Source: an uncultured Bacteroidota bacterium (GTDB lineage: Bacteria > Bacteroidota > Bacteroidia > Flavobacteriales > Flavobacteriaceae). From it: 64,000 bases of DNA. A program made the translations under genes and the position numbers. The stretch lies in the NCBI GenBank assembly GCA_902635895.1, contig CACPPV010000001.1, positions 1-64,000 on the forward strand. The letters are read 5' to 3'. The notes under the pieces are model-generated. The model was given only the letters and a program-made list of their open reading frames with translations, was not told the origin of the DNA and searched no databases. The stretch's first letter is position 1. The number at the start of each line of letters is the position of its first letter. This document shows positions 1 through 64,000 of this stretch, one piece after another.

Positions 1-86
1 CCCTCAATCACAAACAAAAGCGGTTCCTCTTGAGAATAAATCTCAATATTTAAAAAAAATAACAAAAGAAAAATTAAATTTTTCAT
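1..86 (-). CDS. 5' end of an exported protein (partial, runs off the left edge)
   Basis: Reverse-strand reading from the ATG at 84-86 gives MKNLIFLLLFFLNIEIYSQEEPLLFVIEG, a typical signal peptide; absent from the ORF track because it is truncated. Confidence 0.6.
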   Translation of the reverse strand, partial: MKNLIFLLLFFLNIEIYSQEEPLLFVIE

Positions 87-146
87 TTTTTAAAATTACA
101 CCATTATATTTAAGTTATTGTGTATTTTTGATTCAAAATATTTAAT

Positions 147-1235
147 ATGTCATCAAAAAAAATTCTCAACAACAATTCCATTAAATTTTTAGAAAAATAT
201 TTAAATAACCCCTCTCCAACCGGATACGAATGGGAAGGTCAAAAAATATGGATGGATTATTTAAAGCCATATGTTGACGAATTTATAACTGATACTTATG
301 GAACTGCCGTTGGGGTTATAAATCCAAAAGCTAAATTTAAGGTTGTAATTGAAGGTCACTCTGATGAAATTTCTTGGTATGTTAATTACATTACAGACAA
401 TGGTCTTATTTATGTAATTAGAAATGGGGGAAGTGACCACCAAATAGCTCCTTCAAAATGGGTTGATATTCATACTAAAAAAGGAATTGTTAAGGGGGTG
501 TTTGGTTGGCCTGCGATTCACACTAGAAAACCTGGAAAAGAAGAACAACCTTCAATGGATACTATTTTTATTGATATCGGTGCTAAAAATAAAAAAGAAG
601 TTGAAAAATTGGGAGTTCATGTTGGATGTGTTATCACATACCCTGATAAATTTTATATACTTAATAAAGATAAATTCGTATGCAGAGCGATAGACAATAG
701 AGCTGGTGGATTTATCATTGCAGAAGTTGCTCGTTTATTACATGAAAACAAAAAGAAATTGCCTTTTGGATTGTATGTAACTAATTCCGTTCAAGAAGAA
801 ATTGGTTTAAGAGGTGCTGAAATGATAACACAAAGAATTAAGCCAAACATTGCTATTGTTACTGATGTTTGTCATGACACATCAACTCCAATGATAAATA
901 AAAAGGCTCAAGGGGATAACACTATGGGTGCTGGCCCTGTAATCTCATATGCTCCTGCCATTCAAAATAAACTCAGAGAAAGAATTATTGAAACTGCCGA
1001 AAAGAAAAAAATCCCATTTCAAAGACACGCATCTTCAAGAAGCACAGGAACTGATACTGATGCATTTGCTTACAGTAATGGTGGAGTAGCTTCAGCTCTA
1101 ATTTCTTTGCCCTTGAGATACATGCATACAACTGTAGAAATGGTTCAGAAAGATGATGTAGAAAATGTTATAAAACTAATCTACGAAACTCTTCTAACGA
1201 TAAAAGCAGGTGAAGATTTTAGTTACTTTAAATAA
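147..1235 (+). CDS. M42-family metallopeptidase (glutamyl aminopeptidase/endoglucanase-like)
   Basis: M42-like motifs: SPTGYE, VIEGHSDEISW, AIDNRAGG, SVQEEIGLRGAE, GTDTDAFAYS. Confidence 0.85.
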   Translation: MSSKKILNNNSIKFLEKYLNNPSPTGYEWEGQKIWMDYLKPYVDEFITDTYGTAVGVINPKAKFKVVIEGHSDEISWYVNYITDNGLIYVIRNGGSDHQIAPSKWVDIHTKKGIVKGVFGWPAIHTRKPGKEEQPSMDTIFIDIGAKNKKEVEKLGVHVGCVITYPDKFYILNKDKFVCRAIDNRAGGFIIAEVARLLHENKKKLPFGLYVTNSVQEEIGLRGAEMITQRIKPNIAIVTDVCHDTSTPMINKKAQGDNTMGAGPVISYAPAIQNKLRERIIETAEKKKIPFQRHASSRSTGTDTDAFAYSNGGVASALISLPLRYMHTTVEMVQKDDVENVIKLIYETLLTIKAGEDFSYFK

Positions 1236-1239
1236 CTTT

Positions 1240-3138
1240 TCAAGAATTTTTCAATATTTCTTGAACTACTTCAGGATTGAGTAATGTTGAAATATCTCCA
1301 AAATTTTCTTTTTCTCCAGAAGCAATTTTTCTTAATATTCTTCTCATAATTTTTCCACTCCTAGTCTTTGGTAGACCTGGAACAATTTGAATAATATCAG
1401 GTTTAGCTATTGGACCAATAGTTTTTGAAATTAGTTCTTTAATTTCATTTTCCATATCCAATTCAGCCTTATCATTTAATAAGATAACAAAAGCTCTAAG
1501 TGCATTTCCTTTAATATCATGTGGAAACCCGACAACTGCACTCTCAACAACATTTTCATGAAGATTAATTGCATCTTCAATTGGTGCTGTTCCCAAATTA
1601 TGCCCTGAAACAATAACTACGTCGTCTACTCTACCTGTTATTCTAAAATTGCCTTGATTATCTCTTAAAGCTCCATCACCAGGAAAATAGTAGCCCGGAT
1701 AAGCTGAAAAATATACATTTTTATACCTATTATGATCTCCATAAATTGTTCTTGCTATTGAGGGCCAAGGATATTTAATAGCTAAAACACCCTCTCCATC
1801 TTTGCTAAAAATTTCCTTACCATCATTATTTATTAATACAGGCTGAATACCAATCATTGGTTTTGTTGCATATGTAGGTTTATCTTTTGTAACTCCAGCA
1901 AGAGACGATAACATTATACCGCCTGTTTCAGTTTGCCACCATGTGTCTACAATGGGACACTTTGATTTTCCAATATTCTTATCATACCAATTCCAAGCTT
2001 CTTCATTTATAGGTTCACCAACTGTTCCTAAAACTTTCAAAGATGATAGGTCATTACTATCAACTAAAGAAACAGAATGTTTTGCAAGTGCTCTAATTGC
2101 CGTAGGTGCTGTATAGAAATGTGTTATTTTATGTTTTTCTACAATGTTCCAAAATCTTGAAAAGTCAGGAAAAGACGGAACACCTTCAAACATCACTGAC
2201 GTTGCACCAGAAAGAAGAGGACCGTAAACTATATAACTATGGCCAGTTATCCAACCAATATCAGCAGTACACCAATAGATATCTTTTGGTTTATATTGAA
2301 AAACATTTAAAAATGTATAAGCTGAATAAATCATATAACCTCCACATGAGTGAACCATCCCTTTTGGTTTTCCTGTTGATCCTGATGTATATAATATAAA
2401 TAGCATGTCCTCTGAATCCATTTCTTCTGCTGGACATTCATGTGTAACTTCCAAAATTTCATTATGCCACCAAGTCTGATTAGGCTTTAAACTTATTTCA
2501 CTTCCTATTCTTTTCAAAACAATCGTAGATTCAATTGATTCACAATCAACTAAAGCACTGTTGGCAATTGAAAAAAGATCTATAACCTTTGGTCCTCTAA
2601 AACTCCCATCAGCTGTAAGTAAAACCTTGCATTTCGCATCGTTAATTCTTGCAGCAAGAGCAGTTGAAGAAAATCCAGCAAAAACAACAGAATGAACAGC
2701 TCCAATCCTAGCACAAGCCAAAACAGCCACAGTTAATTCAGGCACCATAGGCATGTAGATGCAAACCCTATCTCCCTTATTTACATTTTTGCGTTTTAAA
2801 ACATTAGCAAAAACACAAACTCTTTTATGAAGTTCTTCGTAACTAATTTCCTGAGAATTTTCATTTGGATCATTAGGCTCAAATAAAATGGCAGTTTTTT
2901 TTGGATTATCTTCTAAATGACGATCCAAACAATTTTCAGTTATGTTCAATTTACCATTTACAAACCACTTAAATTCTGGTTTATTAAAATCATACTCTAA
3001 TGTTTTATCCCATTTCTTTCTCCAATAAAAGGTCTCAGCAATTTTGTTCCAAAACTCAGAGGGATTTTCAATACTGTTTTTGTAAAGTTGTTCATAATCA
3101 CTTTCAGATCTAGCAATAAAATTTTCTATTTTTTTCAA
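1240..3138 (-). CDS. acs: Acetyl-CoA synthetase
   Basis: 632 aa; YTSGSTGKPKG, WWQTETGG and C-terminal PKTRSGKIMRRILRKIA. Confidence 0.95.
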   Translation of the reverse strand: MKKIENFIARSESDYEQLYKNSIENPSEFWNKIAETFYWRKKWDKTLEYDFNKPEFKWFVNGKLNITENCLDRHLEDNPKKTAILFEPNDPNENSQEISYEELHKRVCVFANVLKRKNVNKGDRVCIYMPMVPELTVAVLACARIGAVHSVVFAGFSSTALAARINDAKCKVLLTADGSFRGPKVIDLFSIANSALVDCESIESTIVLKRIGSEISLKPNQTWWHNEILEVTHECPAEEMDSEDMLFILYTSGSTGKPKGMVHSCGGYMIYSAYTFLNVFQYKPKDIYWCTADIGWITGHSYIVYGPLLSGATSVMFEGVPSFPDFSRFWNIVEKHKITHFYTAPTAIRALAKHSVSLVDSNDLSSLKVLGTVGEPINEEAWNWYDKNIGKSKCPIVDTWWQTETGGIMLSSLAGVTKDKPTYATKPMIGIQPVLINNDGKEIFSKDGEGVLAIKYPWPSIARTIYGDHNRYKNVYFSAYPGYYFPGDGALRDNQGNFRITGRVDDVVIVSGHNLGTAPIEDAINLHENVVESAVVGFPHDIKGNALRAFVILLNDKAELDMENEIKELISKTIGPIAKPDIIQIVPGLPKTRSGKIMRRILRKIASGEKENFGDISTLLNPEVVQEILKNS

Positions 3139-3176
3139 AACGATAGGATTTTATACTAAATATAAAAAAAGTATGT

Positions 3177-4214
3177 CTATGATTTTAATCTGTAATTGAG
3201 AATCGATTTGTTTATTTGCTTAACTAGAGTTGGTCCACTATAAATAAAGCCTGTGTATAGCTGAACTAAACTTGCTCCGGCTTTAATTTTTTCAAGAGCA
3301 TCATTTGAAGACATTATTCCACCTACTCCAATAATTGGGATGCTACCATTGGAATTTTTATATATAAACCTAATCACTTCATTAGATCTATCTTTTAAAG
3401 GAGCTCCACTTAACCCACCTTTTTGATTAATTAGACTAGAGTTGGATTTAAGGTTATTTCTTTCAATTGTTGTATTTGTAGCAATAATTCCATCTAAATT
3501 AGTTTCTTTAACAACTTCAATAATGTTGAGTAGTTGAGTTTTGGAAAGATCAGGAGCTATTTTTAATAAAATAGGTTTAGGTTTTTTTCTTGATTTATTA
3601 TTAGTCTGAATGGAATTCAAAAGGGCTTTCAGATTATCTTGATGCTGTAATTCTCTTAAATTTTCGGTATTTGGAGAGCTAACATTTACTGCAAAATAAT
3701 CAACAGATTCAAACAAATAATCAAATGAAATAAGATAATCAGAGATTGCATTTTCAATTGGAGTAATTTTGTTTTTTCCAATATTACCCCCAACTATCAC
3801 ATTACCTTTTTTTCTAAGTCTCGATGCAATTTTTTCAATTCCTTCGTTATTAAAACCCATTCTATTGATAACTGCATTGTCTTCAATTAGTCTAAATAAT
3901 CTTTTTTTTGGATTTCCGCTTTGAGGTTTTGGAGTTACTGTTCCTATTTCGATAAATCCAAATCCTAAACTTGAAAACTCTTTTATAAGTTTAGCGTTTT
4001 TATCCAAACCAGCAGCTAAGCCAACAGGATTTGGAAAATTAATTCCAAATAATTTAGTGTTTAATTTGGTGTTAGTATTAGAATAATAAATGCTTAAAAC
4101 TTTAAACAAGAAAGGAATTTTTCCTAAAACTCTTAAAATTATAAAAGTAAAATCATGAACATTCTCAGCGTCAAAACGAAAAAGAATTGGTCTGATTAAT
4201 GATTTATATATCAA
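3177..4214 (-). CDS. pyrD: Dihydroorotate dehydrogenase (quinone)
   Basis: [75 protein letters not shown]. Confidence 0.95.
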
Positions 4215-4221
4215 CTTTAAA

Positions 4222-4500
4222 TTACTTCTTTTTAGGTTTAGTATTCAATTTAGCACTCATTTCATGTGAAATTGCTGAAACTTCATAACGAATTTTTCCA
4301 GCCATAGTTTCTAAAACACAAGAATTACTACCCTCAACAATTTCAATTACTTTGCCATGCATTCCGCTTTTGGTAATAACCCTATCCCCTCTTTTTAGTT
4401 CTTTTAAAAAATTTTTTTCTTTTTTTTGACGCCTCATCGGTCCTATAATCATCAGAAAAAAAAGTGCACCTGTAAATAATAACAAAGCTATTGGATCCAT
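4222..4500 (-). CDS. yajC: Preprotein translocase subunit YajC
   Basis: Single [39 protein letters not shown]. Confidence 0.9.
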
Positions 4501-4502
4501 AT

Positions 4503-4982
4503 TTAAGATTTTGGAATTACGATTGATTTTATATTTAATATTTGTTTGCCTTTTGCAGTATTTGTAATTAATGTAACGGCTTTTCTTTGTAATCCAGGTC
4601 TATTATTAGAGTCAAATTTTACAACAATTTTTCCTGATTCACCAGGTTTAATTGGTGTATTTTTTGGATAATCAGGAACAGTACAGCCACAACTACCAGA
4701 GGCATCTGAGATTATGAGATCAGATTCTCCAACGTTGGTAAACACAAATTCAGTTTCAGCTATATCACCTTCTGATATTTCACCAAAATCATGGTTGTTT
4801 TTATCAAATTCAATCACTGGAAAATCTTCAGAATTTTCTAATCTTTCCTTTGTTGAAATTACATTTGCTTCTTTAATTTTTTTTGATGGATCAGTCTCAC
4901 ACGTAATAAAGAAAAATGAGGAAGAAAATGCAATCAAAAATGCGATTAATGATGTTTTAATTGTTTGTGAATTGAATTTCAT
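4503..4982 (-). CDS. DUF1573 domain lipoprotein
   Basis: N-terminal lipobox-like FFITCETD; HDFGEISEGDIAETEFVFTNVGESDLIISDASGSCGCTVPDYPK. Confidence 0.85.
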   Translation of the reverse strand: MKFNSQTIKTSLIAFLIAFSSSFFFITCETDPSKKIKEANVISTKERLENSEDFPVIEFDKNNHDFGEISEGDIAETEFVFTNVGESDLIISDASGSCGCTVPDYPKNTPIKPGESGKIVVKFDSNNRPGLQRKAVTLITNTAKGKQILNIKSIVIPKS

Positions 4983-5016
4983 ATTTGTTTATTATTTATT
5001 AATCAAAAATAGTAAA

Positions 5017-5958
5017 TTATTGTAAACCTCTTTTGTTCTTTTTTAATGTTCCATCTTCAATATAATTCTTTGAAAGCTTATCCAAAATTCCATTTATAAA
5101 TACATTACTTTTTTTACTAGAATATTCTTTAGCTATCTCAAGATATTCGTTTATTGAAGCTTTAACAGGAATGGACTTGAAATACAAAAACTCAGTCAGA
5201 CACATTTGAAGAAGTAATAAGTCAATTTGAGCTATCCTATCGTTATCCCAATTTAAGGTAACTTTTGAAATTTCGTCTTCCAAAAAACTTTTGTTTTCAA
5301 TAACCTTTCTTATCAATTGAACTCCAAAATTAGCATCTTCTTTATTTTTATAAATATCCTTCATGAAAGGAAATTTTTTTGAGTTTTTTTTAATGTTTTT
5401 AATAGAAGATAAAACCAACGAATTGACAAGCGGCAAATCATTTATCCATGAAATCTCATTATCTTCAAAAAAATCATATAATTTTTTATTAGGGGCAATA
5501 GATTTTCTGTAAATATTAACCAAAAAAGATTGATCTATTTCAAATGAATTTGAAGAGTTTTGTAAATATTTTGATGAAATTTCACTTTCAATTACATCAT
5601 TCCATATTGAAGAAATAAGCTCAGAATAGTTTGACCAATAGTCAATTTCAAAATCATTTATTTTTTGATTTAAATATTCACTTTCAAAAATTTGATTTAA
5701 AATAAGATTTTCACAAAACCTGTCCAACGATACATCATCTTCATTGTTTAAATATTTTTTTTTGTTTTTTAAATGTAAGTTTTTTGATAAAACAAGTAAT
5801 TCTCTAAGCAGAGAAAAACATGTTATATATAATTTATAAAAATTTTGATTGGACTTTAAAAAATATTTTATCTGGAGTTCAAGATCTTTTTCAGAAGATT
5901 TGTCGTAAGCGTAAACTACTTCTAGTGCTTTAATTCTAAGCTGACGTCTATTTAGCAT
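5017..5958 (-). CDS. nusB: Transcription antitermination factor NusB (long form)
   Basis: N-terminal MLNRRQLRIKALEVVYAY; C-terminal RIAQIDLLLLQMCLTEFLYFKSIPVKASINEYLEIAKEYSSKKSNVFINGILDKL. Confidence 0.9.
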   Translation of the reverse strand: MLNRRQLRIKALEVVYAYDKSSEKDLELQIKYFLKSNQNFYKLYITCFSLLRELLVLSKNLHLKNKKKYLNNEDDVSLDRFCENLILNQIFESEYLNQKINDFEIDYWSNYSELISSIWNDVIESEISSKYLQNSSNSFEIDQSFLVNIYRKSIAPNKKLYDFFEDNEISWINDLPLVNSLVLSSIKNIKKNSKKFPFMKDIYKNKEDANFGVQLIRKVIENKSFLEDEISKVTLNWDNDRIAQIDLLLLQMCLTEFLYFKSIPVKASINEYLEIAKEYSSKKSNVFINGILDKLSKNYIEDGTLKKNKRGLQ

Positions 5959-6046
5959 TTAAAAGAACTTTTTTAATTAAAGCAAAATTAATTTTAATTT
6001 TTTAAATCATTACATAATAATTAAAAGAATTGCATAAACATTGATG

Positions 6047-6054
6047 TATATTTG
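6047..6054 (+). promoter_or_regulatory. Bacteroidota-type -7 box TATATTTG upstream of the ABC exporter
   Basis: Exact match to TAnnTTTG, 12 nt before the ATG at 6066; no well-spaced -33 TTG seen. Confidence 0.4.
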
Positions 6055-6065
6055 ATTTTATTAAA

Positions 6066-7817
6066 ATGAAGGAGCTTAAATTTCTAAATAAATTTTTATA
6101 CAAATACAGATTTAAACTAATTATAGGTTTTTTCATAACAATTACTGCAAGAATATTTGCCTTAATAGCCCCAAATCTTGTTGGGAATTCAATTACACTA
6201 ATTGAAAATTATATAGTTTCATCATCTATAGAAATTGATTTGTTAAAAGAAAAACTACTGATCAACATAGTACTAATAATAGGATCAGCAATACTAGCAG
6301 GAATTTTTACTTTTATCATGAGACAAATGATTATAAATGTTTCAAGATACATTGAATTTGATTTAAAAAATATCATTTATAAAAAATATCAATTATTAGA
6401 ATTTGACTTTTATAAAAACAATAGAACTGGAGATTTGATGAACCGAATAAGTGAGGATGTTAGTAAAGTTAGAATGTATGTAGGACCTGCCATTATGTAT
6501 ACAATCAATACTATAACTCTATTCGTCATTGTTATTTCCTACATGATTAGCGTAGCTCCCACTCTTACAATGTATGTCTTAACACCTCTTCCGGTATTAT
6601 CATTTATTATATATAAAATCAGTAAAGTCATTAATGTAAGAAGTAAAGTTGTTCAAGAGTATCTTTCTAAATTAACCACTTTTGCTCAAGAATCATTTTC
6701 TGGTGTCAAGATAATTAAAGCATACACGCTTGAAAAAGTTTCCAACAACAATTTGGAATCAATTGCTCATCAAAGTAAAAAGAAAAACATGAATTTAGTA
6801 AAAGTTCAATCGTGGTTTTTTCCTTTGATGATTCTACTTATTGGAGCCAGTAATATTCTTGTTATTTACATTGGAGGCTTACAATATATAAATGACCAAA
6901 TAGAACTTGGGATACTTGCTGAATTTATAATCTATGTGACTATGCTAACCTGGCCTGTGGCTACTGTTGGTTGGGTGACTTCAATTGTTCAACAAGCTGA
7001 AGCTTCACAAAAAAGAATAAACGAATTCCTTAAATACCCTGTTACAATAGAAAAAAAATCATTAAGAAAAAAAGAAGTTTCAGGAAAAATTGAATTCAAA
7101 AATGTTTCGTTCACTTACAAAGAAACCAATATTGAAGCTCTAAAAAATGTTTCCTTTTCGATAAAACCTGGTGAATCAATTGCTATTATGGGTGATGTTG
7201 GATCTGGAAAATCAACTATCCTAGAGCTTATTTCAGGTGTTTATAAACCAACTGAGGGTAAAATTATTGTTGACAATTTAGATTTAAATAATTATAATAT
7301 TTCTGACTTTAGAAATTCAATAGGATATGTTCCACAAACAACATTTTTGTTTTCTGACACTATAGAAAATAATATAAAATTCGGAAAACATGAGGCGACA
7401 TATGAAGAGTTAATTAACAGTTCAAAATCATCTTGTTTACATAATGACATACTAAGCTTCGATAAAAAATATAAAACCTTGCTTGGTGAAAGAGGAGTAA
7501 ATCTATCAGGGGGACAAAAACAACGATTATCAATTGCTAGAGCAATAATAAAAAAGCCTAAAATATTACTTTTGGATGATAGCTTATCAGCCGTGGATAC
7601 CGAAACTGAAGAAAAAATCATAAATAATATAAATTCAATAACAAAAAACATCACTGTTTTTATTACAACACATAGAATATCAACCTCGAAAAAATGTGAT
7701 AAAATACTAATGCTTAAAGACGGCTCAATTGAAAGCATTGGAAGTCACAAAGAATTAATGAAAGAAAAAAAGTCATACTTTTCAATTTTCAATAAGCAAT
7801 CAAAAGAAGTTAATTAA
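6066..7817 (+). CDS. ABC transporter ATP-binding/permease (exporter, half-transporter)
   Basis: N-terminal TM domain; Walker A GDVGSGKST, signature LSGGQKQRLSIARAI, Walker B ILLLDDSLSAVD. Confidence 0.93.
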   Translation: MKELKFLNKFLYKYRFKLIIGFFITITARIFALIAPNLVGNSITLIENYIVSSSIEIDLLKEKLLINIVLIIGSAILAGIFTFIMRQMIINVSRYIEFDLKNIIYKKYQLLEFDFYKNNRTGDLMNRISEDVSKVRMYVGPAIMYTINTITLFVIVISYMISVAPTLTMYVLTPLPVLSFIIYKISKVINVRSKVVQEYLSKLTTFAQESFSGVKIIKAYTLEKVSNNNLESIAHQSKKKNMNLVKVQSWFFPLMILLIGASNILVIYIGGLQYINDQIELGILAEFIIYVTMLTWPVATVGWVTSIVQQAEASQKRINEFLKYPVTIEKKSLRKKEVSGKIEFKNVSFTYKETNIEALKNVSFSIKPGESIAIMGDVGSGKSTILELISGVYKPTEGKIIVDNLDLNNYNISDFRNSIGYVPQTTFLFSDTIENNIKFGKHEATYEELINSSKSSCLHNDILSFDKKYKTLLGERGVNLSGGQKQRLSIARAIIKKPKILLLDDSLSAVDTETEEKIINNINSITKNITVFITTHRISTSKKCDKILMLKDGSIESIGSHKELMKEKKSYFSIFNKQSKEVN

Positions 7818-7870
7818 TATTTGGTGAGTTTATTTTTTTTATTCATTTTTGGTTATAAATAAACATAATT

Positions 7871-8245
7871 ATGGAAGAGAAAAAATACAATGCCAGTGAT
7901 GACATCTACTCTAAAATCTTAAGAGCTGGAAGAAGAACATATTTTTTTGATGTAAGATCTACAAAAGCAGGAGACTACTACCTTACTATCTCAGAAAGTA
8001 AAAAATTTACTAATGAAGATGGGTCTTTTTATTTTAAAAAACACAAGATTTATTTATATAAAGAAGATTTTCAAGGATTTAGCGACTTGTTAAATGAAAT
8101 GACTCAATATATAATTGACGAAAAAGGACTTGAAGTAATTAGTGAAATTCATCAAAAGGATTACAAAAAAGAAGAAGATAAAGAAGAGACAAAAGAAGAT
8201 GAAAAAAAAGAAAACTTCACTGACGTAGATTTTGATGACATATAA
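7871..8245 (+). CDS. PUR-alpha-like DUF3276 nucleic-acid-binding protein
   Basis: ILRAGRRTYFFDVRSTKAGDYYLTISESKK core plus acidic/Lys-rich tail. Confidence 0.85.
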   Translation: MEEKKYNASDDIYSKILRAGRRTYFFDVRSTKAGDYYLTISESKKFTNEDGSFYFKKHKIYLYKEDFQGFSDLLNEMTQYIIDEKGLEVISEIHQKDYKKEEDKEETKEDEKKENFTDVDFDDI

Positions 8246-8253
8246 CAGTTCTT

Positions 8254-10764
8254 ATGAGGAAAGTTTTATATCTAATTTTTCTGATAAGTATTGGTTTAAA
8301 CTCTCAAGAGAATTTCGATCTAAATTATTATTTTAATGATAATATAGATTCATTTAATCCAAACATTCCAAAACCAAGTGATTTCTTATTAAAGAAAAAA
8401 GAAGTTGGATCCTCTCATGTTAGTCATGATAGACTTGTCCAATACATGTATGCTCTAGCAAATTCATCAAACAGAATTAGTCTTCAAAAAACAGGTGAAA
8501 CATATGAGGGAAGGCCTTTATTAACATTAACAGTAACATCTGAAAAAAATCAAAAAAATTTAGATCTTATAAGAAATAATCATCTTGATTTTTTAAATTC
8601 TTCCAATGAAAAAAATTCTAATTTCTACAATAGACCTGTTGTAATCTACCAAGGCTATTCAATACACGGAAACGAACCTAGTGGAAGTAATGCCGCTTTA
8701 CTTTACGCATATTATTTAGCAGCTTCAAATAACAAAGAACTATTGGAACAACTTGACCAGTCTATCATTTTATTAGATCCAAGTATGAACCCAGATGGAC
8801 TACAAAGATTTGCTAATTGGGTTAATACAAATAAAAGCGAGTACCTAAATTCTGACAAAAACGATAGAGAGTTCAATGAGCATTGGCCAAAAGGAAGGAC
8901 TAATCATTATTGGTTTGACATGAACAGAGACTGGTTGCCAATTCAATTACCCGAGTCTAAAGCAAGAATAAATACTTTTCATAAATGGCACCCTAATGTT
9001 TTAACAGACCATCATGAAATGGGTACAAATTCAACTTTTTTCTTTCAGCCAGGTGTACCGTCCAGAGTAAACCCTCTAACACCGAAAAAAAATCAAGAAC
9101 TGACCCAAAAAATTGGTCGCTATCATGAAGCAATTTTAAGTAAAAACGGATCACTCTTCTATAGTGAAGAAGATTACGATGATTTTTATTATGGAAAAGG
9201 TTCTACGTTTCCTGATATTAATGGTGGAATTGGAATTTTATTTGAACAAGGTAGTTCTAGAGGACATCTTCAAGAAAGTATAAATGGAGAGATATCATTC
9301 CCTTTTACAATAAAAAACCAATTATTAACTTCACTTTCAACCCTTCAAGCATCAGTAGAATTAAAAAACGAATTATTTGATTATCAACATTCTTTTTTCA
9401 ATAAAGTAAAAAGTAAAAAAAATGAATACATACTTGTTTCCGAAACATATGATATTTCTAAACTTTATCATTTTCATGAAATTTTAAAAAATCATAAAAT
9501 TGAAACTAAGAAATTAAATAAGAACAAAACTATTAATGGAAGAGAATTTAAAACTAAAAACTCGTTCTTAATTCCAACAAATCAAAAGAATTCTAGGCTT
9601 TTAAATGCGATGATAGAAAACAGAACAGAGTTTACTGACAGCCTATTTTATGACATTTCTGCTTGGTCTTTTTTGCACTCATTTAATTTAGACTATACTC
9701 GACTTAATATCTCTGAAAAACTTCAAAATTTAGATTTTCCTAAACCCACTGGAAAAATAAATACAGTAAGTGACTATGCATATGTATTTTCTTGGCACGA
9801 CTATTACACTCCAAAAGCATTGTACAAATTACTAGATAATGGAATTAGAATTAAGGTAGCCACGGAAGAATTTTCAATAAATGAAAATAAATTTAGTTTT
9901 GGTTCAATATTAATTTCTTTAAACAATCAAATTAAAAGTCATTTCGAAATAACTAAACTAGTTAAAGAAATTTCCTCAGAAACAGGCATTGATTTTTATG
10001 GATTTGATTCCAGCAATACTAATGGTATAGATTTGGGAAGTAATAGCTTCAAAATGATTTCAAAACCAAAAATTGGTCTAATAGTTGGAAATGGTGTATC
10101 AAGTTACGACTCGGGAGAAATATGGCATTTGTTAGACACCAGATACGAAATTCCTGTTACAAAGCTAAAGTACTCGGATCTATCAAAAATAGATTTGAAT
10201 AAATACAACACTTTAATCTTTGTTAACGGATCCTATTCTTCAGATAAAAATTATTCCGCTCTTAAAAAATGGATTGAAGATGGGGGAAACTTAATTGGTT
10301 TTAGAAATTCTATCAATTGGCTTCAAAACAATAAATTAATCAATTTGAGTTTTAATCAAAACAAGCCTGAGCCAAAAAATTTAAATTTTAATCAGAAAAA
10401 GAATTTTTACGGAGCTCAACTTACTAGTGGTGCAATTTTTAATGTTGAACTAGATTTAACACACCCAATTAATTACGGATACCACAACAAAAATTTATCG
10501 ATATTTCGAAATACCAACATATACATAAAAAACGATTCCATAGATTTCAATAATCCAATCAAATACTCTAAATACAATACATTAATTAGTGGTTATATTT
10601 CTAAAGAAAATAAAAAATCCATAGTTAATTCAAGGCCATTTGTTTCATTAAAATACAAGAAAGGAAGAATAAATTTATTTACTGATAATACTAACTTCAG
10701 GGCTTTCTGGTACGGAACCAATAAGCTAATGATGAATTCTATATTTTTCTCTAAATTAATGTAA
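8254..10764 (+). CDS. M14-family zinc carboxypeptidase, exported
   Basis: Signal peptide; GYSIHGNEPSGSNA (HxxE), LLDPSMNPDG, TDHHEMG. Confidence 0.88.
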   Translation: MRKVLYLIFLISIGLNSQENFDLNYYFNDNIDSFNPNIPKPSDFLLKKKEVGSSHVSHDRLVQYMYALANSSNRISLQKTGETYEGRPLLTLTVTSEKNQKNLDLIRNNHLDFLNSSNEKNSNFYNRPVVIYQGYSIHGNEPSGSNAALLYAYYLAASNNKELLEQLDQSIILLDPSMNPDGLQRFANWVNTNKSEYLNSDKNDREFNEHWPKGRTNHYWFDMNRDWLPIQLPESKARINTFHKWHPNVLTDHHEMGTNSTFFFQPGVPSRVNPLTPKKNQELTQKIGRYHEAILSKNGSLFYSEEDYDDFYYGKGSTFPDINGGIGILFEQGSSRGHLQESINGEISFPFTIKNQLLTSLSTLQASVELKNELFDYQHSFFNKVKSKKNEYILVSETYDISKLYHFHEILKNHKIETKKLNKNKTINGREFKTKNSFLIPTNQKNSRLLNAMIENRTEFTDSLFYDISAWSFLHSFNLDYTRLNISEKLQNLDFPKPTGKINTVSDYAYVFSWHDYYTPKALYKLLDNGIRIKVATEEFSINENKFSFGSILISLNNQIKSHFEITKLVKEISSETGIDFYGFDSSNTNGIDLGSNSFKMISKPKIGLIVGNGVSSYDSGEIWHLLDTRYEIPVTKLKYSDLSKIDLNKYNTLIFVNGSYSSDKNYSALKKWIEDGGNLIGFRNSINWLQNNKLINLSFNQNKPEPKNLNFNQKKNFYGAQLTSGAIFNVELDLTHPINYGYHNKNLSIFRNTNIYIKNDSIDFNNPIKYSKYNTLISGYISKENKKSIVNSRPFVSLKYKKGRINLFTDNTNFRAFWYGTNKLMMNSIFFSKLM

Positions 10765-11610
10765 TTAAATATTCGTCGGAGGTTTTGACTTTTCAAAAGG
10801 TCTTAAAAGCAATTTTTTAATACTCTCGTTATCTTTTTCGTTAAAGAAAGTATCTACACCATATATAATTTTAGATGGATTTAAACTTCTGAAAGTTCCT
10901 AGTATTCTATCCCAAATTGAAAAAATATTTCCATAATTTGAATCTGTGTAAGGCATAACATAATGATGATGAACCTTATGCATGTTAGGAGTAACTATTA
11001 TGTAACTTAAATACTTATCTAGTAGAGGGTTTATATTAATATTTGCATGATTAAATTGTGACAAGACAACAGAAAGAGATTGATAGAGAAAAACTAAGCC
11101 CATATTAGCTCCTAAAATAGCTACACCAAAAAGAGTAAAAAGGTATCTAATTACACTTTCAAATGGATGGTGTCTATTTGCAGTGGTCGTATCAACTTTA
11201 TGGTCAGAGTGATGAACTAAATGTATTTTCCATAAAAATTTTACCTTATGTTGAACATAATGTGGTAGGTATGCTCCTATAAAATCTAGTAAGAAAAGAC
11301 CTAAAATTAAGTATATTGAAATGGATAAATCTAAATAATTAAGTAATCCAAAATTGTTTAGAACAACATAATCTGAGATGAACAACAATAAAAAAGCCAA
11401 AGAAAAATTAACTAGAATCGTTGTTAAAGTGAAAAAAAAATTCGGAATAGCATGTCTAAGTTTTTTATAATCAAACTTAAAAAGAGGAATTATAGATTCA
11501 ACAGACCAAAAAAATGTAATTCCTCCAACCAAAATTATTGACCTTTGCAGGGATGTAATATTTTCGAAAAAAATAATTAACTCTTGCATATTTATATATT
11601 GATCAATCAA
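10765..11610 (-). CDS. Sterol desaturase/fatty acid hydroxylase family membrane protein
   Basis: Histidine clusters HYVQHK, HLVHHSDH, NRHHPFE, NMHKVHHHY with TM segments. Confidence 0.88.
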   Translation of the reverse strand: MIDQYINMQELIIFFENITSLQRSIILVGGITFFWSVESIIPLFKFDYKKLRHAIPNFFFTLTTILVNFSLAFLLLFISDYVVLNNFGLLNYLDLSISIYLILGLFLLDFIGAYLPHYVQHKVKFLWKIHLVHHSDHKVDTTTANRHHPFESVIRYLFTLFGVAILGANMGLVFLYQSLSVVLSQFNHANININPLLDKYLSYIIVTPNMHKVHHHYVMPYTDSNYGNIFSIWDRILGTFRSLNPSKIIYGVDTFFNEKDNESIKKLLLRPFEKSKPPTNI

Positions 11611-11658
11611 ATTTTGTGCAATTTATATAAAATAGAATTAAATTTGAAAAAAAAGTAA

Positions 11659-12216
11659 ATGGCAAGAACACCCTCTACAATGGTTCCTTTAGGATTTAAG
11701 GCTCCAAAATTTAAATTATATGATGTTATTTCTGAAAAAATTTTAAAATCTGAAGAGTTATTTGGATCTAAGGCTACTCTTTTAATGTTTATTTGCAATC
11801 ACTGTCCTTTCGTAAAATATGTAAACAAACAAATTGTTGAAATTTCAAAATTATATTCAAGTTCTAAAATAAAGTTTATTGCTATTTCAAGTAATGATGT
11901 AATAAGCTATCCTGAGGATTCCCCTGAACTTATGAAAGAAGTAGCAAAAACAGAAGGATACTCATTTCCTTATCTTTATGATGAAACTCAAGAAGTTGCC
12001 AAAAGCTATGACGCAGCATGTACACCTGATTTTTTTGTTTTTGACCACAATCATAAATTAGTATATAGAGGACAACTAGATGATTCCAGACCAGGAAATG
12101 ATATTCCAATAACAGGTAAAGATATTAAGGAAGTTTTTGACTCAATTTTAAATTCCAGAACAATTTCAACACTTCAAAAACCAAGTATTGGATGTAATAT
12201 AAAATGGAAAAATTAA
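11659..12216 (+). CDS. Thioredoxin/AhpC-TSA family protein
   Basis: [44 protein letters not shown]. Confidence 0.88.
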
Positions 12217-13136
12217 AGTAATTCTACTTCAAAAATCAGTGTTGCATTTGGAGGTATTACACCACCAGCACCAGCTTCACCATATGCTAAACTTGAGGGT
12301 ATGATAAATTTTGCCTTATCTCCTTTACTTAAAAGTAATATTCCTTCATCCCATCCAGAAATAACTTGTCCAATTCCAACTGAAAATTCGATTGGCTGAT
12401 TTCTTTTGTATGAAGAATCAAATACTGTCTGATCAGTTAACATGCCTTTGTAATGAACTTTTACTTTATCTCCTGAGTTAGGTTTATCACCTTCTCCTTT
12501 TTGTAAAATTTTGTATCTAAGTCCTGAGTCAGTAACTTCATATCCTTGTGATAACTTTTCTATTAATTGTTTTTCTTTTTCAATTGCTGCTAAAATTTCT
12601 TTTTCTTTTTTTTCTTTAAATGAATTAAAATTATCGACTGCATTCCATTTTTCAGCTTCTTTTCCAATTCTTTGAATAGAACATGACTCAATGATATCGT
12701 TTTGTTCAATTTCATCAACTATGTTCTGTCCTTCAACAACCTGACCAAAAACAGAGTGTTTGTTATCAAGCCAGGGAGTTGGAACATGAGTTATAAAAAA
12801 TTGACTACCATTTGTTGAAACACCAGAATTTGCCATAGATAGTACACCTGGTTTATCGTGCTTTAGTTCAGGATGAAATTCATCATCAAACTTATAACCT
12901 GGATCTCCAGTACCAGTTCCTAGTGGACAACCCGTTTGAATCATAAAATCAGGAATTACACGGTGAAATTTCAAACCATCATAATATGGTGTTTTATTGC
13001 TTTTATGATTGTTTTTTATATCTCCCTCACTAAGACCTATAAAATTTGCTACGGTTCCTGGAACTTTATCGTGATGTAGAAAAATAATGATATCTCCTTT
13101 AGTGGTTGAAATTTTTGCGTATAAACCTTCCTTCAT
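12213..13136 (-). CDS. Dual-domain peptidyl-prolyl isomerase: N-terminal cyclophilin + C-terminal FKBP
   Basis: Cyclophilin [25 protein letters not shown] and [61 protein letters not shown]...[13 protein letters not shown]. Confidence 0.93.
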
Positions 13137-13198
13137 TTTTTATATTTTCAATTGAGTGCCGCAAGATAATTGAAAGTTTTTAAATTATTGTAAATAAT

Positions 13199-15388
13199 TT
13201 AATTTGAAATATCACTAATAAACTTTAATCTGTAAATTCTTAGATCTGATTCTTCAAATTCATCACCAAATTCATCAATAGCAATATTAATGTCATCAGA
13301 TTCAGTTTCAATGAAAAAATCATACAAATCATCTTGTTGATCTTCATCAAAATAATCATCTATAACATAATCAATGTTTAATTTAGTTCCGGAGAATACT
13401 ATGGTTTCAAGTTCTTTGATTAGTTCGTCTAGCTCCAAGTTCTTGTTTTCAGCTATATCATCAAGAGGTATTTTTCTGTCAATACTTTGTATTAAAAACA
13501 TTTTCAAAGATGAGTTTAAACCGCTTGTTTTAATTACTAAATCTTCAGGTCGAGTAATGTTATACTCCTCAACATAATCTGAAATAATTTTTATAAACGA
13601 AAGTCCAAACTTTTTAGCTTTACCCTCACCCACACCATTTATATTTTTCAATTCTTCAATTGTTAGTGGATATTTTATTGACATCTCCTCTATTGAAGAT
13701 TCTTGAAAAATTACATAAGGAGGTATGTTTTTAGACTTGGCAAGTTCCTTTCTTTCTGCGATTAAAATTTTAAATAATACTTTATCGTTTGATGATTTAA
13801 TTTTAGAATTAGTTGATAATTCTGTTAAAGCTTCATATTTATGATTTTCAGAAATGTAAAAATCAGTTGGATTATTAAGATATTTTTCTGATATCTTATT
13901 TAATTTAATGACTCCATAAGTTTCAATATTTTTTGAAATCAAACCATGAACTAACATGTGTCTTATTAAAGAATTCCAAAAAATTGAACTATTTTCTTTT
14001 CCACAACCAAAAAGACTGTTTTCTTTTACATCATGAGAGCGGAGTAAATTATTTTCCTTTCCAACCAAATAAGAAATTAAATCCTTTGATCTGTACTGCT
14101 CTTTTGTGTTTTTAATTAAATGTAAAACTTTACAAACATCTTCATTAACCTTTTTTTTTGGCTTAGGATTTTTCATGTTATCATCCATATTAGCTCCCTC
14201 ACCATTAAGTTCATCAAACTCTTCACCAAAGTAATTTAATATGAATTTTCTTCTAGACATTGAAGTTTCAGCATAAGCTGCAATTTCATCAAGCAAAGCA
14301 TAGCTTTGTTCTTGTTCGGCAACTGGTTTACCAGCCATGAACTTTTCAAGTTTTTCAATGTCTTTATGGTTGTAAAATGTCAAGCAATGTCCCTCACCAC
14401 CATCTCTACCAGCTCTTCCAGTTTCTTGGTAATAGCTCTCCAAACTTTTTGGAATATCGTGATGAATAACATATCTAACATCAGGTTTATCAATTCCCAT
14501 CCCAAAAGCAATAGTTGCAACAATTACATCACACTCTTCCATTAAAAACATGTCCTGATTTTTAACTCTAACTTTAGAATCCAGTCCTGCATGATATGGA
14601 AGCGCATTTATATTATTAATTTGTAAAACTTGTGCTAACTCATTGACATTTTTCCTAGACAAACAATATATTATACCCGATTTGCCTTCTCTTTGCTTTA
14701 TGAAAGAGATAATGTCCTTGTTAACATTTTCAGTTTTCTGTCTGACTTCATAAAATAAATTCGGTCTATTGAAAGATGATTTGTAGACTTTAGCATCTTT
14801 AATTCCAAGATTTTTAATTATGTCGTCTTGAACTTTATTAGTTGCTGTTGCTGTTAAAGCAATAATTGGGATATTATCATTAATACGATTTAAAATAGAT
14901 TTTAAGTTTCTGTATTCAGGTCTAAAGTCATGTCCCCACTCTGAAATACAATGCGCTTCATCGACCGCTAAGAACGAAATATTTATTTTGCTCAAGAATT
15001 GAATATATTCTTCTTTTGCCAGTGATTCTGGGGCAACATATAAAAGCTTAGTGATACCATTAGAAACATCACTTTTTACCTTTTCAACTTGAGAATTATT
15101 TAATGATGAATTTAATACATGGGCTACACTATCATTTGAAGATATTCCTCTAATTACGTCAACTTGATTTTTCATTAATGCAATTAATGGAGATACTACC
15201 AGAGCAGTACCACTTGATAACAAAGCTGGTAATTGAAAACAAAGAGATTTACCAGCCCCTGTAGGCATAATAACCATTAAGTTATTTCTTTCAAGAAGTG
15301 AAGTAATTATTAATTTTTGATCACTTTTAAAATCTGAAAATCCGAATAAAGACTTTAATTCTTTATTTAAGTCTATCTTAAGCGACAT
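13199..15388 (-). CDS. recQ: ATP-dependent DNA helicase RecQ
   Basis: MPTGAGKSLCFQLPA, DEAHCISEWGHDFRPEY, QETGRAGRDGG, winged-helix and HRDC regions. Confidence 0.93.
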   Translation of the reverse strand: MSLKIDLNKELKSLFGFSDFKSDQKLIITSLLERNNLMVIMPTGAGKSLCFQLPALLSSGTALVVSPLIALMKNQVDVIRGISSNDSVAHVLNSSLNNSQVEKVKSDVSNGITKLLYVAPESLAKEEYIQFLSKINISFLAVDEAHCISEWGHDFRPEYRNLKSILNRINDNIPIIALTATATNKVQDDIIKNLGIKDAKVYKSSFNRPNLFYEVRQKTENVNKDIISFIKQREGKSGIIYCLSRKNVNELAQVLQINNINALPYHAGLDSKVRVKNQDMFLMEECDVIVATIAFGMGIDKPDVRYVIHHDIPKSLESYYQETGRAGRDGGEGHCLTFYNHKDIEKLEKFMAGKPVAEQEQSYALLDEIAAYAETSMSRRKFILNYFGEEFDELNGEGANMDDNMKNPKPKKKVNEDVCKVLHLIKNTKEQYRSKDLISYLVGKENNLLRSHDVKENSLFGCGKENSSIFWNSLIRHMLVHGLISKNIETYGVIKLNKISEKYLNNPTDFYISENHKYEALTELSTNSKIKSSNDKVLFKILIAERKELAKSKNIPPYVIFQESSIEEMSIKYPLTIEELKNINGVGEGKAKKFGLSFIKIISDYVEEYNITRPEDLVIKTSGLNSSLKMFLIQSIDRKIPLDDIAENKNLELDELIKELETIVFSGTKLNIDYVIDDYFDEDQQDDLYDFFIETESDDINIAIDEFGDEFEESDLRIYRLKFISDISN

Positions 15389-15412
15389 TAAAATACATAA
15401 AGAGGTATTTTG

Positions 15413-15420
15413 TACCTTTG
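15413..15420 (+). promoter_or_regulatory. -7 box TACCTTTG for kdsD-tatC-lptB
   Basis: Exact TAnnTTTG in the recQ/kdsD divergent gap, 43 nt before the start codon. Confidence 0.5.
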
Positions 15421-15463
15421 TTATTTAAATATAACATTTTAAAGAGTATTATAAAAAACTAAT

Positions 15464-16429
15464 TTGAATACAAACAAAAATATAGTTGAAATAGCAAAAG
15501 ACAGTTTTGAAAATCAAGGCAAGTCAATATTGTCTTTAGGTCAATATCTTACAAAAGATTTCGAAGATACTGTCAATACAATTCACTCATCATCTGGAAG
15601 AGTAATAGTTAGTGGTATTGGCAAGAGTGCAATAATTGGGATGAAAATTGTTGCTACATTAAACTCAACTGGAACACCGGCTATTTTTATGCATGCAGCT
15701 GAGGCAATTCATGGTGACCTTGGGGTTGTACAAAATAATGATACAGTTATTTTAATTTCAAAGAGTGGCAATACACCAGAAATAAAGAATCTAGTACCTT
15801 TTTTAAAAGAAAGATCTATATGTCTGGTTTCAATAACTTCAAATTCAAGTTCATTTCTAGCTAAAAATTCAAATTTTTTTCTAAGTTGTTACATTGAAAA
15901 AGAAGCTTGTTTAAATAATTTAGCTCCAACAACAAGTACAACAGCTCAGTTAGTTATTGGAGATGCACTGGCAATATGCCTTTCCAACTTAAATGGCTTT
16001 AGTCCAAACGATTTTGCTAAACATCACCCGGGAGGAATGCTTGGAAAAAAATTATTTTTAAAAGTTTCTGAAATTATAGATAAAAATTTAAAACCTGAAC
16101 TTTCAGAAAATGATGATTTTAAAACAGTTATTGATGTTATATCTAAAAATTTATTGGGTGCTGCAGTAGTGACTTTAAATAAGAAAGCTATTGGTATAAT
16201 AACGGACGGAGATATCAGAAGAGTTTTTTCAAAAAATCATAATATCGAACATTTCAATGCCAAAAATTTAATGTCATTAAATCCTCAAAAAATATCCTCT
16301 GACACTCTTGCCTCAAAAGCATTAGAAATAATGAATGAACATAAAATCACTCAACTAGTTGTTGAAGATGACAATAAGTATATGGGTCTTATACATATGC
16401 ACAATATAATAAATGAAGGACTAGCTTAA
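15464..16429 (+). CDS. kdsD: KpsF/GutQ-type arabinose-5-phosphate isomerase (TTG start)
   Basis: SIS domain SGIGKSAIIGMKIVATLNSTGTPAIFMHAAEAIHGDLG plus two CBS domains. Confidence 0.92.
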   Translation: MNTNKNIVEIAKDSFENQGKSILSLGQYLTKDFEDTVNTIHSSSGRVIVSGIGKSAIIGMKIVATLNSTGTPAIFMHAAEAIHGDLGVVQNNDTVILISKSGNTPEIKNLVPFLKERSICLVSITSNSSSFLAKNSNFFLSCYIEKEACLNNLAPTTSTTAQLVIGDALAICLSNLNGFSPNDFAKHHPGGMLGKKLFLKVSEIIDKNLKPELSENDDFKTVIDVISKNLLGAAVVTLNKKAIGIITDGDIRRVFSKNHNIEHFNAKNLMSLNPQKISSDTLASKALEIMNEHKITQLVVEDDNKYMGLIHMHNIINEGLA

Positions 16430-17247
16430 TGGATAAAAATGTAAAGGAAGAAATGTCTTTTCTTGACCATCTTGAAGATTTGAGATGGCATCTTATAAGA
16501 TCTGTTTTTGCCGTTCTTATTACCGGATCAGTAGCATTCATTGCTAAAGATTTTATTTTTGATCAAGTTTTATTTGGTCCAAAAAAAATTGATTTTTTCA
16601 CTTATGAGGTATTATGTAATATTTCAAATTTCCTTGGATTTGATGATAGCTTTTGCATAAATGAAATGCCATTTAGAATTCAAAGCAGAACTATGTCTGG
16701 TCAATTTTCAGCTCATATATGGATGTCTATAACTGCTGGTTTTATACTTTCTTTTCCCTACGTAATTTATCAATTTTGGAGCTTTATTAGTCCAGGACTT
16801 TATGAAAATGAAAAAAGTAATGCAAAAGGATTTATATCTATATCTTCTTTTCTTTTTTTTCTGGGTGTCCTTTTTGGCTACTATGTTGTGACTCCACTTT
16901 CAATAAATTTTCTAGGTTCATATAGTGTTAGCAATGAAATTTTTAATGATTTCGATTTGGATAGTTATGTAGGCTTGGTAAGAGCCTCTGTAATAGCTTC
17001 TGGTTTAATTTTTGAACTTCCAATTATAGTTTATTTTTTAACTAAAGTTGGACTCATTACACCTGAAATGATGATAAAATATAGGAAATTCGCTCTTATA
17101 ATAGTTTTAACTTTTTCAGCAATCATAACACCACCTGATGTAGCTAGTCAAATAATCGTCGCTATACCAATTGTTGTTCTTTACCAAATAAGTATTTATA
17201 TATCTAAATTTGTTATAAATAAAGAAAATAAAGCCTTGAAAAAATGA
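16429..17247 (+). CDS. tatC: Twin-arginine translocase subunit TatC
   Basis: [54 protein letters not shown]. Confidence 0.95.
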
Positions 17248-17990
17248 AATTAATTGCTGAGGGTATATATAAGTCCTATAAAGGAAGAAGGGTTGTTAAT
17301 GAAATTTCTATTGAAGTTAATAAAGGAGAAATTGTTGGATTACTAGGACCAAATGGTGCTGGAAAAACAACAAGTTTTTATATGATAGTTGGTTTAATAA
17401 AACCAGATGGGGGTAAAATCTCACTAAACAACAACGACATAACAAAATTTCCTATGTATTTAAGAGCTCAAAACGGTATAGGATATCTAGCTCAAGAAGC
17501 TTCTGTTTTTAGAAAACTTTCCATAGAAGATAATATAAAGGCAGTATTAGAACTTACTAATCTTTCAAAAGAAGAACAAAATTTAAAATTAGAATCATTA
17601 TTAGATGAATTTCAACTCCAAAAAATACGTACAAGTAGAGGAGATTTACTTTCTGGTGGAGAAAGAAGGAGGACTGAAATAGCAAGAGCTTTAGCTACTG
17701 ATCCAAAATTTGTATTACTTGACGAACCCTTTGCCGGAGTTGATCCAATAGCCGTTGAGGATATCCAAAAAATAATATTTCATCTTAAAAAAAGAAAAAT
17801 AGGAATACTCATAACGGATCATAATGTTCAAGAAACATTAGCAATAACTGACAGAACCTACTTAATGTTTGAAGGTAATATTTTAAAATCTGGTAAACCT
17901 GAAGATTTAGCTAAAGACGAACTAGTTAGAAAAGTTTATTTAGGACAAAACTTTGAGTTTAGAAAGAAAAAACTAGAATACAAATCTTAA
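17244..17990 (+). CDS. lptB: LPS export ABC transporter ATP-binding protein
   Basis: [56 protein letters not shown]. Confidence 0.95.
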
Positions 17991-18677
17991 AAGATTTAAT
18001 AAAATATACAAAATTATAATTATAGGCATTGAAGCTAATCCAAAAAAAGCCAATAAAATAATTGAGCATATTATCAATATTAACAACAATTTATTTTCTT
18101 TAAAATTCAAGTTAGTCAACTTAAGTGAAATCATTTTATGACTTGATATTAGCATGTAAGATGAAAAACAAACTATAATAAAAAGAAAATAAATATTTTC
18201 AAACAAATCGATTAAATTAAATCGTTCTATAAAAAACGGTAAAAACACTATAAAAACAGCGTTAGCTGGAGTCGGTAGACCTTTGAATTCGTTAGAATAT
18301 TCAGCAATATTGAACTTTGCTAGCCTGTAGGAGGAAGCAATCGCTATTAAAAATGCAAAATAAGGAAGATTACTTATTATAATATTTGAAGAATTCTCAG
18401 TCACATAAGTTGAATTTCCAATAAAATTCATTATGACAACTGAAGATGTTAAACCAAAAGTTACCAAATCAGATAGAGAATCAAGTTGAATCCCCAATGA
18501 GGAGTCAATCTTTAATAGTCTTGCAAAAAATCCATCAAAAAAATCACAAACCAATCCTACAGAAACTAAAATAGCTAAAGTTTCAAAATCTCCAATAATT
18601 CCAAATACAACAGCAACACAACCTACAAAAAGGTTAGTAAGTGTAAAAAAATTTGGTAAAAACTTTAAAAGATTCAC
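17973..18677 (-). CDS. pssA: CDP-diacylglycerol--serine O-phosphatidyltransferase
   Basis: CDP-alcohol transferase motif [33 protein letters not shown]. Confidence 0.9.
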
Positions 18678-18738
18678 TATGCTAAATTAGTCATTTTTAA
18701 ACAACAGGTTTTGTGTTAAATAGAATTTAGTTTATACC

Positions 18739-20313
18739 TTGCAAAATAAAACATTGAAAAAGAAATATTTTATTTTAAGTATTCTTTCTGGTCTTCTGTT
18801 TGGCCTTTCTTGGCCTACCTATGGATTTATTTTTTTAATTTTTATTTCTCTAGTCCCTTTACTTATTATTGAAGATGATCTGAGAAACAAATCTACTTTC
18901 AAAATTTTCAGCTACAGTTTCATTTCATTTTTTATGTGGAACTCAATAACGAGTTTTTGGCTACTAAATTCTACTGTTTTTGGTGGAATTTTTGCTATAG
19001 TTTTGTATTCTACATTAATGTCAATAGTGATTTTACTGTTTAGTAAAATCTCAAAAAAATTAAACTCAAAACTAGGATTCATCTTCCTTGTTACATCATG
19101 GATAGTTTTTGAAAAATTTAATCTAAGTTGGGAATTTTCTTGGCCATCTTTATTAATTGGTAATTCATTTTCTGATTCACATAAATTAATTCAATGGTAT
19201 GAATATACAGGAGTTTTGGGGGGAACATTATGGGTTCTAGTTGTAAATATTCTTTTCTTCAGAGCTTACAAAGCTTTTAAAAGAACCAACCAATACAACA
19301 TAAAATCAATTTCTTTAGGATTAATAACTATTGCAATCCCAATAATTATTTCTTTGTTCATTTATAAAAATTATGAAGGAACAGAAAATCAAGTTAATAT
19401 TTCTATTATTCAACCGAACATTGATCCTTACACCGAAAAATATGGAAGAACTAATCTTGAAATCTTGGATGAGTTTACTAATACAATAGAAAATAACAAT
19501 ATTGATAATTCTTTAATTATAACTCCTGAAACTTATTTTTCAGAAAGTCCAGGATATGAGTTAGATTCGTTTTTTGATACGTTGTTTTATCAAAAATTAG
19601 ATTCATTTTTAGATGATAGAAATTCCCAAATTATAAGTGGGATTCAATTTTACAAAATTTATAATTCACTTAAAACTAAAACCTCAACCTCCAATTTTAT
19701 TAGAAATAACACTTGGGTTGACGTATATAACAGTAGTTTTATTAATTCTGAAAAAAAACAAGTTTATCATAAATCAAAGTTGGTCGTTGGCGTTGAAAAC
19801 CTTCCTTATAAAAAAATTCTTGAGCCTATTTTAGGAAATATTCTTCTTGATTTTGGAGGAACCGTAATGACTAGAGCTACTCAACCCTACAGAACAGTTT
19901 ACGAATCAGAAAGTAATAATTACGTAGCACCAATAATATGTTATGAACTAATGTATGGTGAATTTGTTGGTGAATATGTTAGGAACGGCGCTGAGGCATT
20001 AGCAATATTAACTAATGAAGGTTGGTGGGGAGATTCTCAAGGCCATAAACAACTTCTTAGTTATTCAAAATTACGTTCTATTGAGTTTAGAAAAAGTATT
20101 ATTAGAAGTGCTAATACTGGAGTTTCTGCAATTATTAGCCAAAGAGGAGATATAGTTACATCAATTCCTTACAACAAAAAAGGAATTATTAATGATACAA
20201 TTAATTTATCAAAAAAAATTACGTTTTACGCTAAGTATGGAGATTATATTTTTAGGATTTCCCTTTTCTTTTTTCTCATAATTTCGCTGTTTTTTTTCGC
20301 AAAAAAGAAATAA
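18739..20313 (+). CDS. lnt: Apolipoprotein N-acyltransferase (start uncertain: TTG 18739 or TTG 18754)
   Basis: Multi-TM N-terminus, nitrilase domain IITPETYFSE, HKSKLVVGVENLP, ICYELMYGEFV, LTNEGWWGDSQGHKQLLSYSKLRSIEFRKSIIRSANTG. Confidence 0.9.
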   Translation: MQNKTLKKKYFILSILSGLLFGLSWPTYGFIFLIFISLVPLLIIEDDLRNKSTFKIFSYSFISFFMWNSITSFWLLNSTVFGGIFAIVLYSTLMSIVILLFSKISKKLNSKLGFIFLVTSWIVFEKFNLSWEFSWPSLLIGNSFSDSHKLIQWYEYTGVLGGTLWVLVVNILFFRAYKAFKRTNQYNIKSISLGLITIAIPIIISLFIYKNYEGTENQVNISIIQPNIDPYTEKYGRTNLEILDEFTNTIENNNIDNSLIITPETYFSESPGYELDSFFDTLFYQKLDSFLDDRNSQIISGIQFYKIYNSLKTKTSTSNFIRNNTWVDVYNSSFINSEKKQVYHKSKLVVGVENLPYKKILEPILGNILLDFGGTVMTRATQPYRTVYESESNNYVAPIICYELMYGEFVGEYVRNGAEALAILTNEGWWGDSQGHKQLLSYSKLRSIEFRKSIIRSANTGVSAIISQRGDIVTSIPYNKKGIINDTINLSKKITFYAKYGDYIFRISLFFFLIISLFFFAKKK

Positions 20314-20336
20314 ATATCAAATAATTTAATTAATTA

Positions 20337-20366
20337 TTGTCAGAGTCAGATAAAAAATTATTTTTG
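20337..20366 (+). promoter_or_regulatory. Bacteroidota-type promoter: TTG (20337-20339) - 19 bp - TATTTTTG (20359-20366)
   Basis: -33 TTG and -7 TAnnTTTG with 19-bp spacing, directly upstream of the DUF2795 gene. Confidence 0.6.
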
Positions 20367-20387
20367 CAAATATTTAATTGAAGAATT

Positions 20388-20612
20388 ATGTATTGGACAC
20401 TAGAATTAGCAACCTATTTAACTGATGCACCATGGCCTGCTAATAAAGATGAATTGATAGATTATTGTATAAGAACAGGTGCTCCACTTGAAGTTATTGA
20501 AAACTTACAAGAAATTGAAGAGGAAGAAGAAGAAACCTACGAATCAATTTTGGAGATTTGGCCAGATTATCCTACAGAAGAAGATTATCTTTGGAACGAA
20601 GACGAATATTAA
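20388..20612 (+). CDS. DUF2795-like small acidic protein (74 aa)
   Basis: WTLELATYLTDAPWPANKDELIDYCIRTGAPLEVIENLQEIEEEEE. Confidence 0.85.
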   Translation: MYWTLELATYLTDAPWPANKDELIDYCIRTGAPLEVIENLQEIEEEEEETYESILEIWPDYPTEEDYLWNEDEY

Positions 20613-20628
20613 CTTCAAAAACTTTCAT

Positions 20629-20655
20629 AAAGTCTCATTTGAGGCTTTTTTTTTG
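20629..20655 (+). terminator. Rho-independent terminator
   Basis: AAAGTCTC-ATTT-GAGGCTTT (one G-T wobble) followed by a T run. Confidence 0.75.
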
Positions 20656-20682
20656 CTTAAATTTGATAATATTATTTAAGTA

Positions 20683-23600
20683 ATGAGCTTTATAAATTCA
20701 ATTTTAAACGTCTTTGTTGGTAGTAAGTCAAAAAAAGATTTAAAAGAGGTCGAAGGAACTGTCAAAGAAATTTTAAATTTTGAAAAAGACTACACTAAAT
20801 TAAATCACGATGAGTTAAGAAAAAAAACAACCCATTTCAAAAATTTAATTGAGGAAACTCGAAAACCATTTAAAGAACAAATCGATTCATTAAATAAAAA
20901 GATTCAATACTCTGAAAACATTGACGAAAAAGATAATTTTTACAATGAAATTGATAAAATTTTAGAACTATCCAACGTAGAGGTAGAGAAAACTCTAAAT
21001 AGTATACTTCCCCAAGCATTTGCTGTAGTTAAAGAAACTGCCAAAAGATTTAAGGAAAATTCTAAAATTAAGGTAAAAGCCAATGAGTTTGATTTAAGAC
21101 TTTCATCTGAAAAGTCATACATAAAAATTGAAGGCGACTTTGTTACATGGTCTAACAGTTGGAATGCTGCAGGTAAAGAAGTAACGTGGGACATGGTTCA
21201 CTATGACGTTCAATTAATAGGTGGTATTGTTCTACACAAAGGAAAAATTGCAGAAATGCAAACAGGAGAGGGAAAAACATTAGTAGCAACGCTTCCAGTA
21301 TATCTAAATGCATTGACTGGAAATGGTGTTCATTTAGTTACAGTAAATGATTATTTAGCAAAAAGAGATAGTGCATGGATGGCACCAATATTTGAATTTC
21401 ATGGTCTTAGTGTAGACTGTATCGACCACCACTCACCTAACTCAGAAGAAAGAAGAAAAGCCTACAATGCCGATATCACTTATGGAACAAATAATGAATT
21501 TGGTTTCGATTACTTACGAGACAATATGGCTCATTCAAATAAAGATCTAGTTCAAAGAAAACACGCCTACTCTATTGTTGACGAAGTTGATTCTGTTTTA
21601 ATTGATGATGCAAGGACTCCATTAATTATTTCAGGTCCAGTTCCAAAGGGAGATGTTCACGAGTTTAATGAATTAAAACCAAGAATTTTTGACATTGTAA
21701 AAAAGCAAAAAGAACTTCTAACACAGGTTTTATCGAAAGCAAAAAAATTAATTAGTGAAGGTAACAGTGAAGAAGGTGGGTTTTATTTACTTCAGGTTTA
21801 CAGGGGGCTTCCCAAAAGCACTGCACTAATAAAATATTTAAGTCAAGAGGGGATTAAACAACTCTTACAAAAAACTGAAAACTTTTACATGCAGGACAAC
21901 AATAGAGAAATGCCTAAAGTTGATGTTGATTTATATTTTGTGATTGATGAAAAAAATAATCAAATAGAACTTACTGATAAAGGAATTGATACAATATCTA
22001 ATAAAAATGAAGACCCCAATTTTTTTGTTTTACCTAATTTATCAATTGAACTATCAGAAATTGAAAATAAGAACTTAGAGTTAAGTAAAGAAGTTGAAGA
22101 AAAAGAAAAAATTTATAATGATTTTTCAACAAAAAGTGAAAGAATTCACACATTGAACCAATTATTAAAAGCTTACACATTATTTGAAAAAAATACAGAA
22201 TATGTTGTGATGGACAATAAAGTTAAAATTGTTGACGAACAAACTGGAAGAATAATGGATGGTAGAAGATATTCAGACGGTTTACATCAAGCAATTGAAG
22301 CAAAGGAAAATGTAAAAATTGAAGATGCTACACAAACTTTTGCGTCGATAACACTTCAAAATTATTTTCGAATGTATAGTAAGTTGTCGGGTATGACAGG
22401 TACTGCTATTACAGAAGCTGGAGAGTTTTGGGATATTTACAAACTTGATGTTGTTGAAATTCCAACAAATAAACCAATAGCAAGAAAAGATCAAAATGAT
22501 TTGATTTACAAAACTAAAAGAGAAAAATACAATGCTGTAATAAATGATGTTACTGGAATTTCTGAAGCTGGAAGACCTGTTTTAATCGGAACAACCTCTG
22601 TTGAAATTTCAGAGCTATTGGCTAGAATGCTTACTATAAGAAAAATTAAGCACAATGTACTGAACGCTAAGCTCCATAAAAAAGAAGCTGATATTGTTTC
22701 TGAAGCTGGAAATGCTGGTATTGTAACTATAGCTACAAATATGGCAGGTAGAGGAACCGATATTAAAATTTCAGAACAAATAAAATCTGATGGTGGATTA
22801 GCAATTATTGGTACAGAAAGACATGATTCTAGAAGAGTTGATAGACAGCTTCGCGGTAGAGCTGGAAGACAAGGAGATCCTGGAAGTTCACAATTTTATG
22901 TTTCATTGGAAGATAATTTGATGAGACTCTTTGGATCAGACAGAGTTGCAAAGATGATGGATAGAATGGGTCTTGAAGAAGGTGAGGTCATACAACATTC
23001 AATGATGACAAAAACAATTGAAAGAGCTCAGAAAAAAGTAGAAGAAAATAATTTTGGAATAAGAAAACGTTTACTTGAATACGACGATGTAATGAATGTT
23101 CAAAGGGAAATTATTTATAAAAGAAGAAGGCATTGTTTACAGGGCGAAAGGTTAAAGGTTGATATTGCTACTATGATATACGATACTTGTGAAATAATTG
23201 TATCAAACAGTAAAATGTCTAATAACTTTAAAGATTTTGAATTTGAACTTGCCAAAATTTTCTCAATAGAATCAGATTTTAGCGAAGATGATTTTAAATC
23301 TTTTGATGCTGAAGAAATTTTTTCAAAAACTTATAGTAAAGCATACGATCATTATAATTCAAAGATGATTTCAAGTGCAGAAAAAGTTTTTCCAGTCATT
23401 AAAAACGTTTATGAAAATCCTTCAAATAATTTCCAAAGAATCGTAGTCCCTTTTACTGATGGCAAAAAAACTTTAAATGTTGTCTCAAATCTAGAAGATG
23501 GATACAACTCAAAAGGAAAAACTTTAGTAAATGACTTTGAAAAAAATATATCTTTAGCCATTATTGATGAAGCATGGAAAGTGCATTTAAGAAAAATGGA

Positions 23601-24045
23601 TGAACTAAAGCAATCCGTTCAATTAGCCGTACATGAACAAAAAGATCCGTTAGTTATTTACAAAGAAGAAGCTTACAAGCTCTTTGGATCAATGATTGAA
23701 AAGGTTAATAAAGACATTATTTTATTTTTGTTTAATGGAGCTCTGCCAAGTAAAGACCCTACAAACATAAGAGAAGAAAGAAGAGTTAGAAGACAACAAA
23801 AATTCAATACATCTAAAGAGGAAGTTCTCAATAGTGATGAAATTGCTTCAAGAAATAGAAAAGCAGGAGAAAATGCATCTCAATCAAATAATTACGTAGA
23901 AACCGTTGTTAGAGAAGCTAAAAAAATTGGCAGAAATGAAAAAGTTACTATCAAAAATGTTTCAAGTGGGGAAACAAAAAAAATGAAGTTTAAATTGGCA
24001 GAAAACTTAATAAAGAAAGGCGAATGGGTAATTTTTAATGATTAA
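20683..24045 (+). CDS. secA: Protein translocase subunit SecA
   Basis: MQTGEGKTLVATLPVYLNAL, TYGTNNEFGFDYLRDNM, TNMAGRGTDIK, QLRGRAGRQGDPGSSQFYVSLEDNLMRLF. Confidence 0.97.
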   Translation: MSFINSILNVFVGSKSKKDLKEVEGTVKEILNFEKDYTKLNHDELRKKTTHFKNLIEETRKPFKEQIDSLNKKIQYSENIDEKDNFYNEIDKILELSNVEVEKTLNSILPQAFAVVKETAKRFKENSKIKVKANEFDLRLSSEKSYIKIEGDFVTWSNSWNAAGKEVTWDMVHYDVQLIGGIVLHKGKIAEMQTGEGKTLVATLPVYLNALTGNGVHLVTVNDYLAKRDSAWMAPIFEFHGLSVDCIDHHSPNSEERRKAYNADITYGTNNEFGFDYLRDNMAHSNKDLVQRKHAYSIVDEVDSVLIDDARTPLIISGPVPKGDVHEFNELKPRIFDIVKKQKELLTQVLSKAKKLISEGNSEEGGFYLLQVYRGLPKSTALIKYLSQEGIKQLLQKTENFYMQDNNREMPKVDVDLYFVIDEKNNQIELTDKGIDTISNKNEDPNFFVLPNLSIELSEIENKNLELSKEVEEKEKIYNDFSTKSERIHTLNQLLKAYTLFEKNTEYVVMDNKVKIVDEQTGRIMDGRRYSDGLHQAIEAKENVKIEDATQTFASITLQNYFRMYSKLSGMTGTAITEAGEFWDIYKLDVVEIPTNKPIARKDQNDLIYKTKREKYNAVINDVTGISEAGRPVLIGTTSVEISELLARMLTIRKIKHNVLNAKLHKKEADIVSEAGNAGIVTIATNMAGRGTDIKISEQIKSDGGLAIIGTERHDSRRVDRQLRGRAGRQGDPGSSQFYVSLEDNLMRLFGSDRVAKMMDRMGLEEGEVIQHSMMTKTIERAQKKVEENNFGIRKRLLEYDDVMNVQREIIYKRRRHCLQGERLKVDIATMIYDTCEIIVSNSKMSNNFKDFEFELAKIFSIESDFSEDDFKSFDAEEIFSKTYSKAYDHYNSKMISSAEKVFPVIKNVYENPSNNFQRIVVPFTDGKKTLNVVSNLEDGYNSKGKTLVNDFEKNISLAIIDEAWKVHLRKMDELKQSVQLAVHEQKDPLVIYKEEAYKLFGSMIEKVNKDIILFLFNGALPSKDPTNIREERRVRRQQKFNTSKEEVLNSDEIASRNRKAGENASQSNNYVETVVREAKKIGRNEKVTIKNVSSGETKKMKFKLAENLIKKGEWVIFND

Positions 24046-24050
24046 AAATC

Positions 24051-25154
24051 ATGAACATTATTCTAATTGGACCACATTACCCCTATAGAGGTGGAATTTC
24101 TGATACTAATCAAGAATTAAGTAAATGTTTAGTTAGAAAAGGACACAAAGTTGAATTAATCAATTTTAAATTACTTTATCCAAAAGTACTATTTCCTGGA
24201 AAAACTCAATATGAAAAAAATATAAAGTCTGATGAGTCTTTAAAATTATTAAGCTCCATTAATCCTTTGAGTTGGCTTTCAACGATAAATTACATAAGAA
24301 AGCAAAAACCAGATTTAATAATTACTACCTATTGGACTGGGTTTTTATCTCCCTGTTATTTTACACTGAATTCAATATTAAGTAGTAAAATAAAAAAAAT
24401 AGGAATTATTCATAATTCCGTTTCTCATGAGAAAAAAATATTTGAAAAAATTTTTCTTAAAATATATTTATACAGCTTAGATAAATTTTTCACACTTTCT
24501 AGAAATGTATTCAAGGAAATTAAGAACACTTTTAAAGTAGATGGACTTAATTTATTTCATCCTTTACCTTTAAAATTTGGTGATAAAGTCTCAAGAAATG
24601 AAGCTTTAAAAAAATTAAATTTAGATTCAAATAAGAAATATATTCTATTCTTTGGATTAATTCGTGATTACAAGGGTGTTGACATGCTAATTAAAGCAAT
24701 GCCAGCTCTTATTAAAAAAAACCCTACTTTAAATTTATTGATTGTTGGAGAGAATTATGTATCAATTGATAAATACTTGAATCTTATAAATGATCTTAAC
24801 TTATCCAATCATATAATTTTAATAAATAAGTTTATTCAAACTGAAATGGTCAAATATTGGTTTAGTATTCCAGAATATGTGATTTTACCATATAAATCTG
24901 CTTCACAAAGCGGAATAATTCCTTTGGCAACTCATTTTGATTTACCTGTGATTTGTTCTAACATTAATGGATTAAAAGAAAGTGTAAATGATGGAGTTAC
25001 AGGATTTTTATTTAATAGGAATGAAAAAAATATTTTTGAAAAAATTCATTATGGATTAAATTTTGATAGATCTATATTAATAAAAAACATTACCAACAAA
25101 AAAAGTAAATTACGTTGGGACAACTTTGTCGAAAAACTTTTAAATAATATTTAA
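24051..25154 (+). CDS. Glycosyltransferase (GT-B, family 4-like)
   Basis: IGPHYPYRGGISDTNQELSKCL; C-terminal ILFFGLIRDYKGVDMLIKAMPAL, LPYKSASQSGIIPLA. Confidence 0.85.
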   Translation: MNIILIGPHYPYRGGISDTNQELSKCLVRKGHKVELINFKLLYPKVLFPGKTQYEKNIKSDESLKLLSSINPLSWLSTINYIRKQKPDLIITTYWTGFLSPCYFTLNSILSSKIKKIGIIHNSVSHEKKIFEKIFLKIYLYSLDKFFTLSRNVFKEIKNTFKVDGLNLFHPLPLKFGDKVSRNEALKKLNLDSNKKYILFFGLIRDYKGVDMLIKAMPALIKKNPTLNLLIVGENYVSIDKYLNLINDLNLSNHIILINKFIQTEMVKYWFSIPEYVILPYKSASQSGIIPLATHFDLPVICSNINGLKESVNDGVTGFLFNRNEKNIFEKIHYGLNFDRSILIKNITNKKSKLRWDNFVEKLLNNI

Positions 25155-25157
25155 TAT

Positions 25158-25754
25158 ATGAATAAGTATTTTTTAATTTTAATTAGTCTAATATCATTTA
25201 ATTTATCAAGCCAAGAAATAGATCAAAAATATAAATCAGCATATTTTGGATCTGGATGTTTTTGGTGTGTTGAAAGTATTTATGAAAATTTAAAAGGTGT
25301 AAAAGAAGTTATTTCAGGTTACTCCGGGGGTAAAACAGTAAACCCTTCTTATAAAGAGGTCATTTCTGGAAAAACAGGTCATGCTGAAGTTGTTAAAGTT
25401 ATATACGACCCCAATATTGTTTCATTTGAAGTATTAGTTGATGTCTTTTTTGGGTCTCATGATCCCAGTACACTAAATAGACAAGGACCTGACCGAGGAA
25501 CTCAGTATAGATCAATTGCTTTTTATGAAAATTTTGGTGAAAAGAAAATAATAGAGAATTCAATTAAAACTTTATTGGATAATAAAACATTTTTTAAGGT
25601 AACCACTGAAATTAAAAAATTTAATAAATTTTACGAAGCTGAAGATTATCATCAAGATTACAAAAAGAAAAATCCTTACAACCCATACATTATGAAAGTT
25701 TCTGCCCCAAGAATAAATAAATTTAAAATGGATTTTTCTGAACTAGTTAAATGA
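25158..25754 (+). CDS. msrA: Peptide-methionine (S)-S-oxide reductase with signal peptide
   Basis: FGSGCFWCVESIYENLKGVKEVISGYSGG, FFGSHDPSTLNRQGPDRGTQYRS; N-terminal signal. Confidence 0.95.
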   Translation: MNKYFLILISLISFNLSSQEIDQKYKSAYFGSGCFWCVESIYENLKGVKEVISGYSGGKTVNPSYKEVISGKTGHAEVVKVIYDPNIVSFEVLVDVFFGSHDPSTLNRQGPDRGTQYRSIAFYENFGEKKIIENSIKTLLDNKTFFKVTTEIKKFNKFYEAEDYHQDYKKKNPYNPYIMKVSAPRINKFKMDFSELVK

Positions 25755-25755
25755 T

Positions 25756-27663
25756 TTAATTCAATTTCTTTTCGATAATTCGATTCATATAGTCTTGCAT
25801 AAATGCCTTTAAATACTTTTCTTCATTTGAAAAATTGATATTAGAATTTTCTTTTAAGTTATTACTTAACCACTGATCTTCTTTATCATAGATACCAATT
25901 ACAGAATCTCCATCAAAAACTAAAATGTACTTTTCAGTAATAAAATGATAAACTGTTCCAGAAAAGTGAATTGAAAATGGTTTTCCGGAATTAGAGAAAA
26001 GACTTCTACCCCAACTATTAATTGGCTTATCATAACCAACTAAATCTACAATTGATGGGAAAATATCCATTTGATGCGTTAATTCATCATTAACTCCTTT
26101 AAATGAACCGTTTGGGTGATAAAATAAAATAGGAATAGCAAATCTATTGATTGGACTAGAATAAAAAGGATACCAAAATTGATTGGTGTGATCTGCAGTA
26201 ATTATAAAAAGTGTGTTTTCAAACCAGGGTTCATTTTTAGCAGAATCGAAAAATAATTTTAAAGCATTGTCAGAATATCCTATAACCTGATGCATTTGAA
26301 CATCACCCATAGGAAATACTCCTTTGTATTCTTCAGGAACATAAAATGGTTCATGAGATGAAAGACTAAAAAAAGTAGAGAAAAAAGGTTCTTTAAGTTT
26401 ATCAGTTTCATTTTTTACATAATTAAGAAATGGTTCATCCCAAATCCCCCAATAGCCATCGTAAAGAGAATTATCGTTGAATTCATTTTTTCCATAATAA
26501 TTATCGAAACCTAGAATATTTGATAGCCCCAAAAAACCCATTGATCCGTTTGGAGCACCGTGAAAAAAAGATGTTGAATAACCCTTGTCCTTGAACACAG
26601 AAACTAATGATTGAATTTCCTGATTTGAGTATGGTGATGAAGTAAAAGGAACTTTAAAAGATGGCACACTAGCTAATATTGAAGGTAATGCTTCAATAGA
26701 TTGTCTTCCATTGGCAAAAGCATTTGTAAAAATCAAACTATGATTAGATAAAGAATCTAAAAAAGGAGTATAGCTAACGTAGTTTTCAATTTTTCTACTT
26801 TTATTAAAGGCACCTATATATTCTCTACCAAAACTTTCCATAACTAAAATCATAACGTTCGGTTTCGAATAAATTGAATCATTAACTTTTCTTACGGGGT
26901 TTAGTAATTTATCAACTTCTGACTCCTTCATAAAGTATTTTTTATTGAAATGATTTTTGTTAAAAGTTCTAATGAAACAAAAAGGAGAGTTGAGAACAAA
27001 ATCAGCATGAATACCCTTTTTCACAAATCTGTGTGCATCAACCATATTTATAGGTCTTGTTGCGTTTCCTAAGCCTCCTCTCATTCCAACTACACATAAA
27101 AATATTATCATAAAAGAAGTTATGGTAGAAAAAGAAATAAACCTAAAACTATATTTTGGAGTATATTTTTTTAAATTAATTTTTCTGTAAAGAGTAATCC
27201 ACAAAAAAACCATAATAAAAAAGAAAATAAAAACGTGCCAATAATTGTAAATAAAAGATCCAGCTAGTGACATTTTATTGGTTTCATTTTCTAAAATATC
27301 AAATACCCTAGTTGTTAATCTGCTTTGAGAAAATCTGTAATATATAAAATCAAAAAAATTAGTAGAGTATGTTATGAGGTTTGTAGTGAAATACAAAATC
27401 ATCATTTTTTTTTGAAAACTTTCTGAAGAATAATTCTTAAAAGGAATTAATGAAATTAATATAAATAATACGTTACTGTAAAGAATAGCTGAAGTATCAA
27501 AAGTGAGTCCTATATAACACAAATAAAAGAACTCTTCAACACTCTCAATAATTATCATATTGCTGTTATAGAAATAAAATAAAACTCTAGCAAAAAAATA
27601 GAAAATATAAGCTATTAATATTCTTAGAAACAAAACTCTATAAACGTCTAGCCTACTAATCAT
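25756..27663 (-). CDS. LTA synthase/sulfatase-family membrane protein
   Basis: N-terminal TMs; NVMILVMESFGREYIGAFN, ALPSILASVPSF, FHGAPNGSMGF, FIITADHTNQ. Confidence 0.88.
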   Translation of the reverse strand: MISRLDVYRVLFLRILIAYIFYFFARVLFYFYNSNMIIIESVEEFFYLCYIGLTFDTSAILYSNVLFILISLIPFKNYSSESFQKKMMILYFTTNLITYSTNFFDFIYYRFSQSRLTTRVFDILENETNKMSLAGSFIYNYWHVFIFFFIMVFLWITLYRKINLKKYTPKYSFRFISFSTITSFMIIFLCVVGMRGGLGNATRPINMVDAHRFVKKGIHADFVLNSPFCFIRTFNKNHFNKKYFMKESEVDKLLNPVRKVNDSIYSKPNVMILVMESFGREYIGAFNKSRKIENYVSYTPFLDSLSNHSLIFTNAFANGRQSIEALPSILASVPSFKVPFTSSPYSNQEIQSLVSVFKDKGYSTSFFHGAPNGSMGFLGLSNILGFDNYYGKNEFNDNSLYDGYWGIWDEPFLNYVKNETDKLKEPFFSTFFSLSSHEPFYVPEEYKGVFPMGDVQMHQVIGYSDNALKLFFDSAKNEPWFENTLFIITADHTNQFWYPFYSSPINRFAIPILFYHPNGSFKGVNDELTHQMDIFPSIVDLVGYDKPINSWGRSLFSNSGKPFSIHFSGTVYHFITEKYILVFDGDSVIGIYDKEDQWLSNNLKENSNINFSNEEKYLKAFMQDYMNRIIEKKLN

Positions 27664-28213
27664 TTATAATAATTTTTTGGGAGAAATAATAAAATAAATA
27701 ACCTGAAATTATTCCAAAAAAAGCACCTAAAACAATATCAGACGGAAAATGAACTCCAACATAAATTCTACTGTAAGAAACTACAAAAGCCCATATAAAA
27801 AGAAGTTTGAATAGATTTGATTTATTTTTAAATATTAAATAAAAAAAAGTCGCTAAAGCAAACGTGTTAGAAGCGTGAGCTGAAAAGAACCCATACAAAC
27901 CTCCACAACTCGACTTAACTATTCTAATTGTATCTTTAATGGATAAATCATGGCATGGTCTTAAACGCTGAAAAGTATCTTTAAATAGACCACTAATCTG
28001 ATCAGTAAAGAGTATTAATAAAAAAATTATAAAAAGATATTTGTATACAGACCCTTTAGAAAAATTTTTTATTAAACAATAAATCAGAAAAATATAAAGA
28101 GGAATAAAAGTTTTTTTATCTGTAATAATTAACCATAAAAAATCAAATGATTTATTTCCAAGAGAATTCAAAAAAACAAACAAAGATTTATCTAAGTCAA
28201 CTAATACCTCCAA
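27656..28213 (-). CDS. PAP2-family phosphatase
   Basis: KDTFQRLRPCHD, GFFSAHASNTFALATF, SRIYVGVHFPSDIVLGA. Confidence 0.9.
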   Translation of the reverse strand: MEVLVDLDKSLFVFLNSLGNKSFDFLWLIITDKKTFIPLYIFLIYCLIKNFSKGSVYKYLFIIFLLILFTDQISGLFKDTFQRLRPCHDLSIKDTIRIVKSSCGGLYGFFSAHASNTFALATFFYLIFKNKSNLFKLLFIWAFVVSYSRIYVGVHFPSDIVLGAFFGIISGYLFYYFSQKIIIND

Positions 28214-28220
28214 ATCAAAA

Positions 28221-29600
28221 TTATTTAGTTATACCGTATTTATCTATTAAATAAATTAGCGATGCCATAGAAAAAGCACCTAATTCCAATTCTCTTTTGT
28301 TAATTGCATCAAATTTATCTATTGAAGCGTGATGATAATCAAAATAACGTTGTGAATCAGGTCTGAGACCTGCAAGAATATTGTTTTCAGTCTGCAAAAG
28401 TGATATATCTGCTCCACTTCCACCTAGCTCAAAAGAATGAACTAAATAAGGTTCAAATAAATGTTTCCATGATAAGATTTTATTAAAATTTTTTTCATTG
28501 GTTGTAAATGAAAATCCCCTGGGTGAAAATCCGCCAGCATCGGATTCTAATGCAAATATGTGATTTAAATTATTTTTCTTTGAAATTTCACTATACCTTT
28601 TGGCGCCTCTAAGGCCATTTTCCTCATTCATAAATAAAACAACTCTTAAAGTTCTTTTTAATTTATAATCAATTTCTTTGAAAATATTTAAAACATCCAT
28701 AGACTGAACAATTCCAGCTCCGTCATCATGAGATCCATCACCAATATCCCATGAATCAAGATGTCCCCCAACCAAAATTATTTCGTCTGGAAATTCTGAT
28801 CCTTTGATCTCGGCTATTACATTAAAAGATTTAACATCTGGGTATGTTTTACATTGTTGTCTTAATAAAAATTTTAGGTTAGGATTTATTTTTAAAAGTT
28901 TACTTAATTTTTCAGCAGCATTAGTACTTATAGCTGCTGCAGGTATTCTTTTACTTTGCGGTAATTCACCATAACTCATTGTTCCCGTATGAGGATAATC
29001 ATCTAAACGTAAATTCAGAGATCTCACTATTACTCCAATGGCTCCATATTTAACTGCCTCAGCTGCTCCATTAACCCTTTGATCTACAGCTTTACCATAA
29101 GCTTGAAATGTACTTACTAAATTTGGTTGCATTGGGCGATTGAAGAAAACTATTTTACCATCAATTTTATCTTTTCCTAATATTTTTAATTCATCAAAAC
29201 TCTTAACTTCAACAACGTTAGATTTAATACCTACTGACGGAGTAGCTACGGAACCACCTAAAGCACATACATCTACATTAAAAGTAATACCAGGCTGAGT
29301 TTCTATTAAAGCAAATTCTTTTGGTCCCCTAACCCATTTTGGAACCATTACATCTTGAAGCCAAACCTTATCAAATCCCATTTTAGATAATTCTTCTTTT
29401 CCCCACTCTACAGCTCTTTCAGCACCAAGAGAGCCTGATAACCTTGGTCCTATCTCATTTGACAGATAATCAAGCATTTCATATGTTGAACTTGATGTCA
29501 TTGAAACATCAAAAATTTGTTTTATAATTTTTTTGTCTTCATTTCCTTGAGAGAAAATAACCAGAGACAAAAACAAAAAGAAAAAATAAATTTTCTTCAT
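28221..29600 (-). CDS. M28-family metallopeptidase with PA-like insert, exported
   Basis: VGGHLDSWDIGDGSHDDGAG, VLFMNEENGLRGAKRY, YHHASIDKFD; signal peptide. Confidence 0.9.
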   Translation of the reverse strand: MKKIYFFFLFLSLVIFSQGNEDKKIIKQIFDVSMTSSSTYEMLDYLSNEIGPRLSGSLGAERAVEWGKEELSKMGFDKVWLQDVMVPKWVRGPKEFALIETQPGITFNVDVCALGGSVATPSVGIKSNVVEVKSFDELKILGKDKIDGKIVFFNRPMQPNLVSTFQAYGKAVDQRVNGAAEAVKYGAIGVIVRSLNLRLDDYPHTGTMSYGELPQSKRIPAAAISTNAAEKLSKLLKINPNLKFLLRQQCKTYPDVKSFNVIAEIKGSEFPDEIILVGGHLDSWDIGDGSHDDGAGIVQSMDVLNIFKEIDYKLKRTLRVVLFMNEENGLRGAKRYSEISKKNNLNHIFALESDAGGFSPRGFSFTTNEKNFNKILSWKHLFEPYLVHSFELGGSGADISLLQTENNILAGLRPDSQRYFDYHHASIDKFDAINKRELELGAFSMASLIYLIDKYGITK

Positions 29601-29603
29601 TAT

Positions 29604-30767
29604 TTATTTATTTGAATATTGTTTAACATCATCCTTAGTAATCTTATTTTTTTCAGACAAAATGATTAATCTTTCTACTACATTTCTTAATTCTCTAACA
29701 TTTCCAGACCAATCAAATTTTTTCAATTGATTGACAGCTTCCTTATCCATAGTTTTTATTTCTTGCTCTGTATCTTTAGCTATATCTTTTAAAAAATAAT
29801 CTACGAGTAATGGAATATCAGATGATCGATCATTTAACGATGGTACATCAATCTCAATGACAGCAAGTCTATGAAAAAGATCCTCTCTGAAATTATTATT
29901 CTTTATTTCATTTCTTAAATTCTTATTTGTTGCAGCAATAACTCTAACATCAACAACCAAATCTCTTTCACTACCTACCCGTTGAATTTTATGTTCTTGT
30001 AAAGCCCTCAAAACCTTAGACTGGGCAGGCATGCTCATATCACCAATTTCGTCTAAAAATATGGTTCCCCCATTAGCTGCTTCAAATTTTCCTGCTTTAT
30101 CCTTAACAGCAGATGTAAATGCTCCTTTTACATGTCCAAATAGCTCACTTTCAATTAATTCAGAAGGAATTGCAGCACAGTTAACTTCAATAAAAGGTGC
30201 TGAATTTCTTAAACTATTTAGGTGAATTTGATGGGCTACCAGTTCTTTTCCAGATCCATTAGGTCCTTGTATTAATACTTTAGCATTCGTTAGCGAAACC
30301 TTATCAATCATATTTTTAATATGATTAATTGGTTTTGATTCACCGATAATATTAAATTCTTTTGAAACTTTATTTTTAGACTTTGAGGTTTTGACGAAAC
30401 TATTATTTAACAAAGCCGTTCTTACAGAATTCAACAGTCTATTTAGATCTGGTGGCTTTGATATGTAATCAAAAGCACCTAGTCTCATTGACTCGACAGC
30501 AGTTTCTAAATCTCCATGTCCTGAAATCATTATTGTAGGAGTTGATGGACTTTCTTCAAGAACATACTTTAAAACTTCAATTCCATCCTTTTTCGGCATT
30601 TTTATATCACATAAAATCAAATCATATTTTCCAGAGTTAATTTTGGATATGCCATCTACTCCATCGATAGCCTCAACTATCTCGTATTTTTTGTTTTCTT
30701 GTATTAATACTTTTTTCAGTACTCTTCTTATTGATTCTTCGTCTTCAATTATTAATATTTTTGACAT
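29604..30767 (-). CDS. NtrC-type sigma-54-associated response regulator without C-terminal HTH
   Basis: [17 protein letters not shown]+ [39 protein letters not shown]; ends at [24 protein letters not shown]. Confidence 0.92.
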
Positions 30768-30770
30768 AAT

Positions 30771-31592
30771 TTATTTTTGTAAATGAACTACTCTTTGAGG
30801 GAAAGGTATATTTATATTATTTTCTTTGAACTTTTGATAAATCAAAAAACGAATATCACTTTCAATTAAATTCACTCTAAAACCATTATTGTAAGTAAAT
30901 ATCAATTGAAAATCAAGTGAGTTATCTCCGAAATTTTTAAAAAGGACATTCGGTGATGGGTTTTTCATTAAGTGAGGATGTGAATCTGCTATATCCAAAA
31001 GAATTTCTTTTACTTTTTCAACATCAGTATTGTAATCTACACCAACTGAAACCGATCCTCTTAAAACAGTACCATTTTCAGTCCAATTGAATAATGTTGA
31101 AGTTAAATATTTATGGTTTGGAATAATCAAAACTTTATTATCAAATGTAACCGCTCTTGTTGTTCTAATTTTAATATTTTCAACTCTACCAATTTTACCA
31201 TCAATTTCTATTATATCGCCAACATGGACTGTTTGATCAGCTAAAATTAAGATACCAGAAATTATATCTTGAAAAAAAGTTTGTAGAGCTAGACCCACAC
31301 CAACTAATAAAGCAGCTGATGCAGCAAAAATTCCAGTTAAATTAATTCCAAAGGTTGGGAAAGTTATAAAAGCTACTATTACAAAAACGAAATAATTAAG
31401 AAAAGAAAAAACTGATTTGAATTTAAGCTTTCTCTCCTCATCTAACTTTTTAGTGGCATTCTTTTTTATAAATCTTAAAAGAAAATGAGTAAAAATAAAT
31501 ATTAAGGAAACTAAAAAAAGTGAAAAAATAGAGAATTTAATTTCTGATGTTATAAAAAATTCTTTATTAATAAATTCTAAAAACTTATTCAT
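30771..31592 (-). CDS. Small-conductance mechanosensitive channel (MscS family)
   Basis: ALLVGVGLALQTFFQDIISGILILADQTVHVGDIIEIDGKIGRVENIKIRTT. Confidence 0.92.
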   Translation of the reverse strand: MNKFLEFINKEFFITSEIKFSIFSLFLVSLIFIFTHFLLRFIKKNATKKLDEERKLKFKSVFSFLNYFVFVIVAFITFPTFGINLTGIFAASAALLVGVGLALQTFFQDIISGILILADQTVHVGDIIEIDGKIGRVENIKIRTTRAVTFDNKVLIIPNHKYLTSTLFNWTENGTVLRGSVSVGVDYNTDVEKVKEILLDIADSHPHLMKNPSPNVLFKNFGDNSLDFQLIFTYNNGFRVNLIESDIRFLIYQKFKENNINIPFPQRVVHLQK

Positions 31593-31662
31593 TAGTATTC
31601 TAAAACCTAAAGATAATGAAATGAATAAATTCGAACTAGAAAATATAGACTAATTAAAAATT

Positions 31663-32769
31663 TTAAGAGAACATGTCTTTTACCTTTTCAAAAAAAGACT
31701 TTTCCCCTTTTTCAGGTGATGGGATAAAATTATCGTTCTCTTTCATCTGTTCAAAGAAAGTTCGTTGTTCTTTATTTAGAGTTTTGGGAGTCCAAACATT
31801 AACATGAACTAAAAGATCTCCATTTCCGTAAGAATTAATACTACTCAGTCCTTTTCCTCTTAATCTAAGAATTTTTCCAGATTGGATTCCAGCTTCAAGC
31901 TTAATTCTAACATTACCATTAACAGTTTCAATCTCTTTAGAAACTCCAAGCACAGCTTCCGAAATACTTATGTATAGATCAAAGTGTAAATTATTACCCT
32001 CTCTTTTTAAGAAAGGATGTTCATTTTCATTAATAAGTACAATTAAATCACCTGGTATGCCATTTCCTGCCGAATCGTTTCCTTTACCAGAAACCTTAAG
32101 TTGCATTCCATCCTCAACTCCAGCGGGAATTTTAACTAGAACTGTTTCTTCTTTTACAACTAATCCGTTTGCATCAGAGTTTGATGGTCTGTTGGAAACC
32201 ATTTCACCGGAACCTCCACAACTGGGACATGTTGATGAGGATTGCATTCTTCCAAGTATGGTATTAGTGATCCTTGTAACCTGTCCAGACCCATTACATG
32301 TGCTACATGTTTTGTATGTAACTCCTTCAGCTTTAACTTTTCTTTTGACCTTGATTTTCTTTTCAACTCCATTAACTATTTCAGCTAAATCAAGCTTAAC
32401 TCTTATTCTTAGGTTACTTCCTTTTGGTCTTCTGGAGCCACCACCAAAACCTCCAAAACCTCCTCCAAATGCACTACCAAAAATATCACCAAATTGACTA
32501 AAGATATCGTCCATATTCATGCCTGCACCACCAAAACCACCAGAACCATCAAAAGCAGAGTGACCAAATTGATCGTATTTAGCTCTTTTGTCCTTATTCC
32601 CCAAAACTTCGTATGCTTCAGCAGCTTTTTTAAAATTTTCTTCTGCCTTTGAGTCACCGGGATTTTTGTCTGGATGATATTTTATTGCCTTCTTTCTGTA
32701 GGCTTTTTTGATTTCGCTTTCAGACGCTGACTTTCCTACTCCTAAAATATCATAAAAATCTTCTTTCAT
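31663..32769 (-). CDS. dnaJ: Chaperone DnaJ
   Basis: J domain HPDKNPG, G/F-rich linker, two CxxCxGxG motifs, C-terminal substrate-binding domain. Confidence 0.95.
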   Translation of the reverse strand: MKEDFYDILGVGKSASESEIKKAYRKKAIKYHPDKNPGDSKAEENFKKAAEAYEVLGNKDKRAKYDQFGHSAFDGSGGFGGAGMNMDDIFSQFGDIFGSAFGGGFGGFGGGSRRPKGSNLRIRVKLDLAEIVNGVEKKIKVKRKVKAEGVTYKTCSTCNGSGQVTRITNTILGRMQSSSTCPSCGGSGEMVSNRPSNSDANGLVVKEETVLVKIPAGVEDGMQLKVSGKGNDSAGNGIPGDLIVLINENEHPFLKREGNNLHFDLYISISEAVLGVSKEIETVNGNVRIKLEAGIQSGKILRLRGKGLSSINSYGNGDLLVHVNVWTPKTLNKEQRTFFEQMKENDNFIPSPEKGEKSFFEKVKDMFS

Positions 32770-32780
32770 AGTATTTGAAA

Positions 32781-33272
32781 TTAATTACCTACAACGACTT
32801 TTGGATATCTTATAATTTTTTCTCCAAGTTTATATCCTTGCTCAGTAATATCAATTATTTTTCCTTTCATTTTATCATTTTCAGCTGGAATTTGAGTAAT
32901 GGCTTCGTGAATTTCAGCATCGAACTCATCTCCTTTATTTACCTCAATTAAAACTAATCCTTGAGATTTTAATGTATCAGAAAATTTATTATTAATCAGT
33001 GAAAAACCTTCAACTAAACTTTTCTCTTTTGATTTTTCAAATTCTGCTGAAGCTCTTTTTAAATCATCAATTATGGGAAGTAATGCTGTCATAAGTTCTT
33101 GTGACGCAGTTTTATATAAATCCAGTCTCTCCTTAGATGTTCTTTTTTTATAATTTTCAAATTCAGCAAAAAGTCTTAAAAATTTATCCTTTTCTTCCTT
33201 GATTTCATTTTGCAAAGACTCTATCTGAGATTTTAAAGTTGGTTTTTTTGAGCTTTTTGATTTGTTTGCCAT
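32781..33272 (-). CDS. grpE: Nucleotide exchange factor GrpE
   Basis: LRLFAEFENYKKRTSKERLDLYKTASQELMTALLPIIDDLKRA, GYKLGEKIIRYPKVVV. Confidence 0.93.
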   Translation of the reverse strand: MANKSKSSKKPTLKSQIESLQNEIKEEKDKFLRLFAEFENYKKRTSKERLDLYKTASQELMTALLPIIDDLKRASAEFEKSKEKSLVEGFSLINNKFSDTLKSQGLVLIEVNKGDEFDAEIHEAITQIPAENDKMKGKIIDITEQGYKLGEKIIRYPKVVVGN

Positions 33273-33296
33273 TATAGTTTTTTTTAATCTCTAGAG

Positions 33297-33328
33297 CAAA
33301 ATTACTGCCATATTTAAAATTTTGTCAA
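33297..33328 (-). promoter_or_regulatory. grpE-dnaJ promoter: TTG (33328-33326) - 21 bp - TAATTTTG (33304-33297)
   Basis: Exact -7 TAnnTTTG on the minus strand with -33 TTG at 21-bp spacing, just upstream of grpE. Confidence 0.6.
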
Positions 33329-33341
33329 AATGTCACAGATT

Positions 33342-34248
33342 TTATTTTAGTAAATCTTTTAGAGCTAAATCCAAATAAGGATATTTAAATTTAAATCCAT
33401 CAGATTCAATTTTTTTTCGAGCAGACATCTTGGCTAAACAATAATAATTCAGACATTGAACCTGTGAAAAATTCGATAATTTTAAGAGGAATAGACGGTA
33501 TAATAATTTTTTTACCTAATATTTTAGAAATTGTCAAAGTAAACTGTTTACTAGTTACTGGGTTGGGAGCTACTAAATTATAAACTCCTTTACAATTATT
33601 TTCAATTAAAAATATAATTGAACTGACTAAATCATCAATATGAACCCAAGAATATATATTTTTTCCATTTCCAAACCATGTTCCCATGTAAAAATTAATT
33701 GAATTTAGTATAGGTTTTAATAATCCTCCTTTTTTTGATAAAACTAAACCAATTCTCAAATAAGTAATTTTTATTTCATTTTTAAATAAACTATCGCATG
33801 AAGATTCCCATTTCTTAACAGTGTTGCCAAGAAATGAATTAGAAATATTTTTAGAGTTTTCATCGTGTTTTAAACTAGTTGAAGACTGATATATTCCAAT
33901 TGCAGAAGCGCACAAAAACTGATCAATTTTTACATTTTTCTCTAGAATAATTTTATTTAATAGTTCAACGGATTTTATTCTACTATTTAAAATTGATTTT
34001 TTTGCATTTTTAGTCCAGAGTTGTGCAATTGGTGAGCCTGCCAAATTTATAACAACACTTACACCAAGAATTGAAGACGAATCAATAATTTCCTTTTCTG
34101 GGTTCCAATAAAATTTTTTTACTTTTTTATTATTTGATTTTAAGTTTTTACTAGTGGTTAAAATATTTATCTCAACATCTTTCTTTAATAGCTTATCCAA
34201 TAGATTTTTTCCAATTAGTCCACTTGCTCCAGTAATTAAAAATTTCAT
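33342..34248 (-). pseudogene. TIGR01777-family NAD-dependent epimerase (YfcH-like), frameshifted at an A8 tract near the 3' end
   Basis: Start MKFLITGASGLIGKNLL; ORF stops at SKKN* (33406); removing one A of the A8 tract continues as SKKIESDGFKFKYPYLDLALKDLLK* to 33342. Confidence 0.8.
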
Positions 34249-34313
34249 AAATGATAAAATAGTGTAATAAATGATCAAAGTTAATTTGTAATTTTACAAT
34301 AACAATTGATTTT

Positions 34314-35357
34314 ATGAAAATTAAAGAAATTGAAACTTCAAGAATTAATGAAGTTGATTTTACTAACTTAGAATTTGGTGCTGTTTTTACAGATCACATG
34401 TTTTCTTGTGACTATATTAATGGAGAATGGGTTAACCCTGAAATTATTCCCTATCAACCCATTAGCGTTAGTCCTGCATCTAGAGTTTTTCATTATGGTC
34501 AAGCTTGTTTTGAGGGAATGAAAGCCTATAAAGACATAAATAATAAGATTTGGTTGTTTAGACCAGATGAAAATTATAAAAGGATTATTAAATCATCCTT
34601 AAGACTTGCAATGCCTGAGTTTCCTGAAAATCTTTTTTTTGAAGGATTAAACAATTTACTAAAATTAGATAGCGATTGGATAAAACCTGGTTTAGGAAAT
34701 TCCTTGTATATAAGACCCTTTATTTTTGCAACGGAAGGATCAATAAATGCCACCGAAGCAAATCAATATAAATTTATGATTATTTGTGCTCCAGCTAGTT
34801 CATATTACAGCGGAGAAGTTAGAGTGAAAATTGAAAAATCTTTCAGCAGAGCTGCTAAAGGAGGTGTAGGATATGCAAAAGCTGCTGGAAATTATGCTGC
34901 TCAATTCTATCCTACAACCCTAGCCAAAAATGAAGGATTTCAACAAATTATTTGGACAGATTCTTCAAATCACGAGTATATTGAAGAAGCAGGTACTATG
35001 AATTTATTTTTTAGAATAGGAAATAAATTAATTACTGCTCCAACCAGCGATAGTATACTTGACGGTGTTACAAGAAAAAGTTTGATTCAAATTGCAAAAG
35101 ATCAAGGTATTGAAGTTGAAGTTAGACCAATAAAAGTAGAAGAGTTGATTGACGCTGCAAAAAACAATACACTTGTTGAAATATTTGGAAGTGGAACTGC
35201 AGTTGTGGTTCTACCAATTAAAGGTTTTGGATATGAAAATTCAAAATATGAATTAATTCAAAAGGAAAATTCTTGGGCAATAATGTTTAAAAACATACTC
35301 AATAACATTCAATACAACTTAATTGAAGACCCATATAATTGGACTGTTGAAGTTTAA
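34314..35357 (+). CDS. ilvE: Branched-chain amino acid aminotransferase
   Basis: FHYGQACFEGMKAYK, GGVGYAKAAGNYAAQF, EEAGTMNLFFRI, SILDGVTRKSL. Confidence 0.93.
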   Translation: MKIKEIETSRINEVDFTNLEFGAVFTDHMFSCDYINGEWVNPEIIPYQPISVSPASRVFHYGQACFEGMKAYKDINNKIWLFRPDENYKRIIKSSLRLAMPEFPENLFFEGLNNLLKLDSDWIKPGLGNSLYIRPFIFATEGSINATEANQYKFMIICAPASSYYSGEVRVKIEKSFSRAAKGGVGYAKAAGNYAAQFYPTTLAKNEGFQQIIWTDSSNHEYIEEAGTMNLFFRIGNKLITAPTSDSILDGVTRKSLIQIAKDQGIEVEVRPIKVEELIDAAKNNTLVEIFGSGTAVVVLPIKGFGYENSKYELIQKENSWAIMFKNILNNIQYNLIEDPYNWTVEV

Positions 35358-35740
35358 GATTCTAAAATTTTAGAAATATCTGGTTTAAAATAATTCGGCC
35401 CTTTCATTACTTTACCATCCTCTCTATAAATAGGTTGACCTTTTTCATCAAGCTTACTAAGATTACTTTTTTGAATCTCATCAAATACTTCTTCAATTTT
35501 ATGTTGCATTCCATGTTCAATAATTGTTCCGCATAATATATATAACATATCTCCAAGTGCGTCAGCAACCTCAACTATATCGTCATTAATAGCAGCTTCC
35601 AAATACTCTTGATTTTCTTCTGACATAAGATTGAATCTTAAATTAATTTTTTCTTTTCCAATGTCTGCTATGGGGGCTAATTTGTAGGTAAGTTTATAAA
35701 CTTCATGAAATTTTTTTACAGCTTCAATTTGATGTTTCAT
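35354..35740 (-). CDS. MazG/HisE-like nucleotide pyrophosphohydrolase
   Basis: RFNLMSEENQEYLEAAINDDIVEVADALGDMLYILCGTIIEHG. Confidence 0.85.
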   Translation of the reverse strand: MKHQIEAVKKFHEVYKLTYKLAPIADIGKEKINLRFNLMSEENQEYLEAAINDDIVEVADALGDMLYILCGTIIEHGMQHKIEEVFDEIQKSNLSKLDEKGQPIYREDGKVMKGPNYFKPDISKILES

Positions 35741-35778
35741 ATTATAATTATCTTATTTTTGATCTAAAATAAATAATT

Positions 35779-35967
35779 ATGTTTAGTAATGGCCAATTAG
35801 TTTTTGCAATTGCATTTTTTCTAACATTTATTTTAATAATTTTTCTAAGTTACAGAAGAGATCTTAAAGGACTCAAGGGTACGTACAAGGGTATTAGATG
35901 GGTTATTATAGGGTTTTTATGCTTTGTTGGTTTATTAGTTATACTAAAAAAATTAAGTGTATCGTGA
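35779..35967 (+). CDS. Small two-TM membrane protein, 62 aa, unknown function
   Basis: Intact ORF with two hydrophobic segments; GTGA overlap with crcB. Confidence 0.7.
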   Translation: MFSNGQLVFAIAFFLTFILIIFLSYRRDLKGLKGTYKGIRWVIIGFLCFVGLLVILKKLSVS

Positions 35968-36329
35968 AGCAAGTGTTATTAGTCTTTTTGGGTGGTGGAT
36001 TAGGAAGTGCTTTTAGATTTTTAATTTCAAACATTTCTTTTCTTAATATAATTAAATTTCCTTTTCACACATTTTTATCAAACATAATAGGATGTTTAAT
36101 TTTTGGTTTTTTCATGGGTTGGGCGATTAAGAACGATCAAATTAATTCACCTAACACTTTATTGATCGCTACTGGATTTTGTGGAGGATTAACAACGTTT
36201 TCTACTTTTGCATATGAAAATATAAATATGATTAAATCTGGAGATCTAAACCATTTTATTCTTTATACTTTGCTTTCTATTATTACAAGTTTCGCATCTA
36301 TATACCTTGGTATGCTTATAATTAAGTAA
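35964..36329 (+). CDS. crcB: Fluoride channel CrcB/Fluc (likely GTG start at 35964)
   Basis: VFLGGGLGSAFRFLIS, FHTFLSNIIGCLIFGFFMGW, LLIATGFCGGLTTFSTFAYE. Confidence 0.92.
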   Translation: MKQVLLVFLGGGLGSAFRFLISNISFLNIIKFPFHTFLSNIIGCLIFGFFMGWAIKNDQINSPNTLLIATGFCGGLTTFSTFAYENINMIKSGDLNHFILYTLLSIITSFASIYLGMLIIK

Positions 36330-36358
36330 TAGCATTGAGACAAAAATTGATCAAATTA

Positions 36359-36382
36359 ATAATTTAGACCTATCTAAATTAT
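36359..36382. repeat. Perfect 10-bp inverted repeat ATAATTTAGA-CCTA-TCTAAATTAT
   Basis: Read directly in the crcB/amt intergenic region; no T tail. Confidence 0.6.
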
Positions 36383-36473
36383 CATTCCCAAAATATTTAC
36401 ACTTTTAAATTACATTATTTGTAATAATAACTCCATTTTAAAGAAAAACGTTAGTAATTATTAGCTGTTTATT

Positions 36474-36481
36474 TAGTTTTG
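36474..36481 (+). promoter_or_regulatory. -7 box TAGTTTTG of the first ammonium transporter
   Basis: Exact TAnnTTTG, 47 nt before the ATG; no good -33 TTG. Confidence 0.45.
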
Positions 36482-36528
36482 GTGAAAATTATTTAACAAA
36501 TTAATAAAAAAACCTAAAAATTATTATT

Positions 36529-37812
36529 ATGAATTTTAACACAATTTTTGCTTTAGTTCCTAGTATTGAGGTCTTAGATCCCAATACTGATTTTAGCATT
36601 TTATGGGTATTACTTTCTGGTATACTTGTATTTTTTATGCAAGCTGGATTTACTTTAGTTGAGTCTGGATTTACCAAATCTTCAAACGCAGTTAACATTT
36701 CAATGAAAAATATCTTAGATATTTCTGTTGGAACTTTGTCTTTCTGGTTTATTGGTTATGGGTTAATGTACGGAGGTAGCTCTAATGGATTTATTATCAC
36801 TGAGATGAGTGATTTATTATTTAACCCTGGTGCGGGAGCTGAAGATGTATTTTTTCAAACTGTTTTCTGTGCAACAGCAGCTACTATAGTTTCTGGTGCA
36901 ATAGCAGGACGAACTAAATACTCTACTTATGCTTTATTCACTATTATTATGACGGCTCTTATATACCCAATTGCAGGTGGATGGGAATGGAATGGCGGAT
37001 GGCTTAATGCTGAATGGATGCCAGCAGAATTTATTGATTTTGCAGGTTCTTCAATTGTTCACTCAGTTGGTGGATGGGCTGCCCTTGTTGGAGCATGGAT
37101 GGTTGGACCTAGAATTGGAAAATTCGTTAACGGAGAGCCAGTTACCCTTCCAGGAAGTAATTTACTTGTTGGAACACTAGGTGTATTTATTTTATGGCTA
37201 GGTTGGTTCGGTTTTAATGGTGGATCTCAGTTAGCTTGGGGAGGTGACGATTCAGTCGCTGCATCAATGGTTGTGTTTGTAACTAATATTTCTGCTGCTG
37301 CAGGTGCAGTCGGAGCACTACTAATAAGCTGGTTAAAATACGGTAAACCAAATTTAACAATGACACTTAACGGGGTAATTGCCGGACTTGTAGCAATTAC
37401 TGCAGGATGTGGAAATATGACTCCAGGTGGAGCGTTCTTTGCAGGATTAGTTGGTGGTATCCTTGTAGTATACTCTATTGAATTTATCGAAAAAGTACTT
37501 AAAATTGACGACGCAGTAGGTGCAGCTTCTGCTCACGGTGTTGTTGGTGCATGGGGAACTTTAGTTATTGGACTATGGGGAGTTGATGGAGATGCTGGTA
37601 TAGGACTTTTTAATGGTGGTGGAGGTGCACAATTTGGTGCACAAGCTATTGGTGTTTTAGCTTATGGAGCTTGGGCAGCAATCACATCATTCATTGTATT
37701 TTATGTATTAAAAGCGACTTTAGGATTAAGAGTTTCTAAAGAAGAAGAGGAAAACTTAGATTTAGCCGAGCATGGAGAAATTGGATTCGCTGGAAAAAGA
37801 ACAAGAGAATAA
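36529..37812 (+). CDS. amt: Ammonium transporter (Amt/MEP), copy 1
   Basis: MQAGFTLVESGFTKSSNAVNISMKN, SSIVHSVGGWAALVGAW, AASAHGVVGAWGTL. Confidence 0.95.
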   Translation: MNFNTIFALVPSIEVLDPNTDFSILWVLLSGILVFFMQAGFTLVESGFTKSSNAVNISMKNILDISVGTLSFWFIGYGLMYGGSSNGFIITEMSDLLFNPGAGAEDVFFQTVFCATAATIVSGAIAGRTKYSTYALFTIIMTALIYPIAGGWEWNGGWLNAEWMPAEFIDFAGSSIVHSVGGWAALVGAWMVGPRIGKFVNGEPVTLPGSNLLVGTLGVFILWLGWFGFNGGSQLAWGGDDSVAASMVVFVTNISAAAGAVGALLISWLKYGKPNLTMTLNGVIAGLVAITAGCGNMTPGGAFFAGLVGGILVVYSIEFIEKVLKIDDAVGAASAHGVVGAWGTLVIGLWGVDGDAGIGLFNGGGGAQFGAQAIGVLAYGAWAAITSFIVFYVLKATLGLRVSKEEEENLDLAEHGEIGFAGKRTRE

Positions 37813-37847
37813 ATAAACAACATATAAAAATTAATAAAACTATAATT

Positions 37848-38513
37848 ATGAAAAACTTAATAAGAAAAACAATTGGATTGCTAACGGTAATATTAACAAC
37901 GTCAGCATTATTAACATCAAATACTTCAAATGCTCAAGATTTAGGAGCAGACGTGGTAAGCTCATATGTATGGAGAGGAACTCAGTTTGGTTCAGGTGCA
38001 CACATTCAACCATGGGTATCTCTAAGTACTGGAGATTTAGAAGTTGGTGCTTGGGGAAGTTTTCCAACTACTGCTAACGGAGGAGGAAATGAATTAGATT
38101 TATACGCTAGCTACAGCTTTGGAAAATTTGGTTTAACATTAACTAACTACTCTTTCCCTGGTGAAGGTGGTGCATACGCTGATGGCGAAGGATTATTTGA
38201 AGGAGACTACTTCGAAATTTCTGGATCTGCAGAATTAGGACCAATCGGATTAATGGTAGGATATTTCACTGAAGTTGAAGCTCTATATATTGAAGCTGCT
38301 TTCTCTGCTGGTCCAGTAGATGTAGCCATTGGATATGGTGATGATTCAGGAGATGCATGGTATGTAAACGGAGGAAGTGGATTATGTAATATTTCTTTAG
38401 GTGGGTCTAAAGACATAAAAATTACGGAGGACTACTCTTTACCTGTTTTCGGTTCATTTGTATATAACCCAGACTCAGAAGCTGCATTCCTTGTATTTGG
38501 AATGAGCTTCTAA
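37848..38513 (+). CDS. TorF-family-like putative outer membrane porin
   Basis: Signal peptide; DLGADVVSSYVWRGTQFG, YEVGAWGSF-type alternating beta pattern, terminal FVYNPDSEAAFLVFGMSF. Confidence 0.75.
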   Translation: MKNLIRKTIGLLTVILTTSALLTSNTSNAQDLGADVVSSYVWRGTQFGSGAHIQPWVSLSTGDLEVGAWGSFPTTANGGGNELDLYASYSFGKFGLTLTNYSFPGEGGAYADGEGLFEGDYFEISGSAELGPIGLMVGYFTEVEALYIEAAFSAGPVDVAIGYGDDSGDAWYVNGGSGLCNISLGGSKDIKITEDYSLPVFGSFVYNPDSEAAFLVFGMSF

Positions 38514-38576
38514 TTTAAATTAGGAATTACTCGGATTTTATATCCCTAATTCATATTATTATGTTGTTTTGTAAAG

Positions 38577-38600
38577 AGCCCGGCATTGCCGGGCTTTTTC
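38577..38600 (+). terminator. Strong rho-independent terminator
   Basis: AGCCCGGC-ATT-GCCGGGCT followed by TTTT. Confidence 0.9.
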
Positions 38601-38730
38601 GATTTTTAGAAATCAATAATTAACACCCCTTGATTTTACAATAATCAGAATTTTGAAATATGAAAATTATGGATATTGTAAAAATTACACATTTAATGAG
38701 AATTATGTTACAGTAAAAAAGGCAAAACCA

Positions 38731-38738
38731 TAAATTTG
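38731..38738 (+). promoter_or_regulatory. -7 box TAAATTTG for PII-amt2
   Basis: Exact TAnnTTTG, 41 nt before the likely ATG at 38780. Confidence 0.45.
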
Positions 38739-38779
38739 GTTCGAATTTTACATTGAATAACATAATTTATTACAAAATC

Positions 38780-39118
38780 ATGAAAAAAATTGAAGCAATT
38801 ATTCGAAAATCTAGATTTTCGGATGTCAAAAAAGCACTTCACGGCGTTGAAGTAAACTTTTTTTCCTACTGGGACGTAACCGGTGTTGGAAATGAAAAAG
38901 TTGGCCATGTATATCGTGGTGTAACCTACAGTACTGCGGATATTCAAAGAAGGTTTCTATCTATTGTAGTTTCAGAACCATTCGTTGAAAAAACAGTAAA
39001 TGCAATCTTAGAATCAGCATTCACAGGTGATGTTGGTGATGGAAAAATATTTATTCTTCCAGTTGAAGAAGCATACAGAATCAGAACTAAAGAAACAGGT
39101 AAAACATCATTAAATTAA
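38780..39118 (+). CDS. P-II family nitrogen regulator
   Basis: MKKIEAIIRKSRFSDVKKAL, VYRGVTY, GDVGDGKIFILPVEEAYRIRTKETG; internal start preferred over 38753. Confidence 0.93.
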   Translation: MKKIEAIIRKSRFSDVKKALHGVEVNFFSYWDVTGVGNEKVGHVYRGVTYSTADIQRRFLSIVVSEPFVEKTVNAILESAFTGDVGDGKIFILPVEEAYRIRTKETGKTSLN

Positions 39119-39122
39119 AATC

Positions 39123-40355
39123 ATGGAATTATTAACAGTTAACAACGTATGGATGATGATCTGTACAGCATTAGTATTTTTTATGCACCTTGGATTTTCA
39201 TTCTTAGAGATTGGATTAACAAGACAAAAAAATACAATTAATATTTTATTTAAAAACTTTTTTGTAATCACGGCAGGTTTAATAATCTACTGCTTAATCG
39301 GGTTCAATCTAATGTATCCAGGGGACTGGATCATAGAAGGAGTTCTTGGGACAATTGTTCCAGGTTTAGACTCAGTTGCTGCTACAGACCTTTCGTACAA
39401 TGAAGGTTATACTTACTGGACAGACTTTTTATTCCAAGGAATGTTTGCTGCGACTGCAGCTACAATAATTTCAGGTGCAGTTGCAGAAAGAATTAAAATT
39501 AATTCTTTTATTCTAATAGCAATTTTATATGTAACTATTGTATATCCAATTGTTGGTTCTTGGCAATGGGGTGGAGGATTTTTTAGCAATTTTATCTCAG
39601 ACGATTTAGGGTTTTACGATTTTGCTGGGTCAACTCTAGTTCACTCAGTTGGTGGATGGGGTGCACTTGTTGTAATTTACTTCCTTGGAGCAAGAAAAGG
39701 AAAGTTTGATGAAAACGGCAATCCACTAGCAATTACAGGTTCTAATATCCCACTTTCTGCAGCTGGAGTACTAATCTTATGGTTAGGATGGTTTGGATTT
39801 AACGGAGGATCGGTTCTTTCAGCTGATCCGTCGTTGACATCACTTACACTTGTAACTACTTGTCTTGCCGCTGCAGCTGGAGGAATCGGAGCTGCTGTAT
39901 TATCCAGAGTTCTTTATAATAACTTAGACTTAACAATGTTCATGAATGGAGTATTAGGTGGTTTAGTTGGAATTACTGCAGGAGCTGATCAAATGTTACC
40001 TACTTCAGCTATTTTAATAGGTCTAATTGCTGGAGGTATTGTAGTTCTTTCTGTCGCATTTCTTGATAAATGCAAATTAGACGATCCTGTTGGAGCAATA
40101 CCTGTTCACCTATTTTGTGGTATCTGGGGAACACTAGCGGTTGGTATTTTTGGAGAAATGGCTGGATTCGATCAGTTTATGGTTCAACTTGCGTGTGTAG
40201 GTATAACTGGTGTATTTTGTATTATACTTGGAACTATAATTACATTATTTGTAAGATCAGTTGCTGGTCTAAGAGTTGATGAAAAAGAAGAAATTCAAGG
40301 ACTAGATATCGCAGAACACGGAACTAGAGCTTACGGAGACTTCAGAGTGAATTAA
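39123..40355 (+). CDS. amt: Ammonium transporter (Amt/MEP), copy 2
   Basis: FMHLGFSFLEIGLTRQKNTINI, STLVHSVGGWGALVV, GAIPVHLFCGIWGTLAVG. Confidence 0.95.
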   Translation: MELLTVNNVWMMICTALVFFMHLGFSFLEIGLTRQKNTINILFKNFFVITAGLIIYCLIGFNLMYPGDWIIEGVLGTIVPGLDSVAATDLSYNEGYTYWTDFLFQGMFAATAATIISGAVAERIKINSFILIAILYVTIVYPIVGSWQWGGGFFSNFISDDLGFYDFAGSTLVHSVGGWGALVVIYFLGARKGKFDENGNPLAITGSNIPLSAAGVLILWLGWFGFNGGSVLSADPSLTSLTLVTTCLAAAAGGIGAAVLSRVLYNNLDLTMFMNGVLGGLVGITAGADQMLPTSAILIGLIAGGIVVLSVAFLDKCKLDDPVGAIPVHLFCGIWGTLAVGIFGEMAGFDQFMVQLACVGITGVFCIILGTIITLFVRSVAGLRVDEKEEIQGLDIAEHGTRAYGDFRVN

Positions 40356-40388
40356 ATATTATAACTATTTTCATATAAATTTTATAAT

Positions 40389-41951
40389 ATGAAAATGGAT
40401 TTTATCAAAAAACTGCAATGTTTAATATTTTTAACATTGCAGTTTTGTTTTATATATGGTCAAGAAAATTTAAGTCAAGGACCATACGAGCAACTAATTT
40501 TAAGAAATACTACTTTAATTAATGGAAATGGTGCACCTCCTATTGGTCCAGTAGATATTGAAATAAGAAATAATGTTATTACAAAAATTAAGACTGTTGG
40601 ATATCCTGGAGTTGAAAAAAGAAATAGTTTAAAACTAGATAAAAATGGACATGAACTAAACTTGGATGGTATGTATGTATTACCAGGATTTGTTGATATG
40701 CATGGACATATTGGGGGTAAATCCCAAGGAGCTGAACCAGATTATGTTTTTAAACTCTGGATGGCTCATGGAATTACAACCATAAGAGAGCCAAGTGGAA
40801 GAAGTCTAAATTTTAATTTGGATTTAAAAAAGAAAAGTGAAAATAACTCTATAATAGCTCCTCGAATTTTTACTTACACTGGTTTTGGTAGAGGATCTGA
40901 AATAAATACCCCCGAAGATGCTGTAAATTGGGTAAGAGATAATGCTAAAAAAGGTGCTGATGGCATAAAGTTTTTTGGATCACCACCTGAAATTTTAGAT
41001 GCTGCTATCAAAGAAAACAAAAGGCTTGGTTTAAGATCGGCTTTTCATCACGCTCAAATGAGTGTAGCTAGGTGGAATGTTTTAAACTCAGCAAGAGCAG
41101 GACTTACTACAATGGAACATTGGTATGGACTTCCAGAAGCACTATTTAATGACAAAACAATTCAAAATTATCCTCCAAACTATAATTATCAGAACGAACA
41201 ACATAGGTTTGAAGAAGCAGGTAAGCTTTGGTCTCAATCTGCAGAACCATTTAGCGAGCATTGGAATAACGTAATGAATGAATTAATCAGTCTCGATTTC
41301 ACAATTGACCCAACTTTTAATATTTATGAAGCAAGTAGAGATTTGCATAGAGCTCGAAGAGCTGAATGGCATGAAGATTACACTCTTCCTTCCTTGTGGA
41401 AATTTTATGAGCCAAGTAAAATTTCGCACGGATCTTATTGGCATTATTGGGGAACCGAACAAGAAGTTCAATGGAAAAATAATTACAGACTGTGGATGAC
41501 TTTTGTTAACGAATATAAAAATAGAGGAGGTCGAGTTACAACAGGATCTGACTCAGGTTATATATATCAGCTTTATGGATTTGCATATATAAGAGAACTT
41601 GAATTGTTAAGAGAGGCTGGATTTCATCCCTTGGAAGTTATTCGTTCAGCTACACTCAACGGGGCTGAGGCATTAGGTTATGATCATAAAATTGGATCAA
41701 TTGAAGTTGGTAAACTCGCCGACATCATTGTAATTGAAGAAAACCCTCTAGAGAATTTAAAAGTTTTATATGGAACAGGAGCTATAAAATTAAATGAAAA
41801 AAATGAAGTAGTAAGAGTAGGTGGAGTCAAATACACCATTAAAAATGGTGTAATTTATGACTCCAAACTATTGCTTAAAGAAGTAAAAGATATGGTAAGC
41901 ATTAAAAAAGAAGAGGAAAATTTTGTAATTAAGCAGCCAGGAATAAAATAA
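40389..41951 (+). CDS. Exported amidohydrolase-family protein
   Basis: Signal peptide; LDGMYVLPGFVDMHGHIGG, GADGIKFFGSPPEILDAAI, TTGSDSGYIYQLYG, GSIEVGKLADIIVIEENPLENLK. Confidence 0.9.
   Translation: MKMDFIKKLQCLIFLTLQFCFIYGQENLSQGPYEQLILRNTTLINGNGAPPIGPVDIEIRNNVITKIKTVGYPGVEKRNSLKLDKNGHELNLDGMYVLPGFVDMHGHIGGKSQGAEPDYVFKLWMAHGITTIREPSGRSLNFNLDLKKKSENNSIIAPRIFTYTGFGRGSEINTPEDAVNWVRDNAKKGADGIKFFGSPPEILDAAIKENKRLGLRSAFHHAQMSVARWNVLNSARAGLTTMEHWYGLPEALFNDKTIQNYPPNYNYQNEQHRFEEAGKLWSQSAEPFSEHWNNVMNELISLDFTIDPTFNIYEASRDLHRARRAEWHEDYTLPSLWKFYEPSKISHGSYWHYWGTEQEVQWKNNYRLWMTFVNEYKNRGGRVTTGSDSGYIYQLYGFAYIRELELLREAGFHPLEVIRSATLNGAEALGYDHKIGSIEVGKLADIIVIEENPLENLKVLYGTGAIKLNEKNEVVRVGGVKYTIKNGVIYDSKLLLKEVKDMVSIKKEEENFVIKQPGIK
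40409..40450 (+). terminator. Terminator-like hairpin inside the 5' end of the amidohydrolase CDS
   Basis: AAAACTGCAATGTT (40409-40422), 10-nt loop, AACATTGCAGTTTT (40433-40446), then GTTT; 14-bp perfect stem. Confidence 0.7.
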
Positions 41952-41953
41952 AC

Positions 41954-42745
41954 TTATTTTTTCTTAATTATTTTTTTCAAAAAATTAATACTTGAAATAT
42001 TAAACTCTTTTGGTTTGTCAACGTTAACTACATGACCAGAATCCTCAACAATTATTAATTTAGAATTTTTATGCTCCTTAGTAACGTGTTTAATCGATTC
42101 TAAAAACATGTAATCTTCAGAACCCATTAAATATAAAGTTGGAATTTTAAGCTCAACTTGTCTGAAAAGCTTTAAAAGAGGATTTAGTTCAGAAGTTAAT
42201 TTATACCATCTCATAAATTCCTTTTGATAAAGTTTTTTAGCCTCATTTATAAAAAGTAATCTGGATTTTTTATGATTTTTGTAAGGCATAATGATAAATG
42301 CAAAAAGCTTGTAAATCCATATGTAGGGAACAACAGATTTAAATGCAGAACCAAGTTTAATTAAAAATCTTGATCTGAAATTTAATTTCATTATTGCTCC
42401 TGCCATGATCATACTTTTAACCATTTTTGGATATTGCTCAGCCAATTGACGTATTAATATAGTTCCCAGTGAGATTCCTATAAAGTGTGAGCTTTTGATT
42501 TTCTCTTTTTTTAGAACTTCAACTATATCGTTTGAAATAGATTTAAAACTGTATTTTTTTTCAAAAACATTTTTAAAATGGTACTTAGACTTTCCATGTC
42601 CTCTAAGGTCTAGTAATATAACATTAAAATGCTTCTTAAATTCTTTGATTTGTCTGTACCAAATTGATGAACTCCCCCCTGCTCCATGAACAAAAGTAAC
42701 CCATTGATCAGATTCAAAGTTTTTATATACAGAATAATTAATCAT
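41954..42745 (-). CDS. Alpha/beta hydrolase
   Basis: VTFVHGAGGSSSIWYRQ, LLDLRGHGKS, FIGISLGTILIRQLAEQYP, VEDSGHVVNVDKP. Confidence 0.9.
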   Translation of the reverse strand: MINYSVYKNFESDQWVTFVHGAGGSSSIWYRQIKEFKKHFNVILLDLRGHGKSKYHFKNVFEKKYSFKSISNDIVEVLKKEKIKSSHFIGISLGTILIRQLAEQYPKMVKSMIMAGAIMKLNFRSRFLIKLGSAFKSVVPYIWIYKLFAFIIMPYKNHKKSRLLFINEAKKLYQKEFMRWYKLTSELNPLLKLFRQVELKIPTLYLMGSEDYMFLESIKHVTKEHKNSKLIIVEDSGHVVNVDKPKEFNISSINFLKKIIKKK

Positions 42746-43553
42746 TCAATAAAATTTTCATTTTATTTTGAACAGATTTAGCTTCTTCAAGTGATTTTTC
42801 TAAAAAATTAATATCATTTCCTGCATAAATAATGGATCTTGATGAATTTACTAAAATTCCAATATCATCATTAACTCCGTTAGTATATGTTTCAGTAAGA
42901 CTTCCTCCTTGGGCACCAACACCAGGAATTAATAAAAAGTTATTAGGAACAATTGATCTTACTTCTTTCAAATAAGTTGATTTTGTGGCACCAATGACAT
43001 ACATTAAATTTTTGGAATTAATCCAGTTCTGAGATTTTTTCAAAACTGATTTAAACAAATCTAATTCAGATTTATCAGAAATTTGAAAATCATTTGCACC
43101 AGTATTGGAAGTCAGTCCCAATAAAATGGTGTATTTATCATCATATTTCAGAAAAGGCTCTATTGAGTCTCTTCCCATGTAAGGTGAAACTGTTACTGAG
43201 TCAAAATCCATATGCTTAAAAAAAGCTTGGGCATATTTATCTGACGTATTACCAATATCACCTCTTTTAGCATCAGCAATAGTAAAAAGCTGAGGATAAT
43301 TAGTATTGATATATTCGATTGTTTTTTCTAAAGTTTTCCATCCTTTTGAACCCTCCGATTCATAAAAAGCTGTGTTTATTTTTACAGCAACTATTAATTT
43401 ATTAAGTGAATCGAGTAAGAGTTTATTAAAAATAAAAACAGGATCATCCTCCTTCATTAAATGTACTGGGATTTTTTTGATATCGGAATCAAGACCCAAA
43501 CATAAAAATGAATTTTTATTTAAAATTTGATTTTTTAAAAATTTTATATTCAT
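42738..43553 (-). CDS. pyrF: Orotidine-5'-phosphate decarboxylase
   Basis: LCLGLDSD, IADAKRGDIGNTSDKYAQAFF, LLIPGVGAQGG, SSRSIIYA. Confidence 0.95.
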   Translation of the reverse strand: MNIKFLKNQILNKNSFLCLGLDSDIKKIPVHLMKEDDPVFIFNKLLLDSLNKLIVAVKINTAFYESEGSKGWKTLEKTIEYINTNYPQLFTIADAKRGDIGNTSDKYAQAFFKHMDFDSVTVSPYMGRDSIEPFLKYDDKYTILLGLTSNTGANDFQISDKSELDLFKSVLKKSQNWINSKNLMYVIGATKSTYLKEVRSIVPNNFLLIPGVGAQGGSLTETYTNGVNDDIGILVNSSRSIIYAGNDINFLEKSLEEAKSVQNKMKILLND

Positions 43554-43556
43554 AAA

Positions 43557-44636
43557 TTAAAAAACTTCTTCAGAATTTTTTAATAGTTCTGAATTTTGAA
43601 CAATCTTTAGTTCATCTATTATTTTTTGTATGTCACCATTTACAATATTTTGTAAATCATAAAGAGTTAAACCAATTCTATGATCAGTAACTCTGCCTTG
43701 GGGATAATTGTAAGTACGTATTTTTGCCGATCTATCGCCAGACGAAACCATTGAGTTTCTTTTTAGAGCATCCTCTTCTAATTTCTTACTTAATTCCAGT
43801 TCATATAAACGAGACCTTAAAACCTTTAAGGCTTTATCTTTATTCTTGTGCTGTGATTTTTGATCCTGACATTGTGCTACTATTCCGGTTGGAGTGTGAG
43901 TCAATCTGACCGCTGAATATGTTGTATTAACAGATTGTCCTCCAGGTCCTGATGAACAAAAATAATCTATTCTAACGTCGTTCATATTAATTTCAACATC
44001 AAACTCTTCTGCTTCAGGCAATACCATCACAGTGGCAGCTGAAGTATGAACCCTACCTTGAGTCTCTGTTTGAGGAACTCTTTGAACTCGATGAACACCA
44101 GATTCAAATTTCAACAAACCATAAACATCATCATTTCCAGAAACTTCAAAAATAATTTCTTTATAACCACCAGCGGTTCCAGGGCTAGAATCTACTAAAC
44201 TAACTTTCCAATTTCTGCCTTCACAATATTTAGTATACATTCTGAACAAATCCCCAGCAAATATACTAGCCTCGTCACCACCTGTTCCAGCTCTTAATTC
44301 AACAACAACATTTTTAGAATCGTCAGGATCTTTAGGAATCAATAAAAATTTAATCTCTTCCTCAACCAACTTGATTTTATCCTTGTATTCTTTAAGTTCA
44401 TCACTGGCCATTTCAAGCATTTCTTTATCATCTTCTGTCTTTATAATTTCTTCCGCCTCATTTATATTTGAAATTAAACTTTCATATACCTTCTTTTTTT
44501 CTACAATATTGCCAAGATCTTTGTATTCTTTGTTAAGCTTAATATATCTCTTTTGATCAGAAATAATATCTGGCTGTATAATAAGATCTGATACCTCATT
44601 ATATCTTTGTTGAACAATATTTAATTTATCTAACAT
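43557..44636 (-). CDS. prfA: Peptide chain release factor 1
   Basis: [61 protein letters not shown]. Confidence 0.96.
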
Positions 44637-44675
44637 TTTAGAAATATATTTTTACAAATTTAAGTTAATTGTAAC

Positions 44676-45848
44676 TTATGAGTATTCAAAGCTACCATGC
44701 TCTGAGGAGATAGTAAGTTTTTTTGATTCACTATCCTCTACTCTTCCTATAATTTTTGCATCTACACCGAATGACTTTGAAATTTCAATTATTTGATCAG
44801 AAATCTCAGGTTTCACATAAAGTTCCATTCGATGGCCCATATTGAAAACCTTATACATTTCTTTCCAATCAGTATTAGATTCTTGTTTAATTATATTGAA
44901 TAAAGGAGGTGTATCAAATAAATTATCTTTAATAATATGTAAATTATCAATGAAATGTAAAATTTTAGTTTGAGCACCACCACTACAATGAATCATTCCA
45001 TTAATTGAATTCGAATCGTATTTATTTAAAATTGACTTTATAATTGGAGCATAAGTTCTGGTTGGTGATAAAACTAATTTTCCTATATCCAGTTCAATAT
45101 CTTTAATTTTTTGAATCAAATCGTAACTACCAGAATATATCAACTCATCCGGCATTGAAGAATCAAAACTTTCTGGATACTTTTTTGCTAATTTTTTATT
45201 AAAAACATCATGTCTGGCAGAGGTTAAACCATTACTACCCATTCCTCCATTATACTCTTTTTCGTAAGTTGCCTTTCCAAAAGATTGAAGACCTACAATA
45301 ACATTTCCAGCAGAAATATTAGCATTATCGATTATATCAGATTTTTTTATTCTTGCAATAACAGTAGAATCTACAATAATAGTTCTGACTAGATCACCAA
45401 CATCAGCAGTTTCACCTCCAGTAGATTTTATATTAACACCATATTTAGACATTTCATCAATTAATTCTTCTGTTCCCTCAATTATAGATTTGATAACCTG
45501 TCCGGGTATTAATTTTTTATTTCTTCCAATTGTTGAAGACAACATTATATTATTAACTGCACCAACACATAGTAGATCATCTATATTCATAATTAAGGCA
45601 TCTTGAGCTATGCCTTTCCAAACAGAAAGATCACCAGTTTCTTTCCAATACATGTATGCTAAAGAAGATTTTGTTCCAGCACCGTCCGCATGCATCACTA
45701 AACAATAATCTGGATCTTGAGTTAAATGATCAGGAACTATTTTACAAAACGCCTTTGGATAAAGCCCTTTATCAATATTTTTAATAGCATTATGAACGTC
45801 AGTCTTATCAGCTGAAACACCTCTTAAATTGTATCTGTCCAATATCAT
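44676..45848 (-). CDS. Phosphoribosylformylglycinamidine cyclo-ligase-like (PurM/AIR synthase family)
   Basis: HADGAGTKSSLAYMYW, AQDALIMNIDDLLCVGA, GGETADVGDLVRT, FNMGHRMELYV. Confidence 0.85.
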   Translation of the reverse strand: MILDRYNLRGVSADKTDVHNAIKNIDKGLYPKAFCKIVPDHLTQDPDYCLVMHADGAGTKSSLAYMYWKETGDLSVWKGIAQDALIMNIDDLLCVGAVNNIMLSSTIGRNKKLIPGQVIKSIIEGTEELIDEMSKYGVNIKSTGGETADVGDLVRTIIVDSTVIARIKKSDIIDNANISAGNVIVGLQSFGKATYEKEYNGGMGSNGLTSARHDVFNKKLAKKYPESFDSSMPDELIYSGSYDLIQKIKDIELDIGKLVLSPTRTYAPIIKSILNKYDSNSINGMIHCSGGAQTKILHFIDNLHIIKDNLFDTPPLFNIIKQESNTDWKEMYKVFNMGHRMELYVKPEISDQIIEISKSFGVDAKIIGRVEDSESKKLTISSEHGSFEYS

Positions 45849-46111
45849 TTTTTTAATTATTACAAAGATACAAGTAATGATAGTGTTAAAAAATTTTATT
45901 TAATTAAAAATCTTGAACGAATTTTTGAAAAAAAAATGTGAAAAAATCATTTTAATGTTCAAAAATTATGAAAAATTAAATTTTAATTATTAAAAAATAT
46001 GGTATTAATAATAATGAGGATTGTTTATATCTTTTAAAAAGTTAAAACACTAAAAATCAATTATATATTATAATTTTATCGGACAATTTTAATTACAAAA
46101 ATCTTTACAAA

Positions 46112-47122
46112 ATGAGCAAATCTAAATTAGAATATTTATGGTTAGATGGTTACGAGCCAACAGCCAACATTAGAAGCAAAACTAAAATTGTTGACGATTT
46201 TAGTGGAAAATTAGAAGACTGTCCACTATGGTCTTTTGATGGAAGTTCAACAAGACAAGCTGAGGGTGGTTCATCTGACTGTTTATTAAAACCAGTGGCA
46301 ATTTTTCCAGATCCGGGAAGAACTGGAGATTCATACTTAGTTATGACTGAAGTACTAAACGCTGACGGTTCACCTCACGTTTCAAATGGTAGATCAACAA
46401 TTGACGACGATGACAATGACTTTTGGTTTGGTTTTGAGCAAGAATATTTCTTGTACGATACTGAAACAAACTTGCCTTTAGGTTTTCCTAGAGACCAAAC
46501 TCCACAGGGTCAATTTTATTGCTCAGCAGGTGCACAAAATGCATTTGGAAGAGAAATGATCGAAAGACATATTGACCTTTGTATAGAAGCTGGTTTAAAC
46601 ATTGAAGGAATTAATGCTGAAGTTGCAGCTGGTCAATGGGAATTCCAGTTATTTTCTAAAGGTGCAAAAGAAGCTGGTGATCAAATGTGGGTAGCTAGAT
46701 ATATGCTAAATAGACTTGGCGAAGAATATGGATTAGCTATTGAATATCATCCAAAGCCTTTAGGTGCAACTGACTGGAACGGATCTGGAATGCATGCAAA
46801 TTTCTCTAATACAACTCTAAGAACTTGTGGTTCAAAAGAAACTTATGAAAAAATTTGTGAAGCGTTTAGACCTGTTGTAGCTGAACACATTGCTGTTTAT
46901 GGTGCAGATAACGACCAAAGATTAACTGGTGACCATGAAACTCAATCAATTACAGAATTTAGCTATGGAGTTTCTGACCGAGGAGCTTCTATAAGAATCC
47001 CTATTTTAACTGTTGAAAAAGGATGGAAAGGATGGCTAGAAGATAGAAGACCTGCTTCAAACGGTGATCCTTATAAAATTGCTGGAAGAATCATTAAAAC
47101 TGTAAAGTCAGCAAAGATTTAA
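46112..47122 (+). CDS. Glutamine synthetase, type II (GSII, eukaryote-like)
   Basis: EYLWLDGYEPTANIRSKTKI, WSFDGSSTRQAEGGSSDCLLKPVA, WFGFEQEYFLYD, GQWEFQLF, WNGSGMHANFS, DRGASIRIP. Confidence 0.95.
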   Translation: MSKSKLEYLWLDGYEPTANIRSKTKIVDDFSGKLEDCPLWSFDGSSTRQAEGGSSDCLLKPVAIFPDPGRTGDSYLVMTEVLNADGSPHVSNGRSTIDDDDNDFWFGFEQEYFLYDTETNLPLGFPRDQTPQGQFYCSAGAQNAFGREMIERHIDLCIEAGLNIEGINAEVAAGQWEFQLFSKGAKEAGDQMWVARYMLNRLGEEYGLAIEYHPKPLGATDWNGSGMHANFSNTTLRTCGSKETYEKICEAFRPVVAEHIAVYGADNDQRLTGDHETQSITEFSYGVSDRGASIRIPILTVEKGWKGWLEDRRPASNGDPYKIAGRIIKTVKSAKI

Positions 47123-47144
47123 TTCAATTTAAATTACATACAAT

Positions 47145-47173
47145 AAAAAACCCTCTACTAAGAGGGTTTTTTT
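47145..47173. terminator. Bidirectional terminator between glutamine synthetase and the exchanger gene
   Basis: AAAAAACCCTCT-ACTA-AGAGGGTTTTTT. Confidence 0.9.
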
Positions 47174-48107
47174 ATTGAAATAAGTTTACAACATATAGAC
47201 TGTAAAAAACTAATATTATCAAACCTTCTTTTCGTCCAAGAACGTATTTTTTTGGAAAAAATATAAGAGGGAGAACTAAAGCTGCAAAGAACAACATAAT
47301 ATATATATCAAAACTTATAATATTATTATCCAGAACAGAAAGTGGTGTTACAAGTGATGTTAAACCTAAAACAGCAAAAACATTAAAAATATTTGAACCT
47401 AATAAATTACCCAGTGAAATGCTTTTTTCTTTGTTAAATACAGCAACCAAAGAAGTAACTAACTCAGGAATACTAGTTCCAACTGAAACTACTGTTATTC
47501 CAATAATTCTTTCGCTTATACCAAATGAGTTAGCTAAACTAATAGCACCATCAATAAACCATTCTGAGCCATAAAATAGAAAAACTCCTCCAAAAATTAA
47601 TGTTATTAGTGATTTTACAATTGAATCTTCGTTTTCAATTTCCAGTTCAATTTCACTTTTATCTCTGAATTTTATCAAAGCTGAAATTGTCATTATCAAA
47701 AAACAAACTAAAATACCCCCCTCAGTTTTAGTAATTATTCCATCAAGAACTACTACAAGAAAATATAATGCAGAAAACATCATAATAGGCCATTCTTTTT
47801 TATACACACTTTTTGATATGTTAATTGGAGAGAACAGTATAGTAACAGCCAAAACCAAACCTAAATTAGCAATATTAGATCCTAATACATTTGATATTGC
47901 TAAATCTGGAGATCCTTTTAATGCAGATTTTATACTAACTATAAGCTCGGGTGCTGATGTTGCTAAAGACACTACTGTCATCCCTATTAAAAGTTTAGGA
48001 ATACCAAATTTTAAAGAAATTGATACAGCTGCTTTTAATAATAAGTTTCCTCCGATTATTAAAACAATTAAACCAAAAAACAATAATGAGATAGTATTAA
48101 AATCCAT
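47172..48107 (-). CDS. CaCA-family sodium/calcium exchanger
   Basis: Duplicated alpha repeats: VVSLATSAPELIVSIKSALKGSPDLAISNVLGSNIANLGL and VVSVGTSIPELVTSLVAVFNKEKSISLGNLLGSNIFNVF. Confidence 0.92.
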   Translation of the reverse strand: MDFNTISLLFFGLIVLIIGGNLLLKAAVSISLKFGIPKLLIGMTVVSLATSAPELIVSIKSALKGSPDLAISNVLGSNIANLGLVLAVTILFSPINISKSVYKKEWPIMMFSALYFLVVVLDGIITKTEGGILVCFLIMTISALIKFRDKSEIELEIENEDSIVKSLITLIFGGVFLFYGSEWFIDGAISLANSFGISERIIGITVVSVGTSIPELVTSLVAVFNKEKSISLGNLLGSNIFNVFAVLGLTSLVTPLSVLDNNIISFDIYIMLFFAALVLPLIFFPKKYVLGRKEGLIILVFYSLYVVNLFQ

Positions 48108-48149
48108 ATATTTATTTTACAAAGATAACATGAAATGTATTTTAAATAA

Positions 48150-48299
48150 ATGAAAATCGTCTTTAAACTATTGGCCAAGCTAAATAAAATCTTGCTACCT
48201 AGTCTTACTAAAAAAGGTTTAGACCCAATTAAAGCTTCAAAATTTCAATTATTACTAATTGGATGGAGATACTTTGTAACAAAAAATAGTTTGGATTAG
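48150..48299 (+). CDS. Small basic protein (49 aa), conserved-looking, below ORF-track cutoff
   Basis: ATG...TAG reads MKIVFKLLAKLNKILLPSLTKKGLDPIKASKFQLLLIGWRYFVTKNSLD. Confidence 0.65.
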   Translation: MKIVFKLLAKLNKILLPSLTKKGLDPIKASKFQLLLIGWRYFVTKNSLD

Positions 48300-49480
48300 A
48301 TAACTTCCAATTTTTTACCAACCAAAACAAAAGAATCAATTGCTTTTTGAATATCTTCCATTGCATGTGCAGCAGATATTTGAACACGTATTCTTGCCTG
48401 TCCCCTTGGAACAACAGGATAAAAGAATCCAATTACATACACACCTAACTTCAATAATTCTTTTGACATATTTTGTGCTAAATGATCATCATACAACATT
48501 ATTGGAACAATTGGATGTGTTCCCGGTTTAATTTCAAAACCATGCCTAGTAATTTCTTCTCTAAAAAATTTAGTATTATCCTTCAATTTCTTGATATGGG
48601 AAGAATCTTTTTCAAGAACATCAAGAACTGCTAAAGATGCTCCAACAATTGAAGGTGCTAGTGTGTTTGAAAATAAATATGGTCTAGATTTTTGTCTTAA
48701 CAATTCTATAATTTCTTTTGGGCCGCTAGTAAATCCACCAGAAGCTCCTCCAAGCGCCTTACCCAATGTACCGGTTATAATATCAACTTGGTCCATGACA
48801 CCCAATTCTTCAGGAACACCTTTTCCTTTGGGACCTATGAATCCTGTAGAATGACATTCATCAGACATAACTAAAGCATCGTATTTTTTTGCCAATTCAC
48901 ATATTTTATCTAATTGAGCAACCGTTCCATCCATTGAAAAAACACCATCAGTTACAATAATTTTACTTCTTGCATCTTTCGCCTTTATTAACTGAAGCTC
49001 TAAATCTTTCATATCATTATGTTTATATCTAAATCTTTGAGCTTTACATAGTCTAATTCCATCTATTATTGATGCATGATTAAGTTCGTCACTGATAATA
49101 GCATCCTCTTTATTAAATAAAGGTTCAAACAATCCTCCATTTGCATCAAATGCAGCAGCATATAAAATTGTATCTTCTTTTTCTAAAAACTTCGATATTT
49201 TATTTTCAAGTTCTTTATGAATATTTTGTGTTCCACAAATAAATCTGACAGAAGCCATTCCAAATCCATGAGAATCTAAAGTTTGCTTTGCTTTATTTAT
49301 TACATTTTGATTGGAGGCTAAACCCAAATAATTGTTAGCACAAAAGTTTAAAACCTTAGAATTATTTACAGAGATTTCAGAGTTTTGTTTTGAAGAAATT
49401 ATTCTTTCATTTTTAAATCTACCTGAACTTTTAACTTCATCTAATTCTTCACTTAATCTTTTTTGTATAGATTCGTACAT
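48296..49480 (-). CDS. kbl: Glycine C-acetyltransferase (2-amino-3-ketobutyrate CoA ligase)
   Basis: NFCANNYLGLASN, DELNHASIIDGIRLC, DECHSTGFIGPKGKGVPEELGV, TGTLGKALGGASGG. Confidence 0.94.
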   Translation of the reverse strand: MYESIQKRLSEELDEVKSSGRFKNERIISSKQNSEISVNNSKVLNFCANNYLGLASNQNVINKAKQTLDSHGFGMASVRFICGTQNIHKELENKISKFLEKEDTILYAAAFDANGGLFEPLFNKEDAIISDELNHASIIDGIRLCKAQRFRYKHNDMKDLELQLIKAKDARSKIIVTDGVFSMDGTVAQLDKICELAKKYDALVMSDECHSTGFIGPKGKGVPEELGVMDQVDIITGTLGKALGGASGGFTSGPKEIIELLRQKSRPYLFSNTLAPSIVGASLAVLDVLEKDSSHIKKLKDNTKFFREEITRHGFEIKPGTHPIVPIMLYDDHLAQNMSKELLKLGVYVIGFFYPVVPRGQARIRVQISAAHAMEDIQKAIDSFVLVGKKLEVI

Positions 49481-49521
49481 AATTATATTAATTAATAATA
49501 AAAGTATAATTTTTTTATTTG

Positions 49522-50436
49522 ATGGAAAGAGTTTTAATTACTGGAGCACTTGGACAATTAGGGATTGAATTCATCAAGTATTTTGAAAAAAATAATATCT
49601 ATGTATTGGCAACAGATATTAAATTTCCCTCGAAAAAATTAAGTTGTGATTTTGAAATTGCAGATGCACTAGATAAAGAATCTCTTGATTTTCTAGTTAA
49701 AAAGAATAAAATTAATACCATATATCATTTAGTTGCTGTTTTATCTGCAACTGGAGAAAAAAACCCTATTGATTCATGGAAGATAAACATGAATTCATTT
49801 CACAACATTATTGAAATTTCACTTGATAATAATATCAAAAAAATTTTCTGGCCAAGTTCTATAGCTGTTTTTGGAACAAAATCTAATTTAGAAATGGTAG
49901 ATCAAAATCCTATTCTTAATCCAAATACCATTTATGGAATTTCAAAATTGGCTGGTGAAAAATTAATTAATTATTACAACAAAAAATTTCAATTGGATAT
50001 TAGATCACTTAGATATCCAGGTATAATATCATTTGATACAAAACCTGGAGGCGGAACAACAGACTATGTCATGGAAATGATAGACTCTATGTCTAAGGGA
50101 AATGAATACCTATGTTTTCTTGAAAAAAACACTAAACTACCAATGCTATATATAGACGATGCTATTTTAGGTACGATTAGGTACATGAACACAAACAAAA
50201 ATGATTTAAATGTTAAAGATTCTTATAATATTTCAGGATACAGCTTAACTCCTCATGAATTAGAAAAAAAGCTTATTGAAAATGGTTGCAAAGGAAGTGT
50301 AATCTATAAGCCTGATTATAGAAACGAAATAGCCAAAACATGGCCAAAAGAAATAAATGACTTTCATGCTAAAAAAGATTGGGGATGGAAAGCAAAATTT
50401 GGATTAGATGAAACTTTAGCTGTAAAGTTTAAATAG
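49522..50436 (+). CDS. NAD-dependent epimerase-fold protein, probable short-chain L-threonine dehydrogenase
   Basis: RVLITGALGQLGIEF, PSSIAVFG, NTIYGISKLAGEKLINYY, SLRYPGIIS, GGGTTDYV; divergent to kbl. Confidence 0.85.
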   Translation: MERVLITGALGQLGIEFIKYFEKNNIYVLATDIKFPSKKLSCDFEIADALDKESLDFLVKKNKINTIYHLVAVLSATGEKNPIDSWKINMNSFHNIIEISLDNNIKKIFWPSSIAVFGTKSNLEMVDQNPILNPNTIYGISKLAGEKLINYYNKKFQLDIRSLRYPGIISFDTKPGGGTTDYVMEMIDSMSKGNEYLCFLEKNTKLPMLYIDDAILGTIRYMNTNKNDLNVKDSYNISGYSLTPHELEKKLIENGCKGSVIYKPDYRNEIAKTWPKEINDFHAKKDWGWKAKFGLDETLAVKFK

Positions 50437-50833
50437 ATTTTACCCATCTACCTTCACTATTTAAAACAAACTTTCCAATACATTCTTTATTCCAAGATTC
50501 TGGGCTAATTAAAGACAAAAAATGATCGTTTGAATTATTGAGATATAGATAATAGGTTTCACCAATAACTGGTTCAAAAGAAAACTTTGAATTATATATA
50601 AGATCGTTCCATTTAAACTCGTCTATAAGTTTATCGTATTCTTGCTTTAGCTCGTTGAATCTAGTTTTTATTTTTTTATTGACTTTAGCTACACCTCTTT
50701 CTTTCCATGATTTATTATCTTCAATTTGTATTGAAGGTGCTCCAACTGAGGTTGAGTAGGGTAAAATTGAAGCATTATAACTGTCAGATTCATGATCGTA
50801 AACGATATTGTCAGGCTTTTTTTTCTTCATCAA
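50429..50833 (-). CDS. DUF2452 family protein
   Basis: KKPDNIVYDHESDSYNASILPYSTSVGAPSI, FEPVIGETYYLY, LISPESW. Confidence 0.8.
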   Translation of the reverse strand: MMKKKKPDNIVYDHESDSYNASILPYSTSVGAPSIQIEDNKSWKERGVAKVNKKIKTRFNELKQEYDKLIDEFKWNDLIYNSKFSFEPVIGETYYLYLNNSNDHFLSLISPESWNKECIGKFVLNSEGRWVKSI

Positions 50834-50893
50834 TAATAGGCGTAATGAAATTAATATTACAAAAATAATGCTAAATTCGCATTTCCAATATCG

Positions 50894-50967
50894 GGCCTCG
50901 TAGCATAACTGAATAGTGCACTTGATTACGGCTCAAGAGGTTGCAGGTTTGAATCCTGCCGAGGTCA
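50894..50967 (+). tRNA. tRNA-Arg (anticodon ACG)
   Basis: Full cloverleaf by hand: acceptor GGCCTCG/CGAGGTC, D-stem GCAT/GTGC, anticodon stem CTTGA/TCAAG with loop TTACGGC, T-stem GCAGG/CCTGC, discriminator A; CCA not encoded. Confidence 0.95.
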
Positions 50968-50969
50968 CA

Positions 50970-51000
50970 AAAAAAGGGGATTATATTAATCCCCTTTTTT
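50970..51000. terminator. Terminator after the tRNA
   Basis: AAAAAAGGGGATTA-TAT-TAATCCCCTTTTTT. Confidence 0.92.
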
Positions 51001-51017
51001 CTTTAAATAAATTGATA

Positions 51018-51518
51018 TTAGTTCTCTTTACGATAAACTATGATTCTTCTAATTTTTTCATCTACAATAAACACGTCACATATATCTGAAATTGATTGTT
51101 CCTCTCCATCAACAGTTTGATCTATCTGGTGTCCGGTGATTACCCAATCACCTTTTTGACCATCAACATGCATTGTGTAGGAGAAAAAGGTATTCCATGT
51201 TGGGCTAAATTCATCCATGTATCCTTTTAAAACCTCGAGATGAGCTTCATTTCCAAATAAATTTCTTCCATCCCAAAGATTTAACACAATTGAATCGTGA
51301 TTAATACTAGAAATAGTTTCATAATCTTTATTGTTATGAGCTTCAATGTATTTTTCCCAAATAGCTAAATTAGATGGGTCTGCATCTCTAGCATCAATTT
51401 TACCATCTTGAGATACTAAATAGCCAGGAGCAGGTCCTAATTCCACACCCTCTACAACAGTTGTTTCACATGAAAACATAAGAATTGAGACAAGTGTTAA
51501 TAAAAATAAATTTTTCAT
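51018..51518 (-). CDS. SnoaL/NTF2-like lipoprotein
   Basis: Lipobox LMFSCETT; IWEKYIEAHNNKDYETISSINHDSIVLNLWDGRNLFGNEAHLEVL. Confidence 0.75.
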   Translation of the reverse strand: MKNLFLLTLVSILMFSCETTVVEGVELGPAPGYLVSQDGKIDARDADPSNLAIWEKYIEAHNNKDYETISSINHDSIVLNLWDGRNLFGNEAHLEVLKGYMDEFSPTWNTFFSYTMHVDGQKGDWVITGHQIDQTVDGEEQSISDICDVFIVDEKIRRIIVYRKEN

Positions 51519-51570
51519 AATATAATAGTTAAAATTTCCTTAAAGATACAAAAACCTTCAAAACAGAATG

Positions 51571-52338
51571 TTATAAGTTTAATTTCTTAATTTTTATATT
51601 TCTAAATTCAACTGGATGTCCTTCAGATTGTAGAGAAATAAAACCATCTAAAAGAGGCTCACCTAATCTGCTTAAGTAATTTTCAGGGATTTTATCACCC
51701 CCCACTCTTAAATTTGAATAAGAAATTACCGTATCATTTTCAACTATATGATGAACAATACTATTGGATTTAACGATTACTTCAACTCTAACCCAGTCGT
51801 CATTGTGATATGTTTTGGAATTAGAATTTATACAGTGGTATTTTGCTTTTTCAGAATTAATATCAACATCGATTCCAGGTGAACACATGTTTGCTGTTGA
51901 TCTTTCTCCGGTTCCAAGTCCTCCTAAAAGCTGGACTTCTGAACTAACAGGAAAATCTTGATCTAAAAGCATTGTAGATGGATGCTGAGAATGTAGCATT
52001 ATTCCGCTATTTTTAATTGACCATCCAGGTGCACCTTTCAAATGTTCACCACTAAATTTATATTCTAAACTTAGGTGGTAATTTTTGAACTTAGATTTCG
52101 TATAAAATATATGACCAAATCTATCGTCAAAATTTTCATAATTTTCATATGAAACTTTCAACGAACCATCATTAACCTTAAATGTATTTTTAAAATTATT
52201 ACCTAACTCTTCGCCATTAAAAATAGTTTCCCAATCATTTATTTCTTTAATATCATCAACTTGTTCCGAATTACTATAAATAATTATAAAACAAAATATT
52301 ATTAAGACACCAACTAAACTAAGATTTCTATTTTTCAT
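51571..52338 (-). CDS. DUF1080 (3-keto-disaccharide hydrolase-type) exported protein
   Basis: WETIFNGEELGNNFK, SLEYKFSGEHLKGAPGWSIKNSGIMLHSQHP, PVEFRNIKIKKL. Confidence 0.85.
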   Translation of the reverse strand: MKNRNLSLVGVLIIFCFIIIYSNSEQVDDIKEINDWETIFNGEELGNNFKNTFKVNDGSLKVSYENYENFDDRFGHIFYTKSKFKNYHLSLEYKFSGEHLKGAPGWSIKNSGIMLHSQHPSTMLLDQDFPVSSEVQLLGGLGTGERSTANMCSPGIDVDINSEKAKYHCINSNSKTYHNDDWVRVEVIVKSNSIVHHIVENDTVISYSNLRVGGDKIPENYLSRLGEPLLDGFISLQSEGHPVEFRNIKIKKLNL

Positions 52339-53552
52339 AAATGTTTAATATTAAAAGTTAAGCCTGATTTGTTTTTTAACCTTTTTAGTAAATTTTCTCC
52401 CATTGCTGTAGAGGGTGTAATAACACCATCTAGAGTATCTAATTTATCTATGGCTAAACATATTGCAGATTCACTTAACATCTTTGAAGTTGAACCGTAT
52501 CCTGGATCCATATCACCAGTAACTTTAGCTATGGAACTTGATCTATCTTTATAAGTAACATAAAACCTCAAATTAAAATATCCATTTTCACGATCTTTTT
52601 TTGAAGGCCCTTCACCAGCACTTGGTAATATTTTATCAACAATTTTCTTTATAATTGATCCAGGTTTTGCGAGCATAACAATAGCTATTGGTATAGACAT
52701 TAAAATACTTTTTAGTCTTCCACTAAATCCTTTTCCTCCCAAAGTTGCCTCATCATATTCAAAATCTTTTCCATACAAATAGCCACTTAAAGCATTACTT
52801 CTTCTCACTATTTTAGTATTTATAGCTGCCATTATAAATGGACCTATCCAATTTTTTGATGTCATATCATATTTTACTTTTCTAAGGTCATATTTATCTG
52901 GACCTGTCTGCTCTCCTATAGGGTTTAGTCCATAAGGGCTAATAACAGTTTTGAAAATTTCATTGTCTTTTAGAGCTTCCTTATTAACGTTACTTAAACT
53001 TTCATAAGTACCACCACTAATACCGCCTTTTGCACCAGCAACCCTCATTTCAATTTTACTTATAGTTTTGTTTAATTTAAGAGCGTTTTTATAAATATAA
53101 TAAACGCCCATATCAGATGGAATTGAATCAAATCCACAACAGTTAACAATTTTGACATTATTAGATTTAGCTTTTTCATGATACTGATCAATCATTTTTC
53201 TAATCCACTGAACCTCTCCAGCCAAATCACAATAATGTGTTTTGCTTTCAACACATGCTTTAACCAAATTTGATCCGTATAGTGCATATGGTCCAACAGT
53301 TGTACAAACAACCTTAGTTCTTTTAACCATAGATTGAAGACTATCTAAATCATCGCTGTTGGCAGAAATAACAGGAATTGTATCATCAGCAGACTTTAAA
53401 CGAACTTTTTTTAATTTCTCAATGCTTCTACCAGCTATTGCCCAATTAAGATTTTTATTTTTATAATTATTATATATATATTCAACAACTAAGGAACCTG
53501 TAAATCCTGTAGCTCCCCAAACAATAACATCAAATTCTCTTTCGTTAATCAT
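52335..53552 (-). CDS. Saccharopine dehydrogenase-fold/trans-acting enoyl reductase family
   Basis: DVIVWGATGFTGSLVVEYI, WAIAGRSIEKL, VCTTVGPYALYGSNLVKACVESKTHYCDLAGE. Confidence 0.88.
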   Translation of the reverse strand: MINEREFDVIVWGATGFTGSLVVEYIYNNYKNKNLNWAIAGRSIEKLKKVRLKSADDTIPVISANSDDLDSLQSMVKRTKVVCTTVGPYALYGSNLVKACVESKTHYCDLAGEVQWIRKMIDQYHEKAKSNNVKIVNCCGFDSIPSDMGVYYIYKNALKLNKTISKIEMRVAGAKGGISGGTYESLSNVNKEALKDNEIFKTVISPYGLNPIGEQTGPDKYDLRKVKYDMTSKNWIGPFIMAAINTKIVRRSNALSGYLYGKDFEYDEATLGGKGFSGRLKSILMSIPIAIVMLAKPGSIIKKIVDKILPSAGEGPSKKDRENGYFNLRFYVTYKDRSSSIAKVTGDMDPGYGSTSKMLSESAICLAIDKLDTLDGVITPSTAMGENLLKRLKNKSGLTFNIKHL

Positions 53553-53607
53553 AACTATTAGTTTATTTAAACAAGTTAATAAATATAAAATGATAGATTG
53601 AAAAAAA

Positions 53608-53841
53608 TTATGATACTTTTTGTCCTCTATTAGGTTTAAGTCTATGTTTGAAAAAATCTAAATCTTTGAAATCTACTATAACAAATACTATTGAATGATA
53701 CTCACTAATTTCTTCTAAACAAGTTTTGTATTCAGTCTTTTTTTCTATCGAAAGAAATTCTCTAAGATGAGAATTAAAATGAAGAGCAGTTTTTTTTGAA
53801 ACAGGACCTTTAAAATCCCAAATTAACTTTATTAATTTCAT
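53608..53841 (-). CDS. Uncharacterised 77-aa protein
   Basis: Intact ORF; likely start MKLIKLIWDFKGPVSKKTALHFNSHLREF. Confidence 0.65.
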   Translation of the reverse strand: MKLIKLIWDFKGPVSKKTALHFNSHLREFLSIEKKTEYKTCLEEISEYHSIVFVIVDFKDLDFFKHRLKPNRGQKVS

Positions 53842-53871
53842 AAATATAAAGCTGAAATTTATCACATTAAA

Positions 53872-53889
53872 TTGTTATATTTATAACAA
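53872..53889. promoter_or_regulatory. Operator-like palindrome TTGTTATA-TT-TATAACAA
   Basis: Perfect 8-2-8 inverted repeat in the divergent gap before the saccharopine dehydrogenase-like gene. Confidence 0.5.
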
Positions 53890-53910
53890 AATATTTAATT
53901 ATTGTTACAA

Positions 53911-54972
53911 ATGAAAAATATAGTAGTATTAGGCTTAGGCAAAGTAGGAACACTAGTTGGTGTGTTATTAAGTAAAAAATTCAATGTAACTGGAATTGAT
54001 CAAAAAAAACCACACTATGATTTCAAGCTACCATTTAAAGTTCTAGAATGTGATGTTAAAAACAAAAAAGATCTAGAAAAAATATTTCAAAAAAATGATA
54101 CGGTAGTTTCAGCACTACCATTCTTCTTGAACAAAAAAATAGCAAAAATGTCAAGTAAATTAGATATGAACTACTTTGACCTTACTGAAGATATTGATAC
54201 AACAAATTACATAAAAAAGCTTAGTAAAAATACTAGCAAAATTATGGCTCCTCAATGTGGACTTGCACCAGGTCTAATTGGAATTATCGGAAATAATCTA
54301 GCTGGTGAATTTGACAAGTTAAGAGATATTGAACTTAGGGTTGGGGCTCTTCCAAGATTTCCAAATGGACAGTTAGCATATTCGTTTACTTGGTCTCCGG
54401 AGGGAGTAATTAATGAATATATTAATGACGCACAAGTAATTCAAAATGGTGTAAAGAAAATGGTTCCCTCTTTGGATGGGTTTGAATATATTAATATAGA
54501 AGGTCAAGAATTTGAAGCTTTTGCAACATCTGGTGGTTTAGGAACCATGTGTGATACTTATGAGGGTAAAGTTGACACATTGAATTACAAAACAATAAGG
54601 TATCCTGGACATGGAAAACTAATGAGATTTTTAATGTATGAACTTATCCTAAAAAACGATAAAAGTCAGCTAGAAAAAATTCTTAGTAATGCAAAACCCC
54701 CTGTAAAAGAAGATGTAGTATATGTTTATGCAGTCGTTGAGGGATGGAAAAAAGATAAAATTTCTAGAAGTGAATATTTCAAAGCCTTTTACCCAATTGA
54801 CATTGATGGTCAAATATGGCGAGCAATATCTTGGACTACAGCTGCATCTCTTGTTTCAGTAATCGAAATGATACAAGAAGGCTTACTAGAAAAAAAAGGC
54901 TTTATAAAACAAGAGGAAATACCATTTGATAAATTCTTAAAAACAGATGCAGGAAAATTATTTTTAGATTAA
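53911..54972 (+). CDS. Saccharopine dehydrogenase-like (Lys9-type) protein
   Basis: VVLGLGKVGTLVGVLLSKK, VSALPFFLN, MAPQCGLAPGLIGIIGN, GGLGTMCDTYEGKVDTLNYKTIRYPGH. Confidence 0.88.
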   Translation: MKNIVVLGLGKVGTLVGVLLSKKFNVTGIDQKKPHYDFKLPFKVLECDVKNKKDLEKIFQKNDTVVSALPFFLNKKIAKMSSKLDMNYFDLTEDIDTTNYIKKLSKNTSKIMAPQCGLAPGLIGIIGNNLAGEFDKLRDIELRVGALPRFPNGQLAYSFTWSPEGVINEYINDAQVIQNGVKKMVPSLDGFEYINIEGQEFEAFATSGGLGTMCDTYEGKVDTLNYKTIRYPGHGKLMRFLMYELILKNDKSQLEKILSNAKPPVKEDVVYVYAVVEGWKKDKISRSEYFKAFYPIDIDGQIWRAISWTTAASLVSVIEMIQEGLLEKKGFIKQEEIPFDKFLKTDAGKLFLD

Positions 54973-54981
54973 CTTTAAGTA

Positions 54982-55878
54982 ATGAAGTTCAAAGATAAAA
55001 ATACTATCAACATTGTTCTTGAATCTCTTTTTTCTACTTACTCTGAAAGAGTTCCAGATGTAAAGAAAATTACCAATGCAATGGTATTAAAAAAAATTGT
55101 TTCTGATCAATCTGAAATCATTAATGACCATATTGCATTTAGAACAATGGGTGTTAAGAATTTAGGAATTAAATCTTTTGAAAAAATTTTTCTTCACCAT
55201 GGTTATAAAAAAAAGGATTATTACTTTTTTAAAGAAAAGAAATTAAATGCTTTCTGGTATTCACACCCGGGAAAAAACATGCCAAGAATTTTTATTAGCG
55301 AATTAATAGTTGATGATCTTTCAAAAAAATCTCAAAAAATTATAAGAAACTATACTGATCAAGTAAAAAAAGATCCTGTCGATCAAATAGACTTAGACGA
55401 TTCGAAAGAAATAATAAATTTTTTAAGCAATCCTCTATGGAGTCTTCCTACATTAAGTGATTACAATCAACTTTTAAAAGAAACTGAATATGGATCTTGG
55501 GTAATATACAATAGATATTATTTAAATCATTACACAATAAGCGTTCACGAACTCAATAAAAATTATAACACCCTTGAAAAATTCAATAACTTTTTATTGA
55601 ATATTGGTATTAAGTTAAATGATTCTGGCGGAATCATTAAAAAAAGTAAAGATGGTCTTCTTTTACAAAGTAGTTCAGTTGCTAACAAAATTACTGCACA
55701 TTTTGAAGAAGGAAAATCATTGATTTCAGGAAGCTACGTAGAATTTGCTGAGAGAAAAGTTTTATCTCAGTTTAAAAACCTAAAGAAGATAGAACCCATA
55801 CACAGAAGAGATGGTTTTGAAACATCAAATGCTGATAAAATATTTGAAAGTACTTATCAAAAACAAGTAAATAAGTAA
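54982..55878 (+). CDS. DUF1338 family (2-oxoadipate dioxygenase/decarboxylase-like)
   Basis: SERVPDVKKITNAMV, INDHIAFRTMGVKNLGIKSFEKIFLHHGYKKKDYYFFKEKKLNAFWYSHP. Confidence 0.85.
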   Translation: MKFKDKNTINIVLESLFSTYSERVPDVKKITNAMVLKKIVSDQSEIINDHIAFRTMGVKNLGIKSFEKIFLHHGYKKKDYYFFKEKKLNAFWYSHPGKNMPRIFISELIVDDLSKKSQKIIRNYTDQVKKDPVDQIDLDDSKEIINFLSNPLWSLPTLSDYNQLLKETEYGSWVIYNRYYLNHYTISVHELNKNYNTLEKFNNFLLNIGIKLNDSGGIIKKSKDGLLLQSSSVANKITAHFEEGKSLISGSYVEFAERKVLSQFKNLKKIEPIHRRDGFETSNADKIFESTYQKQVNK

Positions 55879-57003
55879 CTAGTACTTGTTAAATTTTGCT
55901 ACTCTATCTAAGTGATAATTTGAATCACCAAAAATTCTTTGTAATACTCTAGATCTTTTAAGAAAAAAACCAATGTCAGCATCATCAGTAACTCCTATTC
56001 CACCATGCATTTGCACAGCTTCATTTGTAACTAATTTTGATGTTAATCCCAACTTGGATTTGGCTAAACTTGCTAGCTCAGATAAATTTTTATCGTTTGA
56101 ATCAATAGCTTGTAAAGCTTTTAAAACAATAGATTTACACAACTCAATTTCACCAAACATTATTGCCGATCTGTGCTGTAATGCCTGAAAGGATCCAATT
56201 TTCACTCCAAATTGTTCTCTTTCCTTTAAATATTGCATTGTCATTTCGAAAGCTTGTTGAATAATACCCAACATTTCTGCAGCCAATCCAACGCATGCAA
56301 TTTCTAGAGTCTTATTTAATATTTTTTGACCATCGCTATCAACTGATAAAAAATTATCTTTTGAAAACTCAACATTGTTAAATGTAATATCAGAATAAAT
56401 TTTAGAGTCCATATGAACTTTGTTGTTAAAAGTAATCCCTTTTGATTTAGAATCTATAACTATAAGCTCCAAACTTCCATTAAATTCAGAATTGGCCGAA
56501 ACGATTAAATAATCAGATATAGAACCATCAATTACAAATCTCTTTTTACCATTTAAAATAAACTTTTCATTATTGTTTGAAATAATTGATAAATCAATAT
56601 TTGGGCTATGATGAGAACTTTCTTCATGAGCTAGAGTGCAAAGCTTATTTCCGCTCATTATTTCATCAAAAAGTTTACTTTTTAATACATCATTATTAGA
56701 CATAGAAATCATGGAGGTTGAAACTAAAACAGTTGAAATCATGGGGGAAACTGTTAATTTTCTTCCCATTTCTTCAATAACTTGACCAAGTCCAACATAA
56801 CCAAAATTCAGACCATTATATTCTTCAGGAATTGTTAACGCTGTCCAACCCATTTCAACCATCTCATTCCATAAATTAGAATCAAATTGATTATAATTAT
56901 CATCTCTTAATTTTCTCATCAGAGATATTGGAGATTTTAAATCCAATAATTCTTTTGCTGAGGATTTGAGCATATTTTGCTCTTCATTTATAACTAATGA
57001 CAT
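55879..57003 (-). CDS. Acyl-CoA dehydrogenase family protein (shorter subunit-like)
   Basis: GWTALTIPEEYNGLNFGYVGLGQVIEEMGR, REQFGVKIGSFQALQHRSA, QMHGGIGVTDDADIGFFLKR. Confidence 0.92.
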   Translation of the reverse strand: MSLVINEEQNMLKSSAKELLDLKSPISLMRKLRDDNYNQFDSNLWNEMVEMGWTALTIPEEYNGLNFGYVGLGQVIEEMGRKLTVSPMISTVLVSTSMISMSNNDVLKSKLFDEIMSGNKLCTLAHEESSHHSPNIDLSIISNNNEKFILNGKKRFVIDGSISDYLIVSANSEFNGSLELIVIDSKSKGITFNNKVHMDSKIYSDITFNNVEFSKDNFLSVDSDGQKILNKTLEIACVGLAAEMLGIIQQAFEMTMQYLKEREQFGVKIGSFQALQHRSAIMFGEIELCKSIVLKALQAIDSNDKNLSELASLAKSKLGLTSKLVTNEAVQMHGGIGVTDDADIGFFLKRSRVLQRIFGDSNYHLDRVAKFNKY

Positions 57004-57008
57004 AAATT

Positions 57009-58202
57009 TTATTTTGATGGGAGTCCTAGGACTCTTTTTGCTATTATATTTAATTGAACTTCATGTGTACCTCCTTCAATTGAATGCCCTTTAGAACGAC
57101 AGAAATATCTAGCATACACTCCGTTATTTGATTCTTCACTAGTCCATTCGGTTGAATTAAATCCATTAACCTCTAGTCTTAATTCCTCCTTTTGCATTGC
57201 TAGTTCAGTTCCGTAATATTTAAAAAATGACGATACTGCACCAGAATTATTTCCTGCCTTGTGCTCGTCTAGTGCCCTTTGAATAGTTAACTCGAAAATC
57301 TTTTCATTCATTTCAAGATTAGCAATCTTTGATCGAATAGAATCGTTTGATAACAATCCGTTTGTAATTCCAATTGATTCAATTGCTACTTCACTTAATG
57401 CCTTTTTCTTTTCTGTTTCTCCAACACCACCAATCATTTGTCGCTCATGAGTCAATAAATACTTAGCTATGGTCCAACCGTCATTTAAAGTTCCTACCAA
57501 ATTCTTTTTTGGAACTTTAACAGAATCAAAAAATGTTTCTGTAAAAGGAGATTTACCACTTATTAATTTTATAGGCCTTGTTGAAACTCCCTCAGAACTC
57601 ATATCGATTAATAAAAAACTGATTCCTGTATGTTTTGATTCAGAACTGGTTCTTACTAAACAAAATATGAAATCTCCCTTATCTCCGTAAGAAGTCCAAA
57701 CTTTAGATCCTGTTACTAAAAAGTGATCACCCTTATCCTCAGCTTTTGTCTGAAGGTTAGCTAAATCACTTCCTGCATTTGGTTCACTGTAACCTTGAAC
57801 CCATCTGATTTCACCTCTACATATTTGATTTAGGTAATGTATTTTTTGTTCTTCAGTTGCAAACTTCAAAAGCGCAGGACCAAGCATTGAAATACCAAAG
57901 TTAATATGTGGTTTTCTACAACCTAATCTTTGCATCTCTTGATTCAAAATGTTGTTTTGAACAGAGCTAAGTCCACCTCCACCATATTTTGTTTCCCAGT
58001 ATGGGACAATCCATTTTTTTTCAAGCATTCTTTCAAACCAAACTTTCTGGTCTTCTGAGTTAAATTTCCCATTTCTACCTCCCCAATACAATTGCTTTGC
58101 ATCAGTTACAGGTCCTCGCATTGAGATCGGACAATTTTCTTCCAACCATTTTCTAGTTTCTAATCTAAAATCGGTTAAATCAACTTTAACTTGTGTTTCC
58201 AT
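57009..58202 (-). CDS. Acyl-CoA dehydrogenase family protein (longer subunit-like)
   Basis: WVQGYSEPNAGSDLANLQTKAEDKGDHFLVTGSKVWTS, IEGGTHEVQLNIIAKRVLGLPSK. Confidence 0.92.
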   Translation of the reverse strand: METQVKVDLTDFRLETRKWLEENCPISMRGPVTDAKQLYWGGRNGKFNSEDQKVWFERMLEKKWIVPYWETKYGGGGLSSVQNNILNQEMQRLGCRKPHINFGISMLGPALLKFATEEQKIHYLNQICRGEIRWVQGYSEPNAGSDLANLQTKAEDKGDHFLVTGSKVWTSYGDKGDFIFCLVRTSSESKHTGISFLLIDMSSEGVSTRPIKLISGKSPFTETFFDSVKVPKKNLVGTLNDGWTIAKYLLTHERQMIGGVGETEKKKALSEVAIESIGITNGLLSNDSIRSKIANLEMNEKIFELTIQRALDEHKAGNNSGAVSSFFKYYGTELAMQKEELRLEVNGFNSTEWTSEESNNGVYARYFCRSKGHSIEGGTHEVQLNIIAKRVLGLPSK

Positions 58203-58210
58203 ATCATAAA

Positions 58211-58993
58211 TTATTTTCCTTTAAAATTAGCTTTCCTTTTTTGCAAAAAAGCAGAGACTCCTTCTTTTAAGTCCTCACTATGAAATGCTGCAACTTGTTC
58301 TTTCGCCTCAAACTCAATAGTGTCTAACAAATCATTATTCAAAGAAAAAATCATGTCTTGCTTAGTTATACCTATTCCAATTGTTGGTTTCTGTGATAAA
58401 TCTTTAGCCCAATTTTTAGCTACATTTAAAATTTCATTTGTTTCAACAAGTTTGTTTGTCAAACCTAATTTTAAACATTCCTCACCCATCACTCTTTTAC
58501 CTCCAGTAGCAATCTCCAAGGCCTTACTGTAACCTACTTGTCTTGACAGCAACCAACTTGCACCTCCATCAGGTCCTAAACCAATATTGATAAAAGCATA
58601 AAGTAGTGCACTTTCTTTACTCATGACCCTAAAATCACAAGCTAAAGCAAAAGCTGCACCAACACCAGCAGCAGTACCATTGATAGCACCTATAATTGGT
58701 TTTCTTAGACTTAAAAAATTATTTAAAATTGGTTTGTAATTATCAATTATGTAATCTCTAGAATCTTCAGCAGATAAAGTTCCCATAGTTGTTAAATCTG
58801 CTCCAGCACAAAACCCTTTTCCATTTCCAGTCAAAACTACTGCTCTTATATTGTCGTTATTTTTAACAACAGAAAATGCATGGTTTATTCCTTCGATTAA
58901 ATCATGATTTACTGCATTATACCTTTCTGGTCTATTGAAGGTTATAATTGCAGTACTTTTAATAATTTCTATTAAAACAGCTTTATTTTCCAT
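58211..58993 (-). CDS. Enoyl-CoA hydratase/isomerase
   Basis: ITFNRPERYNAVNHDLIEGI, GNGKGFCAGADL, GAINGTAAGVGAAFALACDFRVMS. Confidence 0.93.
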   Translation of the reverse strand: MENKAVLIEIIKSTAIITFNRPERYNAVNHDLIEGINHAFSVVKNNDNIRAVVLTGNGKGFCAGADLTTMGTLSAEDSRDYIIDNYKPILNNFLSLRKPIIGAINGTAAGVGAAFALACDFRVMSKESALLYAFINIGLGPDGGASWLLSRQVGYSKALEIATGGKRVMGEECLKLGLTNKLVETNEILNVAKNWAKDLSQKPTIGIGITKQDMIFSLNNDLLDTIEFEAKEQVAAFHSEDLKEGVSAFLQKRKANFKGK

Positions 58994-59002
58994 AATTATT
59001 GT

Positions 59003-59479
59003 CTATTCATATGCTATTGCTAGGGTCTCAGCAACACATACAGGTTTTTCTTGTCCCTTTAATTCAACAGTTATTCCAAGTTTGTATTTTGCATTACCAT
59101 CTTTTTTCTCACACTCAATTAAAGATACTCTTCCCCTTACAAAACCTCCAGATGGAGTTGCACTTGTAAATCTAACTCTGTCAACTCCATAATTTACACC
59201 CATTTTTGCACTTTCTATAGTTAATGTGTCATAAGAAAATCTGGAAGCTAAAGATAAAATCATAAAACCATGAGCTATTGTCGTTTTATATGGTGAATAC
59301 TTTTCAGATTTTTCTTTGTCAATATGTATCCATTGTTCATCTTCAGTGATTTTTGCAAAAACATTTATGTTTTCCTGAGTTACTTCAATCCATTTTGAAA
59401 TCCCTAGTTCTTTACCAACCAGTTTCTTTAATTCATCTAGATTTTTAACTTTAGTACTGTAAGCATTATTATTATCCAT
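59003..59479 (-). CDS. MaoC-family (hotdog) dehydratase
   Basis: FAKITEDEQWIHIDKEKSEKYSPYKTTIAHGFMILSL. Confidence 0.92.
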   Translation of the reverse strand: MDNNNAYSTKVKNLDELKKLVGKELGISKWIEVTQENINVFAKITEDEQWIHIDKEKSEKYSPYKTTIAHGFMILSLASRFSYDTLTIESAKMGVNYGVDRVRFTSATPSGGFVRGRVSLIECEKKDGNAKYKLGITVELKGQEKPVCVAETLAIAYE

Positions 59480-59496
59480 AATTTTATTTTTAAAAT

Positions 59497-60237
59497 TTAC
59501 ATTGGCATTGCGCCACCATTTGCATGAAGAGTTATTCCGCTAACAAATCCAGACTCTTTGGATGCTAAAAACAAATAAGCGTGCCCCATATCTTCAGCTG
59601 TCCCAATTCTACCTACTGGGATCATTTTTATTCCAGCATTTATCACCTCTTCAGGCATACTATCTGTCATAGCAGATTGAATAAAGCCAGGTGCAACAGC
59701 GTTTGCAGTAATTCCAAATCTTCCAACTTCTTTACATAAAGCTCGTGTAAAACCAGAAATTCCAGCTTTAGTGGCACAATAATTAGTTTGTCCAAAGGCC
59801 CCTGCTGTTCCATTAATTGAAGAAGCTGATACTATTCTACCATATCCGTTTTCTTTCATGTGTGGAATTACGGCACGAGTTACTACATAAAGAGATTTTA
59901 AATTTACATTCATAACTGAGTCCCATTCCTCTTCGGACATTTTCAAAAACGACCTATCTCTAATAATACCTGCATTATTAATTAAAATTTCGATTTTACC
60001 ATGTTCTTTAATAATCTCGTCAATAGCATTATTTACAGAATTCTGATCTGTAACATCTACTTTTTGAAAGAAAATTTTTCCACCATTTTGTTTTATTTCA
60101 TTAACTGTTTGTGTTCCATCCAAAACATCCCATAAAGCAACAGTGGCTCCTTCTCGGCAAAAAACCTCGCAAATACCTTTTCCAATTCCACGAGTTCCAC
60201 CTGTAACGATAGCAACTTGACCTTCTAATCTTTTCAT
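59497..60237 (-). CDS. SDR family oxidoreductase (FabG-like 3-oxoacyl reductase)
   Basis: AIVTGGTRGIGKGICEVF, INNAGIIRDRSF, SASSINGTAGAFGQTNYCATKAG. Confidence 0.93.
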   Translation of the reverse strand: MKRLEGQVAIVTGGTRGIGKGICEVFCREGATVALWDVLDGTQTVNEIKQNGGKIFFQKVDVTDQNSVNNAIDEIIKEHGKIEILINNAGIIRDRSFLKMSEEEWDSVMNVNLKSLYVVTRAVIPHMKENGYGRIVSASSINGTAGAFGQTNYCATKAGISGFTRALCKEVGRFGITANAVAPGFIQSAMTDSMPEEVINAGIKMIPVGRIGTAEDMGHAYLFLASKESGFVSGITLHANGGAMPM

Positions 60238-60276
60238 ATTATTATTATTTAATTAAACTTTTATTATTTATTCGAT

Positions 60277-61458
60277 TTAAATCACTTCAAATAGACCCGC
60301 GGCTCCCATACCTCCACCAACACACATTGTTGAAACAACGTATTTTGCTCCTCTTCTTTTTCCTTCAATAAGTGCATGACCTACCATTCTTGATCCACTC
60401 ATACCATACGGATGACCAATTGAAATCGAACCTCCATTAACATTTAAAATTTCGTTTGGAATTCCAAGAACATCTCTACAATAAATTACCTGGACAGCAA
60501 AAGCCTCATTAAGTTCCCAAAGCCCAATATCACTCATTTTAAGACCATTTTGTTTTAACAATTTAGGAACGGCATAAATCGGTCCAATTCCCATTTCATC
60601 TGGCTCACATCCAGCAACTGCAATTCCTCTATAGATTCCAAGAGGAGTCACATTGTGTTTTGATGCAACACTTGATTCCATTAGAACACATGCAGATGCA
60701 CCATCAGAAAGCTGACTTGCATTGCCGGCAGTAATTGATCCTCCTTCAACAACAGGCTTAAGAGAACTTAATCCTTCAATAGTAGTAGTAGGTCTATTAC
60801 ACTCGTCTTTTGACGATGTTTTTTCAACAAATGAAATTTCTTTAGTTTCTTTGTCCATTATTCCCATAGTTGTAGTGACTGAAATAATTTCATCATCAAA
60901 TTTTCCCTCTTCTTGTCCTTTTGCAGTTCTTAATTGACTCTGAAGAGAATACTCGTCCTGAGATTCTCTGGAAATATTATACCTGCTAGCTACTACTTCA
61001 GCGGTTTTCAGCATTGGCATGTAAATATGTTTATGTTTTGAAATTAATTTTTTATCAACCCATCTATCTAGATTCATTTTTTCAGTTTGCACTAAACTTA
61101 TCGAATCTAACCCACCTCCAACAACAACATCCATTCCATCACTGATAATTTGTTTTGCAGCTGTTGCAATTGCCATCATTCCTGATGAACATTGTCTATC
61201 TAATGTCATACCACTAACAGTTACTGGAAGGCCAGCAGCCAAAGCAGCATTTCTTGCAACATTACAATGGGTAGTTCCTTGTTGTAGAGCTGCACCCATT
61301 ATCACATCATCAACTTTTTCTGGATCGACACCTGATCTTTTGATTGCTTCTTCAATAGCCCAGCCTGCCATGGTTGGAGCGGTAGTATTATTAAATGTTC
61401 CTCTGTAAGACTTTGTTAAAGGAGTTCTTGCAGTCGAAACAATTAGCGCATCTCTCAT
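60277..61458 (-). CDS. Acetyl-CoA C-acyltransferase (thiolase)
   Basis: [65 protein letters not shown]. Confidence 0.94.
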
Positions 61459-61460
61459 AT

Positions 61461-62456
61461 TTATATTTTTAATATTAATTTACCTTTTTTATTTCCGTTA
61501 AATAATTTTTTAAAAACCTCATAAAAATTTTCAATTCCTTCGTAAATATCTTCTTTTGACTTTAAAGTCCCATCCAAAATCCATTGTGTCATTTTTTTAG
61601 TAGCTGTAGGGTAATTTTTAGCATAATCAAAAACAACCATTCCTTTCATAGAAGCCCTATTTACAAGTAATGATAAGTAGTTGTTCGGCCCTTTTGCAGA
61701 CATTTCGTTGTATTGTGAAATGGCTCCACAAACAACAATTCTAGCTCCCATTCTCAAAAAAACTAAGGCAGCATCTAAAATTTCACCACCAACGTTATCG
61801 AAATAAACATCAATTCCGTCGGGACACTCCCTTTTAATTCCTCTTTTTACACTTTCATTTTTATAGTCAACACAACCATCAAAACCAAGTTCATTAATAA
61901 CATAATCACATTTTTCCTTACCACCTGCAATACCAACAACCTTACATCCTTTAATTTTTGCAATTTGCCCTACTATGCTACCAACTGCACCTGCAGCAGC
62001 AGAAACCAATACAGTATCACCTTCTTTTATTTTACCTACTTCAAGAATACCAAAATATGCTGTCATTCCTGGCATACCTAGAGTTCCAATAAAAGTTGGT
62101 AGAGGAATTTTAGAACTAGGTACCTTAAAATACCCCTTCCCATTAGTAATTGAATATTGTTGAACACCACCCCATCCCGAAAGAATGTCACCTTTATTAA
62201 AATTTGGGTTCTTTGATTCTATAACTTCTCCAATTGTTCCTGCTCTCATGACTTCACCAATTTGAACCGGAGGAATATAAGATCTTGTTTCATTTAACCA
62301 TCCTCTCATAGCTGGATCAAGAGAAACATATAAATTTTTCAATAAAACTTCACCTTCATCAATTTTCCTTACATTTTCAGTTTCGTGAATCCATGTGTCT
62401 TCGGATGGAAAACCTGAGGGTCGAGATGATAATTTAACAACTTTATTTTCAAGCAT
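61461..62456 (-). CDS. NADP-dependent medium-chain reductase (prostaglandin reductase/CurA-like)
   Basis: Start at [87 protein letters not shown]. Confidence 0.9.
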
Positions 62457-62499
62457 TATGTTATGTGTTTTGTAATTGTAAATAAAATAATATACCAAA

Positions 62500-62517
62500 T
62501 TAGTATATAAATACTAA
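62500..62517. promoter_or_regulatory. Palindrome TTAGTAT-ATAA-ATACTAA
   Basis: Perfect 7-4-7 inverted repeat upstream (minus strand) of the reductase gene. Confidence 0.5.
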
Positions 62518-62529
62518 AATATAAAAAAA

Positions 62530-62547
62530 TACTATGCAAGCATAGTA
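62530..62547. promoter_or_regulatory. Palindrome TACTATGC-AA-GCATAGTA
   Basis: Perfect 8-2-8 inverted repeat in the same gap. Confidence 0.6.
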
Positions 62548-62566
62548 AACTTAAAAATAATATAAA

Positions 62567-63382
62567 TTATTTCCAGTCCGGATTTCTTTTTTCTTTAAAA
62601 GCAGCTATTCCTTCCTTTGCATCATCAGAATTTAAGACCATTTCTAACATTTCCAAAAGATACTTGTGATTCGATTCACTTGAATTTATTTTATCGAAAG
62701 CTTCTAAACCATATTGAATTGCAATTGGAGAATTACTCACAACTTCACTAAGCCAATTAGAAACAAATGAATCCATATTGTTTTTAGTAACAATTTCTGA
62801 AATCAATCCCCAAGAATGAGCGGTTTTCACTTTTAAATTATAACCCCTAATACACCAATCAATTACATTTCTAAAGGAAATAATTTTGGAAAGTGATTGC
62901 ATGACTTGCATTGGAAAAATTCCTCGTTTAACCTCAGGAAGACCTAATTTTAGATCTTCTAATGAAACAACATAATTACATCCAGCAACTAGCAATAAAC
63001 CACCTGCATAAACATCACCTTCAAGTTGACAAATTTTTGGTTTATAAAGCTTATTAAATATTTCTCCTATTAATATTTTAGAATTAGGTTGTGGAATTGT
63101 TGATTTATTTTTTTCTAAATCTCCATTAATTGCTTTTAAATCCAACCCTGAGCAAAACACATCTCCATTGGCTTTTAATAGTAATGCCCTAATATTTTTA
63201 TTAAATGATGCATATTGAAAAGCGAATGCTATTTCATTAATCATCTGAGGATGCAAGGCATTTTTCTTGTTCGGGCGATCTAAAGTTACAATGATAACAT
63301 GATCTTTTTCATGCCACTGTATAAAATCAAATTTGAATGATTTTATATTTACTATATCTTTATTATTAAAGTAACTCATCAA
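62567..63382 (-). CDS. Enoyl-CoA hydratase/isomerase family protein
   Basis: VTLDRPNKKNALHPQMINEI, NGDVFCSGLDL, CQLEGDVYAGGLLLVAGCNYVVS. Confidence 0.9.
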   Translation of the reverse strand: MMSYFNNKDIVNIKSFKFDFIQWHEKDHVIIVTLDRPNKKNALHPQMINEIAFAFQYASFNKNIRALLLKANGDVFCSGLDLKAINGDLEKNKSTIPQPNSKILIGEIFNKLYKPKICQLEGDVYAGGLLLVAGCNYVVSLEDLKLGLPEVKRGIFPMQVMQSLSKIISFRNVIDWCIRGYNLKVKTAHSWGLISEIVTKNNMDSFVSNWLSEVVSNSPIAIQYGLEAFDKINSSESNHKYLLEMLEMVLNSDDAKEGIAAFKEKRNPDWK

Positions 63383-63387
63383 TACTA

Positions 63388-64000
63388 TTACATTCTAAAA
63401 ATACCAAAAGAATCCGTCCCCTTAATTTCTGAAGAGTAAACTGCAGCTAATGCAAGTGATAAATATTTCCTGGTGTCAGTAGGATTAATTACCCCATCAT
63501 CCCAAACCTCAGATGTTGTGTGCCAAACGCTGGCTCTTTTTTCTGCGTCTTCAGCGAGCGCTTTTTTTTCTTTTTTCAATTTATTTTCATTAATCACTTT
63601 ATTAGAAGATGATGCTGCGTTTCTTTTAATTATTTCCATAACTCCTGAAAGCTGATCTGCTCCCATTACACCAGATTTAACGTTGGGATAGGAAAATAAA
63701 AATCTTGGTTCAAACGATCTTCCACACATTGCATAATTACCAGCTCCATATGAATTCCCTACCTGTAAACTAATATGAGGTACGGTACTTCCAGAAACAG
63801 CATGAATAAGTTGAGCACCAGAATTGATCATTCCATTTTGCTCATATCTTTTTCCAACCATAAATCCTGTAGTATTATGAATGAACAATAAAGGAATATT
63901 AGATTTATTTGCCAATTGAATAAAATGAGTAGCTTTTCTTGCGGATTCAATAAATATCACACCGTTATTTGCAATAATTCCAACAGGATATCCATTGATT
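63388..64000 (-). CDS. Acyl-CoA carboxylase carboxyltransferase (beta) subunit, C-terminal part, runs off the right edge
   Basis: Open frame continues to the window edge: INGYPVGIIANNGVIFIESARKATHFIQLANKSNIPLLFIHNTTGFMVG; SYGAGNYAMCGRSFEPRFLFSYP. Confidence 0.9.
   Translation of the reverse strand, partial: INGYPVGIIANNGVIFIESARKATHFIQLANKSNIPLLFIHNTTGFMVGKRYEQNGMINSGAQLIHAVSGSTVPHISLQVGNSYGAGNYAMCGRSFEPRFLFSYPNVKSGVMGADQLSGVMEIIKRNAASSSNKVINENKLKKEKKALAEDAEKRASVWHTTSEVWDDGVINPTDTRKYLSLALAAVYSSEIKGTDSFGIFRM

Follow-up and report, generated by a model that had tools for sequence, protein, structure and literature searches.

Probable Intrinsic Terminator of a PII-amt2 Operon within the Signal-Peptide Codons of the Following Gene in an Uncultured Marine Flavobacteriaceae Genus

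A 14-bp hairpin with an adjoining T-tract, located in the signal-peptide codons of an amidohydrolase-superfamily gene, is very probably the intrinsic terminator of the PII-amt2 operon upstream of that gene in an uncultured genus of marine Flavobacteriaceae. The proposed terminator (hairpin H2) would occupy codons 7 to 19 of the amidohydrolase gene instead of the 33-nt intergenic gap behind the amt2 stop codon (40355), and it would double as part of the signal peptide. Most likely, judging from comparison across genomes, the operon terminator has been displaced into these codons and hence also serves as an attenuator of the amidohydrolase.

The window (the whole stretch of DNA analyzed) comprised the first 64,000 nt of a contig from a 1.32-Mb assembly (68% complete; G+C content of the host genome, 30%), and its features are listed in Table 1. 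Orthologous loci were compared across 20 genomes of the genus (draft assemblies, 51 to 93% complete), codon invariance was tested on an alignment of 11 full amidohydrolase genes, and terminator-like hairpins were scanned in a 442-kb background (182 kb of the host genome plus 260 kb of genome G016).

TABLE 1 Features of the PII-amt2-amidohydrolase region (positions in the window)
Feature	Positions	Strand	Remarks
Classical intergenic terminator 5' of the PII gene	38573..38599	+	Same-genome reference terminator
PII nitrogen regulatory protein (PF00543)	38780..39118	+	Gene 1 of the amt2 operon
amt2, ammonium transporter (PF00909)	39123..40355	+	TIGR03644 marine subtype match below its cut-off; proposed target transcript of H2
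H1 5' arm, CTATTTTCATAT	40365..40376	+	Inside conserved box ATA(A/C)CTATTTTCAT
H1 3' arm, ATATGAAAATGG	40387..40398	+	Includes the start codon of the amidohydrolase (40389-40391)
Amidohydrolase-superfamily protein (PF01979, E 1e-20), 520 aa	40389..41951	+	Predicted secreted; signal-peptide codons overlap H2
H2 5' arm, AAAACTGCAATGTT	40409..40422	+	Putative terminator stem; amidohydrolase codons 7-12
H2 loop, TAATATTTTT	40423..40432	+	Length 10 nt in 14/14 genomes, sequence variable
H2 3' arm, AACATTGCAGTTTT	40433..40446	+	
H2 T-tract, TTTTGTTTT	40443..40451	+	First four T common to the 3' arm

Two amt genes lay near each other in the window (36529-40355), in the order amt1, a 221-aa protein, a strong terminator, and PII-amt2. 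The 221-aa protein beside amt1 (37848-38513) looked secreted and was without a Pfam match. An imperfect inverted repeat (TTTTACAATAATCAGAATTTT / AAAATTATGGATATTGTAAAA, 38634-38683) that lies past the amt1-side terminator and ahead of the PII gene could be a regulator site for the PII-amt2 promoter.

The initial annotation had described a perfect 14-bp hairpin with a 10-nt loop, about 20 nt into the amidohydrolase coding sequence (CDS) and followed by a T-rich run, and all of this was read in the sequence, with its span (40409-40450) correct to within 1 to 2 bases. The arms were perfectly complementary, the stem began 20 nt into the CDS, and seven or more uninterrupted T followed in 12 of the 14 genomes that carry H2. 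When the RNA of 40403-40452 was folded, a free energy of −17.2 kcal/mol was obtained (z score, −5.9), and none of 200 shuffled sequences was equally stable. Only 4 to 5 of the pairs were G-C, as in most terminators found in the present analysis. The annotation had also held that the same bases encode LQCLIFLTLQF of a signal peptide whose start is hard to move, and this was borne out. The earliest in-frame ATG of the 520-codon open reading frame (ORF) is at 40389; after M1 and M3, the next Met lies far into the protein (LDGMYVLPGF); and a signal-like N-terminal segment stands at the same place in amidohydrolase orthologues outside the genus, so that conservation of the N terminus fixes the start. 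The gene is under purifying selection in relatives (dN, 0.01 to 0.08; dS, 0.2 to 1.3).

The H2 motif occurred once in the 1.32-Mb assembly, and a search of 400 family genomes returned the copies in the genus, three chance-like matches, and nothing else. In the 442-kb background, 24 strong terminator-like hairpins were intergenic, and the sole robust site on the sense strand of a CDS was H2, in both genomes. Further CDS matches were two weak mid-gene sites at the very edge of the energy threshold and an antisense hit, which was the other strand of H2. A simple terminator scan missed H2, most likely because it allowed loops of up to 8 nt and required the T-run after the whole stem. No Rfam family matched the H1/H2 region above its gathering score; the one hit was to NrrF, on the other strand (15.6 bits; cut-off, 60). 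As previously noted, the amt2 operon has no other obvious terminator before the hairpin: no other strong one was found between the amt2 stop and H2. Among the intergenic terminators of the window and of L104-L109 (contig C1), several had a near-identical core, AAAAACCCTC...GAGGGTTTTT or AAAAGCCCTA...TAGGGCTTTT, a pattern that would fit the spread of, or a preference for, one terminator sequence in the host genome.

H2 combines a stable RNA stem-loop with a U-rich tract directly 3' of the stem, and, judged by gene position alone, it stands at an operon end. Like terminators at operon ends, it has a stem containing G-C pairs, an A-tract before it, and a T-tract after it, and it begins 50 to 59 nt past the last stop codon; unlike them, it falls within the next gene's coding sequence and not in an intergenic gap. 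H2 agrees with an ordinary intrinsic terminator in every defining feature testable in sequence and is predicted to work like one; it differs in its place.

Comparison across the genus indicated that the pairing itself is conserved. H2 was kept at the same codon in 14 of the 20 loci, with the T-tract abutting the stem. Within its 12-pair core, every varying pair stayed paired on the sense RNA, save for a single pair in a single genome. Of the cells for the 14 scored pairs, 95.9% were paired, versus 32 to 57% when partners were slid. Seven of the 14 pairs never varied, so the covariation count is modest, with two pairs changed on both sides. The one-sided changes in the core had a clear direction. 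Six out of seven gave G-U on the sense RNA, and none would pair on the antisense strand, which favors a hairpin in the sense RNA over a palindrome in DNA or a terminator on the antisense strand. The initial annotation had named loss of the stem in relatives with the same gene order as a refuting result; in the genus the stem is instead retained (14/20 loci), and its covariation and sense-strand G-U changes exceed what the codons require.

These data also bear on whether the inverted repeat is instead a DNA operator for a dimeric regulator, with two half-sites about 12 bp apart. The nearly invariant arms and the spacing, constant in 14/14 genomes, would suit such a site. A duplex-DNA site, however, would not require wobble changes to fall on the sense strand and never on the other, nor does an operator account for the conserved T-tract behind the stem, the presence of the motif at one place per genome, or the decay of the stem where an intergenic terminator exists. 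The operator was rejected as the main reading for its lack of other copies and the sense-strand wobble, and we regard it as very improbable.

Codon usage in the overlapped peptide pointed to selection on the RNA. All seven invariant residues encoded by the stem used one codon throughout, compared with 31/272 elsewhere in the gene (Fisher P = 5e-7). Among 30 invariant Leu residues, only two had an invariant codon; both were inside the H2 stem, and one was CTG, which makes up 2.5% of Leu codons in the host genome. When the host peptide was recoded with the codon usage of its own genome, an equally strong terminator arose in 1 of 3,000 trials. Across 13 genomes, recoding of the signal peptide gave 0 to 2 equally strong terminators per 3,000 trials in each. 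A chance origin, or a protein constraint under which the codons for the peptide form an inverted repeat by accident, would be helped by the AT-rich DNA of this genome; set against these recoding results, the invariance of rare codons, and a double synonymous change in G006 (CAA>CAG with TTG>CTG, turning A-U into G-C), it is exceedingly improbable. On this evidence, selection for RNA pairing has maintained H2, and the sequence of the signal peptide (Leu-Gln-Cys, Leu-Gln-Phe, and the rare CTG codon) has apparently been shaped by the RNA.

H2 and classical terminators tended to replace each other. Four genomes (G004, G011, G002, and G017) had a classical terminator in the gap from amt2 to the amidohydrolase gene, and H2 was decayed in all four. 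No genome of the 20 had both an intergenic terminator and an intact H2, and two (G013 and G007) had neither (Fisher P = 0.003, ignoring kinship). The amt tree implies about two origins of the intergenic terminator, the two kinds differing in sequence, so few independent events underlie the correlation; on the amidohydrolase tree, the four genomes group in a single clade, weakly supported and nested among species that carry the hairpin, which would make the switch a single event. A sign test on independent pairs had two pairs only and was without power. As for the exceptions, G013 has a decayed H2 and no substitute terminator, and in G007 (L134; G007:C129, end), amt2 is followed directly by a paralogous amidohydrolase, with H2 absent and no terminator seen; that locus retains the conserved box and ATGAAAAA.

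Of 26 amt loci from outside the genus, 19 had a terminator starting 20 to 84 nt 3' of the amt stop, a range that includes the distance of H2 from amt2. In outgroups where amt precedes the amidohydrolase (L073, L081, L092, L095, and L100), a terminator lay in the gap, and no terminator-like stem was found in the signal peptides of outgroup amidohydrolase orthologues. In G006 (L125:4804-5154, G006:C7), the amidohydrolase is reduced to a 116-aa chimera, in which its own N terminus is joined to the tail of a different gene. A paralogous amidohydrolase comes next, and both H1 and H2 are intact; retention of H2 beside such a remnant is expected if it serves amt2. The chimera may reflect a genuine deletion or an assembly error, and the G006 locus may be chimeric, since its Amt is placed among other genera on the amt tree.

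Stem conservation, decay of H2 beside intergenic terminators, and a similar distance from amt2 to the terminator in most relatives all support the operon terminator proposed in the initial annotation. The hairpin might instead stabilize the 3' end of amt2 mRNA, mark an RNase processing site, or brake early translation of the signal peptide, all without terminating transcription. Hairpins in early codons can stabilize or process 3' ends or slow translation, and sequence alone does not distinguish mechanisms at 3' ends; the T-tract directly 3' of the stem, the trade-off with classical terminators, and the outgroup signal peptides of the same protein without such a stem nevertheless make roles of this kind improbable.

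The initial description was correct for H2 and overlooked the adjacent 12-bp hairpin (H1) that pairs the amidohydrolase start codon. H1 and the box ATA(A/C)CTATTTTCAT before the ATG (40359-40398) were kept in nearly all loci of the genus. Since many genes of this group begin with ATGAAAA, the ATTTTCAT-ATGAAAAT pairing alone says little. Counted over 16 distinct sequences, with the arms concatenated and the loop left out, the two bases that follow CAT covaried with the two that precede ATG; the first inner pair was GC or AU, and the second was AU, UA, or GC and was broken in 6/16. In G000, the start-codon helix was the longest among 375 genes. Predicted openness of the start codon was at most 0.0045 in all 14 genomes with H2 (kinship ignored); among the six without H2, it was 0.006 to 0.49 in five and 0.0007 in G007.

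The box might be a −7 element of an amidohydrolase promoter. Parts of ATAACTATTTTCAT, evaluated as a general promoter motif, were not clearly enriched upstream of genes, whereas TAnnTTTG was (54 occurrences versus 16.6 expected). The box matches TAnnTTTG poorly, and a sigma-70-type scan gave no promoter excess. Across C1 and G016:C3, TAnnTTTG (the Bacteroidota −7 element) was about threefold enriched within 70 nt upstream of starts, and TAnnTTTA about twofold upstream of genes.

In the proposed mechanism, RNA polymerase arriving from amt2 would make the hairpin and U-tract about 50 to 95 nt past the amt2 stop and mostly terminate. Any amidohydrolase mRNA, whatever its promoter, must read through this terminator because H2 lies inside the CDS, and such obligatory read-through would make H2 also an attenuator, with amidohydrolase output low or conditional. 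The position of H2 and measurements on terminators in early ORFs of Escherichia coli lead us to infer that H2 limits amidohydrolase expression, as the initial annotation had suggested. Terminators within the first 100 bp of a coding region worked efficiently in E. coli; where one stood 30 bp past the AUG of the second ORF in a construct, translation of that ORF cost it only about 10% of its efficiency (Li et al., PMC4824070). H2 is therefore predicted to work even when the amidohydrolase is translated. Those constructs resemble H2 in having a terminator about 20 to 30 nt past the AUG of the following ORF and in working despite translation; theirs was built, whereas H2 is natural, conserved across the genus, and under codon-level selection.

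The same study may offer a reason for H1. Ribosomes starting at the second ORF lowered upstream expression, which the authors ascribed to non-stop decay, and silencing of the second start codon cured the loss (PMC4824070). By analogy, H1, which would pair the amidohydrolase start codon on read-through RNA, may also block initiation on terminated amt2 transcripts, in which the final ORF lacks a stop codon, and so keep ribosomes off a stop-less mRNA end. The two hairpins could then form an insulator in which H2 ends the operon within the next gene, H1 hides the start codon, and messages from a local promoter escape this lid. Local transcripts starting 3' of the H1 5' arm would lack the lid and be translated, and the cell would tell overlapping transcripts apart by whether their 5' end carries one arm of H1. 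The covariation of the inner pairs, the modeled contrast in start-codon openness, and the helix length in G000 are consistent with a two-hairpin insulator, which we put forward tentatively.

Compatible with termination at H2, and going further, is a regulated attenuator, whose read-through would be set by nitrogen state, translation of the first codons, or an RNA-binding protein. The location of H2 within a conserved gene and beside a nitrogen-sensing operon fits regulation of this sort, and the adjoining H1 could couple translation to termination. The consensus fold, however, held H1 and H2 only, coexisting, with no conserved antiterminator helix, and Rfam returned no regulator matches; we consider regulated read-through rather unlikely.

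Among known systems, the ORF-internal 3' ends mapped by Term-seq in E. coli (Adams et al., PMC7815308) resemble H2 in that RNA 3' ends lie in coding regions. In the parts of that study consulted, RNase processing was the main suggestion for ORF-internal small RNAs, with intrinsic termination suggested for aceK int only, and, unlike our proposal for H2, the ends were not described there as the end of an upstream operon. Leader-peptide attenuators of the pyrBI type, as outlined in PMC4824070, likewise have a terminator overlapping a CDS and a possible interplay of translation and termination. In that outline they differ from H2, where the overlapped ORF encodes a real signal peptide of a 520-aa protein and neither a leader peptide nor an antiterminator helix was seen. 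In the portions of the open-license literature covered, no described case was found of a natural operon terminator conserved in the signal-peptide codons of the next gene.

H2 would be a natural case of a functional noncoding signal and a protein segment written in the same bases. It raises the questions of how a gene with a terminator 20 bases past its start codon gets expressed and how the cell avoids ribosome stalling on stop-less mRNA ends. Searches for terminators only between genes would miss sites like this one. The finding suggests that a small and gene-dense genome can have an operon terminator shifted into the gene that follows and retain it there.
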